Positions 1-64,000 of a DNA stretch of 64,000 nucleotides are shown one piece after another (the first letter of the stretch is position 1; every line of letters starts with the position of its first letter). Position numbers and translations under genes: made by a program. The notes under the pieces are model-generated. The model was not told where the DNA came from. It did not search any database and saw only the letters and a list, made by a program, of their open reading frames with translations. Location: positions 1 through 64,000 of the forward strand of contig NBIV01000285.1 in the NCBI GenBank assembly GCA_003194525.1, given 5' to 3'. This DNA comes from Gracilariopsis chorda. Taxonomy: Eukaryota > Rhodophyta > Florideophyceae > Gracilariales > Gracilariaceae.

Positions 1-2070
1 GGCACTCTATTGCGAACATAAATAACATGTTTCAGTGCATATGACCACAAACATTCTGGAAGATTTCCTTGAATGAGCAAAGCTCGGGCAGCTTCACCCA
101 TAGTGCGATTGATGCGCTCTGCAATGGCATTATGTTCTGGGGTATACGGTGGAGAAAACGATATCTCCTCGAGACCATTCTTGGGATTTCTCTTGCAAGG
201 CAATGTACTCTTCGGCATTGTCAGAGTGCAGCTTTCGAATAAGCACATGCTCTCCTCCAAGCTGTTTGAGCTTCTGTCTCACACCCAAGAACACTTGTGC
301 AATCTCAGACCTATGTATCATGAACCCAAGTACTGCATATCGCGAGTGATCATCCACAAATCCAGATGCATACCGGAATCGATCTGGGTACGATGGCACT
401 AATGGACCCATAATGTCTGAGTGCACAATGTCTCCAACGTTGTCAGATCTTTCAAACTTGCCCAGAAATGGCAGTTTATGTGCTTTGCCAAGCCGACACG
501 ATCGACATATCTCCTCCATGCACTTGAGTTTTGGTACTCCGTCGACATGTTCATGAACCTTTTGTAGGTCATACTCATTCATATGTGCCAGTCTGCGATG
601 CCACAATGTACTTGTGCTCTCCTCTGTTGCAGAAAGCATCTTGGATGTATCCCAGTGGTCAATGGGGTTGGGTAGCATGTACAGACGGGAACGATTATGA
701 CGAGTCCCACGTCCAATGTCAAACCCGTGCTCATGTTGTAGGGTTACCTCCTTACCACAGAACCGTGACTGGATACCCTTGTCAGCTAAGCGACCTACAG
801 ATACTAGGTTATATCCAAGATTCGGAACTAGCAGCACTTTCGACAACCTGAGGTTCACATTCGAGAAGGGTAGTATGACATCTCCTTGTTGCGTGGCATT
901 CACCGTATTGTTGTCAGCTAGCTCAATTGTCTTCTCTGGTATGTCAATCAGTGAGTCTGGAACGAACGCAGATACATAACAGAAGAAATGAGACGTAGCA
1001 CCACTGTCCGCATAAGTGTCGATGTGACTAATAGCTGGCGGTACCACTGAAGACTTCTCACTAGCAACACCAGCAATCTCAACTTTGGACGCTCTACTGG
1101 ATGACTTCCCAGAACGCTTTGGCTTGTCAACTGCGTTCACCCTCAGCTGGTCCAAGATTGCTTGTGGCAGATGGTTGTCAGGGTTGTCTGGATTCACGTG
1201 ACATCGGTCTTGGGTATGTCCATCACGGTCGCAGAAGGTGCAGTGGTACCCGTTTCTGCTTCCAGCAGCATACGCACGACCAGTGGGGTCGTTAACAGTG
1301 GTCGAATCTGATGCGTTACCATCATTTTCATTACCAATCGATGATCTGCTGTGTCCAATTATTCGGGCACCACCCTTTTACCTGTTCTTTTTGCGATTAC
1401 GACCTCTACTGGAACTACCTGAACCCATTTGACGAGCATTATATTCATCAATCAGGGTTGTCACCACATAGTCCCATGTCAGTTCGGAGATCTCCTTGGT
1501 CCTAAGTGCTGCGGCAGTTGACTCCAAAGAGCAGTTGGGGTCAATAGAGGCCAGAAGCATATGTGCCTTGTGAGACTCAGGTATAGCCGCATCCTTGCCC
1601 ATGCGGACCAGCTGCGAGAACAGACAGGCAAACTGGTCCACATACTCAGACATGTTTTGGCCTTTGTATGACATTCTGAGCAGCTGAGTCTGCACAGCTA
1701 TACGAGACACAGTCCTGTTTGAGGCATATCTCGCATCAAGTAGTTGAAGCATGTGACCAGGGTCATCATCCACATCCATGACTACACGCAGTGGGGCATC
1801 ACCAAGTGCACAAATGATGATTGCACATGCCTTTTCGTGCTTTGCAAGTATACGGGAGGGTGTCTGGGTCGCACTAGAAACAGACGCTTGGGTCATTGTG
1901 GCACTAGATGACTCCTCCGAACTGGACATAACCACATTCCAGACACCTTTAATTCGACACGCGGCACGTAGACGGTGTCGCCATAGGGTGTAATCTTCAC
2001 CTCGCTTACCATGGAAGCGTGGGATCTTCACACCAGAGGTGGTTTCGGACTCAACTTCGGAGTCAGACAT
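1..2070 (-). pseudogene. A1 gag-pol polyprotein, interrupted, 3' part missing
   Basis: This is the structural and enzymatic polyprotein of a copia retrotransposon. The start at 2070 gives the family gag N-terminus MSDSEVESETTSG, followed by the gag core (FHGKRGEDYTLWRHRLRAAC). Then come a CCHC knuckle (CX2CX4HX4C, near 1200-1250), the aspartic protease signature DSGATSHFF, a GAG-pre-integrase HX-C-C region (WHRRLAHMN to CRSCRLGKAH), and the integrase core with HSD and HSDN acidic residues. Two lesions are visible by comparison with A3. A Tyr codon has become TAA at 1378-1380, in the same frame before and after. An extra T at about 187-189 shifts the frame just before the catalytic Glu motif. 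The family is certain; activity of this copy is unlikely. Confidence 0.85.
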
Positions 2071-2416
2071 TATTCCGGAAGGAGATCAACCACCAAAAAA
2101 TGAAACCAAATGAAATGAAAATGAAGCAGAGTGAGGGACTCAATGCTTAGAAAGTTGACCAGAAGCTAATATGAATGGCTGATCGCGATACAGCTATTGA
2201 CTTGCAGCTGATGTCACACTATGAGGAGAGAACTGGAGCGGAGTATCCCAAAACTCAACAGCGAGGGAGCCAGCGGAGACCGTGTAACCAAGTCTCAACG
2301 CTCGTCCAGACGCGTCTGGTACGCGAATCACAGGCGGAGGTCGGGTCCTCTACGCCCGGAGTATAGTCACGAGTAGCTCTGAAGCAAACTCGGAAATGAA
2401 AATAACTTCGTAAAGG

Positions 2417-2494
2417 CGGGCGCACTGACGGGAGAAACTACCTGCGCTACCCTAAGGGTTGAACCCTGGACCCTGGTAACTCTCTCCAGGTGAG
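2417..2494 (-). promoter_or_regulatory. conserved structured block in A1 5' leader
   Basis: Read on the minus strand: a CCTGG/CCAGG hairpin, a GGGTT/AACCC hairpin, then a run of about 36 bases containing GGGTAGCG, GTAGTTTCTCC and GTCAGTGCGCCCG. The same arrangement recurs in the leaders of C1, C2, A4, B1, B2 and, more weakly, B3, with stems that change on both sides. A packaging, dimerisation or translation role is inference. Confidence 0.6.
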
Positions 2495-2844
2495 GTACGA
2501 AATTCTTCTGACCTACCCTGTTCTGCGCACTTCAGAAACGAGGGCTTTACAATCCGTACGTGTCGTCCCAGGGAGGTTAGTAGCTGTCGCGATAAGCGTT
2601 CACCAGTTAACCCCTGCTAGACACTTGCAGGAAAATAGCGCGGTCTTCCTTGTGCGCTGAAGCAATGGAGCCGGGATCGGAACAGGCGCAGGTCGGCTTA
2701 CCAGAGAAGGTGTCTCTGAACGCTTTGCCTACTTTCACCACAGCACCAAATACTTCCACAAGACTCGCAAAGATGATCTGCGCAAGACGATGAATCGAAC
2801 GAAAGAAAGTCAAAAGAGCGCGACGTCTGCAAAATGTCGACGCT

Positions 2845-2857
2845 CTGGGCCATAACC
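2845..2857 (-). other. primer-binding site, tRNA-iMet anticodon arm (A1)
   Basis: The minus strand reads GGTTATGGCCCAG directly after the LTR end, with a 3-nt gap. It matches the complement of the initiator tRNA-Met anticodon arm (CUGGGCCCAUAACC) except for one missing base. The intact 14-mer is at 8794-8807. Priming from an internal part of tRNA-iMet is known for Drosophila copia. Confidence 0.7.
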
Positions 2858-2860
2858 TTA

Positions 2861-3667
2861 TGATTTAAACGATAGTTGGGCTTTGGCGGAAATGAAAAAG
2901 GAAAGAAAGAAAGAAAATAAAGAGTGAAGGTTGCCAGGCTTAGGGCCGAGTTTACTTGGTACTGCGACTTCAGAGTCTTATATAGCACATCTACTTCGCA
3001 CTTCCACTACAAGAAAACCCTACAGCACTAAGTGGGGACACCCAATACTACCAATCATAATCAAACATAACACAATAAGGGTTGCACAAACTGATTACAG
3101 CTTCGTACAACCAGGCATAATAACATTACAACACATTGCAACCACGCACACCAAGTGAACCAAGCAGCCAACAACGCACAATAAGTGAACCGGACATGCC
3201 AACAATGTGCCAGCATGCTGCAGCACTGTATACACACTTCCCGCATCATCATGACAATGACAAAGCACAAATACACATGCCACCGCATCCATGTACATAC
3301 CCTAGGTGTGTTGCGTGCATGGCACGTGCTTACTTGCACAAGCGCACACATGACACACTTCCATATACCTGTAAACCACATGTAGCCACACATATTCTTC
3401 AGTACCATGCCTTCACCTTATGCCAAGTGGCCAGTTCTGTGCCCAGGACCTATAGAATGCATAACACTTGTAACCAATACGTTGCATATGAGTATTTGCA
3501 GTAGCCAATCATATGCCCGTTTCACGTTGGGTTTGAGAACACACCAATATGCGCTTTTGTAGAGCAGGTCCAAAAACAGCCCCTCCGTTATATCAAACTT
3601 TGGTTCCAAGTGTTGCTTTACGATGTCCCAGTACTACCCGGCACTCGACTATGTGCTAACATCAACA
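2861..3667 (-). repeat. LTR of family A (5' LTR of A1)
   Basis: 807 bp. On the minus strand it starts TGTTGATGTTAGCAC (right end, 3667) and ends TTTAAATCA (left end, 2861). It carries the U3 block shared by all three families (AAAAGCGCATATGCG, AACCCAACGTGAAAC, TGATTGGCTACTGCAAAT; about 3480-3560) and a TATATAAG box further downstream. Cys-rich ORFs read inside it are shadows. Homologous copies lie at 23153-23962 and 30418-31243. Confidence 0.85.
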
Positions 3668-5127
3668 GATATTTTAGTCAATGATAGTGATGACATTCCA
3701 CGCATTGTAAAGTCTCGGCATGTGACATTTGACGAGTCCAAGTTCCCTGGGGGACCATTTCTGGAACATGCTATGAGTGATGGAGGTGCATCAGATGATA
3801 CTTATGAAAGCACAGATCACTCTGAAATCGGTACTGAGAGTGGTAGTATGGTTTTCTGTGGACACCCCATTCGACATTGAGAGTGATACGGAACATATTG
3901 AATCCACTCCTATACCAACGGCACAGAGCATTGAAAGCGGTACCCGATCATCCAGATGATAGCGAGCATACTTCTGGTGACGATTCGGACCCAGACAATT
4001 CTGGTGAGCATGCCCAAGTCCTAGTCAACATACTTCGGAAACTGATGTCTTACTGGAATCTGAACCAGAACCACGCTATCCTCGCCGTACACGACGTGCA
4101 CCAGCTAAGTGGTGGTACATGGCCGGTAGTGCAACGTCACAAATGGATATTACTACCAGTGATGAACCGAACCTACTCTGGGAGAAGCACTGTCTGCCAC
4201 ACCACTTGAGCAGAGCCTTTGGAAGAGTGCCATTGATGAAGAACTGACATCTCTGGAGGAGAAGAACACTTGGGAGGAGGATGAATCACCTGCCTCTCAG
4301 CCTCTTCCTACTCATGTCATTCTAAACGTAAAGCGCGATGCCAAAGGATCAGTTGAGAGATTCAAGGCTAGGGTTGTGGCTGGTGGCAATCACCAGACAT
4401 ACGGGCAGAACTACATGGAGACATATGCGCCAGTAGTGCCATTTAGCCTGGTCCGCATGTTCCTGTACGTCGCACTTTGTCTTCAGATGTATGTGGCTCA
4501 AGTAGATGTTAAGACTGCATTTCTCAACGGTGAGCTTAAAGAAGACGTGTGGGTGATGTCGCCGCGTGGTGTTCCTGGTCTGACCACAAAGTGCTATAAG
4601 TTACTCAAGGCTATGTACGGTTTGAAACAGGCTCATCTAGCATGGCACACCAAGTTCAAAGCAGACATGAAGAGGTTGGGTTTTGAGGAACTACCCAGCG
4701 CACCGTGCGTATTCAAGCGAAAGGTTGGAGATGGCATGTATGCCTACATACTCGTATATGTGGACGACATTCTGGTGTTCACGCCAACGCTGGAGCAACG
4801 GACTACGGTGTTGGAGGAGTTCAAAACACTCTATGATCTCCGCATTGAGAACCGAATCACTCTATACCTTGGCGTGGAGCTGTCATGGAAGATAGGTACA
4901 GCCGGACAACTCCTTGGTGTCAAGCTGGGACAGTCGCTGTATATTGAAAGTATACTTCGACGATTTGGTCTCCAGAACGCTAAGCCAGTACCTAGCCCTA
5001 TGGTGGAGTGCTTCTTCACATCTCTAGCAATGGAGGAGGACAAATCACCAATGGATGTGCAGTTGTACCAGCAGATGATCGGGTCTCTGCTGTACTTGGC
5101 ACTACGTACTAGGTTGGATATACTTGC
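3668..5127 (+). pseudogene. A5: fragment of family A pol (integrase C-end and RT)
   Basis: The fragment begins abruptly at the A1 LTR edge with the post-integrase linker (SDDIPRIVKSRHVTFDES). It passes through a frameshifted acidic spacer (about 3850-4370) and then reads openly through reverse transcriptase from 4376: GNHQTYGQNYMETYAPVV, DVKTAFLNGELKEDVW, YGLKQAHLAWHTKF, and the catalytic YVDD at 4757-4768, which is intact here. It stops at LALRTRLDIL, where an LTR of family B cuts it. RNase H is absent. This is a dead fragment, but useful as evidence that the family's ancestral RT motif is YVDD. Confidence 0.8.
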
Positions 5128-5906
5128 TGTTGAAAGTTGAAAGGAAGTTGAGGGGATGGAAGGGAAGTTCGCCAGCTCTGGCTTGGATTTACTTGGAGGT
5201 CCTTCAGGCACATCTTATGTACCACTCTAAGCTCGAATTGCGCGGGAACACCAACTACAAGTAAAACCTAAACCACTAAGCAGGGACACTCAATACTACC
5301 AATCATCATCTAACATGACATAGCCAGCTCAGCACAACCTCATTACACCAACGCACACCAACGCACCAATGTTCTGTAATAGTTACGTGCATACACATGA
5401 CCATGACAAGGCACAAATTCACGACTCCAACACACGCCAGCACATGCCAACACATCACGGTAAGTCAACACGTCACGATAAGTCGGCACGTAACCTGTGG
5501 TGTTAGTGCCATGTCATCATGTGGCAATGCACACAACACCCACGTCATCAATATACCCGTGCATGTGTAAACCGGATGACAGTGCATGCGCACCTTACCA
5601 TTGTACCAACCACTGCTGTACCACTTGTACCAGGTGTCAACCACTTCATCAGTATCCCCTGCACACAACGTACACTGTGACCACTGTAGTAGCTGGACAC
5701 GTGGGTGTGTCCAACCGATCCAGTTATGCCATACCACTTGTACGCACCACGTTGCATATGTACATTTGCAGTAGCCAATCAGAAGCCAGTTTCACGTTGG
5801 GTTCGCGCACACGCGCATATGCGCTTTTGCAGAGGTACCCTCTAAAACAGCCCATGCTCCCCGGAACATTTGGTTTTCAGTGACAGCACAGGTACTACTG
5901 CCAACA
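5128..5906 (-). repeat. solo LTR of family B
   Basis: About 779 bp, nearly identical to the reverse complement of 12428-13214. It starts TGTTGGCAGTAG at the right end and ends with CAACA at 5128. No family B internal sequence adjoins it. Flanks (family A pol on the left, family C pol on the right) show no 5-bp duplication, so it marks a rearranged junction rather than a clean insertion. Confidence 0.8.
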
Positions 5907-8020
5907 GCTGAGTGATAAACCCTATTGCGAACATGTATGACGTGCTTTAATGCGTATGGCCACAAGCACTCTGGGAGACTTGCCTGTATGAGCAAAGCTC
6001 GAGCAGCTTCCTCCATAGTGCGATTGATGCGCTCGGCTATTGCATTGTGTTCCGGAGTATACGGAGGAGAGAAAGAAGTGTCTTGAAGATTGTTGGCAGG
6101 GTTCAGCTGCAACGCAATATACTCCTGGGCATTATCCGAGTGCACTTTCGCAATGGCCACTCCTCCAAGCTGCTGGAACTTGTGCTCAACTGCATCGAAT
6201 ACAACAGCAATTTCACTTTTATGGGTCATGAAGCCTAAGAGTGCATACCTTGAATGCTCGTCAAGGAAGGTAGAGGCATATTGAAACCTTTGTGGGAATG
6301 AAGGTACAAGGGGTCCTAGTATATCGGAGTGTACCACCTCACCTACGGCTGATGCTCGGTCGTATTTGCCAGGGAACGGAAGTTTATGTGCCTTACCAAG
6401 CATACACGGGCGGCATACCTCCTCCATTCCCGACATCTTCGGCACCCCTTCAGCATGTTTGTAAACTGACTGGAGGTCGCGCGCATTGATGTGGGCAAGT
6501 CGCCGATGCCATAGATTAGCAATACTGGACTCCGATGTCTTCATGCAATGATCTCCACTAGTTGGTGACGAGGATGGGGTTGGGTTGGTACCTTGCAATA
6601 TCGGATCGGGTAAGGTGTACAACCCGGAGCGTCGATCGCGATGGCCACTGCCGACTACAAACCCATTGTCCAAGGTGAGACGAACTTCACTTGAGCGAAA
6701 GAAAGATTCAATGCCCTTGTCCGCCAAGCATCCTATGGACACCAAATTGTATTCCAGTTCTGGAACGAACAGGACATCAGTCAATCGTAGGTTTGCGTAC
6801 TCAAATGGCAATACTATGTCACCCCGCTGCGTTGCACATACTTCAGTATTGTCGGCAAGCATGATGGTTCGAGTTTTTACGTTGTGCAAAGACTCGGGAA
6901 TAAACGCAGACACCGAATGGAAAAAGTGTGATGTAGCACCACTATCGGCATAGGTGTCCATATCACAACTGTCGGGAAGTACGATGGAAGACTTCTCCAG
7001 TGCCATGCCGCATACCTCAATCTTTGATGAACTACCAGCCGGTTTATTGCAAGACTTGGACGCCCCAGATTTGCTCTTCGATTTGATGTTAAGCTTGTCC
7101 AGGATGCTTTTGGGTAAGTGATTATCTGGGTTATCGGGATTCACATGGCATCTGTCCTTTGTGTGACCATCACGATCACAGAATTCACAGTGATAAGTCC
7201 GGTTACTGGACACCACGTATGCTCTACCAGTTGTACTTGGCCGATCATCAGAGTCACTTCCATCCCTGATGTGAGTGTGACTGGAGTTTTGCGACACACG
7301 TGAACCACCAGAACCTTTGCTTCTGTTCTTCTTTCGTCTTCGCGTACGTCCAGAACTAGAAGAACTGACCAGACGAGCATTGTACTCATCGATCAAAATG
7401 GTTGCCACATAGTCCCAAGTCAGTTCCGATATGTCCTTGGTACGGAGTGCAGCAGCCGTGGACTCCAACGAACTGTTCGGATCAATGGAAGCAAGTAGCA
7501 TAGGTGCCTTGTGAGACTCCGGTATAGCAGCATCCTTGCCCATACGGTCTAACTGGGCGAACAATGCCGTGTATTGATCCACATAGCTGGACATGTTCTC
7601 ACCGCTGTACGACATTCGGAACAATCGTGTCTGCACTGCAATTCTAGATACAGTCCTATTGGAGGCATAACGTCCATCCAAGAGTTGCAACATACGTGCA
7701 GGATCATCATCCACGTCCATGACTACGCGTAATGGAGCATCACCAAGAGCACAGATGATGATACCACAAGCCTTTTCTCGTTTCGCAATGATACGGGGAG
7801 TTGCTATTTCAGTGCCACTACCTGCGGTAGTTGTGTCTTGAGTTGAAATATCTGTGGTAGATTGAACCCCAGAGGGATTCGCGACATTCCAGACACCGTT
7901 AATACGGCATGCAGCACGGAGACGGTGACGCCACAGCATATAATCATCACCACGCTTACCATGGAAACGAGGAATTTTCATTCCAGATGTGGATTCCGTT
8001 TCAACTTCGGAGTAGGACAT
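5907..8020 (-). pseudogene. C1 gag-pol, open but truncated after integrase core
   Basis: About 704 codons without an internal stop. The start at 8020 (MSYSEVETESTSG) is chosen because it aligns with family A gag starts; the frame is open 14 codons further upstream. In order: gag core (FHGKRGDDYMLWRHRLRAAC), CCHC knuckle CEFCDRDGHTKDRC, protease DSGATSHFF, GAG-pre-integrase WHRRLAHIN to CRPCMLGKAHKLPF, integrase HSDILGP, HSDNAQEY and AERINRT with all three acidic residues. The frame then runs by chance into the family B LTR as far as 5792. The lack of lesions in what remains suggests recent truncation. Without RT it cannot move itself. Confidence 0.85.
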
Positions 8021-8341
8021 GGTTCCTACGGGACTAGAACCAAAGAAAAGCAACAAAAGCAACTATGTAGATGCCAAATGTAGTGATATCCACGCAATGT
8101 ATTGAAGCCGAAAGAGGGATTTCAAGGCTTCTGTTACACAAAGAACCAGAAAAACTGGAGTGGAGAAGAATCTCAAACACTCAACAGCGAAAACTTCAGC
8201 GGAGACCGTGTAACCAAGTCTACTACGCTTGTCGAGACGCGTGTCGTACGCGATCACAGGCAGAGTTCGGGTACTCAACGCCCGGAGTATACTCACAGGA
8301 CGTACTGATACGAGCCTGGACAGAAATAAAACTTCTTAAGA

Positions 8342-8420
8342 CGGGCGCACTGGCAGGAGATACTATCCCCGCTACCCTAGAGGTCCGAATCCTCTGGTCG
8401 CTGGTAACTCTCTCCAGGTG
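8342..8420 (-). promoter_or_regulatory. conserved structured block in C1 leader
   Basis: Minus strand: CTGG/CCAG hairpin, then AGAGG-loop-CCTCT hairpin, then the GGGTAGCGGGG...CCAGTGCGCCCG run. The second stem differs in sequence from those of A1 (GGGTT/AACCC) and B2 (AGGGT/ACCCT) but stays paired. This is the main evidence for a selected RNA fold. Confidence 0.6.
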
Positions 8421-8793
8421 AGATGCGGTTTCTGCAACCAATCCTGCTCTGCACACTTCAGAGCGAGGGGCTTTACAATCCGTACGAGACGTCCAAGGGA
8501 GGCTAGTAGCTGACGCGATAAGCTTTCACCAGTTAACCCCTTCTAGTCGCTTGCCGGAAAATAGCGCGGTCTTCCTTGTGCGCTGAAGCAAAGAAGCAGG
8601 GATCGGAACAGGCGCAGGTCGGCTTACCAGAGAAGGTGTCTCTGAACGCTTTGCCTACTTTCACCACTGCCACTCGACTTCCACAAGATTCGCTCGCTCG
8701 CAACGCAACGCGTACCTGCGCGAAAGAAAAACCAGTCTTCGTAGAGTCCAAAGAGATATTAGTAGAGCGCGACGTCTGCAAAAAGTCGACGCT

Positions 8794-8807
8794 CTGGGCC
8801 CATAACC
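8794..8807 (-). other. primer-binding site, tRNA-iMet anticodon arm (C1)
   Basis: The minus strand reads GGTTATGGGCCCAG immediately after the LTR end (CAACA). It is an exact 14-nt complement of the eukaryotic initiator tRNA-Met anticodon arm (CUGGGCCCAUAACC). It fixes both the LTR boundary and the copia-type half-tRNA priming. Confidence 0.8.
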
Positions 8808-9540
8808 TGTTGCAACGCACGCGGGTTATGAAAACAAAAGGGAAGAAACAACGGGAGGAAGAAGAAAAAAGAAAATAAAACAAGGAAGGTTGTCAGCCTT
8901 AGTCGACCAGTTTACTCGACAGCAGGCAAAGCCAATCTACATATACCCTACCGAACACACTTCACCGTCGTAGCAGCAAGCGACGGCGGTGGTTGCACCA
9001 TTACACTACACGTTATTCGTGTGTGCAGGTGTACACGAAACGCGCACACAATCTAGAGGGTCACAATTTCAAATAACTATATCAATCAATGCGCCAAATC
9101 CATTGCCAGTTCCTTGATCTGGAACCAGCTCTAAAAAATCAACAATTACCATCCTTGCACTCCAACCCCTCCGCGCAGCCTGCAAACGCACATTGTCCCA
9201 AATCACCCAATACAGCTCCCATTCGCATCTTCGGCATTGCAGCACAACCGTCTACTGCGCGCACACTTGGACCAACCACATTGCTCCACTTGTGCATATC
9301 CGCAATCCAGTACCATACACTCCATAACACTTGTACGGTATACAATGCATATAGCATTTTGCAGTAGCCAATCACATTGCCGTTTCACGTTGGGTTTGAG
9401 CAGAGGCGCATATGCGCTTTTGGAGCGAGGGGCTTCAAAAGTGCCCATGGTTCCCTGAAGGTTTGGTTTTGGACCAAGCTGACACCTTCTGTGGGGGTTG
9501 GCCAGGCACTCGACCACTTGTAGAGTTCAGCACTTCAACA
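8808..9540 (-). repeat. LTR of family C (5' LTR of C1)
   Basis: 733 bp, TGTTGAAGTGCTG at the right end and GCAACA at the left end. It contains the shared U3 block (about 9365-9440) and a GGTATATGTA box near 8940. Same family as the solo LTR 36629-37351 and the deleted copy 25565-25768. Its right edge abuts the truncated leader of B1 at 9541. Confidence 0.8.
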
Positions 9541-9660
9541 AAGGGTTATACTTGGGGAAGGCATATCTTGGGTCATTAGCCATCCTCTGGAAGCCTCGTA
9601 GAGAGCGACGCATCTTCTCCTTAGACGTAGGAGAGGGAAGACAGAAGAAGACGTCTTGTA

Positions 9661-9734
9661 CCCGGAGCATCTCCGGGGGCCAGGGTTCCGACACCCTAGG
9701 GTAGCGGAGGTAGTTTCTCCCGTCAGTGCGCCCG
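9661..9734 (+). promoter_or_regulatory. conserved structured block in B1 leader
   Basis: CCCGGAG-CAT-CTCCGGG (7-bp stem, 3-nt loop), then AGGGT-loop-ACCCT, then AGGGTAGCGGAGGTAGTTTC and CTCCCGTCAGTGCGCCCG. This is the block also seen in family A and C leaders although the gag proteins are different. A second copy lies at 13851-13924 in B2. Confidence 0.6.
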
Positions 9735-9741
9735 AATTTGA

Positions 9742-9805
9742 AGTTTTGTTTGTTGTTGTTGTCGTTGTTTTTGTTGTTATTGTTGTGGTTGTTGCCATTT
9801 TTGTA
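9742..9805 (+). repeat. TTG-rich microsatellite before B1 gag
   Basis: About 60 bp of imperfect TTG repeats (TTGTTGTTGTCGTTG and similar), ending about 60 bp before the gag ATG. B2 has the same tract at about 13935-13990 with slightly different length. On the opposite strand it yields a spurious Thr-rich ORF. Confidence 0.7.
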
Positions 9806-9864
9806 CTACTTAAGTGCCATAGGTCTTTCATCGCACCTGTGCTGTTTGTTGACATCTACCAAGC

Positions 9865-12407
9865 ATGGATTCATTCGGTGGCATCAAGATTGAAAAGTTG
9901 GGCGAGGATAACTTCCATGTATGGAAGCAAAAGGTTGAGTTGCTGCTTGCACTCAAGGACCTCGATGACCATCTTGAATCAACCAGGCCTACGGACGATG
10001 ACGAGTTGTCAGCATGGAAGAAGAAAGACTCCAAGGCCAGGGCTGTTATTGGTCTCAGCATCAGTGATGAGCATTTGGACCATGTGAGGGATACCCAGAA
10101 TGCTGCGCAAATGTGGAAAGCCATTTGCGATGTGTTCCAGCGTAAAACGCTGCTCAACCGAGTCAATTCAAGACGTGCCTTCTACACAGCCAAGATGCGA
10201 GATGATGAGAAAATGTTACACTTCATCAATCGTGTTCGTCATCTTGCATCAGATCTGAAGAGCATGGAAGTAGTGGTTGAGGAAGAAGACATCGCTATGG
10301 CAATCCTATGTGGGCTACCAGACCGCTTCGAACACCTCATTGTCGCTATTGACACCACGATTGGTGATCGCAAACTCGATTAAGAGTTTGTGAAGAGTCG
10401 TTTGCTGCAAGAGGAACAGCGAATGAACGATCGTGCCAAGGAGGATTCCGGAACTGACACGGCTTTGGTCGGTGCGCAGTGACGAAAGAAGTCCATGGTG
10501 TGCTACTACTGTGGTAAGAAGGGGCAAATCCAGAGAAACTGTTTCAAGAGACAACGTGACGAAGCTAGCAAAGAGCAGAGTGCTGCCGCAAACCCAGCTG
10601 TGCAGACCGATCTCGGCAACGAGAAACGAGGATGTGACAGTGACTCTGACTTTGTTTGTCTCATTGCGACAGGTTCTGTGGAAGAAAGTATCAGTGACTG
10701 GATCATTGACTCTAGTGCCACCGCCATATGACGTATGACGAGTTCATGTTTGACAGTTATAGCAAAAGAGAGTCTGCCGGTGTGAGTATCGGCAATGACT
10801 CGAAGCTGGAGTCTCTTGGTCATGGCAGTGTCCACCTCGATCTCGCTGTTGAAGGGCGTAAGAGCAAGTGCCGGTTGGGTGAAGTAGTGCACGTACCGAA
10901 TCTAAGGTATCATCTGCTGTCAGTATCTGCGATGTGTGACCTGGGTGGGCGAGTGGTGTTTGACAAAACCAAAGTATGTGTGTACAAAGGCAACACCATG
11001 ATCGCCCAGGGCGGTCGCATCAAGGGACTGTACTACCTATGTACCGCGATTGAAGTACCAGAAGACATGGACAACGCACTTGTGACTGACCTGTCACTAT
11101 GGCATGCTCGAATGGCTCATGTGAATGTGGATGGTATCAAACATATGGCTCGTAACGGTGTTGTGTCAGGGCTGAATGTGGACTTGAATCAATCGATGGA
11201 TGTGTGCGACTCTCGTGTAGTGGGAAAATCTACACGTGCTGTAACTCCCAAGCAAGGGGGGGAACGGGCTTTGCACCCATTGGACCTAGTGCATTCGGAC
11301 ATTTGTGGTCCAATCCAAGTAGGTTCCTTGGGAGGTTCACGCTACTTCGTCACATTCATCGATGATCACTCACGTTTTTGCTTCTTGTACATGCTCAAGA
11401 CCAAGGATGAGGTGTTCCACGTGTTCGTGAAGTGGCTCAAGATGGTTCAAAATCAGAGTGACCGACATGTGAAAACCATCACCGCACGTGAGTCTGTGCT
11501 ACACGCGTTACGCACAGACAATGCTGGTGAACATGTGTCAAAGAAGTTTTCACAAGAGCTTGAACGTCACGGTATTGAACATCAGCGAACGGTGCCTTAC
11601 AATCCACATCAGAATGGTCTGGCCGAGCAGTGCAAACCAATGGACACTCCCATGGACTCCGGTGCTGACCTCACTAAGGTAGAAGAGCCTCTGACGAACA
11701 TCCCGTATCGTCAGGTGATCGGTTGTCTGATGTATCTCTCTGTTGGCACTCGACCGGACATCTCGTTTGCAGTGTCCAAGCTAGCCAAGTACGTCGAGAA
11801 ACCTGGAGAGAGTCATTGGAAAGCGGTCAAGCGTGTTCTGCGTTACCTCAATGGCACTCGCTCCCTCGGACTTACTTATGGCACCACGACTGATACTCAG
11901 CTGTATGGATACGTAGACTCTGACTGGGCAGGTGATACATCCAACCGCAAGTCCACCAGTGGGTATGTGTTCATGATGTGCGGTGCTCCTGTGTCTTGGA
12001 GCTCGCGCCAACAGGAAGTAGTTGCATTGTCTAGCGCTGAGGCTGAGTATGTGAGTCTGTGCAGTGGGACGAAGGAAGCGATCTGGCTGAGACGACTGTG
12101 GAGTGGCATTGGCAACGCAAGTGGACTACACGTGGATGAGTCAATGATGCTAATGGTTGAGCCCACAACTGTGTACGTGGACAATCAAGGTTGCATCGAC
12201 CTTGCTCGAAATAGAGTTGTGAACAAGCGTACTAAGCACATTGATATTCGCTTTCACTTCACCAGAGAGGCTCTACGCGACAAAGCCGTCCAGTTGCAGT
12301 ACTGTTCCACGGAAGACATGGTTGCCGATATGCTGACGAAAGCGCTCGGTCGAGTTAAGCTGGCAAGGTTCCGCGGTGACTGTGGCTTGCTCCCCTTAGA
12401 CCTTTGA
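9865..12407 (+). pseudogene. B1 gag-pol with 494-codon in-frame deletion
   Basis: Family B gag starts MDSFGGIKIEKL. Compared with B2, several breaks are visible. There is a TAA at 10381-10383 replacing TTA, and the shared TGA before the zinc knuckle. The protease motif has changed from DSG to DSS, with a 1-bp loss just after it (near 10728). At 11626-11628 integrase GLAE joins directly to QCKPMDTPMDS at the end of RT. The deletion corresponds to 15818-17299 of B2 and is exactly 1482 bp, so the downstream RNase H frame is kept. The reverse transcriptase catalytic region is wholly lost. It could move only with enzymes from elsewhere. Confidence 0.85.
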
Positions 12408-12503
12408 AGTCAGTGACAGAGGGGGGGTGTTGGCAGTAGTACCTGTGCTGTCACTGAAAACCAAATGTTCCGGGGAGCATGGGCTGTTTTAGAGGGTACC
12501 TCT

Positions 12504-12584
12504 GCAAAAGCGCATATGCGCGTGTGCGCGAACCCAACGTGAAACTGGCTTCTGATTGGCTACTGCAAATGTACATATGCAACG
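12504..12584 (+). promoter_or_regulatory. U3 block shared by LTR families A, B and C
   Basis: Ordered elements: AAAAGCGCATATGCG, AACCCAACGTGAAAC, TGATTGGCTACTGCAAAT (inverted CCAAT box) and CATATGCA. The same order and spacing occurs in family A (23261-23340) and family C (36738-36818), while sequence around the block differs between families. This suggests a common enhancer or promoter element. Confidence 0.6.
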
Positions 12585-13127
12585 TGGTGTGTACAAGTGG
12601 TATGGCATAACTGGATCGGTTGGACACACCCACGTGTCCAGCTACTACAGTGGTCACAGTGTACGTTGTGTGCAGGGGATACTGGTGAAGTGGTTGACAC
12701 CTGGTACAAGTCGTACAGCAGTGGTTGGTACAATGGTAAGGTGTGCATGCACTGTCAACAGGTTTACACATGCACGGGTATATTGATGACGTGGGTGTTG
12801 TGTGCATTGCCACTTGATGCATTGCCACTTGATGACATGGCACTAACAGCACAGGTTACGTGCCGACTTACGGTGACGTGTTGACTTACCGTGATGTGTT
12901 GGCATGTGCTGGCGTGTGTTGGAGTCATGAATTTGTGCCTTGTCATGGTCATGTGTATGCACGTAACTATTACGGAACGTTGGTGCGTTGGTGTGCGTTG
13001 ATGTAATGAGGTTGTGCTGAGCTGGCTATGTCATGTTAGATGATGATTGGTAGTATTGAGTGTCCCTGCTTAGTGGTTTAGGTTTTACTTGTAGTTGGTG
13101 TTCCCGCGCAATTCGAGTTTAGAGTGG

Positions 13128-13135
13128 TATATAAG
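13128..13135 (+). promoter_or_regulatory. TATA box of family B LTR
   Basis: TATATAAG about 80 bp before the LTR end. The equivalent in the downstream LTR is at 18786-18793, and in the family A LTR it is TATATAAG near 23839. It probably sets the start of the genomic transcript. Confidence 0.6.
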
Positions 13136-13214
13136 ATGTGTCTGAAGGACCTCCAAGTAAATCCAAGCCAGAGCTGGCGAACGTCCCTTCCACCCCCTCA
13201 ACTTCCTTTCAACA

Positions 13215-14053
13215 TTCATCATGCTCAGCAGTTGTTTGTTTTTCGTGTTTCTTAATCATCATCTGGTGTCCAGTGCGACGAGCGGTTGATTCGGGTTACT
13301 TTGGGTGATTCCAGGTATCCGGGGACGTGAGCCTGGCGGCTTGAACCAAAGCGGATGTACTGTCGAGCGGCTTCCCACCGGTCCATTTGGACAGATAACG
13401 GTGACGGTCGTTAAGACCTGGTAAGTTCAGCGGGTGCATCTGTGGACGGGGTGCCGTGGCGTACTGCGCTGGTGCGGGTGATTGAATTATTTGTTTTGAT
13501 CCTGAATGCGTGTCGGGATTCTTGGGCTGTTGCGAAGGTATTCCATAACGAGCTTTTGATCCGTGCATCTGACCCTTGGGCGTTTGTGCGGGGAGGCGAC
13601 GTGGCGTAGGCTGACCTCCTTCTTAGGATCAGGCCGCGTGTGACCTTAAGTGGTTGCGCGTTAGCAGCGTACTTTGGTTGCCATAGTAGCTTCAGTTGCG
13701 AGGTCGCGCAAGTTCTTGCAAGAGGCCAGAGAGGGTTATCCTTGGTGGAGGCATATATTCGGTCATTAACCATCCTCTGGAAGCCTCGTGGAGAGCGACT
13801 CATCTTCTCCTTAGACGTAGGAGAGGGAAGACAGAAGAAGACGTTTTGTACCCGGAGCATCTCCGGGGGCCAGGGTTCCGACACCCTAGGGTAGCGGATG
13901 TAGTTTCTCCCGTCAGTGCGCCCGAATTTGAAGTTTTGTTGTTGTTTTTGTCGTTGTTTTTGTTGTTATTGTTGTGGTTGTTGCCATTTTTGTACTACTT
14001 AAGTGCCGTAGGTCTTTCATCGCACCTGTGCTGTTTGTTGACATCTACCAAGC
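13215..14053 (+). other. B2 leader, primer site deleted
   Basis: 839 bp, homologous to the B3 leader (40561 down to 39398) from about 13270 on, but the part that should hold the primer-binding site is gone. It contains the conserved hairpin block at 13851-13924 and the TTG-rich tract at about 13935-13990. The ORFs in it are shadows. Confidence 0.65.
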
Positions 14054-14671
14054 ATGGATTCATTCGGTGGCATAAAGATTGAAAAGTTGGGCGAGGATAA
14101 CTTCCATGTATGGAAGCAAAAGGTTGAGTTGCTGCTCTCACTCAAGGACCTCGATGACAATCTTGAATCAACCAGGCCTACGGACGATGACGAGTTGTCA
14201 GCATGGAAGAAGAAAGACTCCAAGGCCAGGGCTGTTATTGGTCTCAGCATCAGTGATGAGCATTTGGACCATGTGAGGGATACCGAGAATGCTGCGGAAA
14301 TGTGGAAAGCCATTTGCGATGTGTTCCAGCGTAAAACGCTGCTCAACCGAATCAATGCAAGACGTGCCTTCTACACAGCCAAGATGCGAGATGATGAGAA
14401 AATGTTACACTTCATCAATCGTGTTCGTCATCTTGCATCGGATCTGAAGAGCATGGACGTAGTGGTTGAGGAGGAAGACATCGCTATGGCAATCCTATGT
14501 GGGCTACCAGACCGCTTCGAACACCTCATTGTCGCTATTGACACCACGATTGGTGATCGTAAACTCGATTTAGAGTTTGTGAAGAGTCGTTTGCTGCAAG
14601 AGGAACAGCGAATGAACGATCGTGCCAAGGAGGATTCCGGAACTGACACGGCTTTGGTCGGTGCGCAGTGA
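14054..14671 (+). CDS. B2 Gag (copia UBN2-type), ends at in-frame TGA
   Basis: 205 residues, the capsid-like protein of family B. It starts MDSFGGIKIEKLGEDNF and continues with the W-rich copia gag core (NFHVWKQKVELLL, ARAVIGLSISDEHL, MWKAICDVF). It has no zinc knuckle; this lies beyond the TGA at 14669-14671, in the same frame (TGA CGA AAG AAG). B3 has a Cys codon (TGT) at this site and reads on without a stop. The TGA is therefore either a shared mutation of B1 and B2 or a site of readthrough that sets the Gag to Gag-Pol ratio. Confidence 0.8.
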   Translation: MDSFGGIKIEKLGEDNFHVWKQKVELLLSLKDLDDNLESTRPTDDDELSAWKKKDSKARAVIGLSISDEHLDHVRDTENAAEMWKAICDVFQRKTLLNRINARRAFYTAKMRDDEKMLHFINRVRHLASDLKSMDVVVEEEDIAMAILCGLPDRFEHLIVAIDTTIGDRKLDLEFVKSRLLQEEQRMNDRAKEDSGTDTALVGAQ

Positions 14672-14683
14672 CGAAAGAAGTCC

Positions 14684-17600
14684 ATGGTGTGCTACTACTG
14701 TGGTAAGAAGGGGCATATCCAGAGAAACTGTTTCAAGAGACAACGTGACGAAGCTAGCAAAGAGCAGAGTGCTGCCGCAAACCCAGCTGTGCAGACCAAT
14801 CTCGGCAACGAGAAACGAGGATGTGACAGTGACTCTGACTTTGTTTGTCTCATTGCGACAGGTTCTGTGGAAGAAAGTATCAGTGACTGGATCATTGACT
14901 CTGGTGCCACCGCCCATATGACGTATGACGAGTCCATGTTTGACAGTTATAGCAAAAGAGAGTCTGCCGGTGTGAGTATCGGCAATGACTCGAAGCTGGA
15001 GTCTCTTGGTCATAGCAGTGTCCACCTCCATCTCGCTGTTGAAGGGCGTAAGAGCAAGTGCCGGTTGGGTGAAGTAGTGCACGTACCGAATCTAAGGTAT
15101 CATCTGCTGTCAGTATCTGCGATGTGTGACCTGGGTGGGCGAGTGGTGTTTGACAAAACCAAAGTATGTGTATACAAAGGCAACACCATGATCGCCCAGG
15201 GCCGTCGCATCAAAGGACTGTACTACCTATGTACCGCGATTGAAGTACCAGAAGACATGGACAACGCACTTGTGACTGACCTGTCACTATGGCATGCTCG
15301 AATGGCTCATGTGAATGTGGATGGTATCAAACATATGGCTCGTAACGGTGTTGTGTCAGGGCTGAATGTGGACTTGAATCAATCGATGGATGTGTGTGAC
15401 TCTTGTGTAGTGGGAAAATCTACACGTGCTCCAACTCCCAAGCAAGGGGGGGAACGGGCTTTGCACCCATTGGACCTAGTGCATTCGGACATTTGTGGTC
15501 CAATCCAAGTAGGTTCCTTGGGAGGTTCACGCTACTTCGTCACATTCATCGATGATCACTCCCGTTTTTGCTTCTTGTACATGCTCAAGACCAAGGATGA
15601 GGTGTTCCACGTGTTCGTGAAGTGGCTCAAGATGGTTCAAAATCAGAGTGACCGACATGTGAAAACCATCACCGCACGTGAGTCTGTGCTACATGCGTTA
15701 CGCACAGACAATGCTGGTGAATATGTGTCAAAGAAGTTTTCACAAGAGCTTGAACGTCACGGTATTGAACATCAGCGAACGGTGCCTTACAATCGACATC
15801 AGAATGGTCTGGCCGAACGGTTCAACCGAACACTCATGGACTTGGTGAGATCGATGCTGCATCACAAGAAACTGCCAAAGAGCTTCTGGGCTGAAGCATT
15901 GAACGTTGCAGTGTATGTGCGCAATCGAGTCACCTGCAAGGCCTTTCCGAGTGACGTGACACCACTCGAGATGTGGAGTGGATATGAACCTGACTTGAGC
16001 AATCTGCGTGTGTTCGGTAGCCGGTGCTGGTACAAAGTGGTGGACCACAAGCTGAAGAAGCTGGAGCAACGTGCCGTGGAGGCGATCTTTATTTGGTACA
16101 CATCTGGATCGAACGGTTATAAACTGTGGGATGCGCAAAAGAAGAAGGTGGTTGTGTCGAGAGATGTGTGGTTTGACGAATGTAGTGGTTCAGATCAAGG
16201 TACTGACCACGTTGATGATGACGACTATGCTGAGATCGACATCTCGGACAAGCCGAAATCAAACATCACCTCCACCTCTACTAAACCCACCGATGCTGCC
16301 CAAGTTGAACCCGCTACACCAGATACTCCACCAGAAGAAGCTTCAGGCAGTGGCCACGATGAGCCCACAGCTGAGACAGAAGTTGAGCCAGATGTACCAG
16401 ATCCACCACCACTTCGGGGATCCACTCGTGAGCGTAGAGCGCCTACCTCGTGGTGGCGCGGCACTGCCCTACTCACTGCCAGTGATGACATCCCATCCTC
16501 ATACTCGGATGCGGTGTCACGTCCTGATTCAAAAGCGTGGACCAAGGCCATGAACAGTGAGTACGAGTCTCTGATGGAGCATGACACATGGGAGTTAGTG
16601 CCAAGGCCAGCTGACAGCAACGTGATATCATCCAAGTGGGTATTTGTGCAAAAATATGAGGCTGGCGACAACGATGAACCGACAGTGAGGTACAAGGCTC
16701 GTGTGGTGGCTCGAGGGTTTCTGCAGATCGAAGTTGTAGACTTCTCCGAGACGTATGCACCAGTGGTCAAATTCACATCCATTAGAATGATTCTGTCCAT
16801 TGTAGCAGTGCAGGACTATCATCTGCACCAGATGGATGTGAAGACTGCATTCTTGAATGGCGACCTGGAAGAGACTGTGTACATGGAGCAGCCGGACGGA
16901 TTCATCAAACCTGGGAACGAGGACTTGGTATGCCTTCTCAAGAAAGCCATCTATGGGCTACGACAGGCATCAAGGCAGTGGTTTGCAAAGATGTACTTGT
17001 TCCTCGTTGGTTGGATGGGTCTGAAGCCAAACGTCGCAGACGAGTGCGTCTACACCGGAGAGGTACTGGGAGCGCTTGTGATCATTGCTCTTTATGTGGA
17101 CAACTTGCTCATTGCGAGTCCAAGTATGGAGACAATGAATCGCATAAAGCGTGAACTGTCAAAACGTTTTCAGATGAAGGATCTCAGTGAAGCGTGCATG
17201 GTACTTGGGTTCGAGATCCATCGTGATCGATCCAAAAGACAGCTGTACCTGACACAGTCTGCATACACGCGTAAGGTCTTAGAACGTTTTGGCATGTTGC
17301 AGTGCAAACCAATGGACACTCCCATGGACTCCGGTGCTGACCTCACTAAGGTAGAAGAGCCTCTGACGAACATCCCGTATCGTCAGGTGATAGGTTGTCT
17401 GATGTATCTCTCTGTTGGCACTCGACCGGACATCTCGTTTGCAGTGTCCAAGCTAGCCAAGTACGTCGAGAAACCTGGAGAGACTCATTGGAAAGCGGTC
17501 AAGCGTGTTCTGCGTTACCTCAATGGCACTCGCTCCCTCGGACTTACTTATGGCACCACGACTGATACTCAGCTGTATGGATACGTAGACTCTGACTGGG

Positions 17601-18079
17601 CAGGTGATACATCCAACCGCAAGTCCACCAGTGGGTATGTGTTCATGATGTGCGGTGCTCCTGTGTCTTGGAGCTCGCGCCAACAGGAAGTAGTTGCATT
17701 GTCTAGCGCTGAGGCTGAGTATGTGAGTCTGTGCAGTGGGACGAAGGAAGCGATCTGGCTGAGACGACTGTGGAGTGGCATTGGCAACGCAAGTGGACTA
17801 CACGTGGATGAGTCAGTGACGCTAATGGTTGAGCCCACAACTGTGTACGTGGACAACCAAGATTGCATCGACCTTGCTCGAAATGGAGTTGTGAACAAGC
17901 GTACTAAGCACATTGATATTCGCTTTCACTTCACCAGAGAGGCTCTACGCGACAAAGCCGTCCAGTTGCAGTACTGTTCCACGGAAGACATGGTTGCCGA
18001 TATGCTGACGAAAGCGCTCGGTCGAGTTAAGCTGGCAAGGTTCCGCGGTGACTGTGGCTTGCTCACCTTAGACCTTTGA
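14684..18079 (+). CDS. B2 Pol: zinc knuckle, protease, integrase, RT, RNase H
   Basis: 1131 residues from the first ATG after the gag stop, in the same frame as gag. CCHC knuckle CYYCGKKGHIQRNC at residues 3-16; protease DSGATAHMT from residue 72; GAG-pre-integrase WHARMAHVN to CDSCVVGKS. The integrase acidic triad is in HSDICGP, RTDNAGEY and AERFNRT. RT includes YKARVVARGF, DVKTAFLNGDLEETVY and YGLRQA. RNase H has VDSDWAGD, SSAEAEY, VDNQ and EDMVADMLTK. The RT catalytic YVDD is YVDN (17093-17104), replacing the second Asp, which should abolish polymerisation. The frame is otherwise intact. A polypurine tract follows the stop by about ten bases. Confidence 0.85.
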   Translation: MVCYYCGKKGHIQRNCFKRQRDEASKEQSAAANPAVQTNLGNEKRGCDSDSDFVCLIATGSVEESISDWIIDSGATAHMTYDESMFDSYSKRESAGVSIGNDSKLESLGHSSVHLHLAVEGRKSKCRLGEVVHVPNLRYHLLSVSAMCDLGGRVVFDKTKVCVYKGNTMIAQGRRIKGLYYLCTAIEVPEDMDNALVTDLSLWHARMAHVNVDGIKHMARNGVVSGLNVDLNQSMDVCDSCVVGKSTRAPTPKQGGERALHPLDLVHSDICGPIQVGSLGGSRYFVTFIDDHSRFCFLYMLKTKDEVFHVFVKWLKMVQNQSDRHVKTITARESVLHALRTDNAGEYVSKKFSQELERHGIEHQRTVPYNRHQNGLAERFNRTLMDLVRSMLHHKKLPKSFWAEALNVAVYVRNRVTCKAFPSDVTPLEMWSGYEPDLSNLRVFGSRCWYKVVDHKLKKLEQRAVEAIFIWYTSGSNGYKLWDAQKKKVVVSRDVWFDECSGSDQGTDHVDDDDYAEIDISDKPKSNITSTSTKPTDAAQVEPATPDTPPEEASGSGHDEPTAETEVEPDVPDPPPLRGSTRERRAPTSWWRGTALLTASDDIPSSYSDAVSRPDSKAWTKAMNSEYESLMEHDTWELVPRPADSNVISSKWVFVQKYEAGDNDEPTVRYKARVVARGFLQIEVVDFSETYAPVVKFTSIRMILSIVAVQDYHLHQMDVKTAFLNGDLEETVYMEQPDGFIKPGNEDLVCLLKKAIYGLRQASRQWFAKMYLFLVGWMGLKPNVADECVYTGEVLGALVIIALYVDNLLIASPSMETMNRIKRELSKRFQMKDLSEACMVLGFEIHRDRSKRQLYLTQSAYTRKVLERFGMLQCKPMDTPMDSGADLTKVEEPLTNIPYRQVIGCLMYLSVGTRPDISFAVSKLAKYVEKPGETHWKAVKRVLRYLNGTRSLGLTYGTTTDTQLYGYVDSDWAGDTSNRKSTSGYVFMMCGAPVSWSSRQQEVVALSSAEAEYVSLCSGTKEAIWLRRLWSGIGNASGLHVDESVTLMVEPTTVYVDNQDCIDLARNGVVNKRTKHIDIRFHFTREALRDKAVQLQYCSTEDMVADMLTKALGRVKLARFRGDCGLLTLDL

Positions 18080-18099
18080 AGTCAGTGACAGAGGGGGGG

Positions 18100-18879
18100 T
18101 GTTGGGCAGTAGTACCTGTGCTGTCACTGAAAACCAAATGTTCCGGGGAGCATGGGCTGTTTTAGAGGGTACCTCTGCAAAAGCGCATATGCGCGTGTGA
18201 GCGAACCCAACGTGAAACTGGCTTCTGATTGGCTACTGCAAATGTGCATATGCAACGTGGTGCGTACAAGTGGTATGGCATAACTGGATCGGTTGGACAC
18301 ACCCACGTGTCCAGCTACTACAGTGGTCACAGTGTACGTTGTGTGCAGGGGATACTGATGAAGTGGTTGACACCTGGTACAAGTGGTACAGCAGTGGTTG
18401 GTACAATGGTAAGGTGTGCATGCACTGTCAACAGGTTTACACATGCACGGGTATATTGATGACGTGGGTGTTGTGTGCATTGCCACATGATGACATGGCA
18501 CTAACAGCACAGGTTACGTGCCGACTTACCGTGACGTGTTGACTTACCGTGATGTGTTGGCATGTGCTGGCGTGTGTTGGAGTCGTGAATTTGTGCCTTG
18601 TCATGGTCATGTGTATGCACGTAACTATTACAGAACATTGGTGCATTGGTGTGCGTTGGTGTAATGAGGTTGTGCTGAGCTGGCTATGTCATGTTAGATG
18701 ATGATTGGTAGTATTGAGTGTCCCTGCTTAGTGGTTTAGGTTTTACTTGTAGTTGGTGTTCCCGCGCAATTCGAGTTTAGAGTGGTATATAAGATGTGCC
18801 TGAAGGACCTCCAAGTAAATCCAAGCTAGAGCTGGCGAACTTCCCTTCCATCCCCTCAACTTCCTTACAAATTTCAACA
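18100..18879 (+). repeat. LTR of family B (3' LTR of B2)
   Basis: 780 bp, preceded by GACAGAGGGGGGG, starting TGTTGGGCAG and ending ATTTCAACA. TATATAAG at 18786-18793. The next base begins the truncated gag of A3. Confidence 0.85.
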
Positions 18880-21800
18880 CTCCAAAATTGAGTCCGAAAC
18901 CATCTCTGGTGTGAAGATCCCACGCTCCCATGGTAAGCGAGGTGAAGATTACACCCTATGGCGACACCGTCTACGTGCCACGTGTCGAATTAAAGTTTTC
19001 TGGAACGTGGTTATGTCCAGTTCGGAGGAGTCAACTAGTGCCACAATGACACAAGCGTCTGTTTCTACTGCGACCCAGACACCCTCCCGTATACTTGCAA
19101 AGCGCGAAAAGGCATGTGCAATCATCATTTGTGCACTTGGTGATGCCCCACTGCGTGTAGTCATGGATGTGGATGATGACCCTGGTCGCATGCTTCAACT
19201 ACTTGATGCAAGATATGCCTCAAACAGGACTGTGTCTCGTATAGCTGTGCAGACTCAGCTGTTCAGAATGTCATACAAAGGCCAAAACATGTCTGAGTAT
19301 GTAGACCAGTTTGCCTCTCTGTTCTCGCAGCTGGTCCGCATGGGCAAGGATGCGGCTATACCTGAGTCTCACAAGGCACCTATGCTTCTGTCCTCTATTG
19401 ACCCCAGCTGCTCTTTGGAGTGAACTGCAGCAGCACATAGGACCAAGGAGATCTCCGAACTGACATGGGACTATGTGGCGACAACCCTGATTGATTAATA
19501 TAATGCTCGTCAAATGGGTTCAGGTAGTTCCGGTAGAGGTCGTAATCGCAAAAAGAACAGGTACAAGGGTGGTGCCCGTATAAGTGGACACAGCAGATCA
19601 TCGATTGGTAATGTAAATGATGGTACCGCGTCAGATTTGACCACTGTTAACGACCCCACTGGTCGTGCGTATGCTGCTGGAAGCAGAAACGGGTACCACT
19701 GCACCTTCTGCGACCGTGATGGACATACTCAAGACCGATGTCACGTGAATCCAGAGAACCCTGACAACCATCTGCCACAAACAATCTTGGACCAGCTGAG
19801 GGTGAACGCAGTTGACAAGCCAAAGCGTTCTGGGAAGTCATCCAGTAGAGCGTCCAAAGTTGAGATTGCTGGTGTTGCTAGTGAGAAGTCTTCAGTGGTA
19901 CCGCCAGCTATTAGTCACATCGACACTTATGCGGACAGTGGTGCTACGTCTCATTTCTTCTGTTATGTATCTGCGTTCGTTCCAGACACACTGATTGACA
20001 TACCAGAGAAGACAATTGAGCTAGCTGACAACAATACGGTGAATGCCACGCAACAAGGAGATGTCATACTACCCTTCTCGAATGTGAACCTCAGGTTGTC
20101 GAAAGTGCTGCTAGTTCCGAATCTTGGATATAACCTAGTGTCTGTAGGTCGCTTAGCTGACAAGGGTATCCAGTCACGGTTCTGTGGTAAGGAGGTAACC
20201 CTACAACATGAGCACGGGTTTGACATTGGACGTGGGACTCGTCATAATCGTTCCCGTCTGTACATGCTACCCAACCCCATTGACCACTGGGATACATCCA
20301 AGATGCTTTCTGCAACAGACGACAGCACAAGTACATTGTGGCATCGCAGACTGGCACATATGAATGAGTATGACCTACAAAAGGTTCATGAACATGTCGA
20401 CGGAGTACCAAAACTCAAGTGCATGGAGGAGATATGTCGATCGTGTCGGCTTGGCAAAGCACATAAACTGCCATTTCTGGGCAAGTTTGAAAGATCTGAC
20501 AACGTTGGAGACATTGTGCACTCAGACATTATGGGTCCATTAGTGCCATCGTACCCAGATCGATTCCGGTATGCATCTGGATTTGTGGATGATCACTCGC
20601 GATATGCAGTACTTGGGTTCATGATGCATAGGTCTGAGATTGCACAAGTGTTCTTGGGTGTGAGACAGAAGCTCAAACAGCTTGGAGGAGAGCATGTGCT
20701 TATTCGAAAGCTGCACTCTGACAATGCCGAAGAGTACATTGCCTTGCAAGAGAATCCCAAGAATGGTCTCGAGGAGATATCGTTTTCTCCACCGTATACC
20801 CCAGAACATAATGCCATTGCAGAGCGCATCAATCGCACTATGGGTGAAGCTGCCCGAGCTTTGCTCATTCAAGCAAATCTTCCAGAATTTTTGTGGTCAT
20901 GTGCATTGAAACATGTTATTTATGTTCGCAATAGAGTGCCGCACTCCACCACTGGCGTAACACCGTATGTGCTAGTGACTGAAACTAGGGCTTGTTTGAA
21001 GTATGTCAGAGTATTTGGATGTGCCGCATATGTATTAAAAATGAACCCGGGCACCAAGTTCGAATCTCGTGCACTTGAGGGAGTGTACTTGCAGACTCTT
21101 GAGCATGGTGTTTATGAGGTCCTAGTTACTGATGACGACGATATTCCTCGAATAGTAAGGTCCCGTCATGTCACTTTTGATGAATCTAGGTTCCCTGGTG
21201 CACCATATCTCGGCAACTATATGGATGACGAAAGCACATCAGATAGTACTTATCATTCTGAGAACGATATGGATAGCATCAGTTCGGATGAATTCTCTGT
21301 TGATGATGTTGAAAACATCATGTCAAACTCAGAAAATGGTACAATAGACCACCCTGAGGCACCAACAGACATTATGGTTGACCCTGCAACAGCAAACTTT
21401 GATACTGCCGAGGACAGTTCGAGTGATGAAGAGCAGTCAAATGACGATGGAGGTGACATTGAACAGGAAAATGTTGACTCTGAGTCACAATCACGGTATC
21501 CTCGTCGCACAAGGCGTGCACCACAACGCTGGTGGCATATGGCTGGCACTGCCAAATCTGAGGTTGAGGTGACCACGAGTGATGATCCCACACTAGAGGA
21601 AGCACTGTCAAAAACCCCAACTGAAAGAGAGCAATGGCTAAATGCCATTGATGAAGAGTTGGCATCTTTAGAATACAAGGCTACATGGATTCCTGATGAC
21701 TCACCAAAGTCCGAGCCACTACCAACGCATGTCATACTGAAGGTGAAACGTGACGCAGATGACTCCGTTGACCGATTTAGAGCTCGAATAGTGGCTGGGG

Positions 21801-23158
21801 GCAACCACCAGACATATGGTCAGGACTACTTAGAGACGTATGCACCAGTTGTTTCGTTCAATTTGGTTCGCATGTTCCTGTACCTGATGTTGTGTATGCA
21901 GATGTTTGTTGCAATGGTTGACATAAAGACAGCGTTCCTTAATGGTGAACTCAAAGAATATGTGTGGGTGATGTCACCGCGTGGCATTCCTGGTCTCAAG
22001 TCACAATGCTACAAACTGCTAAAGGCGATATACGGGCTTAAGCAGGCTCATCTGGCATGGCATACGAAGTTCAGCACGGACATTACAGGCATAGGTTTTG
22101 AAGAACTACCCAGTGCACCATGTGTTTTCAGGCGCAAACTAGCCGGCAACACTTACGCATACATCCTGGTATACGTAGAGGACCTTCTCATATTTACGCC
22201 AACTGCTGAACAACGTTCCCACATAGTGGAGGAGCTCAAGTCACTGTATGACCTACGTGTTGAGACTCGTGTCAGAATGTATCTTGGTGTTGAATTAAGC
22301 TGGAACATGGACTCCAATGGCCATTTGTTAGGTGTGAAACTAGCACAGCCGTTGTATGTCAGTGGAATGTTACGTCGGTTTGGACTGGAAGGTAGCAAGC
22401 CTGCACGAAGCCCAATGGTGGAATACATCTTTTCCTCGCTTGATGCGGAGGAGTACAAGTCCCAATTTGAAGTCCAGTTGTATCAGCGGATGATCGGGTC
22501 TCTGCTGTACCTGGCATTACGCACCCGTTTGGACATATTGGCACCTGTACTTACCCTAACACGCTTTCAGAAAGCACCAACTCGGTATTGTCAACGAGCG
22601 GTGAAGCGCGTGCTAAGGTATTTACGTGGCACTACTCACCATGGACTTGTTTATCACCGTGGGAACCTGCTGCTGAATGGTTATGTGGACTCTGATTACG
22701 CAGGCGACACCACGGATCGCAAGTCTTTGTCTGGGTTTATGATCCAACTTGGGTCATGTGTTTGTTTCTACGGTGCCCGTAAGCAGGCGTCGGTGGCATT
22801 GTCTACAGCCGAGTCTGAGTACTACGCATTGGTGATGGCAAGTCAGGAGCTAATGTGGATATCTAGAGTACTTGAGGAATCTGGGATACCGGTTAATGAC
22901 AGAACTCTACTACGCTCAGATAATCAATGTGCGATTGAGTGGGCCATTGGTGAGCGTTGCCCCTCTGGACGTGCCAAACACATTGACGTGAAGATACACT
23001 TCATCCGGGACTTGGTCAAAAGCAAGGTGATAAGCGTGGAATATGTGGCAAGTGAGGACAATGATTCTGACATACTCACTAAGCCACTTAGTCCTGCTAT
23101 GACGCAATTGGTCATGGATAGAGTTGGTCTGACCCAGGAACTCGAGGAGGAGTGTTGA
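18880..23158 (+). pseudogene. A3 gag-pol polyprotein, two nonsense codons
   Basis: One frame throughout. The gag core (LWRHRLRATC) is broken by TGA at 19421-19423 and TAA at 19496-19498. From 19514 there are 1214 uninterrupted residues: CCHC CTFCDRDGHTQDRC, protease DSGATSHFF, GAG-pre-integrase, integrase (HSDIMGP, HSDNAEEY, AERINRT), an acidic linker, RT (ETYAPVVSFNLVRMF, DIKTAFLNGELKEYVW, YGLKQAHLAWHTKF) and RNase H (VDSDYAGD, TAESEY, SDNQ, DSDILTK). Gag and Pol are one ORF, unlike family B. The RT catalytic motif reads YVED (22172-22183), a change of the first Asp that should inactivate it. The stop codon TGA overlaps the first bases of the LTR (TGTTGATG). Confidence 0.85.
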
Positions 23159-23962
23159 TGTTAGCACATAGTCGAGTGCCTGGTAGTCCTCGGACATCGT
23201 AAAGCAACACTTGGAACCAAAGTTTGATATAACGGAGGGCTGTTCTTGGGACCTGCTCTACAAAAGCGCATATGCGTTTGTTCTCAAACCCAACGTGAAA
23301 CGGGCATATGATTGGCTACTGCAAATACTCATATGCAACGTATTAATTACAAGTGTTATCTATTCTATGGGTCCTGGGCACGGAACTGGCCACTTGGCAT
23401 AAGGTGAATGGGCATGGTACTGAAGAATATGTGTGGCTACATGTGGTTTACAGGTATATGGAAGTGTGTCATGTGTGCACTTGTGCAAGTAAGCACGTGC
23501 CATGCACGCAACACACCTAGGGTATGTACATGGATGCGGTGGCATGTGTATTTGTGCTTTGTCATTGTCATGATGATGCGAGGAAGTGTGTATACAGTGC
23601 TGCAGCATGCTGGCACATTGTTGGCATGTCCGGTTCACTTATTGTGCGTTGTTGGCTGCTTGGTTCACTTGTTGTGCGTGGTTGCAATGTGTTGTAATGT
23701 TGTTATGCCTGGTTGTACTAAGCTGTAATCAGTTTGTGCAACCCTTATTGTGTTATGTTTGATTATGATTGGTAGTATTGGGTGTCCCCACTTAGTGCTG
23801 TAGGGTTTTCTTGTAGTGGAGGTGCGAAGTAGATGTGCTATATAAGACTCTGAAGTCGCAGTACCAAGTAAACTCGGCCCCAAGCCTGGCAACCTTCACT
23901 CTTTATTTTCTTTCTTTCTTTCCTTTTTCATTTCCGCCGAAGCCCAACTATCGTTTACATCA
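23153..23962 (+). repeat. LTR of family A (3' LTR of A3)
   Basis: 810 bp, starting TGTTGATGTTAGC inside the pol stop codon context and ending TTTACATCA. U3 block at 23261-23340, TATATAAG near 23839. After its end the sequence switches to minus-strand family C gag (C2). Confidence 0.85.
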
Positions 23963-23970
23963 TCAACTGG

Positions 23971-24781
23971 ACACCACGTAAGCTCTACCAGCTGTACTTG
24001 GCCGATCATCAGAGTCACTTTCATCCCTGATGTGAGTGTGACTGGAGTTTTGGGACACACGTGAGCCACCAGAACCTTTGCTTCTGTTCTTCTTTCGACT
24101 TCGCGTACGTCCAGAACTAGAAGAACTGACCAGAAGAGCATTGTACTCATCGATCAAAGTGGTTGCCACATAGTCCCAAGTGAGTTCCGATATGTCCCTG
24201 GTACGTAGTGCAGCAGCTGTGGACTCCACCGACCTGTTCGGATCAATGGAAGCAAGTAGCATAGGTGCCTTGTGAGACTCTGGTATAGCAGAATCCTTGC
24301 CCATACGGTCTAACTGAGCGAACAATGCCGTGTATTGATCCACATAGCTGGACAGGTTCTCACCGCTGTACGACATTCGGAACAATCGTGTCTGCACTGC
24401 AATTCTAGATACAGTCCTATTGGAAACATAACGTCCATCCAAGAGTTGCAACACACGTGCAGGATCATCATCCACGTCTATGACTACGGGTAATGGAGCA
24501 TCACCAAGAGCACAGATGATGATACCACAAGCCTTTTCTCGTTTCGCAATGATACGGGGAGTTGCTATTTCAGTGCCACTACCTGCGGTAGTTGTGTCTT
24601 GAGTTGAAATATCTGTGGTAGATTGAACCCCAGAGGGATTCGCGACATTCCAGACACCGTTAATACGGCATGCAGCACGGAGACGGTGACGCCACAGCAT
24701 ATAATCATCACCACGCTTACCATGGAAACGAGGAATTTTCATTCCAGATGTGGATTCCGTTTCAACTTCGGAGTCGGACAT
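23971..24781 (-). pseudogene. C2 gag fragment
   Basis: It starts at 24781 with MSDSEVETESTSG and reads about 270 residues of gag (FHGKRGDDYMLWRHRLRAAC, AKREKACGIIICALGDAPL, KKNRSKGSGGSRVSQ) without a stop. It then ends at the junction with the A3 LTR, before the zinc knuckle. It differs from C1 by scattered substitutions. The frame is open upstream to 24943, but the family start is the one given. Confidence 0.75.
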
Positions 24782-25564
24782 GGTTCCTACGGGACTAGAA
24801 CCAAAGAAAAGCAACAAAAGCAACTGTGTAAATGCCAAATGAAGTGATATCCACGCAATGTATTGAAGCCGAAAGAGGAATTTCAAGGCTTCTGTTACAC
24901 AAAGACCCAGAAACCCTGGAGCGGAGAAGCATCTCAAACACACAACAGCATAAAGTCAGCGGAAACCGTGTAACCAAGTCCACTACGCTTGTCGAGACGC
25001 ATCTCGTACGCGATCACAGGCGGAGGTCGGGTACTCAACGCCCGGAGTATACTCACAGGACGTACTGATACGAGCCTGGACACAAATAAAACTTCTTCAG
25101 ACGGGCGCACTGGCAGGAGATACTATCCCCGCTACCCTAGAGGTCCAAATCCTCTGGTCCCTGGTAACTCTCTCCAGGTGAGATGCGGTTTCTGAGATCA
25201 ATCCCGCTCTGCGCACTTCAGAGCAAGGGGCTTTACAACCCGTACGAGGCGTCCAAGGGAAGCTAGTAGCTGACGCGATAAGCTTTCACCAGTTAACATC
25301 TTCTAGTCGCTTGCCGGAAAATAGCGCGGTGTTCCTTGTGCGCTGAAGCAAAGAAGCAGGAATCGGAACAGGTGCAGGTCGGTTTACCAGAGACGAGTCC
25401 CTGAACGCTTTGCCTACTTCTACCACTGCCACTCGACTTCCACAAGATTCGCTCGCTCGCAACGCAACGCGTACCTGCGCGAAAGAAAAACCAGTCTTCG
25501 TAGAATCCAAAGAGATATTAGTAGAGCGCGACGTCTGCCAAACTTCGACGCTCTGGGCCCATAA

Positions 25565-25768
25565 GACTTGTACGGTATACAATGCATATAGCATTTTGCA
25601 GTAGCCAATTGCATTGCCGTTTCACGTTGGGTTTGAGCTAAAGCGCATATGCGCTTTTGGAGCGAGGGGCTCCAAAAGTGCCCATCGTCCCCTGAAGGTT
25701 TGGTTTTGGACCAAGCTTAAACCTTCTGTGGGGTTGGCCAGGCACTCGAACACTTCTAAACTTCAACA
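25565..25768 (-). repeat. family C LTR, internally deleted
   Basis: Only about 204 bp of the 730-bp LTR remain: the U3 start (TGTTGAAGTTTAGAAGTG, minus strand) through the shared U3 block to GTATACCGTACAAGT. The rest, including the LTR 3' end, is missing, so the primer-site relic directly follows the break. Confidence 0.7.
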
Positions 25769-25777
25769 ATATCAACA

Positions 25778-25791
25778 GTTTATGGGCCCAG
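25778..25791 (+). other. primer-binding site, tRNA-iMet anticodon arm (A4)
   Basis: GTTTATGGGCCCAG directly after the LTR end; one mismatch to the complement of tRNA-iMet compared with the C1 site. The B3 site has the same variant. Confidence 0.7.
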
Positions 25792-26004
25792 AGCGTCGAT
25801 AGTTGCAGAGGTCGCTCCGTTTCAACTTCTTATATTTTTGCGTGCGCGCGTAAGATCGCGCTGATATCCGGCAAGAGACCAGCAGGGGTTAGCTGGTGAA
25901 AGCATATCGCGCTTGTTAGTAACCTCCCTGGGACGTTTCGTACAGATTGAGCACCCTATTCGTGAAGTGCGCAGAGTAGGGCAGGTTGAAGAAAATCGCA
26001 CCTC

Positions 26005-26083
26005 GCACCTGGAGAGAGCATCCAGGGTCCAGGGGTTCAACCCTTAGGGTAGCGGAGGTAGTTTCTCCTGTCAGTGCGCCCGC
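26005..26083 (+). promoter_or_regulatory. conserved structured block in A4 leader
   Basis: CCTGG-AGAGAGCAT-CCAGG hairpin, GGGGTT/AACCC hairpin, then TTAGGGTAGCGGAGGTAG, TTTCTCCTGTCAG and TGCGCCCG. This plus-strand family A copy allows direct alignment with the B1 and B2 blocks. Confidence 0.6.
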
Positions 26084-26429
26084 TTTTACGAAGTTTCATT
26101 TTTTTGTTTTCTTTTCCGAGTGCGCTTCAGAGCCACTTGTGAGTATACTCCGGGCGTCGAGGACCCGAACTCCGCCTGTGATTGGCGTACCAGACGCGTC
26201 TGGACGAGCGTTGAGACTTGTTTACACGGTCTCCGCTGGCATCCGAGCTGTTGAGTGTCGACAAATCTTCACTCCAGTATCTCTTTCTTAGTGTGACATC
26301 AGCTACAATTCAGCGGCTGTACCGCTATCATTCTCTTTAATCCCAGCTGATCGTCGATTCAAGGCATCGAGTCCCTCACTCTGCTACATTTGTCTTATTT
26401 ACTTTGGTATTTGAACTCCTTCTGGAACA

Positions 26430-29400
26430 ATGTTTGACTCTGAAGTTGAGTCCGAAACCACCTCTGGTGTGAAAATCCCACGCGTCCATTGTAAACGTGG
26501 TGAAGATTATACGTTATGGAGACATCGTCTACTGGCTGCATGTCGCATCAAATGAGTCTGTAATGTCGTAATACCAGGCTCGGAGGGGTCATCCAGTGCT
26601 ACCACGACGCAGGTGTTGGTCTCAAGTGCTCTGCAGACCACTCCCCGTGTACTTGCCAAACGAGGAAAGGCATGCGCAATCATAATATGCGCACTTGGAG
26701 ATGCCCCTCTGTGTGTGGTAATAGACGTCGATGATGACCCTGGGCATATGCTCCAACTTCTTGATGCGAGGTATGCATCTAACAGGACAGTGTCACGTAT
26801 TGCTGTACAGACCCAGCTATTCCGAATGTCGTATAACGGTCAGAATATGTCGGACTATGTCGACCAGTTTGCGTCCCTATTCTCCCAGCTAGACCGAATG
26901 GGGAAGGATGCTGCCATTCCCGAATCCCACAAGGCGCCAATGCTGTTAGCCTCTATTGAGATCCCAACAGCTCACTGGAGTCAACGGCTGCGGCACTTCG
27001 GGCAAAGGAGATCTCGGAATTGACATGGGACTACGTGGCCACTACCCTCATAGACGAATACAATGCTCGCCAAATTGATTCAGCCGGTTCTGCTCATAGT
27101 CGCAAACGCATGAAGAGCAGAAAAAAGGGCAGTAGCCGTTCAAGTGGACACACCACATCGTCAAATATTTGCGACATTGATGGAAGTACATAAGATCCCA
27201 ACTCAAGCAATGACTACAAAGGGCGCACTTATGCTATTGCAGGCAAAAATAGTTATCATTGCAGCTTCTGTGACAGAGATGGTCACACGCAGGACCAATG
27301 CCACATGAATCCTGACAATCCAGACAATCACCTGCCTAAAGCTATATTGGAGAAACTCAAAACTAGTTCCAGTCACAAACTCAAGCACTCCGGAAGGTCA
27401 TCAAGAAAGGATTCTAAGATTGAGATCGCTGCAATGTCTGCTGAAAAGTCGGCAGTGGTGCCCCCTGCGTCTATTTCCATAGACACCTACGCAGACAGTG
27501 GTGCCACATCCCACTTCTTCAGTTGTGCTTCTGCGTTCGTCCCGAACACATTGGTTGACATAGAACTAAGGACGATTGAGGTCGCTGACAACACTACGGT
27601 CTCCGCTACACAAAAAGGGGATGTAATACTTCCTTTTTCGAAGACTAACCTAAGGTTGACAGATGTACTTCTAGTCCCGGATTTTGGATACAACTTGGTG
27701 TCTGTAGGTCGTATGGCCGATAAAGGCATTCAGTCCCTTTTCTGTGCGAATGAGGTTTGCGTTATACACGAAGATGGCTTAGAGGTTGGATGTGGGCAAC
27801 GTGACATGTGCTCTCGTTTGTACACTCTGCCATATTCAATTGAGCATAATGACTTCGTTTCGCATAGCTATGGTGTTAGTGGAGTGTTTCCTGATGTTGG
27901 GCAAAATCTCCCGCAGGTTGGAGGAGGGCACGTGTTGTATCAGAATGTTGGAGGAGCGCATGTGCATATTCAGAATTTGCATGCAAACAATGCCGATGAG
28001 TACATTTTTCTCCAAGAAACAACCACGAATGTTCTGCAGGGTATGATATTCTCACCTCCCTACAGCCCAGACCATGATGCCATTGCCGAGCGCATCAATC
28101 GCACAATGGAAGAAGCTGCTCGAGCTTTGCTGATTCAGGCACACTGGCAAGAATGCCTATGGCCGTATGCATTGAAATATGATATTTGTATATGCGATAG
28201 ACCTCTCCACTCTACCACAGGTCTGAATCTATACCTTTTGGTGGGTGGTGGTAAGCCGTCGCTGAAGTATGCTAAAGCGTTTGGATGCGCAGCATATATA
28301 TTGAAAATGAACCCAGACACCAAGTTCGAGTGTCGTGCACTTCAGGGAGTGTACTTGCAGACTCTGGAGCATGGTGTTTACGAGGTTCTAGTTAGTGATG
28401 ACGACCATATTCCTCGAATAGTGCGGTCACGTCATGTCACCTTTGACGAGTCTAGGTTCCCTGGGGCACCATATCTTAGCAACTATATGGATGACGAGAG
28501 TACATCAGATTGTACTTATAGTTCTGAGGATGATATGGATGCCATCAGCTCGGATGAGTTCTCTGTTGAAGATGTTGAGTCCGTCATGTCAACCTCAGAA
28601 AATGGTACCATAGACCACCCTGAGGCAGCTACAGACATTATGGTTGACCCTGCAATATCAAACATTGAGGATGCCGAGCACAGTTCTAGTAATGAAGAGG
28701 GGTCAAATGGCGATGAAGGTGAAATTGAACAAGTAAATGATGAATCTGAGTAACAGTCACACTATCCTCGTCGCACCAGGCGTGCACCACAATGCTGGTG
28801 GCATATGGCCAGCACAGCCAAATCTGAGGTTGAGGTTACCACGAGTGATGATCCCTCACTCAACGAAGCACTGTCTGCAACCCCAACTGAAAGAGAGAAA
28901 TGGCTGCATGCTATTGATGACGAGTTTACATTTTTAGAATAAAAGGCTACATGGGTTCTGGATGACTCAATAAAGTCCCAGCCCCTACCAACCCATGTCA
29001 TACTGAAGGTGAAACGTGATGCAGACGACTCCGTTGACCGATTTCGAGCTCGAATAGTGGCTGGAGGCAACCACCAGACATATGGTGAGGACTACTTAGA
29101 GACGTATGCACCAGTTGTTTCGTTCAATTTGGTTCACATGTTGTTGTACCTGATGTTGTGCTTGCAGATGTTTGTTGCCCAGGTTGACGTAAAGACCGCA
29201 TTTCTTAATGGTGAACTCAAGGAAGACGTGTGGGTGATGTCACTGCGTGGCATTCCGGGTCTTAAATCACAATGCTACAAACTGCTAAAGGCTATATACG
29301 GGCTTAAGCAGGCTCATCTGGCATGGCATACAAAGTTGAGCACAGACATTAAAGGCACAGGTTTTGGATAATTACCCAGTGCACCATGTGTTTTCAGGCC

Positions 29401-30420
29401 CAAATTACCCGCTAACACGCATGCCTACATCCTGGTATACGTGGATGAAATTCTCATATTTACGCCTAGTGCCAAACAACGTTCTTAGATATTGGAGGAG
29501 CTCAAGTCGGTGTATGACCAACGCGTTGAGACTCCTATCAGAATGTATCTTGGTGTTGAGTTAACCTGGAACATGAACTTCAATGGCCAACTAGTCGGTG
29601 TGAAACTTGCAAAGGCGTTGTATGTCAGTGGCATGTTACGGCAGTTTCGACTTGAGTGTAGCAAGCCTTCACAGAGCCCAATGATGGAATCCTTTTTTAC
29701 TTCACTTGATGTGGAGGATGATAAATCACCGTATGAAGTCCAGCTGTATCAGCAGATAATCGGGTCTCTGCTGTACCTGGCATTACGCACCCGTTTGGAC
29801 ATATTGGCACCTGTACTTATCTTATCACACTTCCAGAAAGCACCAACTCGATATTGTCATCGAGCGGTGAAGCGCGTTCTGAGTTATTTACGTGGCAATA
29901 TTCACTATGGACTTGTGTATCACTCTGGGAACCTCCTGCTGAATGTTTATGTAGACTCTGATTACGCATGTCATACCACAGATCGGAAGTCTTTGTCTGG
30001 CTTTATGATCAAACTGGGGTCATGTGTTTGTTTCTACGATGCCCGTGAGCAGGCGTCGGTGGCATTGTCTACAGGCGAGTCTGAGTACTGCGCATTATTG
30101 ATGGCAAGTCAAGAGCTAATGTGGATATCTCGAGTACTTGGAGAATGTGGAATACTGGTTAATAATAGTACTCCACTACGCTCAGACAACCAATGTGCAA
30201 TTGAGTGGGCCATTGGTAAGCGTTGCCTCTCTGGAGGTGCCAAACACATTGACGTGAAGATACACTTTATCCTGGACTTGGTCAACAGCAAGGTGATAAG
30301 TGTGGAATATGTGCCAAGTGAGGACAACGATGCTAACATACTCACTAAGCCACTTAGTCCTCCTTTGACGCATTGATCTTGGATCGAGTTGGTCTAAACC
30401 AGGAACTCGAGAAGGAGTGT
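26430..30420 (+). pseudogene. A4 gag-pol, multiply disrupted
   Basis: It starts MFDSEVESETTSGVKIPR. Gag is broken by a TGA near 26555 and a frameshift near 26965. The knuckle CSFCDRDGHTQDQC is followed by a long open stretch (27305-28753) with protease DSGATSHFF. The GAG-pre-integrase and first integrase Asp region are deleted (about 27860-27910, with a short duplication around 27917-27975). Later stops fall at about 28751, 28942, 29371 and 29489. RT has YVDE (29438-29449) in place of YVDD. RNase H is readable to about 30376. An old, inactive copy. Confidence 0.8.
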
Positions 30421-31243
30421 TGATGTTAGCACATGGTCGAGTGCCTGGTAGTCCTGGGAGATCATGGTGCAGCACTTGGAAACAAAGTTTCATATAACGG
30501 AGGGCTGTTTTTTAGATCTGCCTTGCAAAAGCGCATATGCGTGTGTTCTCAAACCCAACGTGAAACGGGTATATGATTGGCTACTGCATATACTCATATG
30601 CAATGCAGTGGGTACAGGTGTTGTGGATCGTATCGTTCATGTGCATGGAACCGGCCACTTGGCATAAGGTGAATGGGCATGTTCCTTAGGAATATGTGTG
30701 GCAACATCTGGTTTACAGGTACATGCAGGTGTTGCATACGTGCAGTTGTGTAAGTAAGCACGTGGCATGCACGCAACACACCTAGGGTATGAACATGGAT
30801 GCGGTGGCATGTGAATTGGTGCTTTTTCATCGTCATGATGATGCAAGTAAGTGTTTACAAAATGCTGTCACATGCTGGCACATTGTTGTTATGTCTGGTT
30901 CACTTGTTGGACATTGTTGGATGCTTGGTTCACTTGGTGTGCGTTGTTGTATTGTGTTGTTATGTTGAGCTGCATGGTTGTACTTAGCTGTAATCAGTGT
31001 GTGCAACCCTTATTGTGTTATGTTTGATTATGATTGGTAGTATTGGGTGTCCCCACTTAGTGGTGTAGGGTTTTTTTGTAGTGGTAGTGCAAACGAGAGG
31101 TGCTTTATAAGACTTTGAAGTCACAATGCCAAGTAAACTCGCCCCGAACCCTGGCAGCCTTCACTATTTTTTTTCGTTCTTTACTTTTTATATTCATTTT
31201 GTCAAAGCCCAACATCATCTATCACTATCATTTCATATCAACA
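30418..31243 (+). repeat. LTR of family A (3' LTR of A4)
   Basis: 826 bp, TGTTGATGTTAGC to CATATCAACA. U3 block at about 30522-30604. Abuts the minus-strand A2 fragment at 31244. Confidence 0.8.
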
Positions 31244-33856
31244 GTGACATCAGTCCAGCGATACCACATGGACACATTTCCCAAACGTCTTCCCTGAGTT
31301 CACCATTCAGGAATGCGGTCTTAATGTCAACCTGTGCGATATACATTTGCATGCATAGCATAATGTACAGGAACATGCGAACCAAGTTGAAAGACACAAC
31401 TGGTGCATAGGTCTCCATATAATCCTGAACATATGTCTGGTGGTTTCCTCCTGCTGCAATACGAGATCGGAATCGGCCAGCTGGAACATTTGCATCACGT
31501 TTCAACTTAAGAATGGCATGTGTAGGTAGCGGCTGTGACTGCAGTGAGTCATCCGCAACCCAAGTACGTTTGTCATTAATTGATGCGAGCTCTTCATCAA
31601 TAGCTCTCTCCCATTGCACTCTTTCTCATGGAGTTCAGGACAATGCCTCATGAAGTGCTAAGTCGTCACTGGTGGTACCCTCGATTTGAGAAGTAGCACC
31701 AGCCATATGCGACCAACGTTGTGGTACACGCCAATTGCAACGAGGGTACCTGAAACCTAGTACAGTCTGAAAATTCGACTCACTAAGATCACTAGAATCA
31801 TTGGCGCTGTCCTCGCCATCACCAGTGTCAGTAGCAGCAGGGTCTAAAACTGGAATTTCAACATCATTCACAGTTTCTGCGTGATGATCCGGTGCATCTG
31901 CTGTACTAGTTTCTGGGACAGACCGAAGTTCTTCGACACCATCAAGTGAGAGCTTATCTGAGCTTTTACTACGGCTGTTGTACCCATCGCTACTATAGTC
32001 AATTTCTGATGCACTTTCGTCATCCATGTAATTTGTGAGATATGGTGCCCAAGGGAATGTGGATTTATCAAAAGTGACATGCTGGGACCTCACAATTCGA
32101 GAAATCTCACAGACATCAGTGATCAGAACCTCGTAAACAGGATGCTCTAGAGTCTGCAAGTACAGTCCCTCATGTGCACGAGACTCGAACTTTGTGTTCT
32201 GGTTCATGTTCAATACATACGCTGCGCATCCAAACACTCTAACGTACTTCAACGACGGCTTATAACCAGTCATTAATAGGTACGGATTCAAGCCATTGGT
32301 GGAGTGGGGAACTCTATTGCAAACATATATAATATACTTTAATGCATACGGCCATAAGCATTCTGGTAAGTTGGCCTGAATTAGCAAAGCTCGAGCCGCT
32401 TCTTCCATATTGCGGTTGATGCGCTCGGCAATGGTGTTATGTTCCGGGGTATAAGGAGGTGAGAACGACGTTCCCTGCAGATCATTGGCAGGGTTTTCTT
32501 GTAGTGCAATGTACTCTTCTGCATTGTCGGAGTGCAAATTATGAACAAGCACATGCCCTCCTCCAAGCTTCTGGAGCTTCTGCCTTATCCCCACAAACAC
32601 ATCACCAATCTCAGATCTATGGAACATGAAGCCGAGCAGAGCATACCAGGACCGGTCATCGATGAACGCAGACGCATATTGAAAAAGATCAGGAAACGAT
32701 GGGAGCAAAGGCCCAACGATATCCGAGTGCACAATGTGTCCAACCTCTTTTGCTCGTTTAAACTTTCCCAAAAAACGGAAGTTTATGCGCCTTGCCCAGT
32801 CGACACGGCCGACATACCTCCTACATCTGCTTTAGCTTGGGACTCCATCGACTTGCTTGTGTAACTTTTGAAAGTCTCGTGGGTTCATATGTGCAATTCG
32901 GCGGTGCCAAAGCTTTGTGAGGTCTAAGTCTTTGGCAGATAGGAGCGTTGTGTGATCGGTATTCTCGATTGGACGTGGCAGCGTGTACAACCTAGATCTC
33001 AGGTCTCGTTGACCAAATTCAATTTCAAACCCTTCTTCATGTGTAAGGCGACCCTCACTTGCACCCAACATGGATTGAATGCCTTTATTGGCCATACGAA
33101 CAACAGATACCAAGTTGTATCCAAGATCTGGTACGAGCAATACATCTGTCAATCGCAGGTTAGCCTCGAAGAACGGCAGTAAAACATGTCCTTGTTGAGT
33201 GGCGGTGATTGTGGTGTTGTCAGCAAGCTCAATAAAACTCTGAGATACATCAACCAATGTGTCAGGTACAAACACAGATGCGGAACAAAAAAAAAAGGAA
33301 AAGGCTCCGCTGTCCGCATAGGTTTTCAATCCATTAGACGCAGATGGGAGCACCGTGGACTTCTCGCCACCCATTCTGGCGATCTCGATCTCGGATTCTC
33401 TTTTCGCGGCTTTCCCAGAGGGTTTGGACTTGTCAGCAGAACTAGGTTTGAGTTGGTCCAAGATGACTTTCGGTAAACGGTTCTTCGGATTGTCAGGGTT
33501 CATGTGGCATCGATCCTGCGTATGGCCGTCGTGGTCGCAGAAGGTGCAATGAGAACTGTTTTTACTGGCCACAGCATAAGCACGCCCGTTGGACTCGAAA
33601 TTAGAGTTGGAATCTGATGCGTTACCATCATTTTCGTCCCCATTTCACAATTTTTTGCGTCCAAATTGACGGCCATTGCCCTTAACTAGGTTTTTGGGCT
33701 GTTATGACCACGACTGGAACTGGCAGAACCAAGTAGACGAGCGTTGTACTCGTCAATCAAAGTAGTTGCCACATAGTCCCACGTTAGTTCCGAGATCTCC
33801 TTAGTCCTAATTGCCGCAGCAGTTGACTCTAGTGAGCAGCTGGGGTGAATAGAAGC
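31244..33856 (-). pseudogene. A2: family A gag-pol fragment truncated at both ends
   Basis: On the minus strand from 33856: the end of the gag core, a knuckle (CTFCDHDGHTQDRC near 33520-33560), a protease motif altered from DSGATSHFF to DSGAFSFFF, GAG-pre-integrase, a frame break near 32800, integrase (HSDIVGP, HSDNAEEY, AERINRN), an acidic linker, a stop near 31625, then the start of RT up to the region after FLNGEL. The left edge is the A4 LTR, the right edge the B3 LTR. Its linker resembles A6 more than A3, so A2 and A6 may belong to one subfamily. Confidence 0.75.
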
Positions 33857-34627
33857 TGATAGAAGTTAAAGCAGAACGGAAAGGAAAGTTGGGGGGATGC
33901 AAAGGAAGTTCGCCAGCTCTGACTCCGATTTACTCGGAGGTTCTACAATCATAACTTATATAGAACTCTAATTTCATCTTAGTCGCAACTTCGACTTCAA
34001 CAGAATCCTAAACCAGTAGCTGGGGACACTCAATACCACCAATCATCATGTAACATAACATAGCCACGCTAGCACTAGCTCATGATACCTTACATCAACT
34101 CAACACAATAACACGCCAACACGACACCATAAGTTACGTGCCTGCACACAACCATGACAAAGCACAAATTCACAACACAGATTCACATGCCAACGCATGC
34201 CAACGCATCCTAATTCATCCATGCACGTCACATTAATTCACCACATCACGTGTACGTGTAAGTGAATCAACTCACACGTCATTAACCACTTGGTGTACCT
34301 GTAAACCTGATGAAAGTACCCATACTCCTCACCAAGGTACCACTGCTTTACCACATGTGCGCTGTATCCAACTATCATAGGTACGTGCCCTGTCAACTGT
34401 GCGCACTGTACTGGCTGGACACGTGGCTGTGCTAATCCAGCCCACTTGTGCACTACCACTTGTACGCACTACAGTGCATATGTGTATTTGCAGTAGTCAA
34501 TCACAAGCCAGATTCACGTTGAGTTTGCACAGCGACGCATATGCGCTTTTGCAGCGGCACCCTCCAAGAACGCCCATGCTCCCCGGAACATTTGGTTTTC
34601 AGTGAAAGAACAGGTACTTTGCAAACA
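33857..34627 (-). repeat. B3 3' LTR (family B, diverged)
   Basis: 771 bp; right end TGTTTGCAAAGTACC, left end CTTCTATCA (minus strand). It shares the U3 block near 34480-34560 and the ACCAAATGTTCCGGGGAGC start region with B1 and B2. Confidence 0.75.
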
Positions 34628-34647
34628 CCCTCCCTCTGTCACTGACT

Positions 34648-37600
34648 TCATAAGTCTAGGGGTAGCAGGCCACTGTCACCGCGGAACTTCTCCAGCTTCA
34701 CACGACCAAGTGTCTTTGTAAGCATATCAGCAACCATGCCATCCGTGGAGCAGTACTGCGGCTGAATAGCTTTCTCACGTAGAGCCTCTCGTGTGAAGTG
34801 AAAGCGGATGTCGATATGCTTGGTACGCTTATTGACAACTCCGTTCCGGGCGAGGTCTATGCAGCCTTGGTTGTCCACATAAACTGTTGTGGGTTCAACC
34901 ATCAGCCTTACTGACTCATCTACGTGCAGACCAATTCCATCACTGATGGCACTCCAAAGTCTTCTCAGCCAGATCGCCTCTTTTGCTCCAGAACATAGAC
35001 TCACATACTCAGCCTCGGCACTGGACAGCGAAACTACTTCCTGTTGGCGTGAGCTCCAAGGCACAGGAGCACCATCCATCATGAACACATATCCAATTGA
35101 AGACTTCCCAGTGGATGGGTCATCTGCCCAGTCCGAGTAGACATATCCATAAAGCTGAGTATCCGTGCATGAGCCATACGAAAGTCCTAAGGATCGAGTG
35201 CCATGGAGGTACCTCAGTACATGCTTGACTGCCGTCTGATGAGTCTCCCCATGTTTCTTTACATACTTTGCCAGCTTGGATACTGCAAAAGATATGTCCA
35301 ATCGAGTACCCACAGAAAGATACATCAGACACCCAATCACTTGCCTGTACAGGATGTTAGTCACAGGTTCCTCAATCTGAGTAAGGGCAACAACAGAGTC
35401 CATGGGAGTGTCCACTGGCTTTGACTGACACATGCCAAACCGTTCGAGTACCTTGTGCATGTATGATCTCTAAGTGAGATACAAAGTTCTCTTAGCTCGG
35501 TACCAACGAATCTCGAGTCCGAAAATCATGGAAGCATCATTCAGGTCCTTCATTTGGAAACGGTTGGACAGTTCAGTCTTCACTTGATCTATTGCATCCA
35601 TTGATGGACTTGCTATAATAAAGTCGTCCACGTACAGAGCAATGATCAGGAGCACTTCTAGTATCATTCCGATGTAAACACACTCGCCAGCACTGTTTGG
35701 CTTCAGACCCAGTTCTTCAACAAGGAAGGCATCAATCTTTGCGTACCATTGCCTTCGTGCCTGTTGGAGCCCATATAGAGCTTTATTTAGTTTGCGAACC
35801 AAGTCCTCGTTGCCGCCTGTGACGGACCCATCTTGGTGCTCCATGTACACAGTTTCCTCGAGGTCTCCATTCAAGAATGCAGTCTTCACATCCATGTGGT
35901 GTAGGTGGTAGTCCTGCACTGCCACAATGGCCAGAATCACCCTTATAGATGTAAACTTGACTACTGGCGCATACATCTCTGAAAAATCGAGGCCCTCAAC
36001 TTCTAGGAAACCACGAGCAACCACGCTAGCCTTTTACCGCACTGTTGGATCACTACTTGCACTCGCCTCATACTTTTGCACAAATATCCATTTGGTCGAA
36101 ACCACGTTGCTGTTGGCTGGTCTTGGCACTAAGTTTCATGTGTCATACTCCATCAAGGACTCATACTCCCTGCCCATAGCCTTGATCCATGCTTTGGAAT
36201 CTGGTCGTGACAATGCATGCAAATACGAAGATGGAATGCCATCACTGGCTGTGAGTAGGACTGAGCCACGCCACCAAGAAGGAGGTGCTTTGCGTTCATG
36301 AGTGGATCTTCGGAGTGTTTGTGGTTCTGTTATATCAGTTTCACTCTGAGAAACAGCTGTGAGCTCATCATGGCTTTCTGAATCATCGTCAAGTGCAGGG
36401 TCCGGTGCAGCAGGATCATATTGAGCATCGGTAAGTGTCCTAAAGGTAGGGTAGACTGTCAATTTCAACTTGTCTGATATGTCAATCGTAGCATAGTTGT
36501 CATCATTGACGTGGTGGGTACCCTGATCAGAATCACTACACTCGCCAAACCACACATCCCTAGACACAACCACCTTTTTTTTTCTGATCATACCACAGTT
36601 TTTATCCATGCAAACCAGATGTGTATCCTGTTGAAGTCTAGAAGTGGTCGAGTGCCTGGCAAAACCCCACAGAAGGTCTCAGGTTTTTCCAAAACCAAAC
36701 CTTCAGGGCACGATGGGCACTTTCGGAGCCCCTCGCTCCAAAAGCGCATATACGCCTCTGCTAAAACCCAACGTGAAACGGCAATTTGATTGGGTACTGC
36801 AAACTGCTATATGCATTGTATACCGTACAAGTGTTATTGAGTGTATGTTACTGGATTGCGGATATGAACAAGTGAAGCAATGTGGTTGGTCCAAGTGTGC
36901 ACGCAGTAGAAGTTTGTGCTGCAATGCCGAAGATGCAAATGGGAGCTGTATTGGGAGATTTGGGACAATGTGCGTTTGTGGGCTGCGCTGAGGGGTTGGA
37001 GTGCCAGGATGGAAATTGTTGATTTTTTAGAGCTGCTTCCAGATCAAGGGACTGGCAATGGATTGCTGCATTGATTGATTTAGTTATTTGAAATTGTGAC
37101 CCTCTAGATTGTGCGCGCTTTTCCTGACACCTGCACACAGGAATAACGTGTAGTGTAATGGTGCAACCACCGCCGTCACTTGCTGCGACGACGGTGAAAT
37201 GTGTGCGGTAGGGTATATGTAAATCAGCTTTGCCTGCTGTCGAGTGAACTGGTCGACTAAGGCTGACAGCCTTCCTTGTTTTACTTTCTTGTTTCTTCTT
37301 CCTCCCTTTCTTTCTTCCCTTTTGTTTTCAAAACCCGCGTGCGTTGCGACATATCTAATGAAGGTTGACTCTATTGCACGTTGCTATATTTTCTTCAGCT
37401 TGTGGTCAAGTACTTTGTTCCAGCACTGACTACCAAGCACAAGCAGATTGCTCAAGTCAGGCTTTTGTCCATTCCTCCGCCCGAATGGTGTCAAGTTATT
37501 TGGCAGGGCCTTGCATGTCACTCTATTGCGCAAATACACTGCACAGTTCAGTGCCTCTGCCCAGTAACCTTTAGGCAGATTCTTCTGATGCAAAATTGTC

Positions 37601-39397
37601 CTCACCAAGTCCATGAGTGTTCGGTTAAAGCGTTCTGCGAGACCATTCTGATGTGGATTGTAAGGCACCGTGCGCTGATGTTCAATACCATGGCATTCAA
37701 GTTCGTGTGTAGACTTTTGTGACAAATATTCACCAGCGTTGTCTATGCGTAACGCATGTAACACACATTCGCGCGCAGTTATAGTCTTCACATGCGTGCC
37801 GGTCTGGTTTGTGACAAACGTGAGCCACTTTACAAACATTTGCAGCACCTCATCTTTGGTCGTAAGCATGTACACGAAGCAAAAACGGGAGTAGTCATCA
37901 ATGAATGTGACAAAGTAACGCGAGCCACTCAAGGAAACAACCTGTACTGGACCACAGTTATCAGAGTGGACGAGGTCCCATGGTGCCTTAGCCCGTTCCC
38001 CACCTTGCTTGGGAGTTGGAGCGCGGGTAGACGTGGCCACAATACAGGAGTCACACACATCAATCGATTGAGTCACATCCACATTCAGCGCTGCTACAAC
38101 AACATTTCGCGCCATTTGTTTGATGCCATCCACATTTACATGAGCCATTCGTCGATGCCATAGTGACAAGTCTTACAAAAGTGCGCTATTGGATTGTCTC
38201 GATGGGTCAATGTCCGTGCATAAGTAGTACAGGCCTTTAATTCGACGCCCTTTCGCAAACAGTGACGAGCCCTTATACACACATAATTCGTGCTTGTCGA
38301 ACACCACAGTAGCAATCCAGTCACACATGGAAGATAGTGAGAGCAGATGGTACTTCAAGCTCGGTATATGCACCACATTTCTCAACTGGCACTTACGTTT
38401 TTGCCTTTCAACAGCAAGATCAATGTTGACACTGCCATGGCCAATTGACTCTAACTTTGAATCATTACCGATGCTCACACCAGACGAAATTTTGCTCTCG
38501 TATGTTTGAAACATGGAGTCATCATAACTCATGTGCACAGTTGCTCCAGAATCAACGATCCAGTCAATGTTGGTGGTCTTGTTCGAACGGCTGGCAATGC
38601 GAAACACGTAGTCAGAATCACTGCACCCCGCAGCGTCCTCGTTGCCGAGAACCGTGTGCACACTTTGGTGGGCAGCAGCATCTTGTCCTTTATTAGCCTC
38701 ATCACGCTGTTTCTTAAAACAGTTTTTCTTGATATAACTTTTCTTGCCACAGTAGTAGCACCAAACTGACTTCTTCCGACACTCCCTGCCGACCAAAACT
38801 GCCTCACTACCAGATTTTTCCCTTGCACGGTCATGCATTCGCTGCTCTTCTGGCAGTGAATGACTATTCACAAACTCGAGTTCGAGTTTGTGGTCACCAA
38901 TTTTAGTGTCAATGGCGACGATGAGGTGCTCAAAGCGTTCCGGTAATCCAAATAAGATAGCCATAGCAATGTCTTCCTCCTCAACCGTCACGTCCATACT
39001 TTTAAGATCCGATGCAAGATGACGTACTCGATTGAGGAAATGTAACATTTTCTCGTCATCCCGCAGCCTGGCGGTATAGAAAGAACGACGCGTATTGATT
39101 CGCTTGAGCAGCGTCTTGCACGGAAACACATCGCATATGGCTGTCCACATTTCTGGAGCACTGTCGGTGTCTCTAACATGATCCAAATGCCCATCACTGA
39201 TGGCCAGACCAAACACAGCTCGTGCCTTGGCATCTTTCTTTTTCCACTCTGACAACTCGTCATCGTCCGTGGTTTTGGTTGTTTCGAGATGATCATCGAG
39301 GTCTTTGAGGGCCAAAAGTAACTCATCGTTTTTGCTTCCACACGTGGAAGTTATCCTCTCTCAACTTCTCTATCTTGATGCCACCCAACGAGTCCAT
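34648..39397 (-). pseudogene. B3 gag-pol, several frameshifts, split by solo LTR
   Basis: Starts at 39397 (MDSLGGIKIEKL), with a frameshift near 39330. It is then open from 39315 through the rest of gag, the knuckle CYYCGKKSYIKKNC and protease DSGATVHMS in one frame; there is no stop between gag and the knuckle, where B1 and B2 have TGA. After a frame break at about 38170 come GAG-pre-integrase and integrase (HSDNCGP, IDNAGEY, AERFNRT) to 37384. The family C LTR 36629-37351 interrupts it. The linker, RT (YVDD intact at 35623-35634) and RNase H follow with breaks near 36100 and 35465. It is the best guide to the ancestral family B sequence. Confidence 0.8.
36629..37351 (+). repeat. solo LTR of family C with target duplication
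   Basis: 723 bp, TGTTGAAGTC to GTTGCGACA, inserted into B3 pol. Flanking 5-mers TATCC (36624-36628) and TATCT (37352-37356) match in four of five bases, and B3 pol resumes in register on the other side. It is a true solo LTR formed by LTR-LTR recombination. U3 block at 36738-36818. Confidence 0.85.
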
Positions 39398-40561
39398 TGT
39401 ATGGGAAAATGAATAATAAGGCGCAAGTACGACATAAGACAGTCACCATCAACAATAGTAACAAACAAAACAAAAGAAATCAAGAACTTTAAATTCAGGT
39501 GCACTGTCAGGGAATACTATTCCCGCTACCGTAAACAGTCGGATCCCTGGCCCCCGGAGACCGTCTGGGCAGGAAAGACTTGTTCTCTGTACCTCATTCT
39601 GCGTCTGAAAGGAAGGCGAGACACTCTATACGAGACGACCAGAGGATGGTTCATGACCAAATATATCCTTCAACAATACAACCTCTCTGGTCTCTTGCAT
39701 AAACCTGCGCGACCTCGAGACTGAAGTTAATCTGGTATACAAAGTACGTTACTAACGTGCAACCAAAATAGGTCACACCCGGCCTGATCCTGAAAAGGAG
39801 GTCTGCCTACGCCCCGTTGTCTCCTCGTACAAACGCCCGAAGGTCAGATGCACGGATCAAAAGCTCTTTATGGAATACCTTCTAACCAGCCCAAGTTTCC
39901 AGACACACAGTAAGGATCAACACGAAGCGATAGTTACTCGCACCAGTGCAGTACGCCAAGGCACCCCGTCCACGATTGCACCAGCTGAGCTTACCAGGTC
40001 TTTACTACCAACACCGTTATACGCCCAAAACAACTGGTGGGAAGCCCCTGGACAGTACACCCGCCTTGGTTCAAGCCGTCAGGCTAACCTCCCCGGTTAC
40101 TTGGACCAATCGCTCGTCGTACTAGACACCGAGCAGAACCCAAAACAACGCTTGGTAACACAAACCTCAGACTTTACAAACTGCTGAGCACAACGCAATA
40201 GTGCACACAGTTCAAATAGAATAGTCCTCAAACTCTCGGAACATAATCGGCGAACACAACGCGGGGATCAACACAAAACCAAAACAGAGAGAGACTACAG
40301 ATTCGGATAGTAATCGAGAACACGGGCAAAAGCGAAGGCCCAACCAAACGCCATCACGATACAGAGTCGACGTCGAGCCACTACCACCACAACGCCCTCA
40401 GGGATGAGCGCGAACCGAAAGGAAAGATCAACACCGACCAAACACAAAAGCAACGAACCCAAAGCAACGAAAGAGGGAAATAAAACAGCGAAACGGATGA
40501 ACGGTGGTAAGGGAGAGCGGCGATAGACGAACAATGTGGATGAGGGCAGAGGTCAGAGAGT
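39398..40561 (-). other. B3 leader
   Basis: 1164 bp between primer site and gag, homologous to the B2 leader but about 340 bp longer, so it shows what B2 lost. The conserved block lies at about 39497-39576 (minus strand: CCAGGGATCCGACTG, GGTAGCGGGAATAG, CAGTGCACC), more diverged than in the other copies. The ORFs here are shadows. Confidence 0.6.
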
Positions 40562-40575
40562 CTGGGCCCATAAAC
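40562..40575 (-). other. primer-binding site, tRNA-iMet anticodon arm (B3)
   Basis: The minus strand reads GTTTATGGGCCCAG directly after the LTR. It shows that family B also used tRNA-iMet, although B2 has lost the site. Confidence 0.75.
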
Positions 40576-41349
40576 TGAAAGATTTTGAAGCGCCAGGGAA
40601 GGAAGGGTTGGGGATGCAAAAAACATTCGCCCGCTCTAGCTCGGATTTCCATGGAGGTGCTAAAATCACAACTTATATAGCACTCTAACTTCGTCGTCTT
40701 CCTAACTTCGACTAAATCGGAAACCAAAACCAGCAGCCGGAGACACTCAATACCAACAATCATCATCTAACATAATATAACCACGCAAGCACGAACCTAT
40801 GACACCTTACACCAACTCAATACAATAATGTGCCAACAAGGCACCATAAGTTACGTGCCTGGACAGAGCCATGACAAAGCACAAACTCGCGACACACAAC
40901 ACAATTTTACATTCCAACGTGCCAACGCATCCAAATTCATCCATGCACGTCAGGGTAATTCACCACATCACTTGTACGTGTTAGTGCATCAACTCACACG
41001 TCATTAACCACTTCGTGTACCTGTAGACCTGATGATAATGCCCACACTCCTCACCGAAGTACCACTGCTGTACCACATATCCTGTGTGTCTAACTACCGT
41101 ACATAGGTGCCCTGTACACTGTGAATACTGTAGTAGCTGGATACGTGGGTGTGCCAATCTGGCCTACTTGTGCAATACCACTTGTACGCACTAAAATTTA
41201 TATATAAATTTGCAGTGGCCAACCACAAGCCAGATTCAAGTTGAGTTTGCACAGCGACGCATATGCACTTTTGCAGAGGCACTCTTCAAAATAGCCCATG
41301 CTCTCCGGAACATTTGGTTTTTAGTAACAGCACATGTACGTCTTCAACA
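40576..41349 (-). repeat. B3 5' LTR (family B, diverged)
   Basis: 774 bp; right end TGTTGAAGACGTACATG, left end AAAATCTTTCA (minus strand). Diverged from the 3' LTR by many substitutions. Confidence 0.75.
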
Positions 41350-43244
41350 AGTAGCACTAGGTACGACAGCTGTAGTGTAAGCTCAGATGAGTTCTCAGTT
41401 GATGGTGTCAAAGACCTCTGGTCTGTCCCAGAAACTGGTACAACCGATGTACCAGATCATCCCACCGAAACTGTGAATGATGTTGAAATTCGAGTTTTAG
41501 ACCCTGCTCCAAGGGATACTGGTGATGGCGAGGCGAGGACATCGATAATGATTCTAATGATCGTGGTGAGTCAAATATTCAGCCTGTACTAGCCTCCAAG
41601 TACCCTCATTGCACTAGCGTGCCCCAAAATGGTGGTCGCATATGGCTCGCGCTGCTACTTCTCAAGTACAAGTGACCACAATTTACGAACCCACATGCTA
41701 AAACGAACTATCTTCAACCCCATCGGGACGAGGGCAATGGGGGAGAGCCATTGATGAAGAGCTCACACCACTAAATGACAAAGATACTTTAGTTCCAGAT
41801 TAATCACCGCAGTCAAAGCCTTTACCTACGCATGTCATTCTTAAGGTGAAACTTCTCAGTTGACCAATGCCAAGCTTGTATTTTAGCAGGAGGGAACCAC
41901 CAGACATATGGAAAGGATGACATGGAGACCTATGCACCAGTTTTGTCTTTCGGCTTGTTAGAATGTTCCTGTAGATTATGTTGTGCATGCAAATGTACAT
42001 CTCACAGGTTCATATTGAGACCGCGTTCCTAAATGATGACTTGAAGGAAGCGTTTGGGTAATCTCTCCTCGTGGTATACTTGGGCTGACGTCACAATGTT
42101 TTAAAATGGTGAAGGCCATATATGGACTCAAACAGGCTCACCTCCCGTTGCACACCAAGTTCAATACTGACATGAAAGGCTTAAGATGGGAAGAACTGCT
42201 CGGTGCACCATGCTTTTTCCGGCGCAGGTTGACCGGTATTACCTATGCGTACATTCTGGTATACGTTGGCGTCCTTGTCATCTGTATAACAAGTGCTGAA
42301 GCACAGTCCTGAGTCTTGGGTGAGCTCATGGCACTGTATGACCTGAGGGTTGAGGATCGTGTCAGACTCCATCCAGGTGTTGCGTTTATCTCGAAAATGG
42401 ACTCCAATAGGCTCCTGCTGGGTTTAAAACTTGCATAACCCATATATGTCGAAGGGATAATGCGCACATTTAGATTTCAGAATTCAAAGCCAACACCAAG
42501 CTTAATTGTAGAATCTATCTTTGCTTCAGTTCATGTGGAGGAGGACAATTCACCTCGTGATGTTCAATTGTATCAGCAGATGATTGGTCCTGTGCTGTAC
42601 TTTGCACTACGTGCGCGGTTGGATATACTGGCTCCGGTTCCTATACTGGCGCTCTTCCAGAATGCTACTTCTGCATACTGTCATCGAGCAGCAAATCGCG
42701 TGTTGCGATACTTATGTGGTACTGGTGATCATGGTTTAGTGTAGCAGGAAGGAGTTCTACACTTAAATGCTTCCCTAGACCCTGAATTTGCGGGCAATGC
42801 CACAGATCGCAAGTCTTTGTCTGGGTATTTAATTAAACGTGGCTCCAGCGCACGATTCTTAGATGCTCGTAAGCAGTGCTAAATTGCACTGTCTCCCGGG
42901 GAGGTCAAGTACTATGCATTGGTGATTGCGGCAGAAGAGATATTGTGGATATACCGTGGCTCAGATAGTGCAGAATTGCAGTTTATTACACTGCCCCAAT
43001 CCTTTCAGAGAAGCAATGTGCTATTGAGTGGGCTGTTGGTGAACGTTGCCTATCTGGCCATTCAAAGCATGTAGACGTCAAGGTGAAATTTATTCGGTAA
43101 TCGGTCAAGGACACAGTCATATCTGTGAAGGGTGCCAGTGAAGACAATGGCGCAGATATCCTCACAAAGCCACTTAGCCCCGTGGCTGCACGTTTGATAT
43201 TGGAACGAGCGGGACTTCACCAAGAACTAGAGGAGGAGTACTGA
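41350..43244 (+). pseudogene. A6: degraded family A pol fragment
   Basis: It begins within the acidic post-integrase linker (SSDEFSVDGVKDL) and shows RT and RNase H remnants in shifting frames: YGLKQAHLPLHTKF near 42120, YVGV where YVDD is expected (near 42260), LYQQMIGPVLYFALRARLDILAPV near 42570, and RKSLSG, SDILTKPLS-like residues near 42800-43180. There are many stops and frameshifts. It ends at the LTR relic 43239-43302. The oldest family A copy here. Confidence 0.75.
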
Positions 43245-43302
43245 TGTGGGCACATGTTCGAGTGCCTGGTAGCCCTAGTACATCATGGTAGACTACTTGG
43301 CA
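43239..43302 (+). repeat. relic of family A LTR start
   Basis: TACTGATGTGGGCAC, GTTCGAGTGCCTGGTAG and ATCATGGT match the first 64 bp of the family A LTR; similarity then stops. This is the right-hand border of the nested copia region. Confidence 0.6.
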
Positions 43303-45285
43303 GCCTAACGCTGTAGGTCCAGGGTGGTGAGAACGAAGTAGCCATATCATAAGGTTTGGCAGGCGCAGGGCGGCAAGATAGTCACAGGTAGGGACAACGA
43401 AGCAGCAAGATGGTGCAATGCGGCAATAGCAAAGTGTTGGGATAGTAATGAAAGGTGAGTCCCGATCATCAATATGGAAACGACGGACGAGCACAAAGTA
43501 ACAAACTGTGACTAAAAATGAACGCGGAATCTTAGACGGGCCCTGCTTATCAAATTAGCAACGCAGAAGCAGATGTATAGGGAAGGGAAAACCGGGTCAA
43601 TATTTCACAAAGTTTGTACGGCCAGAGAGCTACAACAACAGCAAGGCAACGATAGCGCAATAAGCGCAAGCGGAAGCGGTATGAAAATGTAGGAAAGGAC
43701 AGAGTAGTGATGAGGTGGCATGTATGGTACTAAAGCAGAAGAGATGCGACGAGAACGTAGCAAATGTATACAGAGGAGTGGCAAGAGCCTAGCTCAGGCA
43801 AGAGAGCGACTTTTAAGAAGAACTACAAACAAAGAGAAGGTGAAGTAATATAGCTGGCTACAGCCGAAGTTCTTGTAGCGGGATGCAGTGAGACGATTGC
43901 ATTCCCTAGAGCGTGAATCCAAATCTAGGTACTCGTGAATGCTTCTAATCTGTATGATATGGTGTACATTTCTACTTTAGACGCATCCTGTGGACTGAGT
44001 AAATGATGTGTATAATATTATTATACACCTCTTATTACAAAAACGAGCACAATCATTTTGTTCTTACAGGCGCAGCTTATATTTAGTGCACTACATGGAA
44101 TGGTTTTGGTCTCAAAAAGAATAGTAGGATGCGTACGTCGTGCAAGCAAGTTGATAAATATGTGTTAGTCATCTCGTCTTGCAGTCTTATTTCTGTAGTA
44201 ATACGGTGATGTAACGATCATCGGGATGTATATTAAGTGCAAATAAAGCTGAGATTTTGTGGCTTTTGTCCAAAATACGGTCTTTACAAGTACTTTTCTG
44301 GCACTTAGAAAACAATTAGTTGTAATACAGTGTCCGTCCCAATTGATTAGGCATGTATGACGGCTGTTACATTCAAATTCTATCACGCTAAACGCTTTTT
44401 AAGCTAGTTGTGGCGAAATGTTTACTGTGCAAAATAGTTTCAAGTATATTTTGTTCGACCATTCTCTTCGTTTTAAGTAAAAACGTTAGATTAGCTTTAG
44501 AAGTGCTGCAAAAATTACAAAGTATGCAATTCGATGCAGTAGAAAATATGCCGAGAATTTACGTTATGGGCAAGATTCTGAATGATTAAAGTTTTGTATG
44601 TATTATTCAAAATATTTCGTTGATATCTCTCTTTTTGTATTTTATCCAGGTGGTAGGAGTTGGAGAAAAAACTTTAGTAGTTAAGTGAAAACGTATAGTT
44701 TTTAAAGAAGCGTTTAATGTATTTTATTATGCTTAAACGCTATAAACTAATGTAAAAACTACTTCAAAATAAAACAAAGATATCATATTTTGTTTTGCAT
44801 ATGGCATTGTAGTTTTTTTACAAATGAATTTGTTTATTGTTAAATTGAAGTACTTGATAGAATGTTTCTCAACAATCACTTTTCGACAAAGAAGTATATT
44901 TAATCGGCTTATTATTTTTTACCGAGAAGGAAGTCTCGAACTTTTTCACAGTCCAAAAAGTATCCCTATACAGTTGAACACTATAGTCAACAACTTGGCC
45001 TATGTGTGTGACTGCCCTAGTTCATCCGAATGAGGGCTGTAAATTTGTGACGTGTTCCCTTTTTGCCTTGATGGCAAGGGGCAGAGCCCTGGACGCATAT
45101 CCAGCCATAAAGGCAGGAAGTGGACCGGATTGCACAAGTTATGCACGTCTCTCGCCTTGCTCCGCTCCGATAACACTCTGCGCTACCTACCCTACCCCAT
45201 TCCGTTGTCCTCACACACAAAAAGGATCTCGTTGGCATTCATTCTCTGCTTTCTCCACTGCGTTCGACTCTCTTTATTCAACTCA
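43303..45285. other. no gene seen; AT-rich from about 43950
   Basis: No ORF of recognisable content on either strand and no match to the retroelements on either side. 43950-45000 is markedly AT-rich with T and A runs. The last 300 bp become pyrimidine-rich (CCTACCCTACCCC, TCTCTGCTTTCTCC), as expected of a promoter or 5' UTR before 45286. Confidence 0.5.
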
Positions 45286-45757
45286 ATGACTTCGTCTGGC
45301 TTACCTGCAAAAGGAACCTTGTGACAGTATATCTTATGCATCGTACGGCTATCCGTCCGACCCGACGTCCCATTTCCGTCCGCAACCACGCCAAAACGCG
45401 ATGGAAGCGTTAATGTCGCATCTGAATCCAGTTGTTCAGAAGCATCTCCTCTGTCTACCCAAAAGGATCAACAAGGAAGGATCTGGCTGCAAGTGTGGCC
45501 CGAGCTGCAAGTGCACCAATTTCAAATGCAAAAGGGCGGATGCACCTGCAACTAAAAACATCCGTTGTGTGTCGTTCCCGACGAGACGAATCACTATCGC
45601 CTCTTTCTGCTCTCACGATCCCCTGCTCATCTATACAAGTGGCTATAGCAGCAAAGCCATATGCTTGAAGCACAGCAACAAAAACAACACAGCAATCACA
45701 GTATCACACAATGAAGAAGAGACGTCCTTTATTTGTGTAGACGGATATCAAGCATAG
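45286..45757 (+). CDS. possible metallothionein-like gene (model uncertain)
   Basis: The frame open at 45401-45757 contains GSGCKCGPSCKCTNFKCK, a CXC-rich motif like that of algal and plant metallothioneins, cytosolic metal-binding proteins. Two models are possible. One is a single exon from ATG 45401 (118 aa). The other is a first exon from ATG 45286 (MTSSGLPAKGT), preceded by a pyrimidine-rich leader, joined across about 45322-45465 (GTGACA to CTACCCAAAAG) so that the Cys motif sits near the N-terminus. The second fits typical metallothionein length and position better, but its 5' splice site is weak. The C-terminal 70 residues are unlike metallothioneins, and a further intron cannot be excluded. 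Confidence 0.35.
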
Positions 45758-48364
45758 TGAGAAGGAGTGGAATAGGGCCGAAGTTATTCAAAAGACGACA
45801 GTTTTTAGAGAACAATACTATATGAAGTAACCTATGCAGGTAGAGATGCAGTGCCTGGGCAATGAGGTCATTCGGTACCACAGCAGCTTCTTTCCATTTC
45901 ATTTTGCTTTTAGAAATAAGACGCAGTACGTCTTCTAGCTCCTCTAACAAAGAAGAAGAAATCCGAAGCCTTCCATCTGTGCCAGTATGGCATCTGTAAC
46001 AATCTGCGCAGTCCACAGAGACGATAAAGTTAATGCACTATCCTCTTTGGCTTTCATTTTCATAAACGGGTAGTATGGAATGAAGTGCTCTGATGATCTA
46101 GAATTCTCTGTCATGTCGCGCAGGATAGAAGTTGCGTGTGACCTGGGCATGATGAGGTGGCTAGAACTGTTTGTGGAATTATTTAGTGCCCTCACCAGAT
46201 ATTATAAAGAGGACAAAATAACCAAAGGGGAAAAATTCCTTTTGCTAAGCTGGTTGTTCATTTCAGATATGTGTCCCACCATAATCGATTATGAATCCGT
46301 AGATAGAACTAGTATGCAATACTTGAAAGTATGCGTATAGAACCGTTTTTTATGAATAATCGAGCTCTGCAACCTCCAAGCAAACTCAGGCCCGACAAAT
46401 TCTCCTTCCTCTGGCGACTACCACCCTCTCTTTAAGCTGTCTGCTTCCCTTTGGCTCGAACACTATTCTATCCTGCTTTCCCCACATACTCGTGCATCAC
46501 GGTCTCATAAACAACATGAGAAAGTCAGCTGCCTTAGTATATAACGAGATCAACAGGCTTACTAGTTCGCTCCAAGGCACGCACTCGACCTAAGTTTTTG
46601 GTCGTGCGTGTTCCGTGAAAACATTTGTATCCCTATTACGGTAGCCGTAAGGTTTTGATTGCGTTTCTGTGGTCACCACTGTTTCTTTTCACCGCTGCTA
46701 GTGAGCCTTTCTTCTTTGTAGGCTTTTATTATCATCTATTTCCGCCTTGCCTAAGTCGCAGCCGTGCATTACTTGTGCTTGCCGCCGCGGTACTGACGTT
46801 GCTACTAACCCTTTTTGCTCTACTATCTATTGGCATTGTACGTTAGTGCTGGTACTCTCGAGCTCCGAACATATTTTCAAGCTACTCTCCGGCAAAGAAA
46901 GGTACAGAAAGGGCTGTTGTGGTCCGGTGTCGCGAAATCGTGCAACATGACACTCTCACTATGCATCACAAATAATTTTGGTTTCTAGTATGTATTGCCA
47001 TATCAGATATTTTTCGCCAAACACGTTAATTATAGATATTCGGATTGAAATTTAAGCAACGAAACAGCGTACGGTCTGCTGAGACCAAGTCAGAACTCTA
47101 CCTTTATGCACTAAAAGCACGGATTAGAGCGAAGCATAGGGATAGAGGTTTTCCTCAGCTTGTCAAGATTATGAGCACAATTTTTGGTTGACAGAATGTT
47201 CTATTGACGTGATGTACGTCCCCGTGCCTCTTTTCATGATCAACACATGCTACGCTGGGAGTGTGAAAACGTTGCCCGCATTCGTCTAGGATGACAGTAA
47301 AAGATGCACACCGTAGTCGTGCTGTGTCCCATGATCTGATGTTGCGACAGTTTACAGCCTTAGGGGTCAAGTGCGTATGACCAAATAAAGTCTGCGCCCC
47401 AAAACGTTCAAGTTGGCATCAATCTTTAAAGTCCTAACGACGCAATGCGAGAAAGGATTTCGAAGCACTCATGAAAATCAAGTCAATAGTATAGCTCATT
47501 TCTGCTGCTGCTAGTGCAAAACAAAAGCGATAAATAAAAGTACCTCTTATTTTGGTATTGCACTTCAGAGCAGCTCAGTAGTTTACTAATTTTCCCGATT
47601 TCGCTGAGGCCATTGATGATGTCTTGTATTAATCATCAACTGAAAGTTTGGAAGATTTTTTCATGCCCGGAGCAGCCTTTGAATTGGCGAGGAATACTCG
47701 TACATAATCGTGAATAATCCCGATAGCATACTACCGCCGTAGCGTCTGATGTATTATGGACTCCGTATTTTCTGGTTCCATGTTTATCATATTTGCATTA
47801 TATGTATTAATGATGTCTTAAAGTCAAGAAAAATGACGTGCGTACAACGTTCATGATTTTAAGATCATCCAGACACCCAATGAATATCAGACATACGCTG
47901 ATAACATGATGACATGCGGTGCATAGTACGTAAGATATGGCACCTGTTGCTTGAAGTGCGTAGTCTTTTCTGAGTGTGGACGCGCAAAGGCATCGAAATC
48001 ACGTACTTCGCGAAACAATTTTCAAATCTCTTCTGAAAAACTGCAACGTTTCCACTTAGCAAAGTGCCAGGCACTATCTACTTCTAATATTCAACGTTTT
48101 CGCTTTATAAGCAAGACATGGGACTGATACCTGTTTCATATCAAGGTACGTAAACACATATCTCTTATCAAGAATTCACGTTAAAGCGTAACACAGGTTA
48201 TCAACCTCTATTCTGTACCACGTTCGGCGTAATGTCTACAAAAGCCCATTACAACACTTGCAACTCGAGTTTCAAAGTCTTCCTGAACCAACTAGTTCCC
48301 GTTTGCTTCTTCAACTAACCGTACTAGGTCTCGAGCCTGGTTTTCTACAGTTTCTAGTACGAAA
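45758..48364. other. no gene confirmed; several short ORFs
   Basis: Small ORFs occur (for example 45729-46016 minus, 46080-46340 plus, 46625-46846 plus, the last hydrophobic), but none has a recognised domain, convincing start context or supporting splice sites. An imperfect inverted repeat lies at 46578-46610. 46950-48250 is AT-rich. The final bases before 48365 are likely the MADS gene 5' UTR. Confidence 0.45.
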
Positions 48365-50020
48365 ATGGAAGCTACTGATGGCTCTAAAGACATCGTTCCC
48401 GTTGTCGCTCCAGAAGCGACTGCTGGTGATGACATTGGCTCACCCACTCTCAACATTCCACTGGTCGAGGACAAGCGTCAAAAGCAGGTGCGTGCATGAG
48501 AAGTATAAAAATTTCGTTATCTTTAAAACTTGGGACTCACAAACGTGTTTGTAACAAATGGTTTCAATTCGGTAGATATCATTCTGCAAAAGAAGGATTA
48601 CACTGTTTAGAAAATGCCACGAGCTTGTACGTATGCACCAGCTTACCAATTCTACTTAAGAAAACCTGACTGTTATGTTCCTGAGATATTTTGCATTACT
48701 CTAGGCGGAGGGGTGGGGTGCTCAAATAGGTATCATTGTCTTTGGACCGAGCAAAAAGTTTCTTTACGAATACACTACTGAAGGTTTCCTTCCCATCCTT
48801 AACAGGTATGCCAAACATGAGGGAAGGAGAAAAGTGTGGACAATGAAGACGGTACGTCAAAAAGTCTTGAGCTATTAACTGAGAAAATGAGTTAGAACAA
48901 AAGATCTAACATTCTATTATTAACCCTACAGTACAGAGAAGAAGCGAATAGTAAGCATGAAAAAAGTTTGGATAAGAAAGACAATGTGCTTGAAGGAGAC
49001 GGAGTAACGCCAAATTTACATACCGCGACGCATTTGGAGGTAGGAGAGAAGCTGAGTACCCAGAATGACCAAAAATCGCCGAGAGCTGATTTCAATCGCA
49101 TAAACCGGAAGCGAAAAAGCAATGAAGACGAAATTACGCCAGCACCCGATCAAATATACACGAAAAAAGTCAAAAGGATTCGCAGAAGTTCTGAAGTAAA
49201 TCCGGGCAGTAAAACGCAAGCGTCGGGTAGTATTTCAAATCTATTGGGTTTGCCTTTGGGGGCCGGAACAATAGAGGGACACGATAATGTAAATCGTTCT
49301 TCGGGTATTTGCAAAAATCATAAGCCAACGTCATTGGAATTAGAGCAAGGAACGGAAACAGGCTTTCAAAAAGATTCAGTTAGGAATAATACTTGGCAGG
49401 ATCTAAGAAGCACGGATCCCCATGGAACTATTACAGGAAACGAATCCAACAGGAACTTTGACAATCTACTTCTCTCCTTGCACACCGATGAGACTGGAAA
49501 TATAGTACTTCGTGAAGGCTATCCAATGAATCAAATTACGGGCACGAATACACGTCAGCTTCCAGATGCACCTAACAGAAACTTTGAGAGTGTGTTTGAC
49601 AGAACTACGTCTGCACCAGTTCCTTCTGTGGCGACTGCCACTCCACTTGGCCAATTCTCATTTGAACCAATCACAGCGGATTTGAGCAGAGACAGACAAG
49701 AAATAGAACAACAAAGATTTCTGGCATCCTTATTGTCAAACAATGAAACTTTGGACCATACTACTTTGAGAAACAGGTCATACCAGCCTAGCGTTCGTTT
49801 TACTGGATCAAATGATGAGTGCAACTGTGGCGTCGCGGGACATGACCAAACCGCCCACAGCCTTCTACAAATAGCCATAGAGGGTGAGCCGGCTGCGCAC
49901 AATGAAGCGCAACTCTCAACAGGGCAAGAGCTTCTAAATACGAATAATGATTTCGGAGGAACAGATGGCGGTACTTACAATTACGATTTAGACAGCATTT
50001 TACCCAAACCACAAGAGTAG
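48365..50020 (+). CDS. MADS-box transcription factor, four exons
   Basis: Nuclear DNA-binding protein, 469 residues when spliced. Exons 48365-48487, 48576-48626, 48705-48851 and 48932-50020; introns of 88, 78 and 80 bp with GTGCGT, GTACGT, GTACGT donors and GGTAG, CTCTAG, CTACAG acceptors. All junctions are phase 0. Only across the first three exons does a MADS domain appear: NIPLVEDKRQKQ (exon 1), ISFCKRRITLFRKCHEL (exon 2), GAQIGIIVFGPSKKFLYEYT (exon 3). These correspond to the basic helix and the two beta strands of MADS domains. It spans about residues 29-80 and is followed by a helical extension. Exon 4 encodes about 360 residues that are polar, Asn/Ser/Thr-rich and low in complexity, with a basic KRKSNED stretch. 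The initiating ATG is the first in an open stretch that begins at 48296. Confidence 0.8.
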
Positions 50021-51043
50021 AGGGAGTTCGATCGCTCTGTGGCGCTTCTGAGAATACGCGGAAGAGACGTGAAAAGTCTTCTCTTGATAGCAAAGCAGAC
50101 CAAAATGTCGCTCACAAAAGTAAATCCTGTTAAATGTTTAAGCTATTTGGAATGACTGAACAGTTCTAGAAGCAATATGAAATCTCTCAGCTTTGCAGTT
50201 GCAAATGTCAGTGTTTGGAAACTTAAAAGAGCAGAAAAGCAATATAAATACTGAAAGCGGTTGGTCAAAGACTGAAATTTTCCGTAGCCTTGGAGAACGC
50301 CCTGAAAGAGATGTGAAAACTACTCAGAATTACATGCTCTGGAAACATGGATTAGAGAGCGACAACGTGTTAGGAAATACAAAGTTTGGAGAGTGAAACA
50401 CAACTGCTACAGGTAAGGGTTAACTGCTACCGTTGGTAAGGGTTACCGTTGTACAACGGTCCCGATTGTTTAGGGATGAGGCCTTAGAGGCCTCGTCCGT
50501 AGCTTTCTGTGCGTGAGCTGTGTGAGGTGTCCCACTGTCAGGCGATTTACGTACTGTAAAGGGAAGTGGGAATCGTGTCTGTTCGCAAGAATTCAAGCAT
50601 TACGCTCTGCACCAATACCGCAGCGCCACACGGGAGAAGCTCTCTCAGCATTCCCTTCAGGATGTGATACATGTCAGCAAAGCCGGGAACGTTCAAAGCT
50701 CAAACCGTCCACGCTCCCCCCACACCGAACGACCATGACACCAAGTCGGCACTGTCGCCATGGAATCGACGTGCTGCCAAATTCTCGCACATCCATAGCT
50801 CACCTTTTTCCACGAAGCAATCCAAAAATACGCCCGCGCATTCATCTATTAGAACCGGCAACAACTCTTTTGCTTTTGAGCATGTGACCCGGTTTTCCAA
50901 GAGATTGGAACATACACGTTCATCAACTTGCTCCCTCACACATCATAAAAGGAGCGCAGACGGTTTTGGAGGGCTGCTCAGCGCCGATGGGGAAGTCCAT
51001 CGAGATCCATCCTGAAGAGAACTGTCGTGTGAGCCTCTGAGAA
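50021..51043. other. intergenic, palindrome cluster at 50412-50494
   Basis: No convincing gene. ORFs at 50513-51015 and on the minus strand overlap each other and have no recognised domain. A cluster at 50412-50494 holds two GGTAAGGGTTA repeats, a perfect 16-bp palindrome (50445-50460) and a 6-bp stem hairpin (50478-50494). Confidence 0.5.
50944..50952 (+). promoter_or_regulatory. TATA-like box of the Cys-rich gene
   Basis: CATAAAAGG about 90-100 bp upstream of the ATG at 51044, a typical TATA distance if the 5' UTR is some 60-70 bp. Confidence 0.4.
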
Positions 51044-51910
51044 ATGAACATGTTCAAGTCGTTGATAGCGTTCGTATTCTTGGCCTTGGTTCCCTACTCT
51101 CTCGCCCAGCCAAGGCTCCCGTGCCATTTTGGAAAGCATCTGCCGTATTTGTCTTCCTACGTGTCTGAACATTGCCGTCACACTTCTTTGGTCCTGAAAC
51201 CGAAATGTGCCCCGTGCGCTCACAACAGCGAGTGCATGCATGGAACATGCTGGCATGGAAAATGCATGGATGGGAAAACTTTCTCGATTGCACAATGTTT
51301 ACTACCGGAGTGCGCTGCGTGCAAAAGAGATGACGAATGTGTGACTCACAGGTGCTGGAGTGGAAAGTGTGTGTTCGATTCTGTGGCGGCCAGACGCAAG
51401 TGTTTCAAGAAAACGGAATGTCAGCAATGCTCTAAGGGATCGGAATGTGAACAGGGCAAATGCTGGGGTGGCCGATGCACAGATGGCAGTGATGCATCGT
51501 TGAGAAAATGCTTTTTGGCAGAGTGTGCAGTATGCTCGTCGTCCTCCAAGTGCAGCACGAAGAAGTGCTGGAACGGTCGGTGTGTGTACAACACCGAGGC
51601 TTCGAAGAAGAGGTGCTTCGGAAAGAAGGAATGTGCTTCGTGTGCTTATGGATCGCAGTGCGCGCAGGGCAAGTGCTGGAGAGGCAAGTGTACCGACGGT
51701 TCAGACAAGTCCTTGAGAAAGTGTTTCTTGCCGGAGTGCGCCAGTTGCGTTCACTCCTCCCAGTGCGATACATGGAAGTGTTGGAATGGGAAGTGTGTTT
51801 ACGACACCTACACTTCTCAGCAAAAGTGCTTCCGCTTTGGGGTCCCAGTTCATAAGCCCGGTTGTATCGGTGGATACAAAACGTGGGGTGGAAGGATAGT
51901 ACGCTGCTAG
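51044..51910 (+). CDS. secreted protein of six 6-Cys modules
   Basis: 288 residues, single exon. Residues 1-22 form a signal peptide (hydrophobic IAFVFLALVPYSLA, cleavage likely after ALA). After a spacer, six modules begin at Cys 55, 90, 126, 161, 197 and 232, each CX2CX5CX4CWXGKC(or GRC)X10C. Odd modules have a DGS or DGK loop and end CFLPE or similar; even modules have VYDT or VFDS and end CFKKTE or similar. The gene therefore looks like three copies of a 71-residue two-module unit. The tail has two further Cys (KPGCIGG, IVRC). The spacing suggests three disulphides per module and an extracellular role. I do not recognise the family; EGF-like, chitin-binding and metallothionein spacings do not match. 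Confidence 0.8.
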   Translation: MNMFKSLIAFVFLALVPYSLAQPRLPCHFGKHLPYLSSYVSEHCRHTSLVLKPKCAPCAHNSECMHGTCWHGKCMDGKTFSIAQCLLPECAACKRDDECVTHRCWSGKCVFDSVAARRKCFKKTECQQCSKGSECEQGKCWGGRCTDGSDASLRKCFLAECAVCSSSSKCSTKKCWNGRCVYNTEASKKRCFGKKECASCAYGSQCAQGKCWRGKCTDGSDKSLRKCFLPECASCVHSSQCDTWKCWNGKCVYDTYTSQQKCFRFGVPVHKPGCIGGYKTWGGRIVRC

Positions 51911-51984
51911 GGGATCATCACATGGACGCTGCTACTTGTGAGCTTGACACCTAGTCCGACCAGATGTAGCGTGTTACGAAACGC

Positions 51985-51990
51985 AATAAA
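51985..51990 (+). terminator. poly(A) signal of the Cys-rich gene
   Basis: AATAAA 75 bp after the stop codon at 51908-51910. Confidence 0.6.
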
Positions 51991-52070
51991 CGTGAGCCCG
52001 TCTCTCTAAGCTTCTGCTCTTTAACTGTGCGGGAGCAGTGGACAGGACATAGTCATGCATTTGATCTCCT

Positions 52071-52457
52071 CTAATGAAGGAGCTTGCTTCCCGAATCGAC
52101 GTCCCACTGAAACAAGTTTACCGGCGCAGAGCCTGCGCTGAGCACCAGAGATCGCGACGCCAGTTCCAGTACACAAGAACAGCCATGAGAGAAGCCATAC
52201 ATATCCGTACCGCGATATGACACGTCTGCGACGCCTGGAATGTTGTAACTGGGTGAACCTTTCTCAAGGCCCACTGCAACTGCGCTCATTCCCACTTTCG
52301 TAGCGAAGCAATTTGCGTTTCGTGTTCTGTTGCAGTTGACGAAGCGGGCTGGTGCACGAGCAGTAGCACAATGTTTCTCAACGTAGCCTGAGAGGCGAGA
52401 AATACTGCTTTGCAATGCGTGTATTGCCACACAGTAACGCGAACATGTCACATGTCG
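52071..52457 (-). CDS. hypothetical ORF, possibly an exon
   Basis: 129 codons from the first ATG (MRHVTCSRYCVAI); the frame is open upstream to 52586 but without an ATG. It contains eight Cys, no signal peptide and no recognised domain. There is no clear polyadenylation signal. It may be the last exon of a minus-strand gene or chance. The next 500 bp (52587-53011) show no gene. Confidence 0.2.
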   Translation of the reverse strand, partial: RHVTCSRYCVAIHALQSSISRLSGYVEKHCATARAPARFVNCNRTRNANCFATKVGMSAVAVGLEKGSPSYNIPGVADVSYRGTDMYGFSHGCSCVLELASRSLVLSAGSAPVNLFQWDVDSGSKLLH

Positions 52458-53014
52458 CATGTCGGTACGGGCGGTTCTTGAAGAGGTTGTGAATGGCTTA
52501 GGCGCAAACGCATTGTAATGATGATATGGCGAATGGTTCTCTATCTGTTGCACGGCAAGCAAATTAGGAAGGAGCACTATGTGCAACAGGTAAAGATAGT
52601 TAACTTTAGCAGATGAAGCGGAGGCGATCCAAGATTACAAGGGTATTGTGGATAAAAAGTGCTCCAGCAGGTTGGAAGCATGCTAGACATGCACCCACAC
52701 GCGACGTCGTGCATCTTCCGGTATGGGTCGCGGATGCTCTGCCGTCGTGATTGATGCATCGCTGATGCATTGCTGTGATGCAACACGCGCAACTCACACC
52801 TTCCCGATGCAGGATCGCTCCCTTCTCTGTAAACACAGGTCTTCAAAGACTGAATAAAGCTCTAGCATGCATTGGACGAGTTTCGTTCTCCGTCGGTGAT
52901 TGTCTGGGAAGTGAGTTACGTCCGCGACGGACTACCAACCTTGTATGAGCGCCTCGGCTGAACCATGCGATAAACTTGGGAACATTGGCGTCGGCAACGT
53001 ATCCAGCACTGTTA

Positions 53015-53028
53015 GGGCGTTCCCAACC
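53015..53028 (+). repeat. left terminal inverted repeat of Harbinger element
   Basis: GGGCGTTCCCAACC, preceded by TTA (53012-53014). Identical to the inverse of the right end for 14 bp; the similarity then fades. Confidence 0.9.
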
Positions 53029-53515
53029 GTTACCGTAAACCCCAAATCCAACATAGCAGTCCAGTATTTGCTCAAAATTTGACCCCCAACCGTTGACGCA
53101 ATTCTCAAAACTCGGCCTAAAAATTTTAGTCCACCCTAAATCCCACACGTTTTGGGCCAGCTCCCTAAAAGCTCTGGTAGCTCTGCATGGTTACCCGCCC
53201 CATCTCCGGTCGTATCGTCTTCGTCACCCCCCTCCGGGGTGACGCCGCGTTGTTTGGCATTCGCGCACTCCATCTTGGCACAACCTTGTTGTGTTTTGCA
53301 CGGAACATTTTGGCGCCAAGAATGACGAAATGCAAACACTTTGTTGGCTTGCGCATGGCGCCAAAAGACCTATTACGATCTGTCCATCGACCAACGGAGC
53401 CCAAATTGCAATGATTGCACTGATTACCCGCCTTTGAACGCCTTAGAAATAACTTGACGGTAACCTTTTGAGGTGTGCACCTTAAGACTTTGGCAGTCGG
53501 TTGCTTGTTAAAGCA

Positions 53516-54571
53516 ATGAGTGGGGAGGAAGCAGCTTGTGCGCAAAATGGTTTGGAAGAAGGAGGCAGCCCAAGTAGAGGGAAGAATCTGACATGGGACG
53601 AAGAAGAAACGCAGGCGTTAGTGCGTGCGGCTGCTGCCGTTTGTACTGATCCGGCTGTGGGCTCTAGCATGTCAGGAGCGGAGCTCGGGCGTCGCATTCG
53701 CAGTGTCTTTATCAAAGACAATGGACGCCCGCAACATGCATGCTCACTACGGCGCACTGGGTGTGAACTGGACCAAAGGAGGTGGGACGGACGATCAGCA
53801 GATGGGTGTAGGAAGTATTGGGACAGGATTCGTGCGGAGTGCACACGCTTCAAGGCTTGTTACGACAGAGTTATAGCGATGAATCTAACTGGAAATGTAG
53901 GACCGGAGGACTTGATTCGATGTGCAGCCTTAATTTACAGTGATGGAAGTAACTCCTTATCCCACCTCTACGACTGCGTGAGAAATCCAAATTACCACAT
54001 AGCGAAGCGATTCAAATTCAAAACCTCGTTTACCTTCTTAAACGAAAACACTATTCTACTACAGGCTAATGGTATTGATGAGGTTAAAAAGAGTGGTGAT
54101 GTTTTGTTGGAGAGGCCAATGGGGACAAAGAAGGCCAAGAAATTGAAGGAGGGAAAAGTCGATGGAGCACGAAGTGGACAGGACGGGTTTGCGGATTCAA
54201 TTCGCCGCATTGAAAGTATACTGTCTGACTCAGTGCGAGAGAAGGCACTCATGGCAAAAGAGAAGGTGGCACTACAGAGAGAAAAGCTGGACTGGGAAAT
54301 GGCAAGCAAACTGTTGGCATCGGAATCTGGAGTATCCCTTGAAGAGAAAAGAGAAATACGAAGTCTCTTAAAATGTCGTTTACTTCGCAGACTTGCGTGC
54401 GGTGGCGAGAATAATACGCACCCCAACAAGAAGAGGCGTATGTCGCTAGAAGAACATGAAGAGATGCACACTGTCCAGGCAAAAGTTTCCGGGAACAATC
54501 AAACTGCTGAGGCACTACTGCAGCTGTCGACAAGAATGGAAAACACCGTGAACACGGACGTTGAGCAATAA
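53516..54571 (+). CDS. Harbinger Myb/SANT-like accessory protein
   Basis: 351 residues from ATG 53516 (MSGEEAACAQNG). Residues about 24-120 form a Myb/SANT trihelix-like domain: LTWDEEETQALVRA, a long insert with RIRSVF, then RSADGCRKYWDRIRAECTRF. A second conserved part follows (LIYSDGSNSLSHLYDCVRN). About residues 230-300 are rich in heptad-like Leu and charged residues (coiled coil likely). In this superfamily such proteins bind the transposon ends and bring the transposase to the nucleus. AATAAA overlaps its stop codon (54567-54572) and may serve as poly(A) signal. Confidence 0.8.
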   Translation: MSGEEAACAQNGLEEGGSPSRGKNLTWDEEETQALVRAAAAVCTDPAVGSSMSGAELGRRIRSVFIKDNGRPQHACSLRRTGCELDQRRWDGRSADGCRKYWDRIRAECTRFKACYDRVIAMNLTGNVGPEDLIRCAALIYSDGSNSLSHLYDCVRNPNYHIAKRFKFKTSFTFLNENTILLQANGIDEVKKSGDVLLERPMGTKKAKKLKEGKVDGARSGQDGFADSIRRIESILSDSVREKALMAKEKVALQREKLDWEMASKLLASESGVSLEEKREIRSLLKCRLLRRLACGGENNTHPNKKRRMSLEEHEEMHTVQAKVSGNNQTAEALLQLSTRMENTVNTDVEQ

Positions 54572-54598
54572 AATAACCGTCTTTGTTACTGCATTGTC

Positions 54599-55933
54599 TT
54601 ACACATCTCCTTCATTATCACCATGCGTGTTCCAAATGTTCGAGATTAGTGCATCTTGCAGTCTCAAATGGTTTTGTACATCGTCCACAGGGTCTAGCAG
54701 TTCTCTCCAAATATTTGCTTGTTCATAACTACAGTTAGGATGTGAAACAGTATCATAAAGAGTACCACTTGTCTGCACCTCGTGTTCGCCCACACGAAAT
54801 TTTGCGGTTCCGTTGTAACCGCGCTCTTCTGCAACCATATTATGTAGAATCGAACAGCACAATACAATATTATTCAAATCCTCCCGATTTCCCAACCGCG
54901 CGGGACGATCCAAAATTTCAAACTGTCCGAAGAGCGCAGCAAAGACCCTTTCAACACTCTTGCGCGCCGATGAGTGCACTGCAGTATACAGACGCTGTTT
55001 TTTCGACTTTGCATCAGGATGCGGTTTTGCAAAGAATCTCAGACGAGGGTATATCCCGTCTGACAAGAAAAAGAACCACTCAATGGGAATGCCAGAAATG
55101 TTAGTACTAGGTTTGATCAGTGGCCATTTTCCATTTCGAATATCATTAAACAAAGAACTTTGTGACATAATAGATATATCATTCTTAGCTCCCGGGCTGC
55201 CAAACATCATGTGCCAAATATGTAGCTTATCGTCACACACAACCTCCATCCGTAACATCGGCTTGTTCTCCTTACCCTTATACTGTCCATGCCAAGCTAC
55301 AGGACAGTTCCTCCACTCCCAACCTGAACAGTCTACAGCACCAAGGCATCCAGGGAAGCCTAGTCTAGAATAATCACTTTCAATCTTCTTAATATCACTC
55401 TCCGATGGGCGTCTTAGATGTTCATCTCGAAAGCACTCCACAACCGTTCTGTAGAATTCTTTCAGAGTAGAAAGCAATGTGGACTCATGCAGTCGAATAT
55501 ACGACACTAAATGATCTGCAGAAACACCAGAACTGAGCTGCAAAAGTGCACCAGTCATTTTCTGATCAGTCGTTGCTCCAAATGTCCAACTTGCATCTTT
55601 GCGCTGTAGAAAGAAGGAGTTTGCCTGGCAAAGAGCGGATCGCAGTTTTTCGTATATTGGTCTTGTTATTGCAAAGCGACGTTCAAATTCTGCAACACTA
55701 AACATCGGCGAGCGGTGAATATGAATTCGACAGAAGTAATCTAAATCAATTTGGTGTGTTCCTTGTTTACGGCCAATCTTACGGTTCTTTTGTCGACCGG
55801 CATACGAGCCTCCTTTCTTTGTTATCAGGGGTCCATCGGAAAGTTTGCGGTACATGCCGTTGAGGATGTACAAAATTGAGTGATGAATAATGTCCTCATC
55901 AGAGGAAGACGAAGAAGAAGAATCGGTTGACAT
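54599..55933 (-). CDS. PIF/Harbinger DDE transposase
   Basis: 444 residues from ATG 55933 (MSTDSSSSSSSDEDIIHH). This start is preferred because it lies within the element; the frame stays open 72 codons further, through the right inverted repeat into flanking DNA (ATG 56147-56149). The DDE_Tnp_4 nuclease is seen with GAVDCSGWEW (Asp about 201), FFLSDGIYP (Asp about 292) and RKSVERVFAALFGQF (Glu about 328). An HTH-like region (FERRFAITRPIYEKLR, KMTGALLQLSSGVSADHL) precedes it. After the Glu comes the usual LNNIVLCCSILHNM helix. The enzyme cuts and joins element ends at TTA or TAA sites. All catalytic residues are present. Confidence 0.9.
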   Translation of the reverse strand: MSTDSSSSSSSDEDIIHHSILYILNGMYRKLSDGPLITKKGGSYAGRQKNRKIGRKQGTHQIDLDYFCRIHIHRSPMFSVAEFERRFAITRPIYEKLRSALCQANSFFLQRKDASWTFGATTDQKMTGALLQLSSGVSADHLVSYIRLHESTLLSTLKEFYRTVVECFRDEHLRRPSESDIKKIESDYSRLGFPGCLGAVDCSGWEWRNCPVAWHGQYKGKENKPMLRMEVVCDDKLHIWHMMFGSPGAKNDISIMSQSSLFNDIRNGKWPLIKPSTNISGIPIEWFFFLSDGIYPRLRFFAKPHPDAKSKKQRLYTAVHSSARKSVERVFAALFGQFEILDRPARLGNREDLNNIVLCCSILHNMVAEERGYNGTAKFRVGEHEVQTSGTLYDTVSHPNCSYEQANIWRELLDPVDDVQNHLRLQDALISNIWNTHGDNEGDV

Positions 55934-56097
55934 GCTCTGGTTCTTCTGCAACCACCGAAGGATTTCGGTTCTTAGTCGAGTTAAGGTTTTGCGACCATTC
56001 GGAGTGCCAATGGTGCCGGGCAGCCTATATTGAGCTGGTGTTTGTCTTCCAATGAGGTTTGCGCATTTGGCCTCGTTTTCTAGCGATTTGGGCAGAT

Positions 56098-56111
56098 GGT
56101 TGGGAACGCCC
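56098..56111 (-). repeat. right terminal inverted repeat of Harbinger element
   Basis: GGTTGGGAACGCCC, followed by the TTA duplication at 56112-56114. Confidence 0.9.
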
Positions 56112-56114
56112 TTA

Positions 56115-57143
56115 GTGTAGTTCTTGGCCTTCTGGAGATGAGTAAGCATGTTTCAAGATAGGTTTTCTGTGAAATCGAAACAAGGACGACCGTCGCCGAC
56201 TAGACGTAGCTGAGCGACCCCTTCCAGTCCAGCCAATCAAGTAAGAGAGGCCGGCTAGGATGCTGGATTTTTGCAGAAAGAAAAGTTCTTTGATACGAAC
56301 TCCTACTGCGCTTTGGGAATTATTGGGGCACAAGCTGATCCAGCTTCTCGCGGTGTGCAGTCTTCCCACCATTATCGAGTAATGGAGGGGAAACGGATCA
56401 CGCAAGCGGAACCCCAAAAGAATACAACTCTAAACGGGAATCTAAGTAGCGTGACCTCCAAACCAACAACAACATACAAAAGAGCGCCTGGTGGCAAAGC
56501 CCTCTCATCTTGCAATGTGCTCTCTTCTCCTGCTCCCCGTCAAACTTCTTACGATGGTACGAAAATCAATGTTGTCATCACGTAGTGTACACGTAGCGAC
56601 ACACAATAAAGTCCCTGCCCGCCGGCGAGACCGCCAGAGGGAAGAGAGCATCGATTCTCTCTTGTCTCAGGTTATGGGCACCAGCGCGCCACAGCGCCAC
56701 AAACATAAACAACCGCAATCGATCCGCGGTCAGAGCGTTGCTCCCGTGTTTCCCGGTCAGAGCGTTGCTCCCGTATCTCCCTGTCTTCGTCCACATTCGT
56801 TTTCCCACCTCACGGACCGCGAAAAACGTGCGCAATACCATGAAACTAGTTTCATCTGGTCAGAATTGTGGACAAACGCCAAACTTCAAACCACCAGCTC
56901 CAGGTATACAATGAGCGGACCCTCTCAATCTAGTTTCCCTGCAATGCCAATCACTCATCCTTCCTGGCGGTTTACAGAAGAAATCGTTGAACTCACTGCA
57001 TAACATTATATCCAGTGGAGACAAAACCTTGACGATATTCTTACGGAACATGAATATCAACAACTCTTTTCCACCACATTTCAACCCACTACCAGCGAAG
57101 ACCACAAAGCGACCGCCAGTCTCCCCCGGATAATTACAAAAAG
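56115..57143. other. intergenic; 27-bp tandem duplication at 56728-56781
   Basis: The overlapping ORFs (56271-56585, 56491-57003) have no recognised domain. Two copies of a 27-bp unit (GGTCAGAGCGTTGCTCCCGT plus seven bases) lie at 56728-56754 and 56755-56781, differing by two bases. The stretch ends at the LTR boundary 57144. Confidence 0.5.
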
Positions 57144-57968
57144 TGTGGTGCAATGCCCCAAAGGGGAAAAAAACCGAAAGACGTTCGGGATCTTCCTCTC
57201 ACGAGGTTAACCCAGTTGGATAGAGCCCTCCCAGAGGTGTCACGGCGAAGCCGGTTTGTAAGACCAGGGACACCTGTCACGACTCGCGCAGGGAGGTGAA
57301 GGCGAAGAATCGGTATCCGCGTGAGCGGGGTGTGATCCTCAGTAGAGGTATGTTTCCACGTAAGTGGGGGTGTGTGAGCGGATGCTTACACGAGGGCCGC
57401 GGATAGCGGGAGGTGCTACCCTAAAAAGGGGGAAAAAAAAGGGCGAAGAGGAGGAAGAGAGGACGATGTGAGTCGCGAGAGCGACGAACAGATACGGCGA
57501 TGCCGGTAACAATATCCCTATACAGGGCGAAACACCAATATGATTGGAACAATTGTACTCCCAAGGATGGGCTTCTTTAGATGTGCAAGGGGGTTAGATG
57601 TCCCGTGGTTTACGGCGTTTCCCTCCAAGGAGGAGTAGAATACGCGCGCAAGCGGCAACAACTAGAGCCAATTCTCCAGGTTGGGGTCCCTTGTTGGGGA
57701 GGGTTTACTGGTGCGACGGCAGTGCGCCGTCGCACTAAGTACTAGCTTCCCAGAAATGGGTGTGAAAATAATAAATAATATGAGCTAAAATACTCCACAT
57801 TTCGTGGCAACATCCACTACTGTGGCCAACCGCCAATTGACCCAAAACCGTGTCCCACGTGTCCATATCCACCATAGTGGGGCGTAGTTCATATACACAC
57901 TACACAACCGATAATATCGGGAGAGCGTTCAAGTACCCAAAATCTCTGCCTGAGGGCGTTGCACTTCA
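57144..57968 (-). repeat. 3' LTR of the gypsy element (single copy seen)
   Basis: 825 bp with imperfect inverted ends: TGTGGTGCAATGCCC on the left and, inverted, TGAAGTGCAACGCCC on the right (12 of 15 match), with TG...CA termini. It is flanked on its right by a polypurine tract. Without the 5' LTR in the window the ends rest on these features only. Confidence 0.6.
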
Positions 57969-57980
57969 TATCCCCCCCTA
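57969..57980 (-). other. polypurine tract
   Basis: The minus strand reads AGGGGGGGATA immediately before the LTR start TGAAGTGC. This is the expected plus-strand primer site of an element transcribed on the minus strand. No TGG-type tRNA site follows the LTR on the plus strand, which argues against a plus-strand 5' LTR. Confidence 0.6.
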
Positions 57981-58023
57981 AGACAGGAAAACGACCGCGG
58001 ACGCGGAGGATTACCAGACGAAA

Positions 58024-59811
58024 ATGGGTGATAAAAGCGCGTGCTCTGTCTCCGGTTCTCCGGTAAACCCCTCTGCATCAGAGTCATCGAGCGCACAAAC
58101 AACAACAACAGCCACCCTCCAAAAGGGAAAAATGAACGACGACAACAACATCAACAACCACAGCCAACCTCCGAGACTTCTCGGGCGATACACCACCGGT
58201 TTCCGGTCAGTTCCCCTGCCTCAGGGTGATCGAAATCCGGTACAACCGGGGAATATGGCTGCTGCAGCCGACCATCCCTTCGCACTACCACCTTCGGTGG
58301 TGTCCTCCGGAACCACTCCGGTGTCCAGCTGGCCAACCTACAACACCCTGGTGGGGCTCAACCCGATGAATTGGAATCACGCGTCGCGCCTGCGCCTTGC
58401 CCCGTGGTTTCACCCGGTCGCTGTCCTCAATGAGGGATTGGTCACCGCTTATGCGGATGGCTCAGACACCCTTCCGGGGCATCTGCCCAGAGCAGTCACC
58501 CCATCGGGGGATTGGCGTCACCGGATTGCGATTCCGCGTCACCACCTCCGAAGAAATTCGGGCGAGACCGTCGCTGCGGCACAGACCGCGTTGACACGCA
58601 TGGCGTATCAACGGCAGAGCCGGGCTCCATTCGATGTACCGGTCCCACCGGAGTTTGGCTTCGACGGTAGCTACTTCCGCATTCGCGGGGAGATTGGGTA
58701 CGGCGAGAACCTGTTCCGCCTCGAGACCCTCGCTTGGAGGAATTTCCCCGCAGCGCGGCAAGAAGCCCTTTGCTGGGAGCGACCGATTATTCGGGCGGAG
58801 TTCAGGTACCTTCCCCGGCAATACCGGTCCAACTTTCTCCAAAACTTCATCCGCTACGAGTGGCGTTGGCGATCCCGATTCGGGTATTTTATCCCGTATC
58901 AGAACGTGGAGATAGAGCGGATTGCGCCGCCTCACCGACTAGGTCGGTATGTAGCACTCCCCGAGTGGTGGCGCTTCCATGAAGCCTGCCGGGGGTGCTA
59001 CATAGAACTCCCGCCGGTACTTACGTACCTCGGTTCGCTGCTCATGCAGGATCCCCGGTCGGGGTTGTGGTCCGTAGTGGTTACGGATTGGGCGGCCCGC
59101 ACTGCGGCTTAAATCTTCAACGAGGCGTACGACCAGTATCTTCTCTGGTTCCTTCAACCGCGTGTGCGGGCAGCGATCCGAAACCTGGATCTTCGCATCC
59201 CCCTTGGGGGCCAGGCCAACAATGAAGAGGTCCTCCAATTACTTGGGTACATTGACAGCGTTAGCTGGAGTGAGGTCCCGCTGGAGCAAAGCGGTCGTCT
59301 GGATGGCGGTAGCGGTAACACCGGTGGTCCGGGACTCGGTAGAAACACCGCCCTTGTGGGGGATTTTATCTACTTCGACCCCTGGGAGTTCCGGGAAATT
59401 TCCTCCGAGGAGGGGCGCGAGCTTCGCGATACGCCCCGGCATGTGCCGGAAGACCACCCGGTGGGGTACGTCGATTCTGACGACAACTACCGCGCATACG
59501 GTGGGGATGACCCAATGGTCGATAACGAACCCGAAGAACCCGGGGAGATGGACGTAGAGGAAACCGGCGCTAGCGCGGAAGCTTTCTCAGAGGGGGTATC
59601 TCCGGCCGAGCCGGCTGCTGACCCTTCGGCGGCAAGTGCCGGACCTTCTATCCCCAGCGGGGTGACGGCGAATGAAAACGAAATCATCGCATGTTTCCTC
59701 CGGGGTGCCGGTCTTAGCGCTGCCGAGGTATCGGGGGATGTCACCACCATGGCGGACGCGTTGGCCTACCGCCTTGCTGGGGGTTACGCCCCGGACGATG
59801 GGGGTGAGTGA
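58024..59811 (+). CDS. unknown gene antisense to the gypsy element, one in-frame TAA
   Basis: 596 codons in one frame, starting ATG 56 bp inside the LTR border and interrupted only by TAA at 59110-59112 (GCG GCT TAA ATC). It is thus either a recent pseudogene, a readthrough gene or a 362-residue protein. I do not recognise it. The first 80 residues are Ser/Thr/Asn-rich. A central region is rich in Arg and aromatic residues (NFLQNFIRYEWRWRSRFGYF, LPEWWRFHEACRGCY). The last 130 are acidic and Pro/Ala/Ser-rich (DNEPEEPGEMDVEETG). There is no CCHC knuckle, signal peptide or transmembrane segment. AATAAA follows at 59899. It shares the micro-hairpins, so it belongs to the element; it is not a typical gag or env. 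Confidence 0.55.
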
Positions 59812-59898
59812 ACCCTCTAGTCCAGTTTCCTGGTTCTTCTTTCCCTGGCTATGCCAGTTAGTGTAGTGTAGTATTGTGGGGAGCTAGCTGCTCCCTTG

Positions 59899-59904
59899 AA
59901 TAAA
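59899..59904 (+). terminator. poly(A) signal of the antisense gene
   Basis: AATAAA 87 bp after the stop at 59811, just before the minus-strand chromodomain ORF ends at 60003. The convergent transcripts would overlap little. Confidence 0.5.
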
Positions 59905-60002
59905 CTTTCCCGTTTAGAACGGTGCTTCTCGGTTGAGTTCCCCGTCTTCGACGGACTTTGCCTTGTTATCCTTTCCTTTCGCTCTCCGCTCGCGCGGCAA
60001 CG

Positions 60003-60797
60003 TTACCCAACTTGGGCATTAAGCAGCGTGGCTGGGGCTGCAGTTCCCGTTTGACGGTGGTATCGCAGGACCTGCGACCGTGGGAGGTGTTCGATTGGCT
60101 CCCACGTATCCCCACTGGGGTCATACCCGTACCAGCGGACGCGGTATTGTAGAATACCATCCTGGTCCCAGGTGTGTCCGACAAGTCGGTCTACTACGAA
60201 CTCTCGTTCGTAGACCTGCCGGCCGTGCCGGGTGGTGGTTGTAATCCCTGGCGAGGGTTGCCCGCGGTGCGGTATAATGTCCCTTAGCAGGGTGTTCGGC
60301 GATAACTCCGACGTTGCCGTGCGCTGTCCTAGTGGCCGCTGCTCATACGGGAAAATATCCCTCAAGAGGGTGTGTGGTGTCACGGTTTTCACCGGCAAGT
60401 CGTTCCGCAGAGGGGTGTCGTTGTTCCCGTCTTCACGGTAGGCCGGGCGAACCGCCAGTCGGCGGGGGACTTGGGTTCCGCCTTCGCGGTTGAGCTCACG
60501 AACCGCGAGTTTGCGGGAAGATGACCGCTCCTGCGGGATCGTCATTTCCACAATCCCCTGGGGGGTCCCGTGCGACACGGTGATTGGGTGGCAAACCGCC
60601 TCCCTGCCAGGCGCACGAGCGCTCTGCACCATACGTTCCGGCGATGCCGTGGTGTCCCCGGCTACTGACGGGTTGCCTGGGGCTAACTCCGGTACACCGG
60701 TATTTTGGTCAAAATTCCCCTCTGGGGGGTGCCGGGCAGGTGCCGATGACACCCTTTTCAGGGGAATTGCCCCTAAGCGTGGTGCAACCATCTCCAT
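60003..60797 (-). CDS. gypsy ORF3 with C-terminal chromodomain
   Basis: 264 residues. The first 190 are Pro/Arg/Thr-rich and repetitive (PHTLLRDIFPYEQ and PNTLLRDIIPHRG). Residues about 198-250 form a chromodomain: EREFVVDRLVGHTW, YRVRWYGYDPSGDTWEPIEHL, including the aromatic residues that bind methyl-lysine in this fold. In chromoviruses this domain is normally fused to the integrase C-terminus and targets integration to marked chromatin. Here it lies in a separate frame, overlapping ORF2 by 89 nt and over 800 nt from the pol stop. Splicing, frameshifting or decay of a once continuous frame are all possible. Confidence 0.7.
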   Translation of the reverse strand: MEMVAPRLGAIPLKRVSSAPARHPPEGNFDQNTGVPELAPGNPSVAGDTTASPERMVQSARAPGREAVCHPITVSHGTPQGIVEMTIPQERSSSRKLAVRELNREGGTQVPRRLAVRPAYREDGNNDTPLRNDLPVKTVTPHTLLRDIFPYEQRPLGQRTATSELSPNTLLRDIIPHRGQPSPGITTTTRHGRQVYEREFVVDRLVGHTWDQDGILQYRVRWYGYDPSGDTWEPIEHLPRSQVLRYHRQTGTAAPATLLNAQVG

Positions 60798-61578
60798 GAG
60801 GAAGAGCAGCGTCCGGTACGACCTGTTTCGAGCGTGCGATGGCGCGCGTTATTCCCGAGTTCCTCGGTTCTTCGCCGCAGCGTTGCGGGGGTTGGCGCAA
60901 ATTATTCCCCGTAGCGGGGGCTTCGATTCCGTCAACGACGGGAGGCGTTTCCGGTGCTTGCGAGCCAGGGCTTAGAGCTTCGACTGCGGCTTGGCTGCCT
61001 TTTTCCCCAAGAGGGGTGTGGGTATTTCCCTGTGAGGCCGGCGTATCTGGGCGCCCCTTCTCTGCAAGGCGCGGGTCTGATCGACCTGATTGAACCGCTT
61101 CCGCGGGGACTTCCGCCAACGGCGGCTTCGAGGCATCGCCCTGCTCAGGGGATTGGGGGCAATCGTCACCATACTCCCTTGTCGGGGATCCTTCCCTGAC
61201 AGGGGTGTGCGGTAGTTGCGCTTCAACTTCCCGTGTAGCACGGTATGTTTTCCGCGTTTGTGGCGATGCCTCCGGGGATGGATTGGGCGATTGCCTTTCC
61301 GCTGCTGCGGTATTGGAGTGAGGCTTCTCGTTTTCCCGTGACAAACGGTGTATTTGCCGCTCTTGCGGGGCCTGCGCGTCTGGTTCCTGTTGCACAGCAC
61401 TGCCCGGGAACGGGGGATTAGTGTCGCGTGACATACTCCGTGCTCCACGGTCAGTGTTCCGTATGTTACGGTGTGTTTCCCGTTGCGACGGCGATATCGT
61501 TCCTCGAAAACGAGTGTTCTGCTCCCCCTCCTTAGACGGAGCGGCGGGATAAGGGATAACAGGGATAAGGGATAACAT
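60709..61578 (-). CDS. gypsy ORF2, low-complexity protein of unknown role
   Basis: 289 residues from ATG 61578, starting 93 nt after the pol stop, in another frame. It is rich in Pro, Glu, Arg, Thr and Ser with no recognised domain. Its first codons lie in a perfect 16-bp tandem repeat (61546-61577). Much of its sequence is dictated by micro-hairpins. It could be an extended integrase tail separated from pol by a frameshift rather than a separate gene. Confidence 0.45.
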   Translation of the reverse strand: MLSLIPVIPYPAAPSKEGEQNTRFRGTISPSQRETHRNIRNTDRGARSMSRDTNPPFPGSAVQQEPDAQAPQERQIHRLSRENEKPHSNTAAAERQSPNPSPEASPQTRKTYRATREVEAQLPHTPVREGSPTREYGDDCPQSPEQGDASKPPLAEVPAEAVQSGRSDPRLAEKGRPDTPASQGNTHTPLGEKGSQAAVEALSPGSQAPETPPVVDGIEAPATGNNLRQPPQRCGEEPRNSGITRAIARSKQVVPDAALPHGDGCTTLRGNSPEKGVIGTCPAPPRGEF

Positions 61579-61670
61579 TCCCCGCCTGGCGGGTATAGAT
61601 GCGCGCCAGTGGGGCGGACGTGGTAGGGGCGGGCGCTGAGGGGCCCGAATTACCCGGCTGAGCCGGTTAG

Positions 61671-64000
61671 TCAGACAGAGTCGGTAGGTCTGAGAGTCCC
61701 CGGCTGGGGGTTTGGTAGTACCGTAGGTCTAGTACTCCCGGATGGTTCCTGTGTTCCAGAGTCCGTAGAAACGGGGTTGCCTGGATCCAGGACTACCTCT
61801 GACGAGGGAGGAGGGGCAAGGACAACACGATCACGGGAAATCCGTTCGTGCGTGTCCCCCATCTCTACCACGACAGTGTCGGTGTTAACAGAGATGACCT
61901 TGAAGGGTCCATCCGCCACAGGCGAGAGTTTGTGACGCTTCTCCCGTTCCGGGTTGTAGTATTCCTTCCTGATGAAGACGTAGTTATTAGCCCGAATCGG
62001 GGACGGTTTCCCTCGCAAGCGAGCGTCGAAATCCCGCTTGTAAGCGGCTTGGGCCCGTGCCATAGACTTCCGCGCAGCGGGGACCAGCTTGGAAAGCCAT
62101 TGCTTCCATTGCTGCCGGTAGATACCCACAGATGGGAAATTGTCCAAGGTAGCTTGGGGTTCCAGCGCCACAGGCGGGGGTGTTCTAGATAGAACCAACT
62201 CGAATGGCGAAACTCCGGTAGTCCGGTGTACCTGCGTATTGTACGCGTAGGTTACCGCATCAGCGTAGAGATCCCAATTCGTTGGGTGGTCAGCGACGTA
62301 GGAACGTAACGCCGCGAGTAACGTCCGGTTAAACCGTTCAACTTGCCCATTACACTGTGGGTGGTAGGTAGTCGTGAACAAGTTCTTGACATCCAGGATG
62401 CGACAAACATCCTGGAAGAACTTGCTCACGAACTGCTTCCCGTTGTCAGAGAGCACCTCCACAGGGGGACCGTAGACAAAAATCCAGTGCGTCACCAGAG
62501 CCTGGACCACCGTGAGAGCGGTTATCCTCCGAAGAGGGACAGTCCGTACCAGCTTAGAAAAGCGGTCGGTGATGACAAGTAGAAACTTGTTTCCACGTTT
62601 TGTGGTGAGTAGTGGTCCGAGAAGATCAATTGCGATAAACTCGAGTGGCGCCCTTGCGGGGAATAGTTTCATCTTCTTCGCATTTTTGCGGAGTTTGACG
62701 CGATTCTTCGCGCATTCGCTACAAAACCGCAAAGTTGCGTAGCAATCCACCGCCATTGCAGGCCAATAGAAATCCCTTCGCAGGGTTAGGTAGAGTTTCC
62801 TCTCACCTGGGTGACCTCCAATGGGGGCGTAGTGTGATAGATGTAACACCCGCGATTGCAGGGAATGTGGGACCACAATCTGTGGGCGGGCTTCGACCTT
62901 CCTTACGAGGTAGCCTTTGTCGTTTACCCCGAAAGGAAGATCTTCACCACCGTTGATACGGGCACGAATTCTCGTACAGAATGGGTCGCCGAATTGTTCT
63001 CGGATCATTTCTTCCGGTGATACCGGTACAAAGTTTCCCGGTAACGGGTTCTCAGTTTTATCTCGCGATGCGAGTAGATCGTCAAAGTCAGCATCCTCGT
63101 CCCAGTTTTCTGGCCCAGCCTCGACGGCATATTCCGGATCATCCGGGTCTATAGCCATGAAACATGGGACTTCATCATCCTCCGTTGGGAGTGCTTCCCC
63201 ACTTGTGGGTAACCGCGACAAAGCGTCGGCCTGGGTGTTATGCGCACCCTTTTTATAAATGACTTGAAAGTCATATTCCGCGAGGCGGAGTCTCCAGCGC
63301 ATGAGGCGTCCCGACGGGTCGGAGATATTCATCAACCACCTCAATGAGGAATGATCCGTGTACACGGTGAAGTGAATTCCCGTAAGGTAGGGGCGCAGAG
63401 TGTTCATCGCCCATACGACGGCGAGGCACTCTTTCTCCGATACGGAGTAGTTCCGCTCATGAACATTGAGCGAGCGCGACCAATAACCAATTGGATGTCG
63501 TTCCCCCTCGGGGGTGGTTTGAAAAAGAGCACACCCGACTTGGTAGTCGCTCGAGTCCGTATCTACGGAGTATGGCAACCCAAGTTTTGGGAGATGTAGG
63601 ATTGGTGCTGATGTGACAGCCTCCTTCAAGGAGTTGAAGGCTTCCGATTGCTCGGGCGTTAATGTTCCCAATTTTGGGGGGTTCCCCTTTCGCAACAACG
63701 CGTTTAGGGGCGCTGCAGTATCCGAAAAGTTCGGGATAAACCATCGATAGACGTTGACTAGCCCCAAAAAGGAGCGCAGTTCCGTTTGAGTACGGGGTTC
63801 TTTCGCCTCAACGAGGGATTTGACTCGAGCTTTCTCGATCGCTAACCGTCCAGGACGGATAATGTGACCCAGATACTTCACAGTATCTGTGAAAAACTCG
63901 CATTTCCTTAACTTGAGGGTAATTCCCGCATCGCGGAGTACGGTCAGCACGTCTCGGACGTGAGTGAGATGGTCTTCCAACGAGTTGGAGATGATGATAA
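61671..64000 (-). CDS. gypsy Pol, partial: RT thumb, RNase H, integrase
   Basis: About 776 codons, open at the window edge; the residues IIISNSLEDHLTHV at the edge are those that follow the YxDD of Ty3/gypsy RT. In order: RT connection (LRKCEFFTDTVKYLGHII, FLGLVNVYRWFIPNFS), RNase H (SVDTDSSDYQVGCALFQ, YSVSEKECLAVVWA, YTDHSSLRWL, NTQADALSR), an HHCC-type zinc region (HYAPIGGHPGERK, CSECAKNR) and the integrase core: AIDLLGPL, LSDNGKQF, NGQVERFNRTLL with Asp, Asp and Glu all present. Then comes the GPF/Y-like module (YNPEREKRHKLSPVADGPF). No lesion is seen; the C-terminus has no chromodomain. Confidence 0.9.
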   Translation of the reverse strand, partial: IIISNSLEDHLTHVRDVLTVLRDAGITLKLRKCEFFTDTVKYLGHIIRPGRLAIEKARVKSLVEAKEPRTQTELRSFLGLVNVYRWFIPNFSDTAAPLNALLRKGNPPKLGTLTPEQSEAFNSLKEAVTSAPILHLPKLGLPYSVDTDSSDYQVGCALFQTTPEGERHPIGYWSRSLNVHERNYSVSEKECLAVVWAMNTLRPYLTGIHFTVYTDHSSLRWLMNISDPSGRLMRWRLRLAEYDFQVIYKKGAHNTQADALSRLPTSGEALPTEDDEVPCFMAIDPDDPEYAVEAGPENWDEDADFDDLLASRDKTENPLPGNFVPVSPEEMIREQFGDPFCTRIRARINGGEDLPFGVNDKGYLVRKVEARPQIVVPHSLQSRVLHLSHYAPIGGHPGERKLYLTLRRDFYWPAMAVDCYATLRFCSECAKNRVKLRKNAKKMKLFPARAPLEFIAIDLLGPLLTTKRGNKFLLVITDRFSKLVRTVPLRRITALTVVQALVTHWIFVYGPPVEVLSDNGKQFVSKFFQDVCRILDVKNLFTTTYHPQCNGQVERFNRTLLAALRSYVADHPTNWDLYADAVTYAYNTQVHRTTGVSPFELVLSRTPPPVALEPQATLDNFPSVGIYRQQWKQWLSKLVPAARKSMARAQAAYKRDFDARLRGKPSPIRANNYVFIRKEYYNPEREKRHKLSPVADGPFKVISVNTDTVVVEMGDTHERISRDRVVLAPPPSSEVVLDPGNPVSTDSGTQEPSGSTRPTVLPNPQPGTLRPTDSV

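What the first reader, a model, noticed from the sequence alone, without database searches (positions are those of the whole stretch)
57144..64000. A retrotransposon saturated with phased micro-hairpins
From the LTR to pol, perfect hairpins of 11-14 bp (4-5 bp stem, 2-5 nt loop) recur far more often than in the rest of the window. In several stretches they are spaced 19-24 nt apart: starts at 57317, 57337, 57356; 57472, 57495, 57516; 58171, 58195, 58214, 58237; 61438, 61459, 61480, 61503; 62679, 62699. Stem sequences differ, so this is not a copied repeat but a repeated shape. It crosses LTR, non-coding DNA, ORFs on both strands and the otherwise intact pol. Equal lengths of copia DNA (for example 15001-15600) show no such pattern to the eye. 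Possible explanations are selection for an RNA or single-stranded DNA fold, template-switching during reverse transcription that turns near-palindromes into perfect ones, or a protein-binding lattice. I know of no described element with this property.
Basis: partly seen in the sequence, partly recalled or inferred. Interest (0 to 1): 0.88.

Follow-up and report, generated by a model that had tools for sequence, protein, structure and literature searches.

The report
Retrotransposon tiled with tiny hairpins
A red-algal retrotransposon carries, along its whole length, hundreds of tiny hairpins with different sequences but one shape, and the stems look selected to stay paired, which suggests that its folded RNA or single-stranded DNA does a job of its own.

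Summary
The 11.7-kb Ty3/gypsy element with a chromodomain (contig 57144-68846, sense on the minus strand) carries 520 perfect 4-bp palindromes of span 11-13 nt, about 3.2 times the composition expectation; 224 have the form CCNN-n3-5-NNGG. The excess stops at the element's ends and covers LTR, gag, RT, integrase, 3' region and antisense ORF. It beats dinucleotide and codon-preserving shuffles. Inner pairs vary but stay Watson-Crick; loops of 3-5 nt are favoured, 0-2 hardly, as in a physical hairpin. Neighbours prefer 18-21 nt spacing, without a rigid long-range lattice. A sister family (about 71% nucleotide identity) has the same shape at mostly other positions; 12 more distant gypsy pieces do not. 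Within the family, private mutations hit stems as often as elsewhere, but shared variants are halved in stems: purifying selection. Compensated changes are few and G-U is not preferred. I infer selection on a folded single strand, most likely element RNA bound by Gag; that function is untested. My literature searches found no such element.

The parts
57144..64000 (-). Window part of an 11,703-bp Ty3/gypsy element (contig 57144-68846), sense on the minus strand; hairpin excess along all of it
   Evidence: LTR pair 97.8% identical; hairpins stop at both ends of the element
57144..57968 (-). 3' LTR, 825 bp; 31 span-11-13 palindromes, 18 of them CC..GG
57969..57979 (-). Polypurine run next to the 3' LTR (label by position and composition)
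57982..59811 (+). Antisense ORF between pol and 3' LTR (ATG at 58024); one stop inside in this copy, open over 562 codons in the one other copy examined; hairpin-tiled too
60003..60848 (-). ORF with chromodomain (PF00385)
60709..61728 (-). Open frame between integrase and chromodomain, no Pfam match, dense in hairpins
61671..63998 (-). pol part: end of RT, RNase H, integrase zinc finger and core; 100 palindromes against 32.4 in codon shuffles
57317..57367 (.). Hairpin trio at 57317, 57337, 57356
57472..57527 (.). Hairpin trio at 57472, 57495, 57516
58171..58249 (.). Hairpins at 58171, 58195, 58214, 58237
61438..61514 (.). Hairpins at 61438, 61459, 61480, 61503
62679..62712 (.). Hairpin pair at 62679, 62699 inside pol

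Best explanation
The element's single-stranded form, most likely its full-length RNA, is held by selection as a chain of local hairpins (4-5 bp, often CC..GG at the base, loop 3-5 nt, commonly about 8 nt of linker). Shown: density, geometry, whole-element reach, complementarity of varying inner bases, the same shape in a sister family at mostly other positions, and depletion of stem variants among those shared between copies. Inferred: (1) the folded strand is the genomic RNA, since everything between the outer ends of the LTRs carries hairpins; (2) the hairpins act together and not as single sites, since position matters little between families; (3) they serve as many weak binding sites for Gag, helping the RNA condense and be packaged in competition with other RNAs. 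Step 3 is the least certain. I put about 0.75 on selection for a folded single strand and the figure below on the full account.
For: Excess over codon and dinucleotide shuffles in every tested segment; loops 3-5 enriched and 0-2 hardly; inner pairs Watson-Crick in 80 and 78 of 127 vs 38 and 36 expected; shared variants halved in stems while singletons are equal, odds ratio 2.2, p=1.8e-6 internal and 2.5, p=0.0015 LTR, mock hairpins null; hairpin-breaking changes purged, odds 0.46 and 0.31; sister family B shows the same loop rule and codon-shuffle excess; A after the stem in the sense strand 45% vs 33% elsewhere, p=0.002, i.e. strand polarity; folding z -0.94 on average vs about 0 for the rest of the window and other gypsy pieces.
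Against: G-U in sense RNA is not better tolerated than A-C among shared stem variants, 24 vs 24. Compensated double changes few and not clearly above cross-pair controls. Positions poorly conserved between families: 16 of 68 vs 16 of 101 controls. No positive selection for hairpin-creating changes. Third codon positions alone: same direction, p=0.09. Energy z equal on both strands and modest; B near zero on antisense. No loop consensus. No Pfam gag match, and no Gag-binding data at all.
Confidence: 0.4

Rival explanations
1. Shielding from RNA silencing: with a self-pairing hairpin about every 20 nt, few 21-nt target sites or small RNAs of the element are free of structure, so Argonaute or Dicer act poorly on it. 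Any hairpin will do, so positions may drift.
For: Spacing mode 18-21 nt is near small-RNA length (small-RNA lengths recalled); positions drift between families while density stays; the shape is the same on both strands by symmetry, and an antisense ORF implies antisense RNA.
Against: No small-RNA data; over half of the element lies outside hairpins of span 11-14; the other gypsy families of this genome do without it.
Confidence: 0.2
2. Mutation, not selection: reverse transcriptase switches template within a nascent hairpin and turns near-palindromes into perfect ones, so hairpins accumulate by biased mutation.
For: Needs a physical loop, so explains the loop rule; blind to coding frame and strand; hairpin turnover between families; correction could also lower shared stem variation.
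Against: Correction should yield about as many compensated as restored pairs; shared Watson-Crick double changes were 2 against 42 shared one-sided or non-pairing ones in the internal set, 0 against 19 in the LTR set. Does not explain CC..GG at the stem base, or why hairpin-free gypsy families of the same genome escape it.
Confidence: 0.15
3. A double-stranded DNA-binding protein with palindromic sites spaced about two helical turns apart coats the element.
For: Outer CC..GG is shared and spacing is about 20 bp.
Against: Varying inner bases remain complementary, which a dimer site does not need; sensitivity to loop length fits folding; no long-range register.
Confidence: 0.05
4. Composition, codon use or chance.
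For: The element is GC-richer than the rest of the window, 0.59-0.61 in 58001-62000.
Against: Dinucleotide and codon-preserving shuffles exceeded; spans 15-30 not enriched; family B at GC 0.52-0.53 still 2.5-3.0-fold.
Confidence: 0.02

Closest known systems
Chromodomain-bearing Ty3/gypsy retrotransposons (chromovirus type)
   Same: LTRs, RT-RNase H-integrase order and a C-terminal chromodomain; relatives in red algae, several with the chromodomain
   Different: Whole-length hairpin tiling; not seen in 12 other gypsy pieces of the same genome
[quoted passage not shown]
   Same: Structure spread over the entire genome, across coding and non-coding parts
   Different: Here very short hairpins of standard size and preferred spacing in a retrotransposon; overall folding energy excess only modest
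Dispersed packaging signals of RNA viruses, for example MS2 (PMC6281560, passages seen)
   Same: Many stem-loops dispersed over one genome, proposed to act together in packaging
   Different: Those share a coat-protein recognition motif; no loop consensus here, the shared part is the stem base; protein binding untested
LTR retrotransposons with antisense ORF between pol and 3' LTR, such as Grande, RIRE2, Retand (PMC7264820, passages seen)
   Same: Antisense ORF in the same place
   Different: No hairpin tiling is mentioned in the passages I saw; those are plant elements

Membership tests
Ty3/gypsy LTR retrotransposon | Paired LTRs | tested here: met
   57144-57968 and 68025-68846, 97.8% identical
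Ty3/gypsy LTR retrotransposon | RT and RNase H before integrase in pol | tested here: met
   Pfam order RVT_1, RT_RNaseH, H2C2, rve
Ty3/gypsy LTR retrotransposon | Target-site duplication | tested here: not met
   The 5 bp outside the two LTR ends differ; a single copy, boundaries from a blastn match, so weak
Ty3/gypsy LTR retrotransposon | Gag | tested here: inconclusive
   Open frames in the right place, no Pfam gag match
Chromovirus type | Chromodomain C-terminal to integrase | tested here: met
   PF00385, E 8.2e-11, downstream of integrase but in another open frame in this copy
GORS | Folding-energy excess over shuffles spread over the genome | tested here: met
   120-nt windows mean z -0.94, 19% below -2, n=97, vs 0.13 and 0.00 for the rest of the window; modest
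Dispersed packaging signals | Shared recognition motif in the loop | tested here: not met
   No loop consensus; GNRA 14 of 174 vs 6.1
Dispersed packaging signals | Binding by the coat or Gag protein | not testable with these tools
   Needs binding or cross-linking experiments

The most novel reading that the evidence does not exclude
A new kind of whole-genome RNA architecture: a retrotransposon lineage whose entire RNA is selected to be a chain of standard-size micro-hairpins of free sequence, a shape code laid over all its genes, read collectively by Gag or used to defeat RNA silencing.
Probability: 0.4. Interest if true: 0.93.

Novelty: new variant of a known kind. Interest (0 to 1): 0.85.

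Why it matters
It would be a retrotransposon in which nucleic-acid shape, not sequence, is selected along 11.7 kb on top of all protein-coding constraint. That gives a natural system to test whether many weak structural sites drive packaging or silencing escape in LTR elements, with two diverged families and dozens of near-identical copies already in one genome as an evolutionary assay.

Tried and rejected
Composition or codon effect: rejected by shuffles. The pol row was read one base out of frame and is replaced. Apparent excess in other gypsy loci (4 of the 30 loci L032-L061): all four hold a nested LTR of this family, so they are not independent. The distant relative L062 (46% pol identity, a contig in a Moorena genome record) shows at most a slight excess (47, 48, 41 vs 36) and almost no CC..GG type.

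Compensatory change as proof of pairing: weak. In the internal set 7 of 768 partner combinations (5 Watson-Crick) vs 20 of 2782 cross combinations showed double changes; LTR 2 of 128 (both Watson-Crick) vs 3 of 456. Between families, 15 of 29 double changes keep pairing, but so do 21 of 36 in control spans; from B to A 9 of 22 vs 15 of 29. Special loops: GNRA 14 vs 6.1 sense and 13 vs 7.7 antisense of 174, no dominant loop. Rfam at gathering threshold: no match in 57000-64000. Viral contigs: no relative. Families of intermediate distance in the own genome could not be sought by the protein queries tried; those searches failed.

Papers: searches gave listings with the start of abstracts only; passages were seen of PMC9784701, PMC6281560 and PMC7264820. 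No paper was read whole.
Full report
WHAT IS THERE. The finding lies in a Ty3/gypsy retrotransposon read on the minus strand. Its LTRs are at 57144-57968 and, beyond the window, at contig positions 68025-68846 (97.8% identical), so it is 11,703 bp long. Pfam recognises RT, RNase H, integrase zinc finger and core, and a chromodomain. Gag is named by position only; no Pfam gag model matched. A polypurine run precedes the 3' LTR, and a stretch that may be a primer-binding site (TGG..., reading by eye) follows the 5' LTR. The 5 bp outside the two LTR ends differ, so no target-site duplication was seen. Between pol and the 3' LTR an antisense ORF runs on the plus strand (57982-59811). It holds one stop in this copy, but one frame is open over 562 codons in the one other copy examined, and differences between the two fall 25, 16 and 9 on third, first and second positions. 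Its second part (232 aa) has one homologue in the database searched, a hypothetical protein of Gracilariopsis chorda, 52% identical over 79%. The pol search of the genome listed 58 places, a capped list: 57 at 95-97% identity besides the window's own; 39 of the 58 have no stop inside, with frames open up to 1,924 aa. The family has spread recently; whether it still moves is not shown.

SHAPE. In the window part, loops of 3, 4 and 5 nt are enriched (96, 114, 81 vs 30.0), loops of 0, 1, 2 little (25, 42, 47), a loop of 6 somewhat (50), and 7 or more not: the steric rule of a real hairpin. At span 12 with CC..GG ends, the next two pairs are Watson-Crick in 80 and 78 of 127 against 38.0 and 36.4 expected, with varied bases, while the two innermost position pairs show no pairing (29 vs 31.8, 26 vs 32.2). 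Nearest neighbours prefer 18-21 nt between midpoints and avoid less than 16. There is no long-range period, so 'phased' is only locally true. In the sense strand A follows the CC..GG hairpin in 45% of cases against 33% at other GG (p=0.002); family B points the same way (10 of 18 vs 49 of 130, p=0.20). This polarity is modest but hints at a single-stranded substrate.

WHO HAS IT. Of 30 gypsy loci taken by one integrase domain, 26 show ratios of 0.76-1.13, and the 4 higher ones contain a nested LTR of this same family; many of the 26 are near-copies of one another. Of 16 RT/RNase H pieces that I picked by score class from a list of 150 matches, four are 69-75% identical to the window's pol and show 2.5-3.0-fold enrichment; the other 12 (27-43% identity) show 0.7-1.3. 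The four positives are copies of one sister family B, 97-98% identical to each other and about 71% identical to the window element in nucleotides. B has the same loop rule and beats codon shuffles (42 vs mean 14.6, max 28; with flanks kept 21.9, max 33). Only pol of B was read. The trait is thus shared by these two related families and not by the other elements sampled; it is not a general property of this genome's DNA.

EVOLUTION. I compared 30 of the 40 internal copies listed and 20 LTR rows: the 2 of this element, 4 nested ones, and 14 of the 40 listed. Sites with letters in fewer than 60% of rows were dropped. Variants seen once are mostly post-insertion changes (an assumption); shared variants have mostly passed through transposition. 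In stems, singletons are as common as elsewhere (310 of 1481 sites, 0.209, vs 697 of 3644, 0.191) but shared variants are halved (47, 0.032, vs 233, 0.064; odds ratio 2.2, p=1.8e-6). In LTRs the odds ratio is 2.5, p=0.0015. Mock hairpins with loops of 10-22 (internal) and 10-16 (LTR) show no effect. Third codon positions of pol alone (p=0.09) and first and second positions (p=0.11) point the same way without reaching significance (all). Changes that destroy a hairpin are depleted among shared variants (odds 0.46, p=4e-6, internal; 0.31, p=1e-4, LTR); changes that create one are not favoured (1.15 and 0.56, not significant). So existing stems are under purifying selection, and no sign of positive selection for new ones was seen. 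In the LTR alignment one can see loops differ between subfamilies while stems stay.

RESULTS AGAINST A SIMPLE RNA STORY. Shared stem variants giving G-U in sense RNA are no commoner than those giving A-C (24 vs 24). Compensated double changes are few and not clearly above cross-pair controls. Between families A and B only 16 of 68 hairpins are kept, against 16 of 101 control palindromes (B to A: 14 of 52 against 13 of 84); CC..GG hairpins do somewhat better (11 of 37, and 9 of 20 from B to A). Double changes between the families keep pairing no more often than in controls. Energy z-scores of 120-nt windows are modest and equal on both strands of A (-0.94 each), and weaker in B (-0.37 sense, -0.05 antisense). 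These results fit a requirement that is collective and tolerant of position, and leave open whether RNA, cDNA or both is the folded strand.

MECHANISM. I rank selection on a folded single strand first. The most likely use is as many weak Gag sites for condensation and packaging: the whole LTR-to-LTR stretch is tiled, the hairpins have a standard size and spacing, positions are free, and copies of one family compete for particles. This step is inference. Silencing escape fits the spacing and positional freedom nearly as well. Template switching could create such hairpins but predicts more compensated pairs than seen and does not explain the CC..GG base.

NOVELTY. No paper describing this was found in the searches, which cover open-access full texts only. 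The nearest ideas are GORS (PMC9784701, passages) and dispersed packaging signals (PMC6281560, passages); the antisense ORF has parallels in plant elements (PMC7264820, passages). The element belongs to a known kind; the tiling is new as far as I could see.

Noticed in passing
57982-59811 (+); L097: Antisense ORF between pol and 3' LTR, open over 562 codons in another copy, with one distant homologue in Gracilariopsis chorda; no Pfam match. Possible antisense accessory gene.
   Followed up: partly
L034 2125-3171: Copy whose match jumps from about window 58059 to 59825, i.e. lacks the antisense ORF; possibly an internally deleted copy. The locus ends there.
   Followed up: no
G000 contig C257, 120758-123647: Three LTRs of this family in the same orientation, each 1,032 bp after the last: a tandem array that is not a simple element.
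   Followed up: no
G000 contigs C573, C883 and others: Other gypsy elements repeat head to tail every 5.68 kb, e.g. C573 at 4461, 10140 and 15819.
   Followed up: no
50001-54000: A weaker excess of palindromes (52001-54000: 48 vs 27.5; stems of 6 or more 6 vs 1.3 and 6 vs 2.3) without the CC..GG type.
   Followed up: partly
51041-51910 (+): 289-aa cysteine-rich repetitive ORF with a hydrophobic N-terminus by eye; no Pfam match.
   Followed up: no
54599-56152 (-): 517-aa DDE transposase (PF04827 Plant_tran, E 3.4e-52).
   Followed up: no
1-42000: Many direct and inverted repeats of 0.2-3.3 kb at 73-98% identity: a nest of related copies of other sequences.
   Followed up: no
L062 (WTKN01000225.1): A gypsy pol with 46% identity in a contig filed under a Moorena (cyanobacterium) genome bin; probably eukaryotic contamination.
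   Followed up: partly
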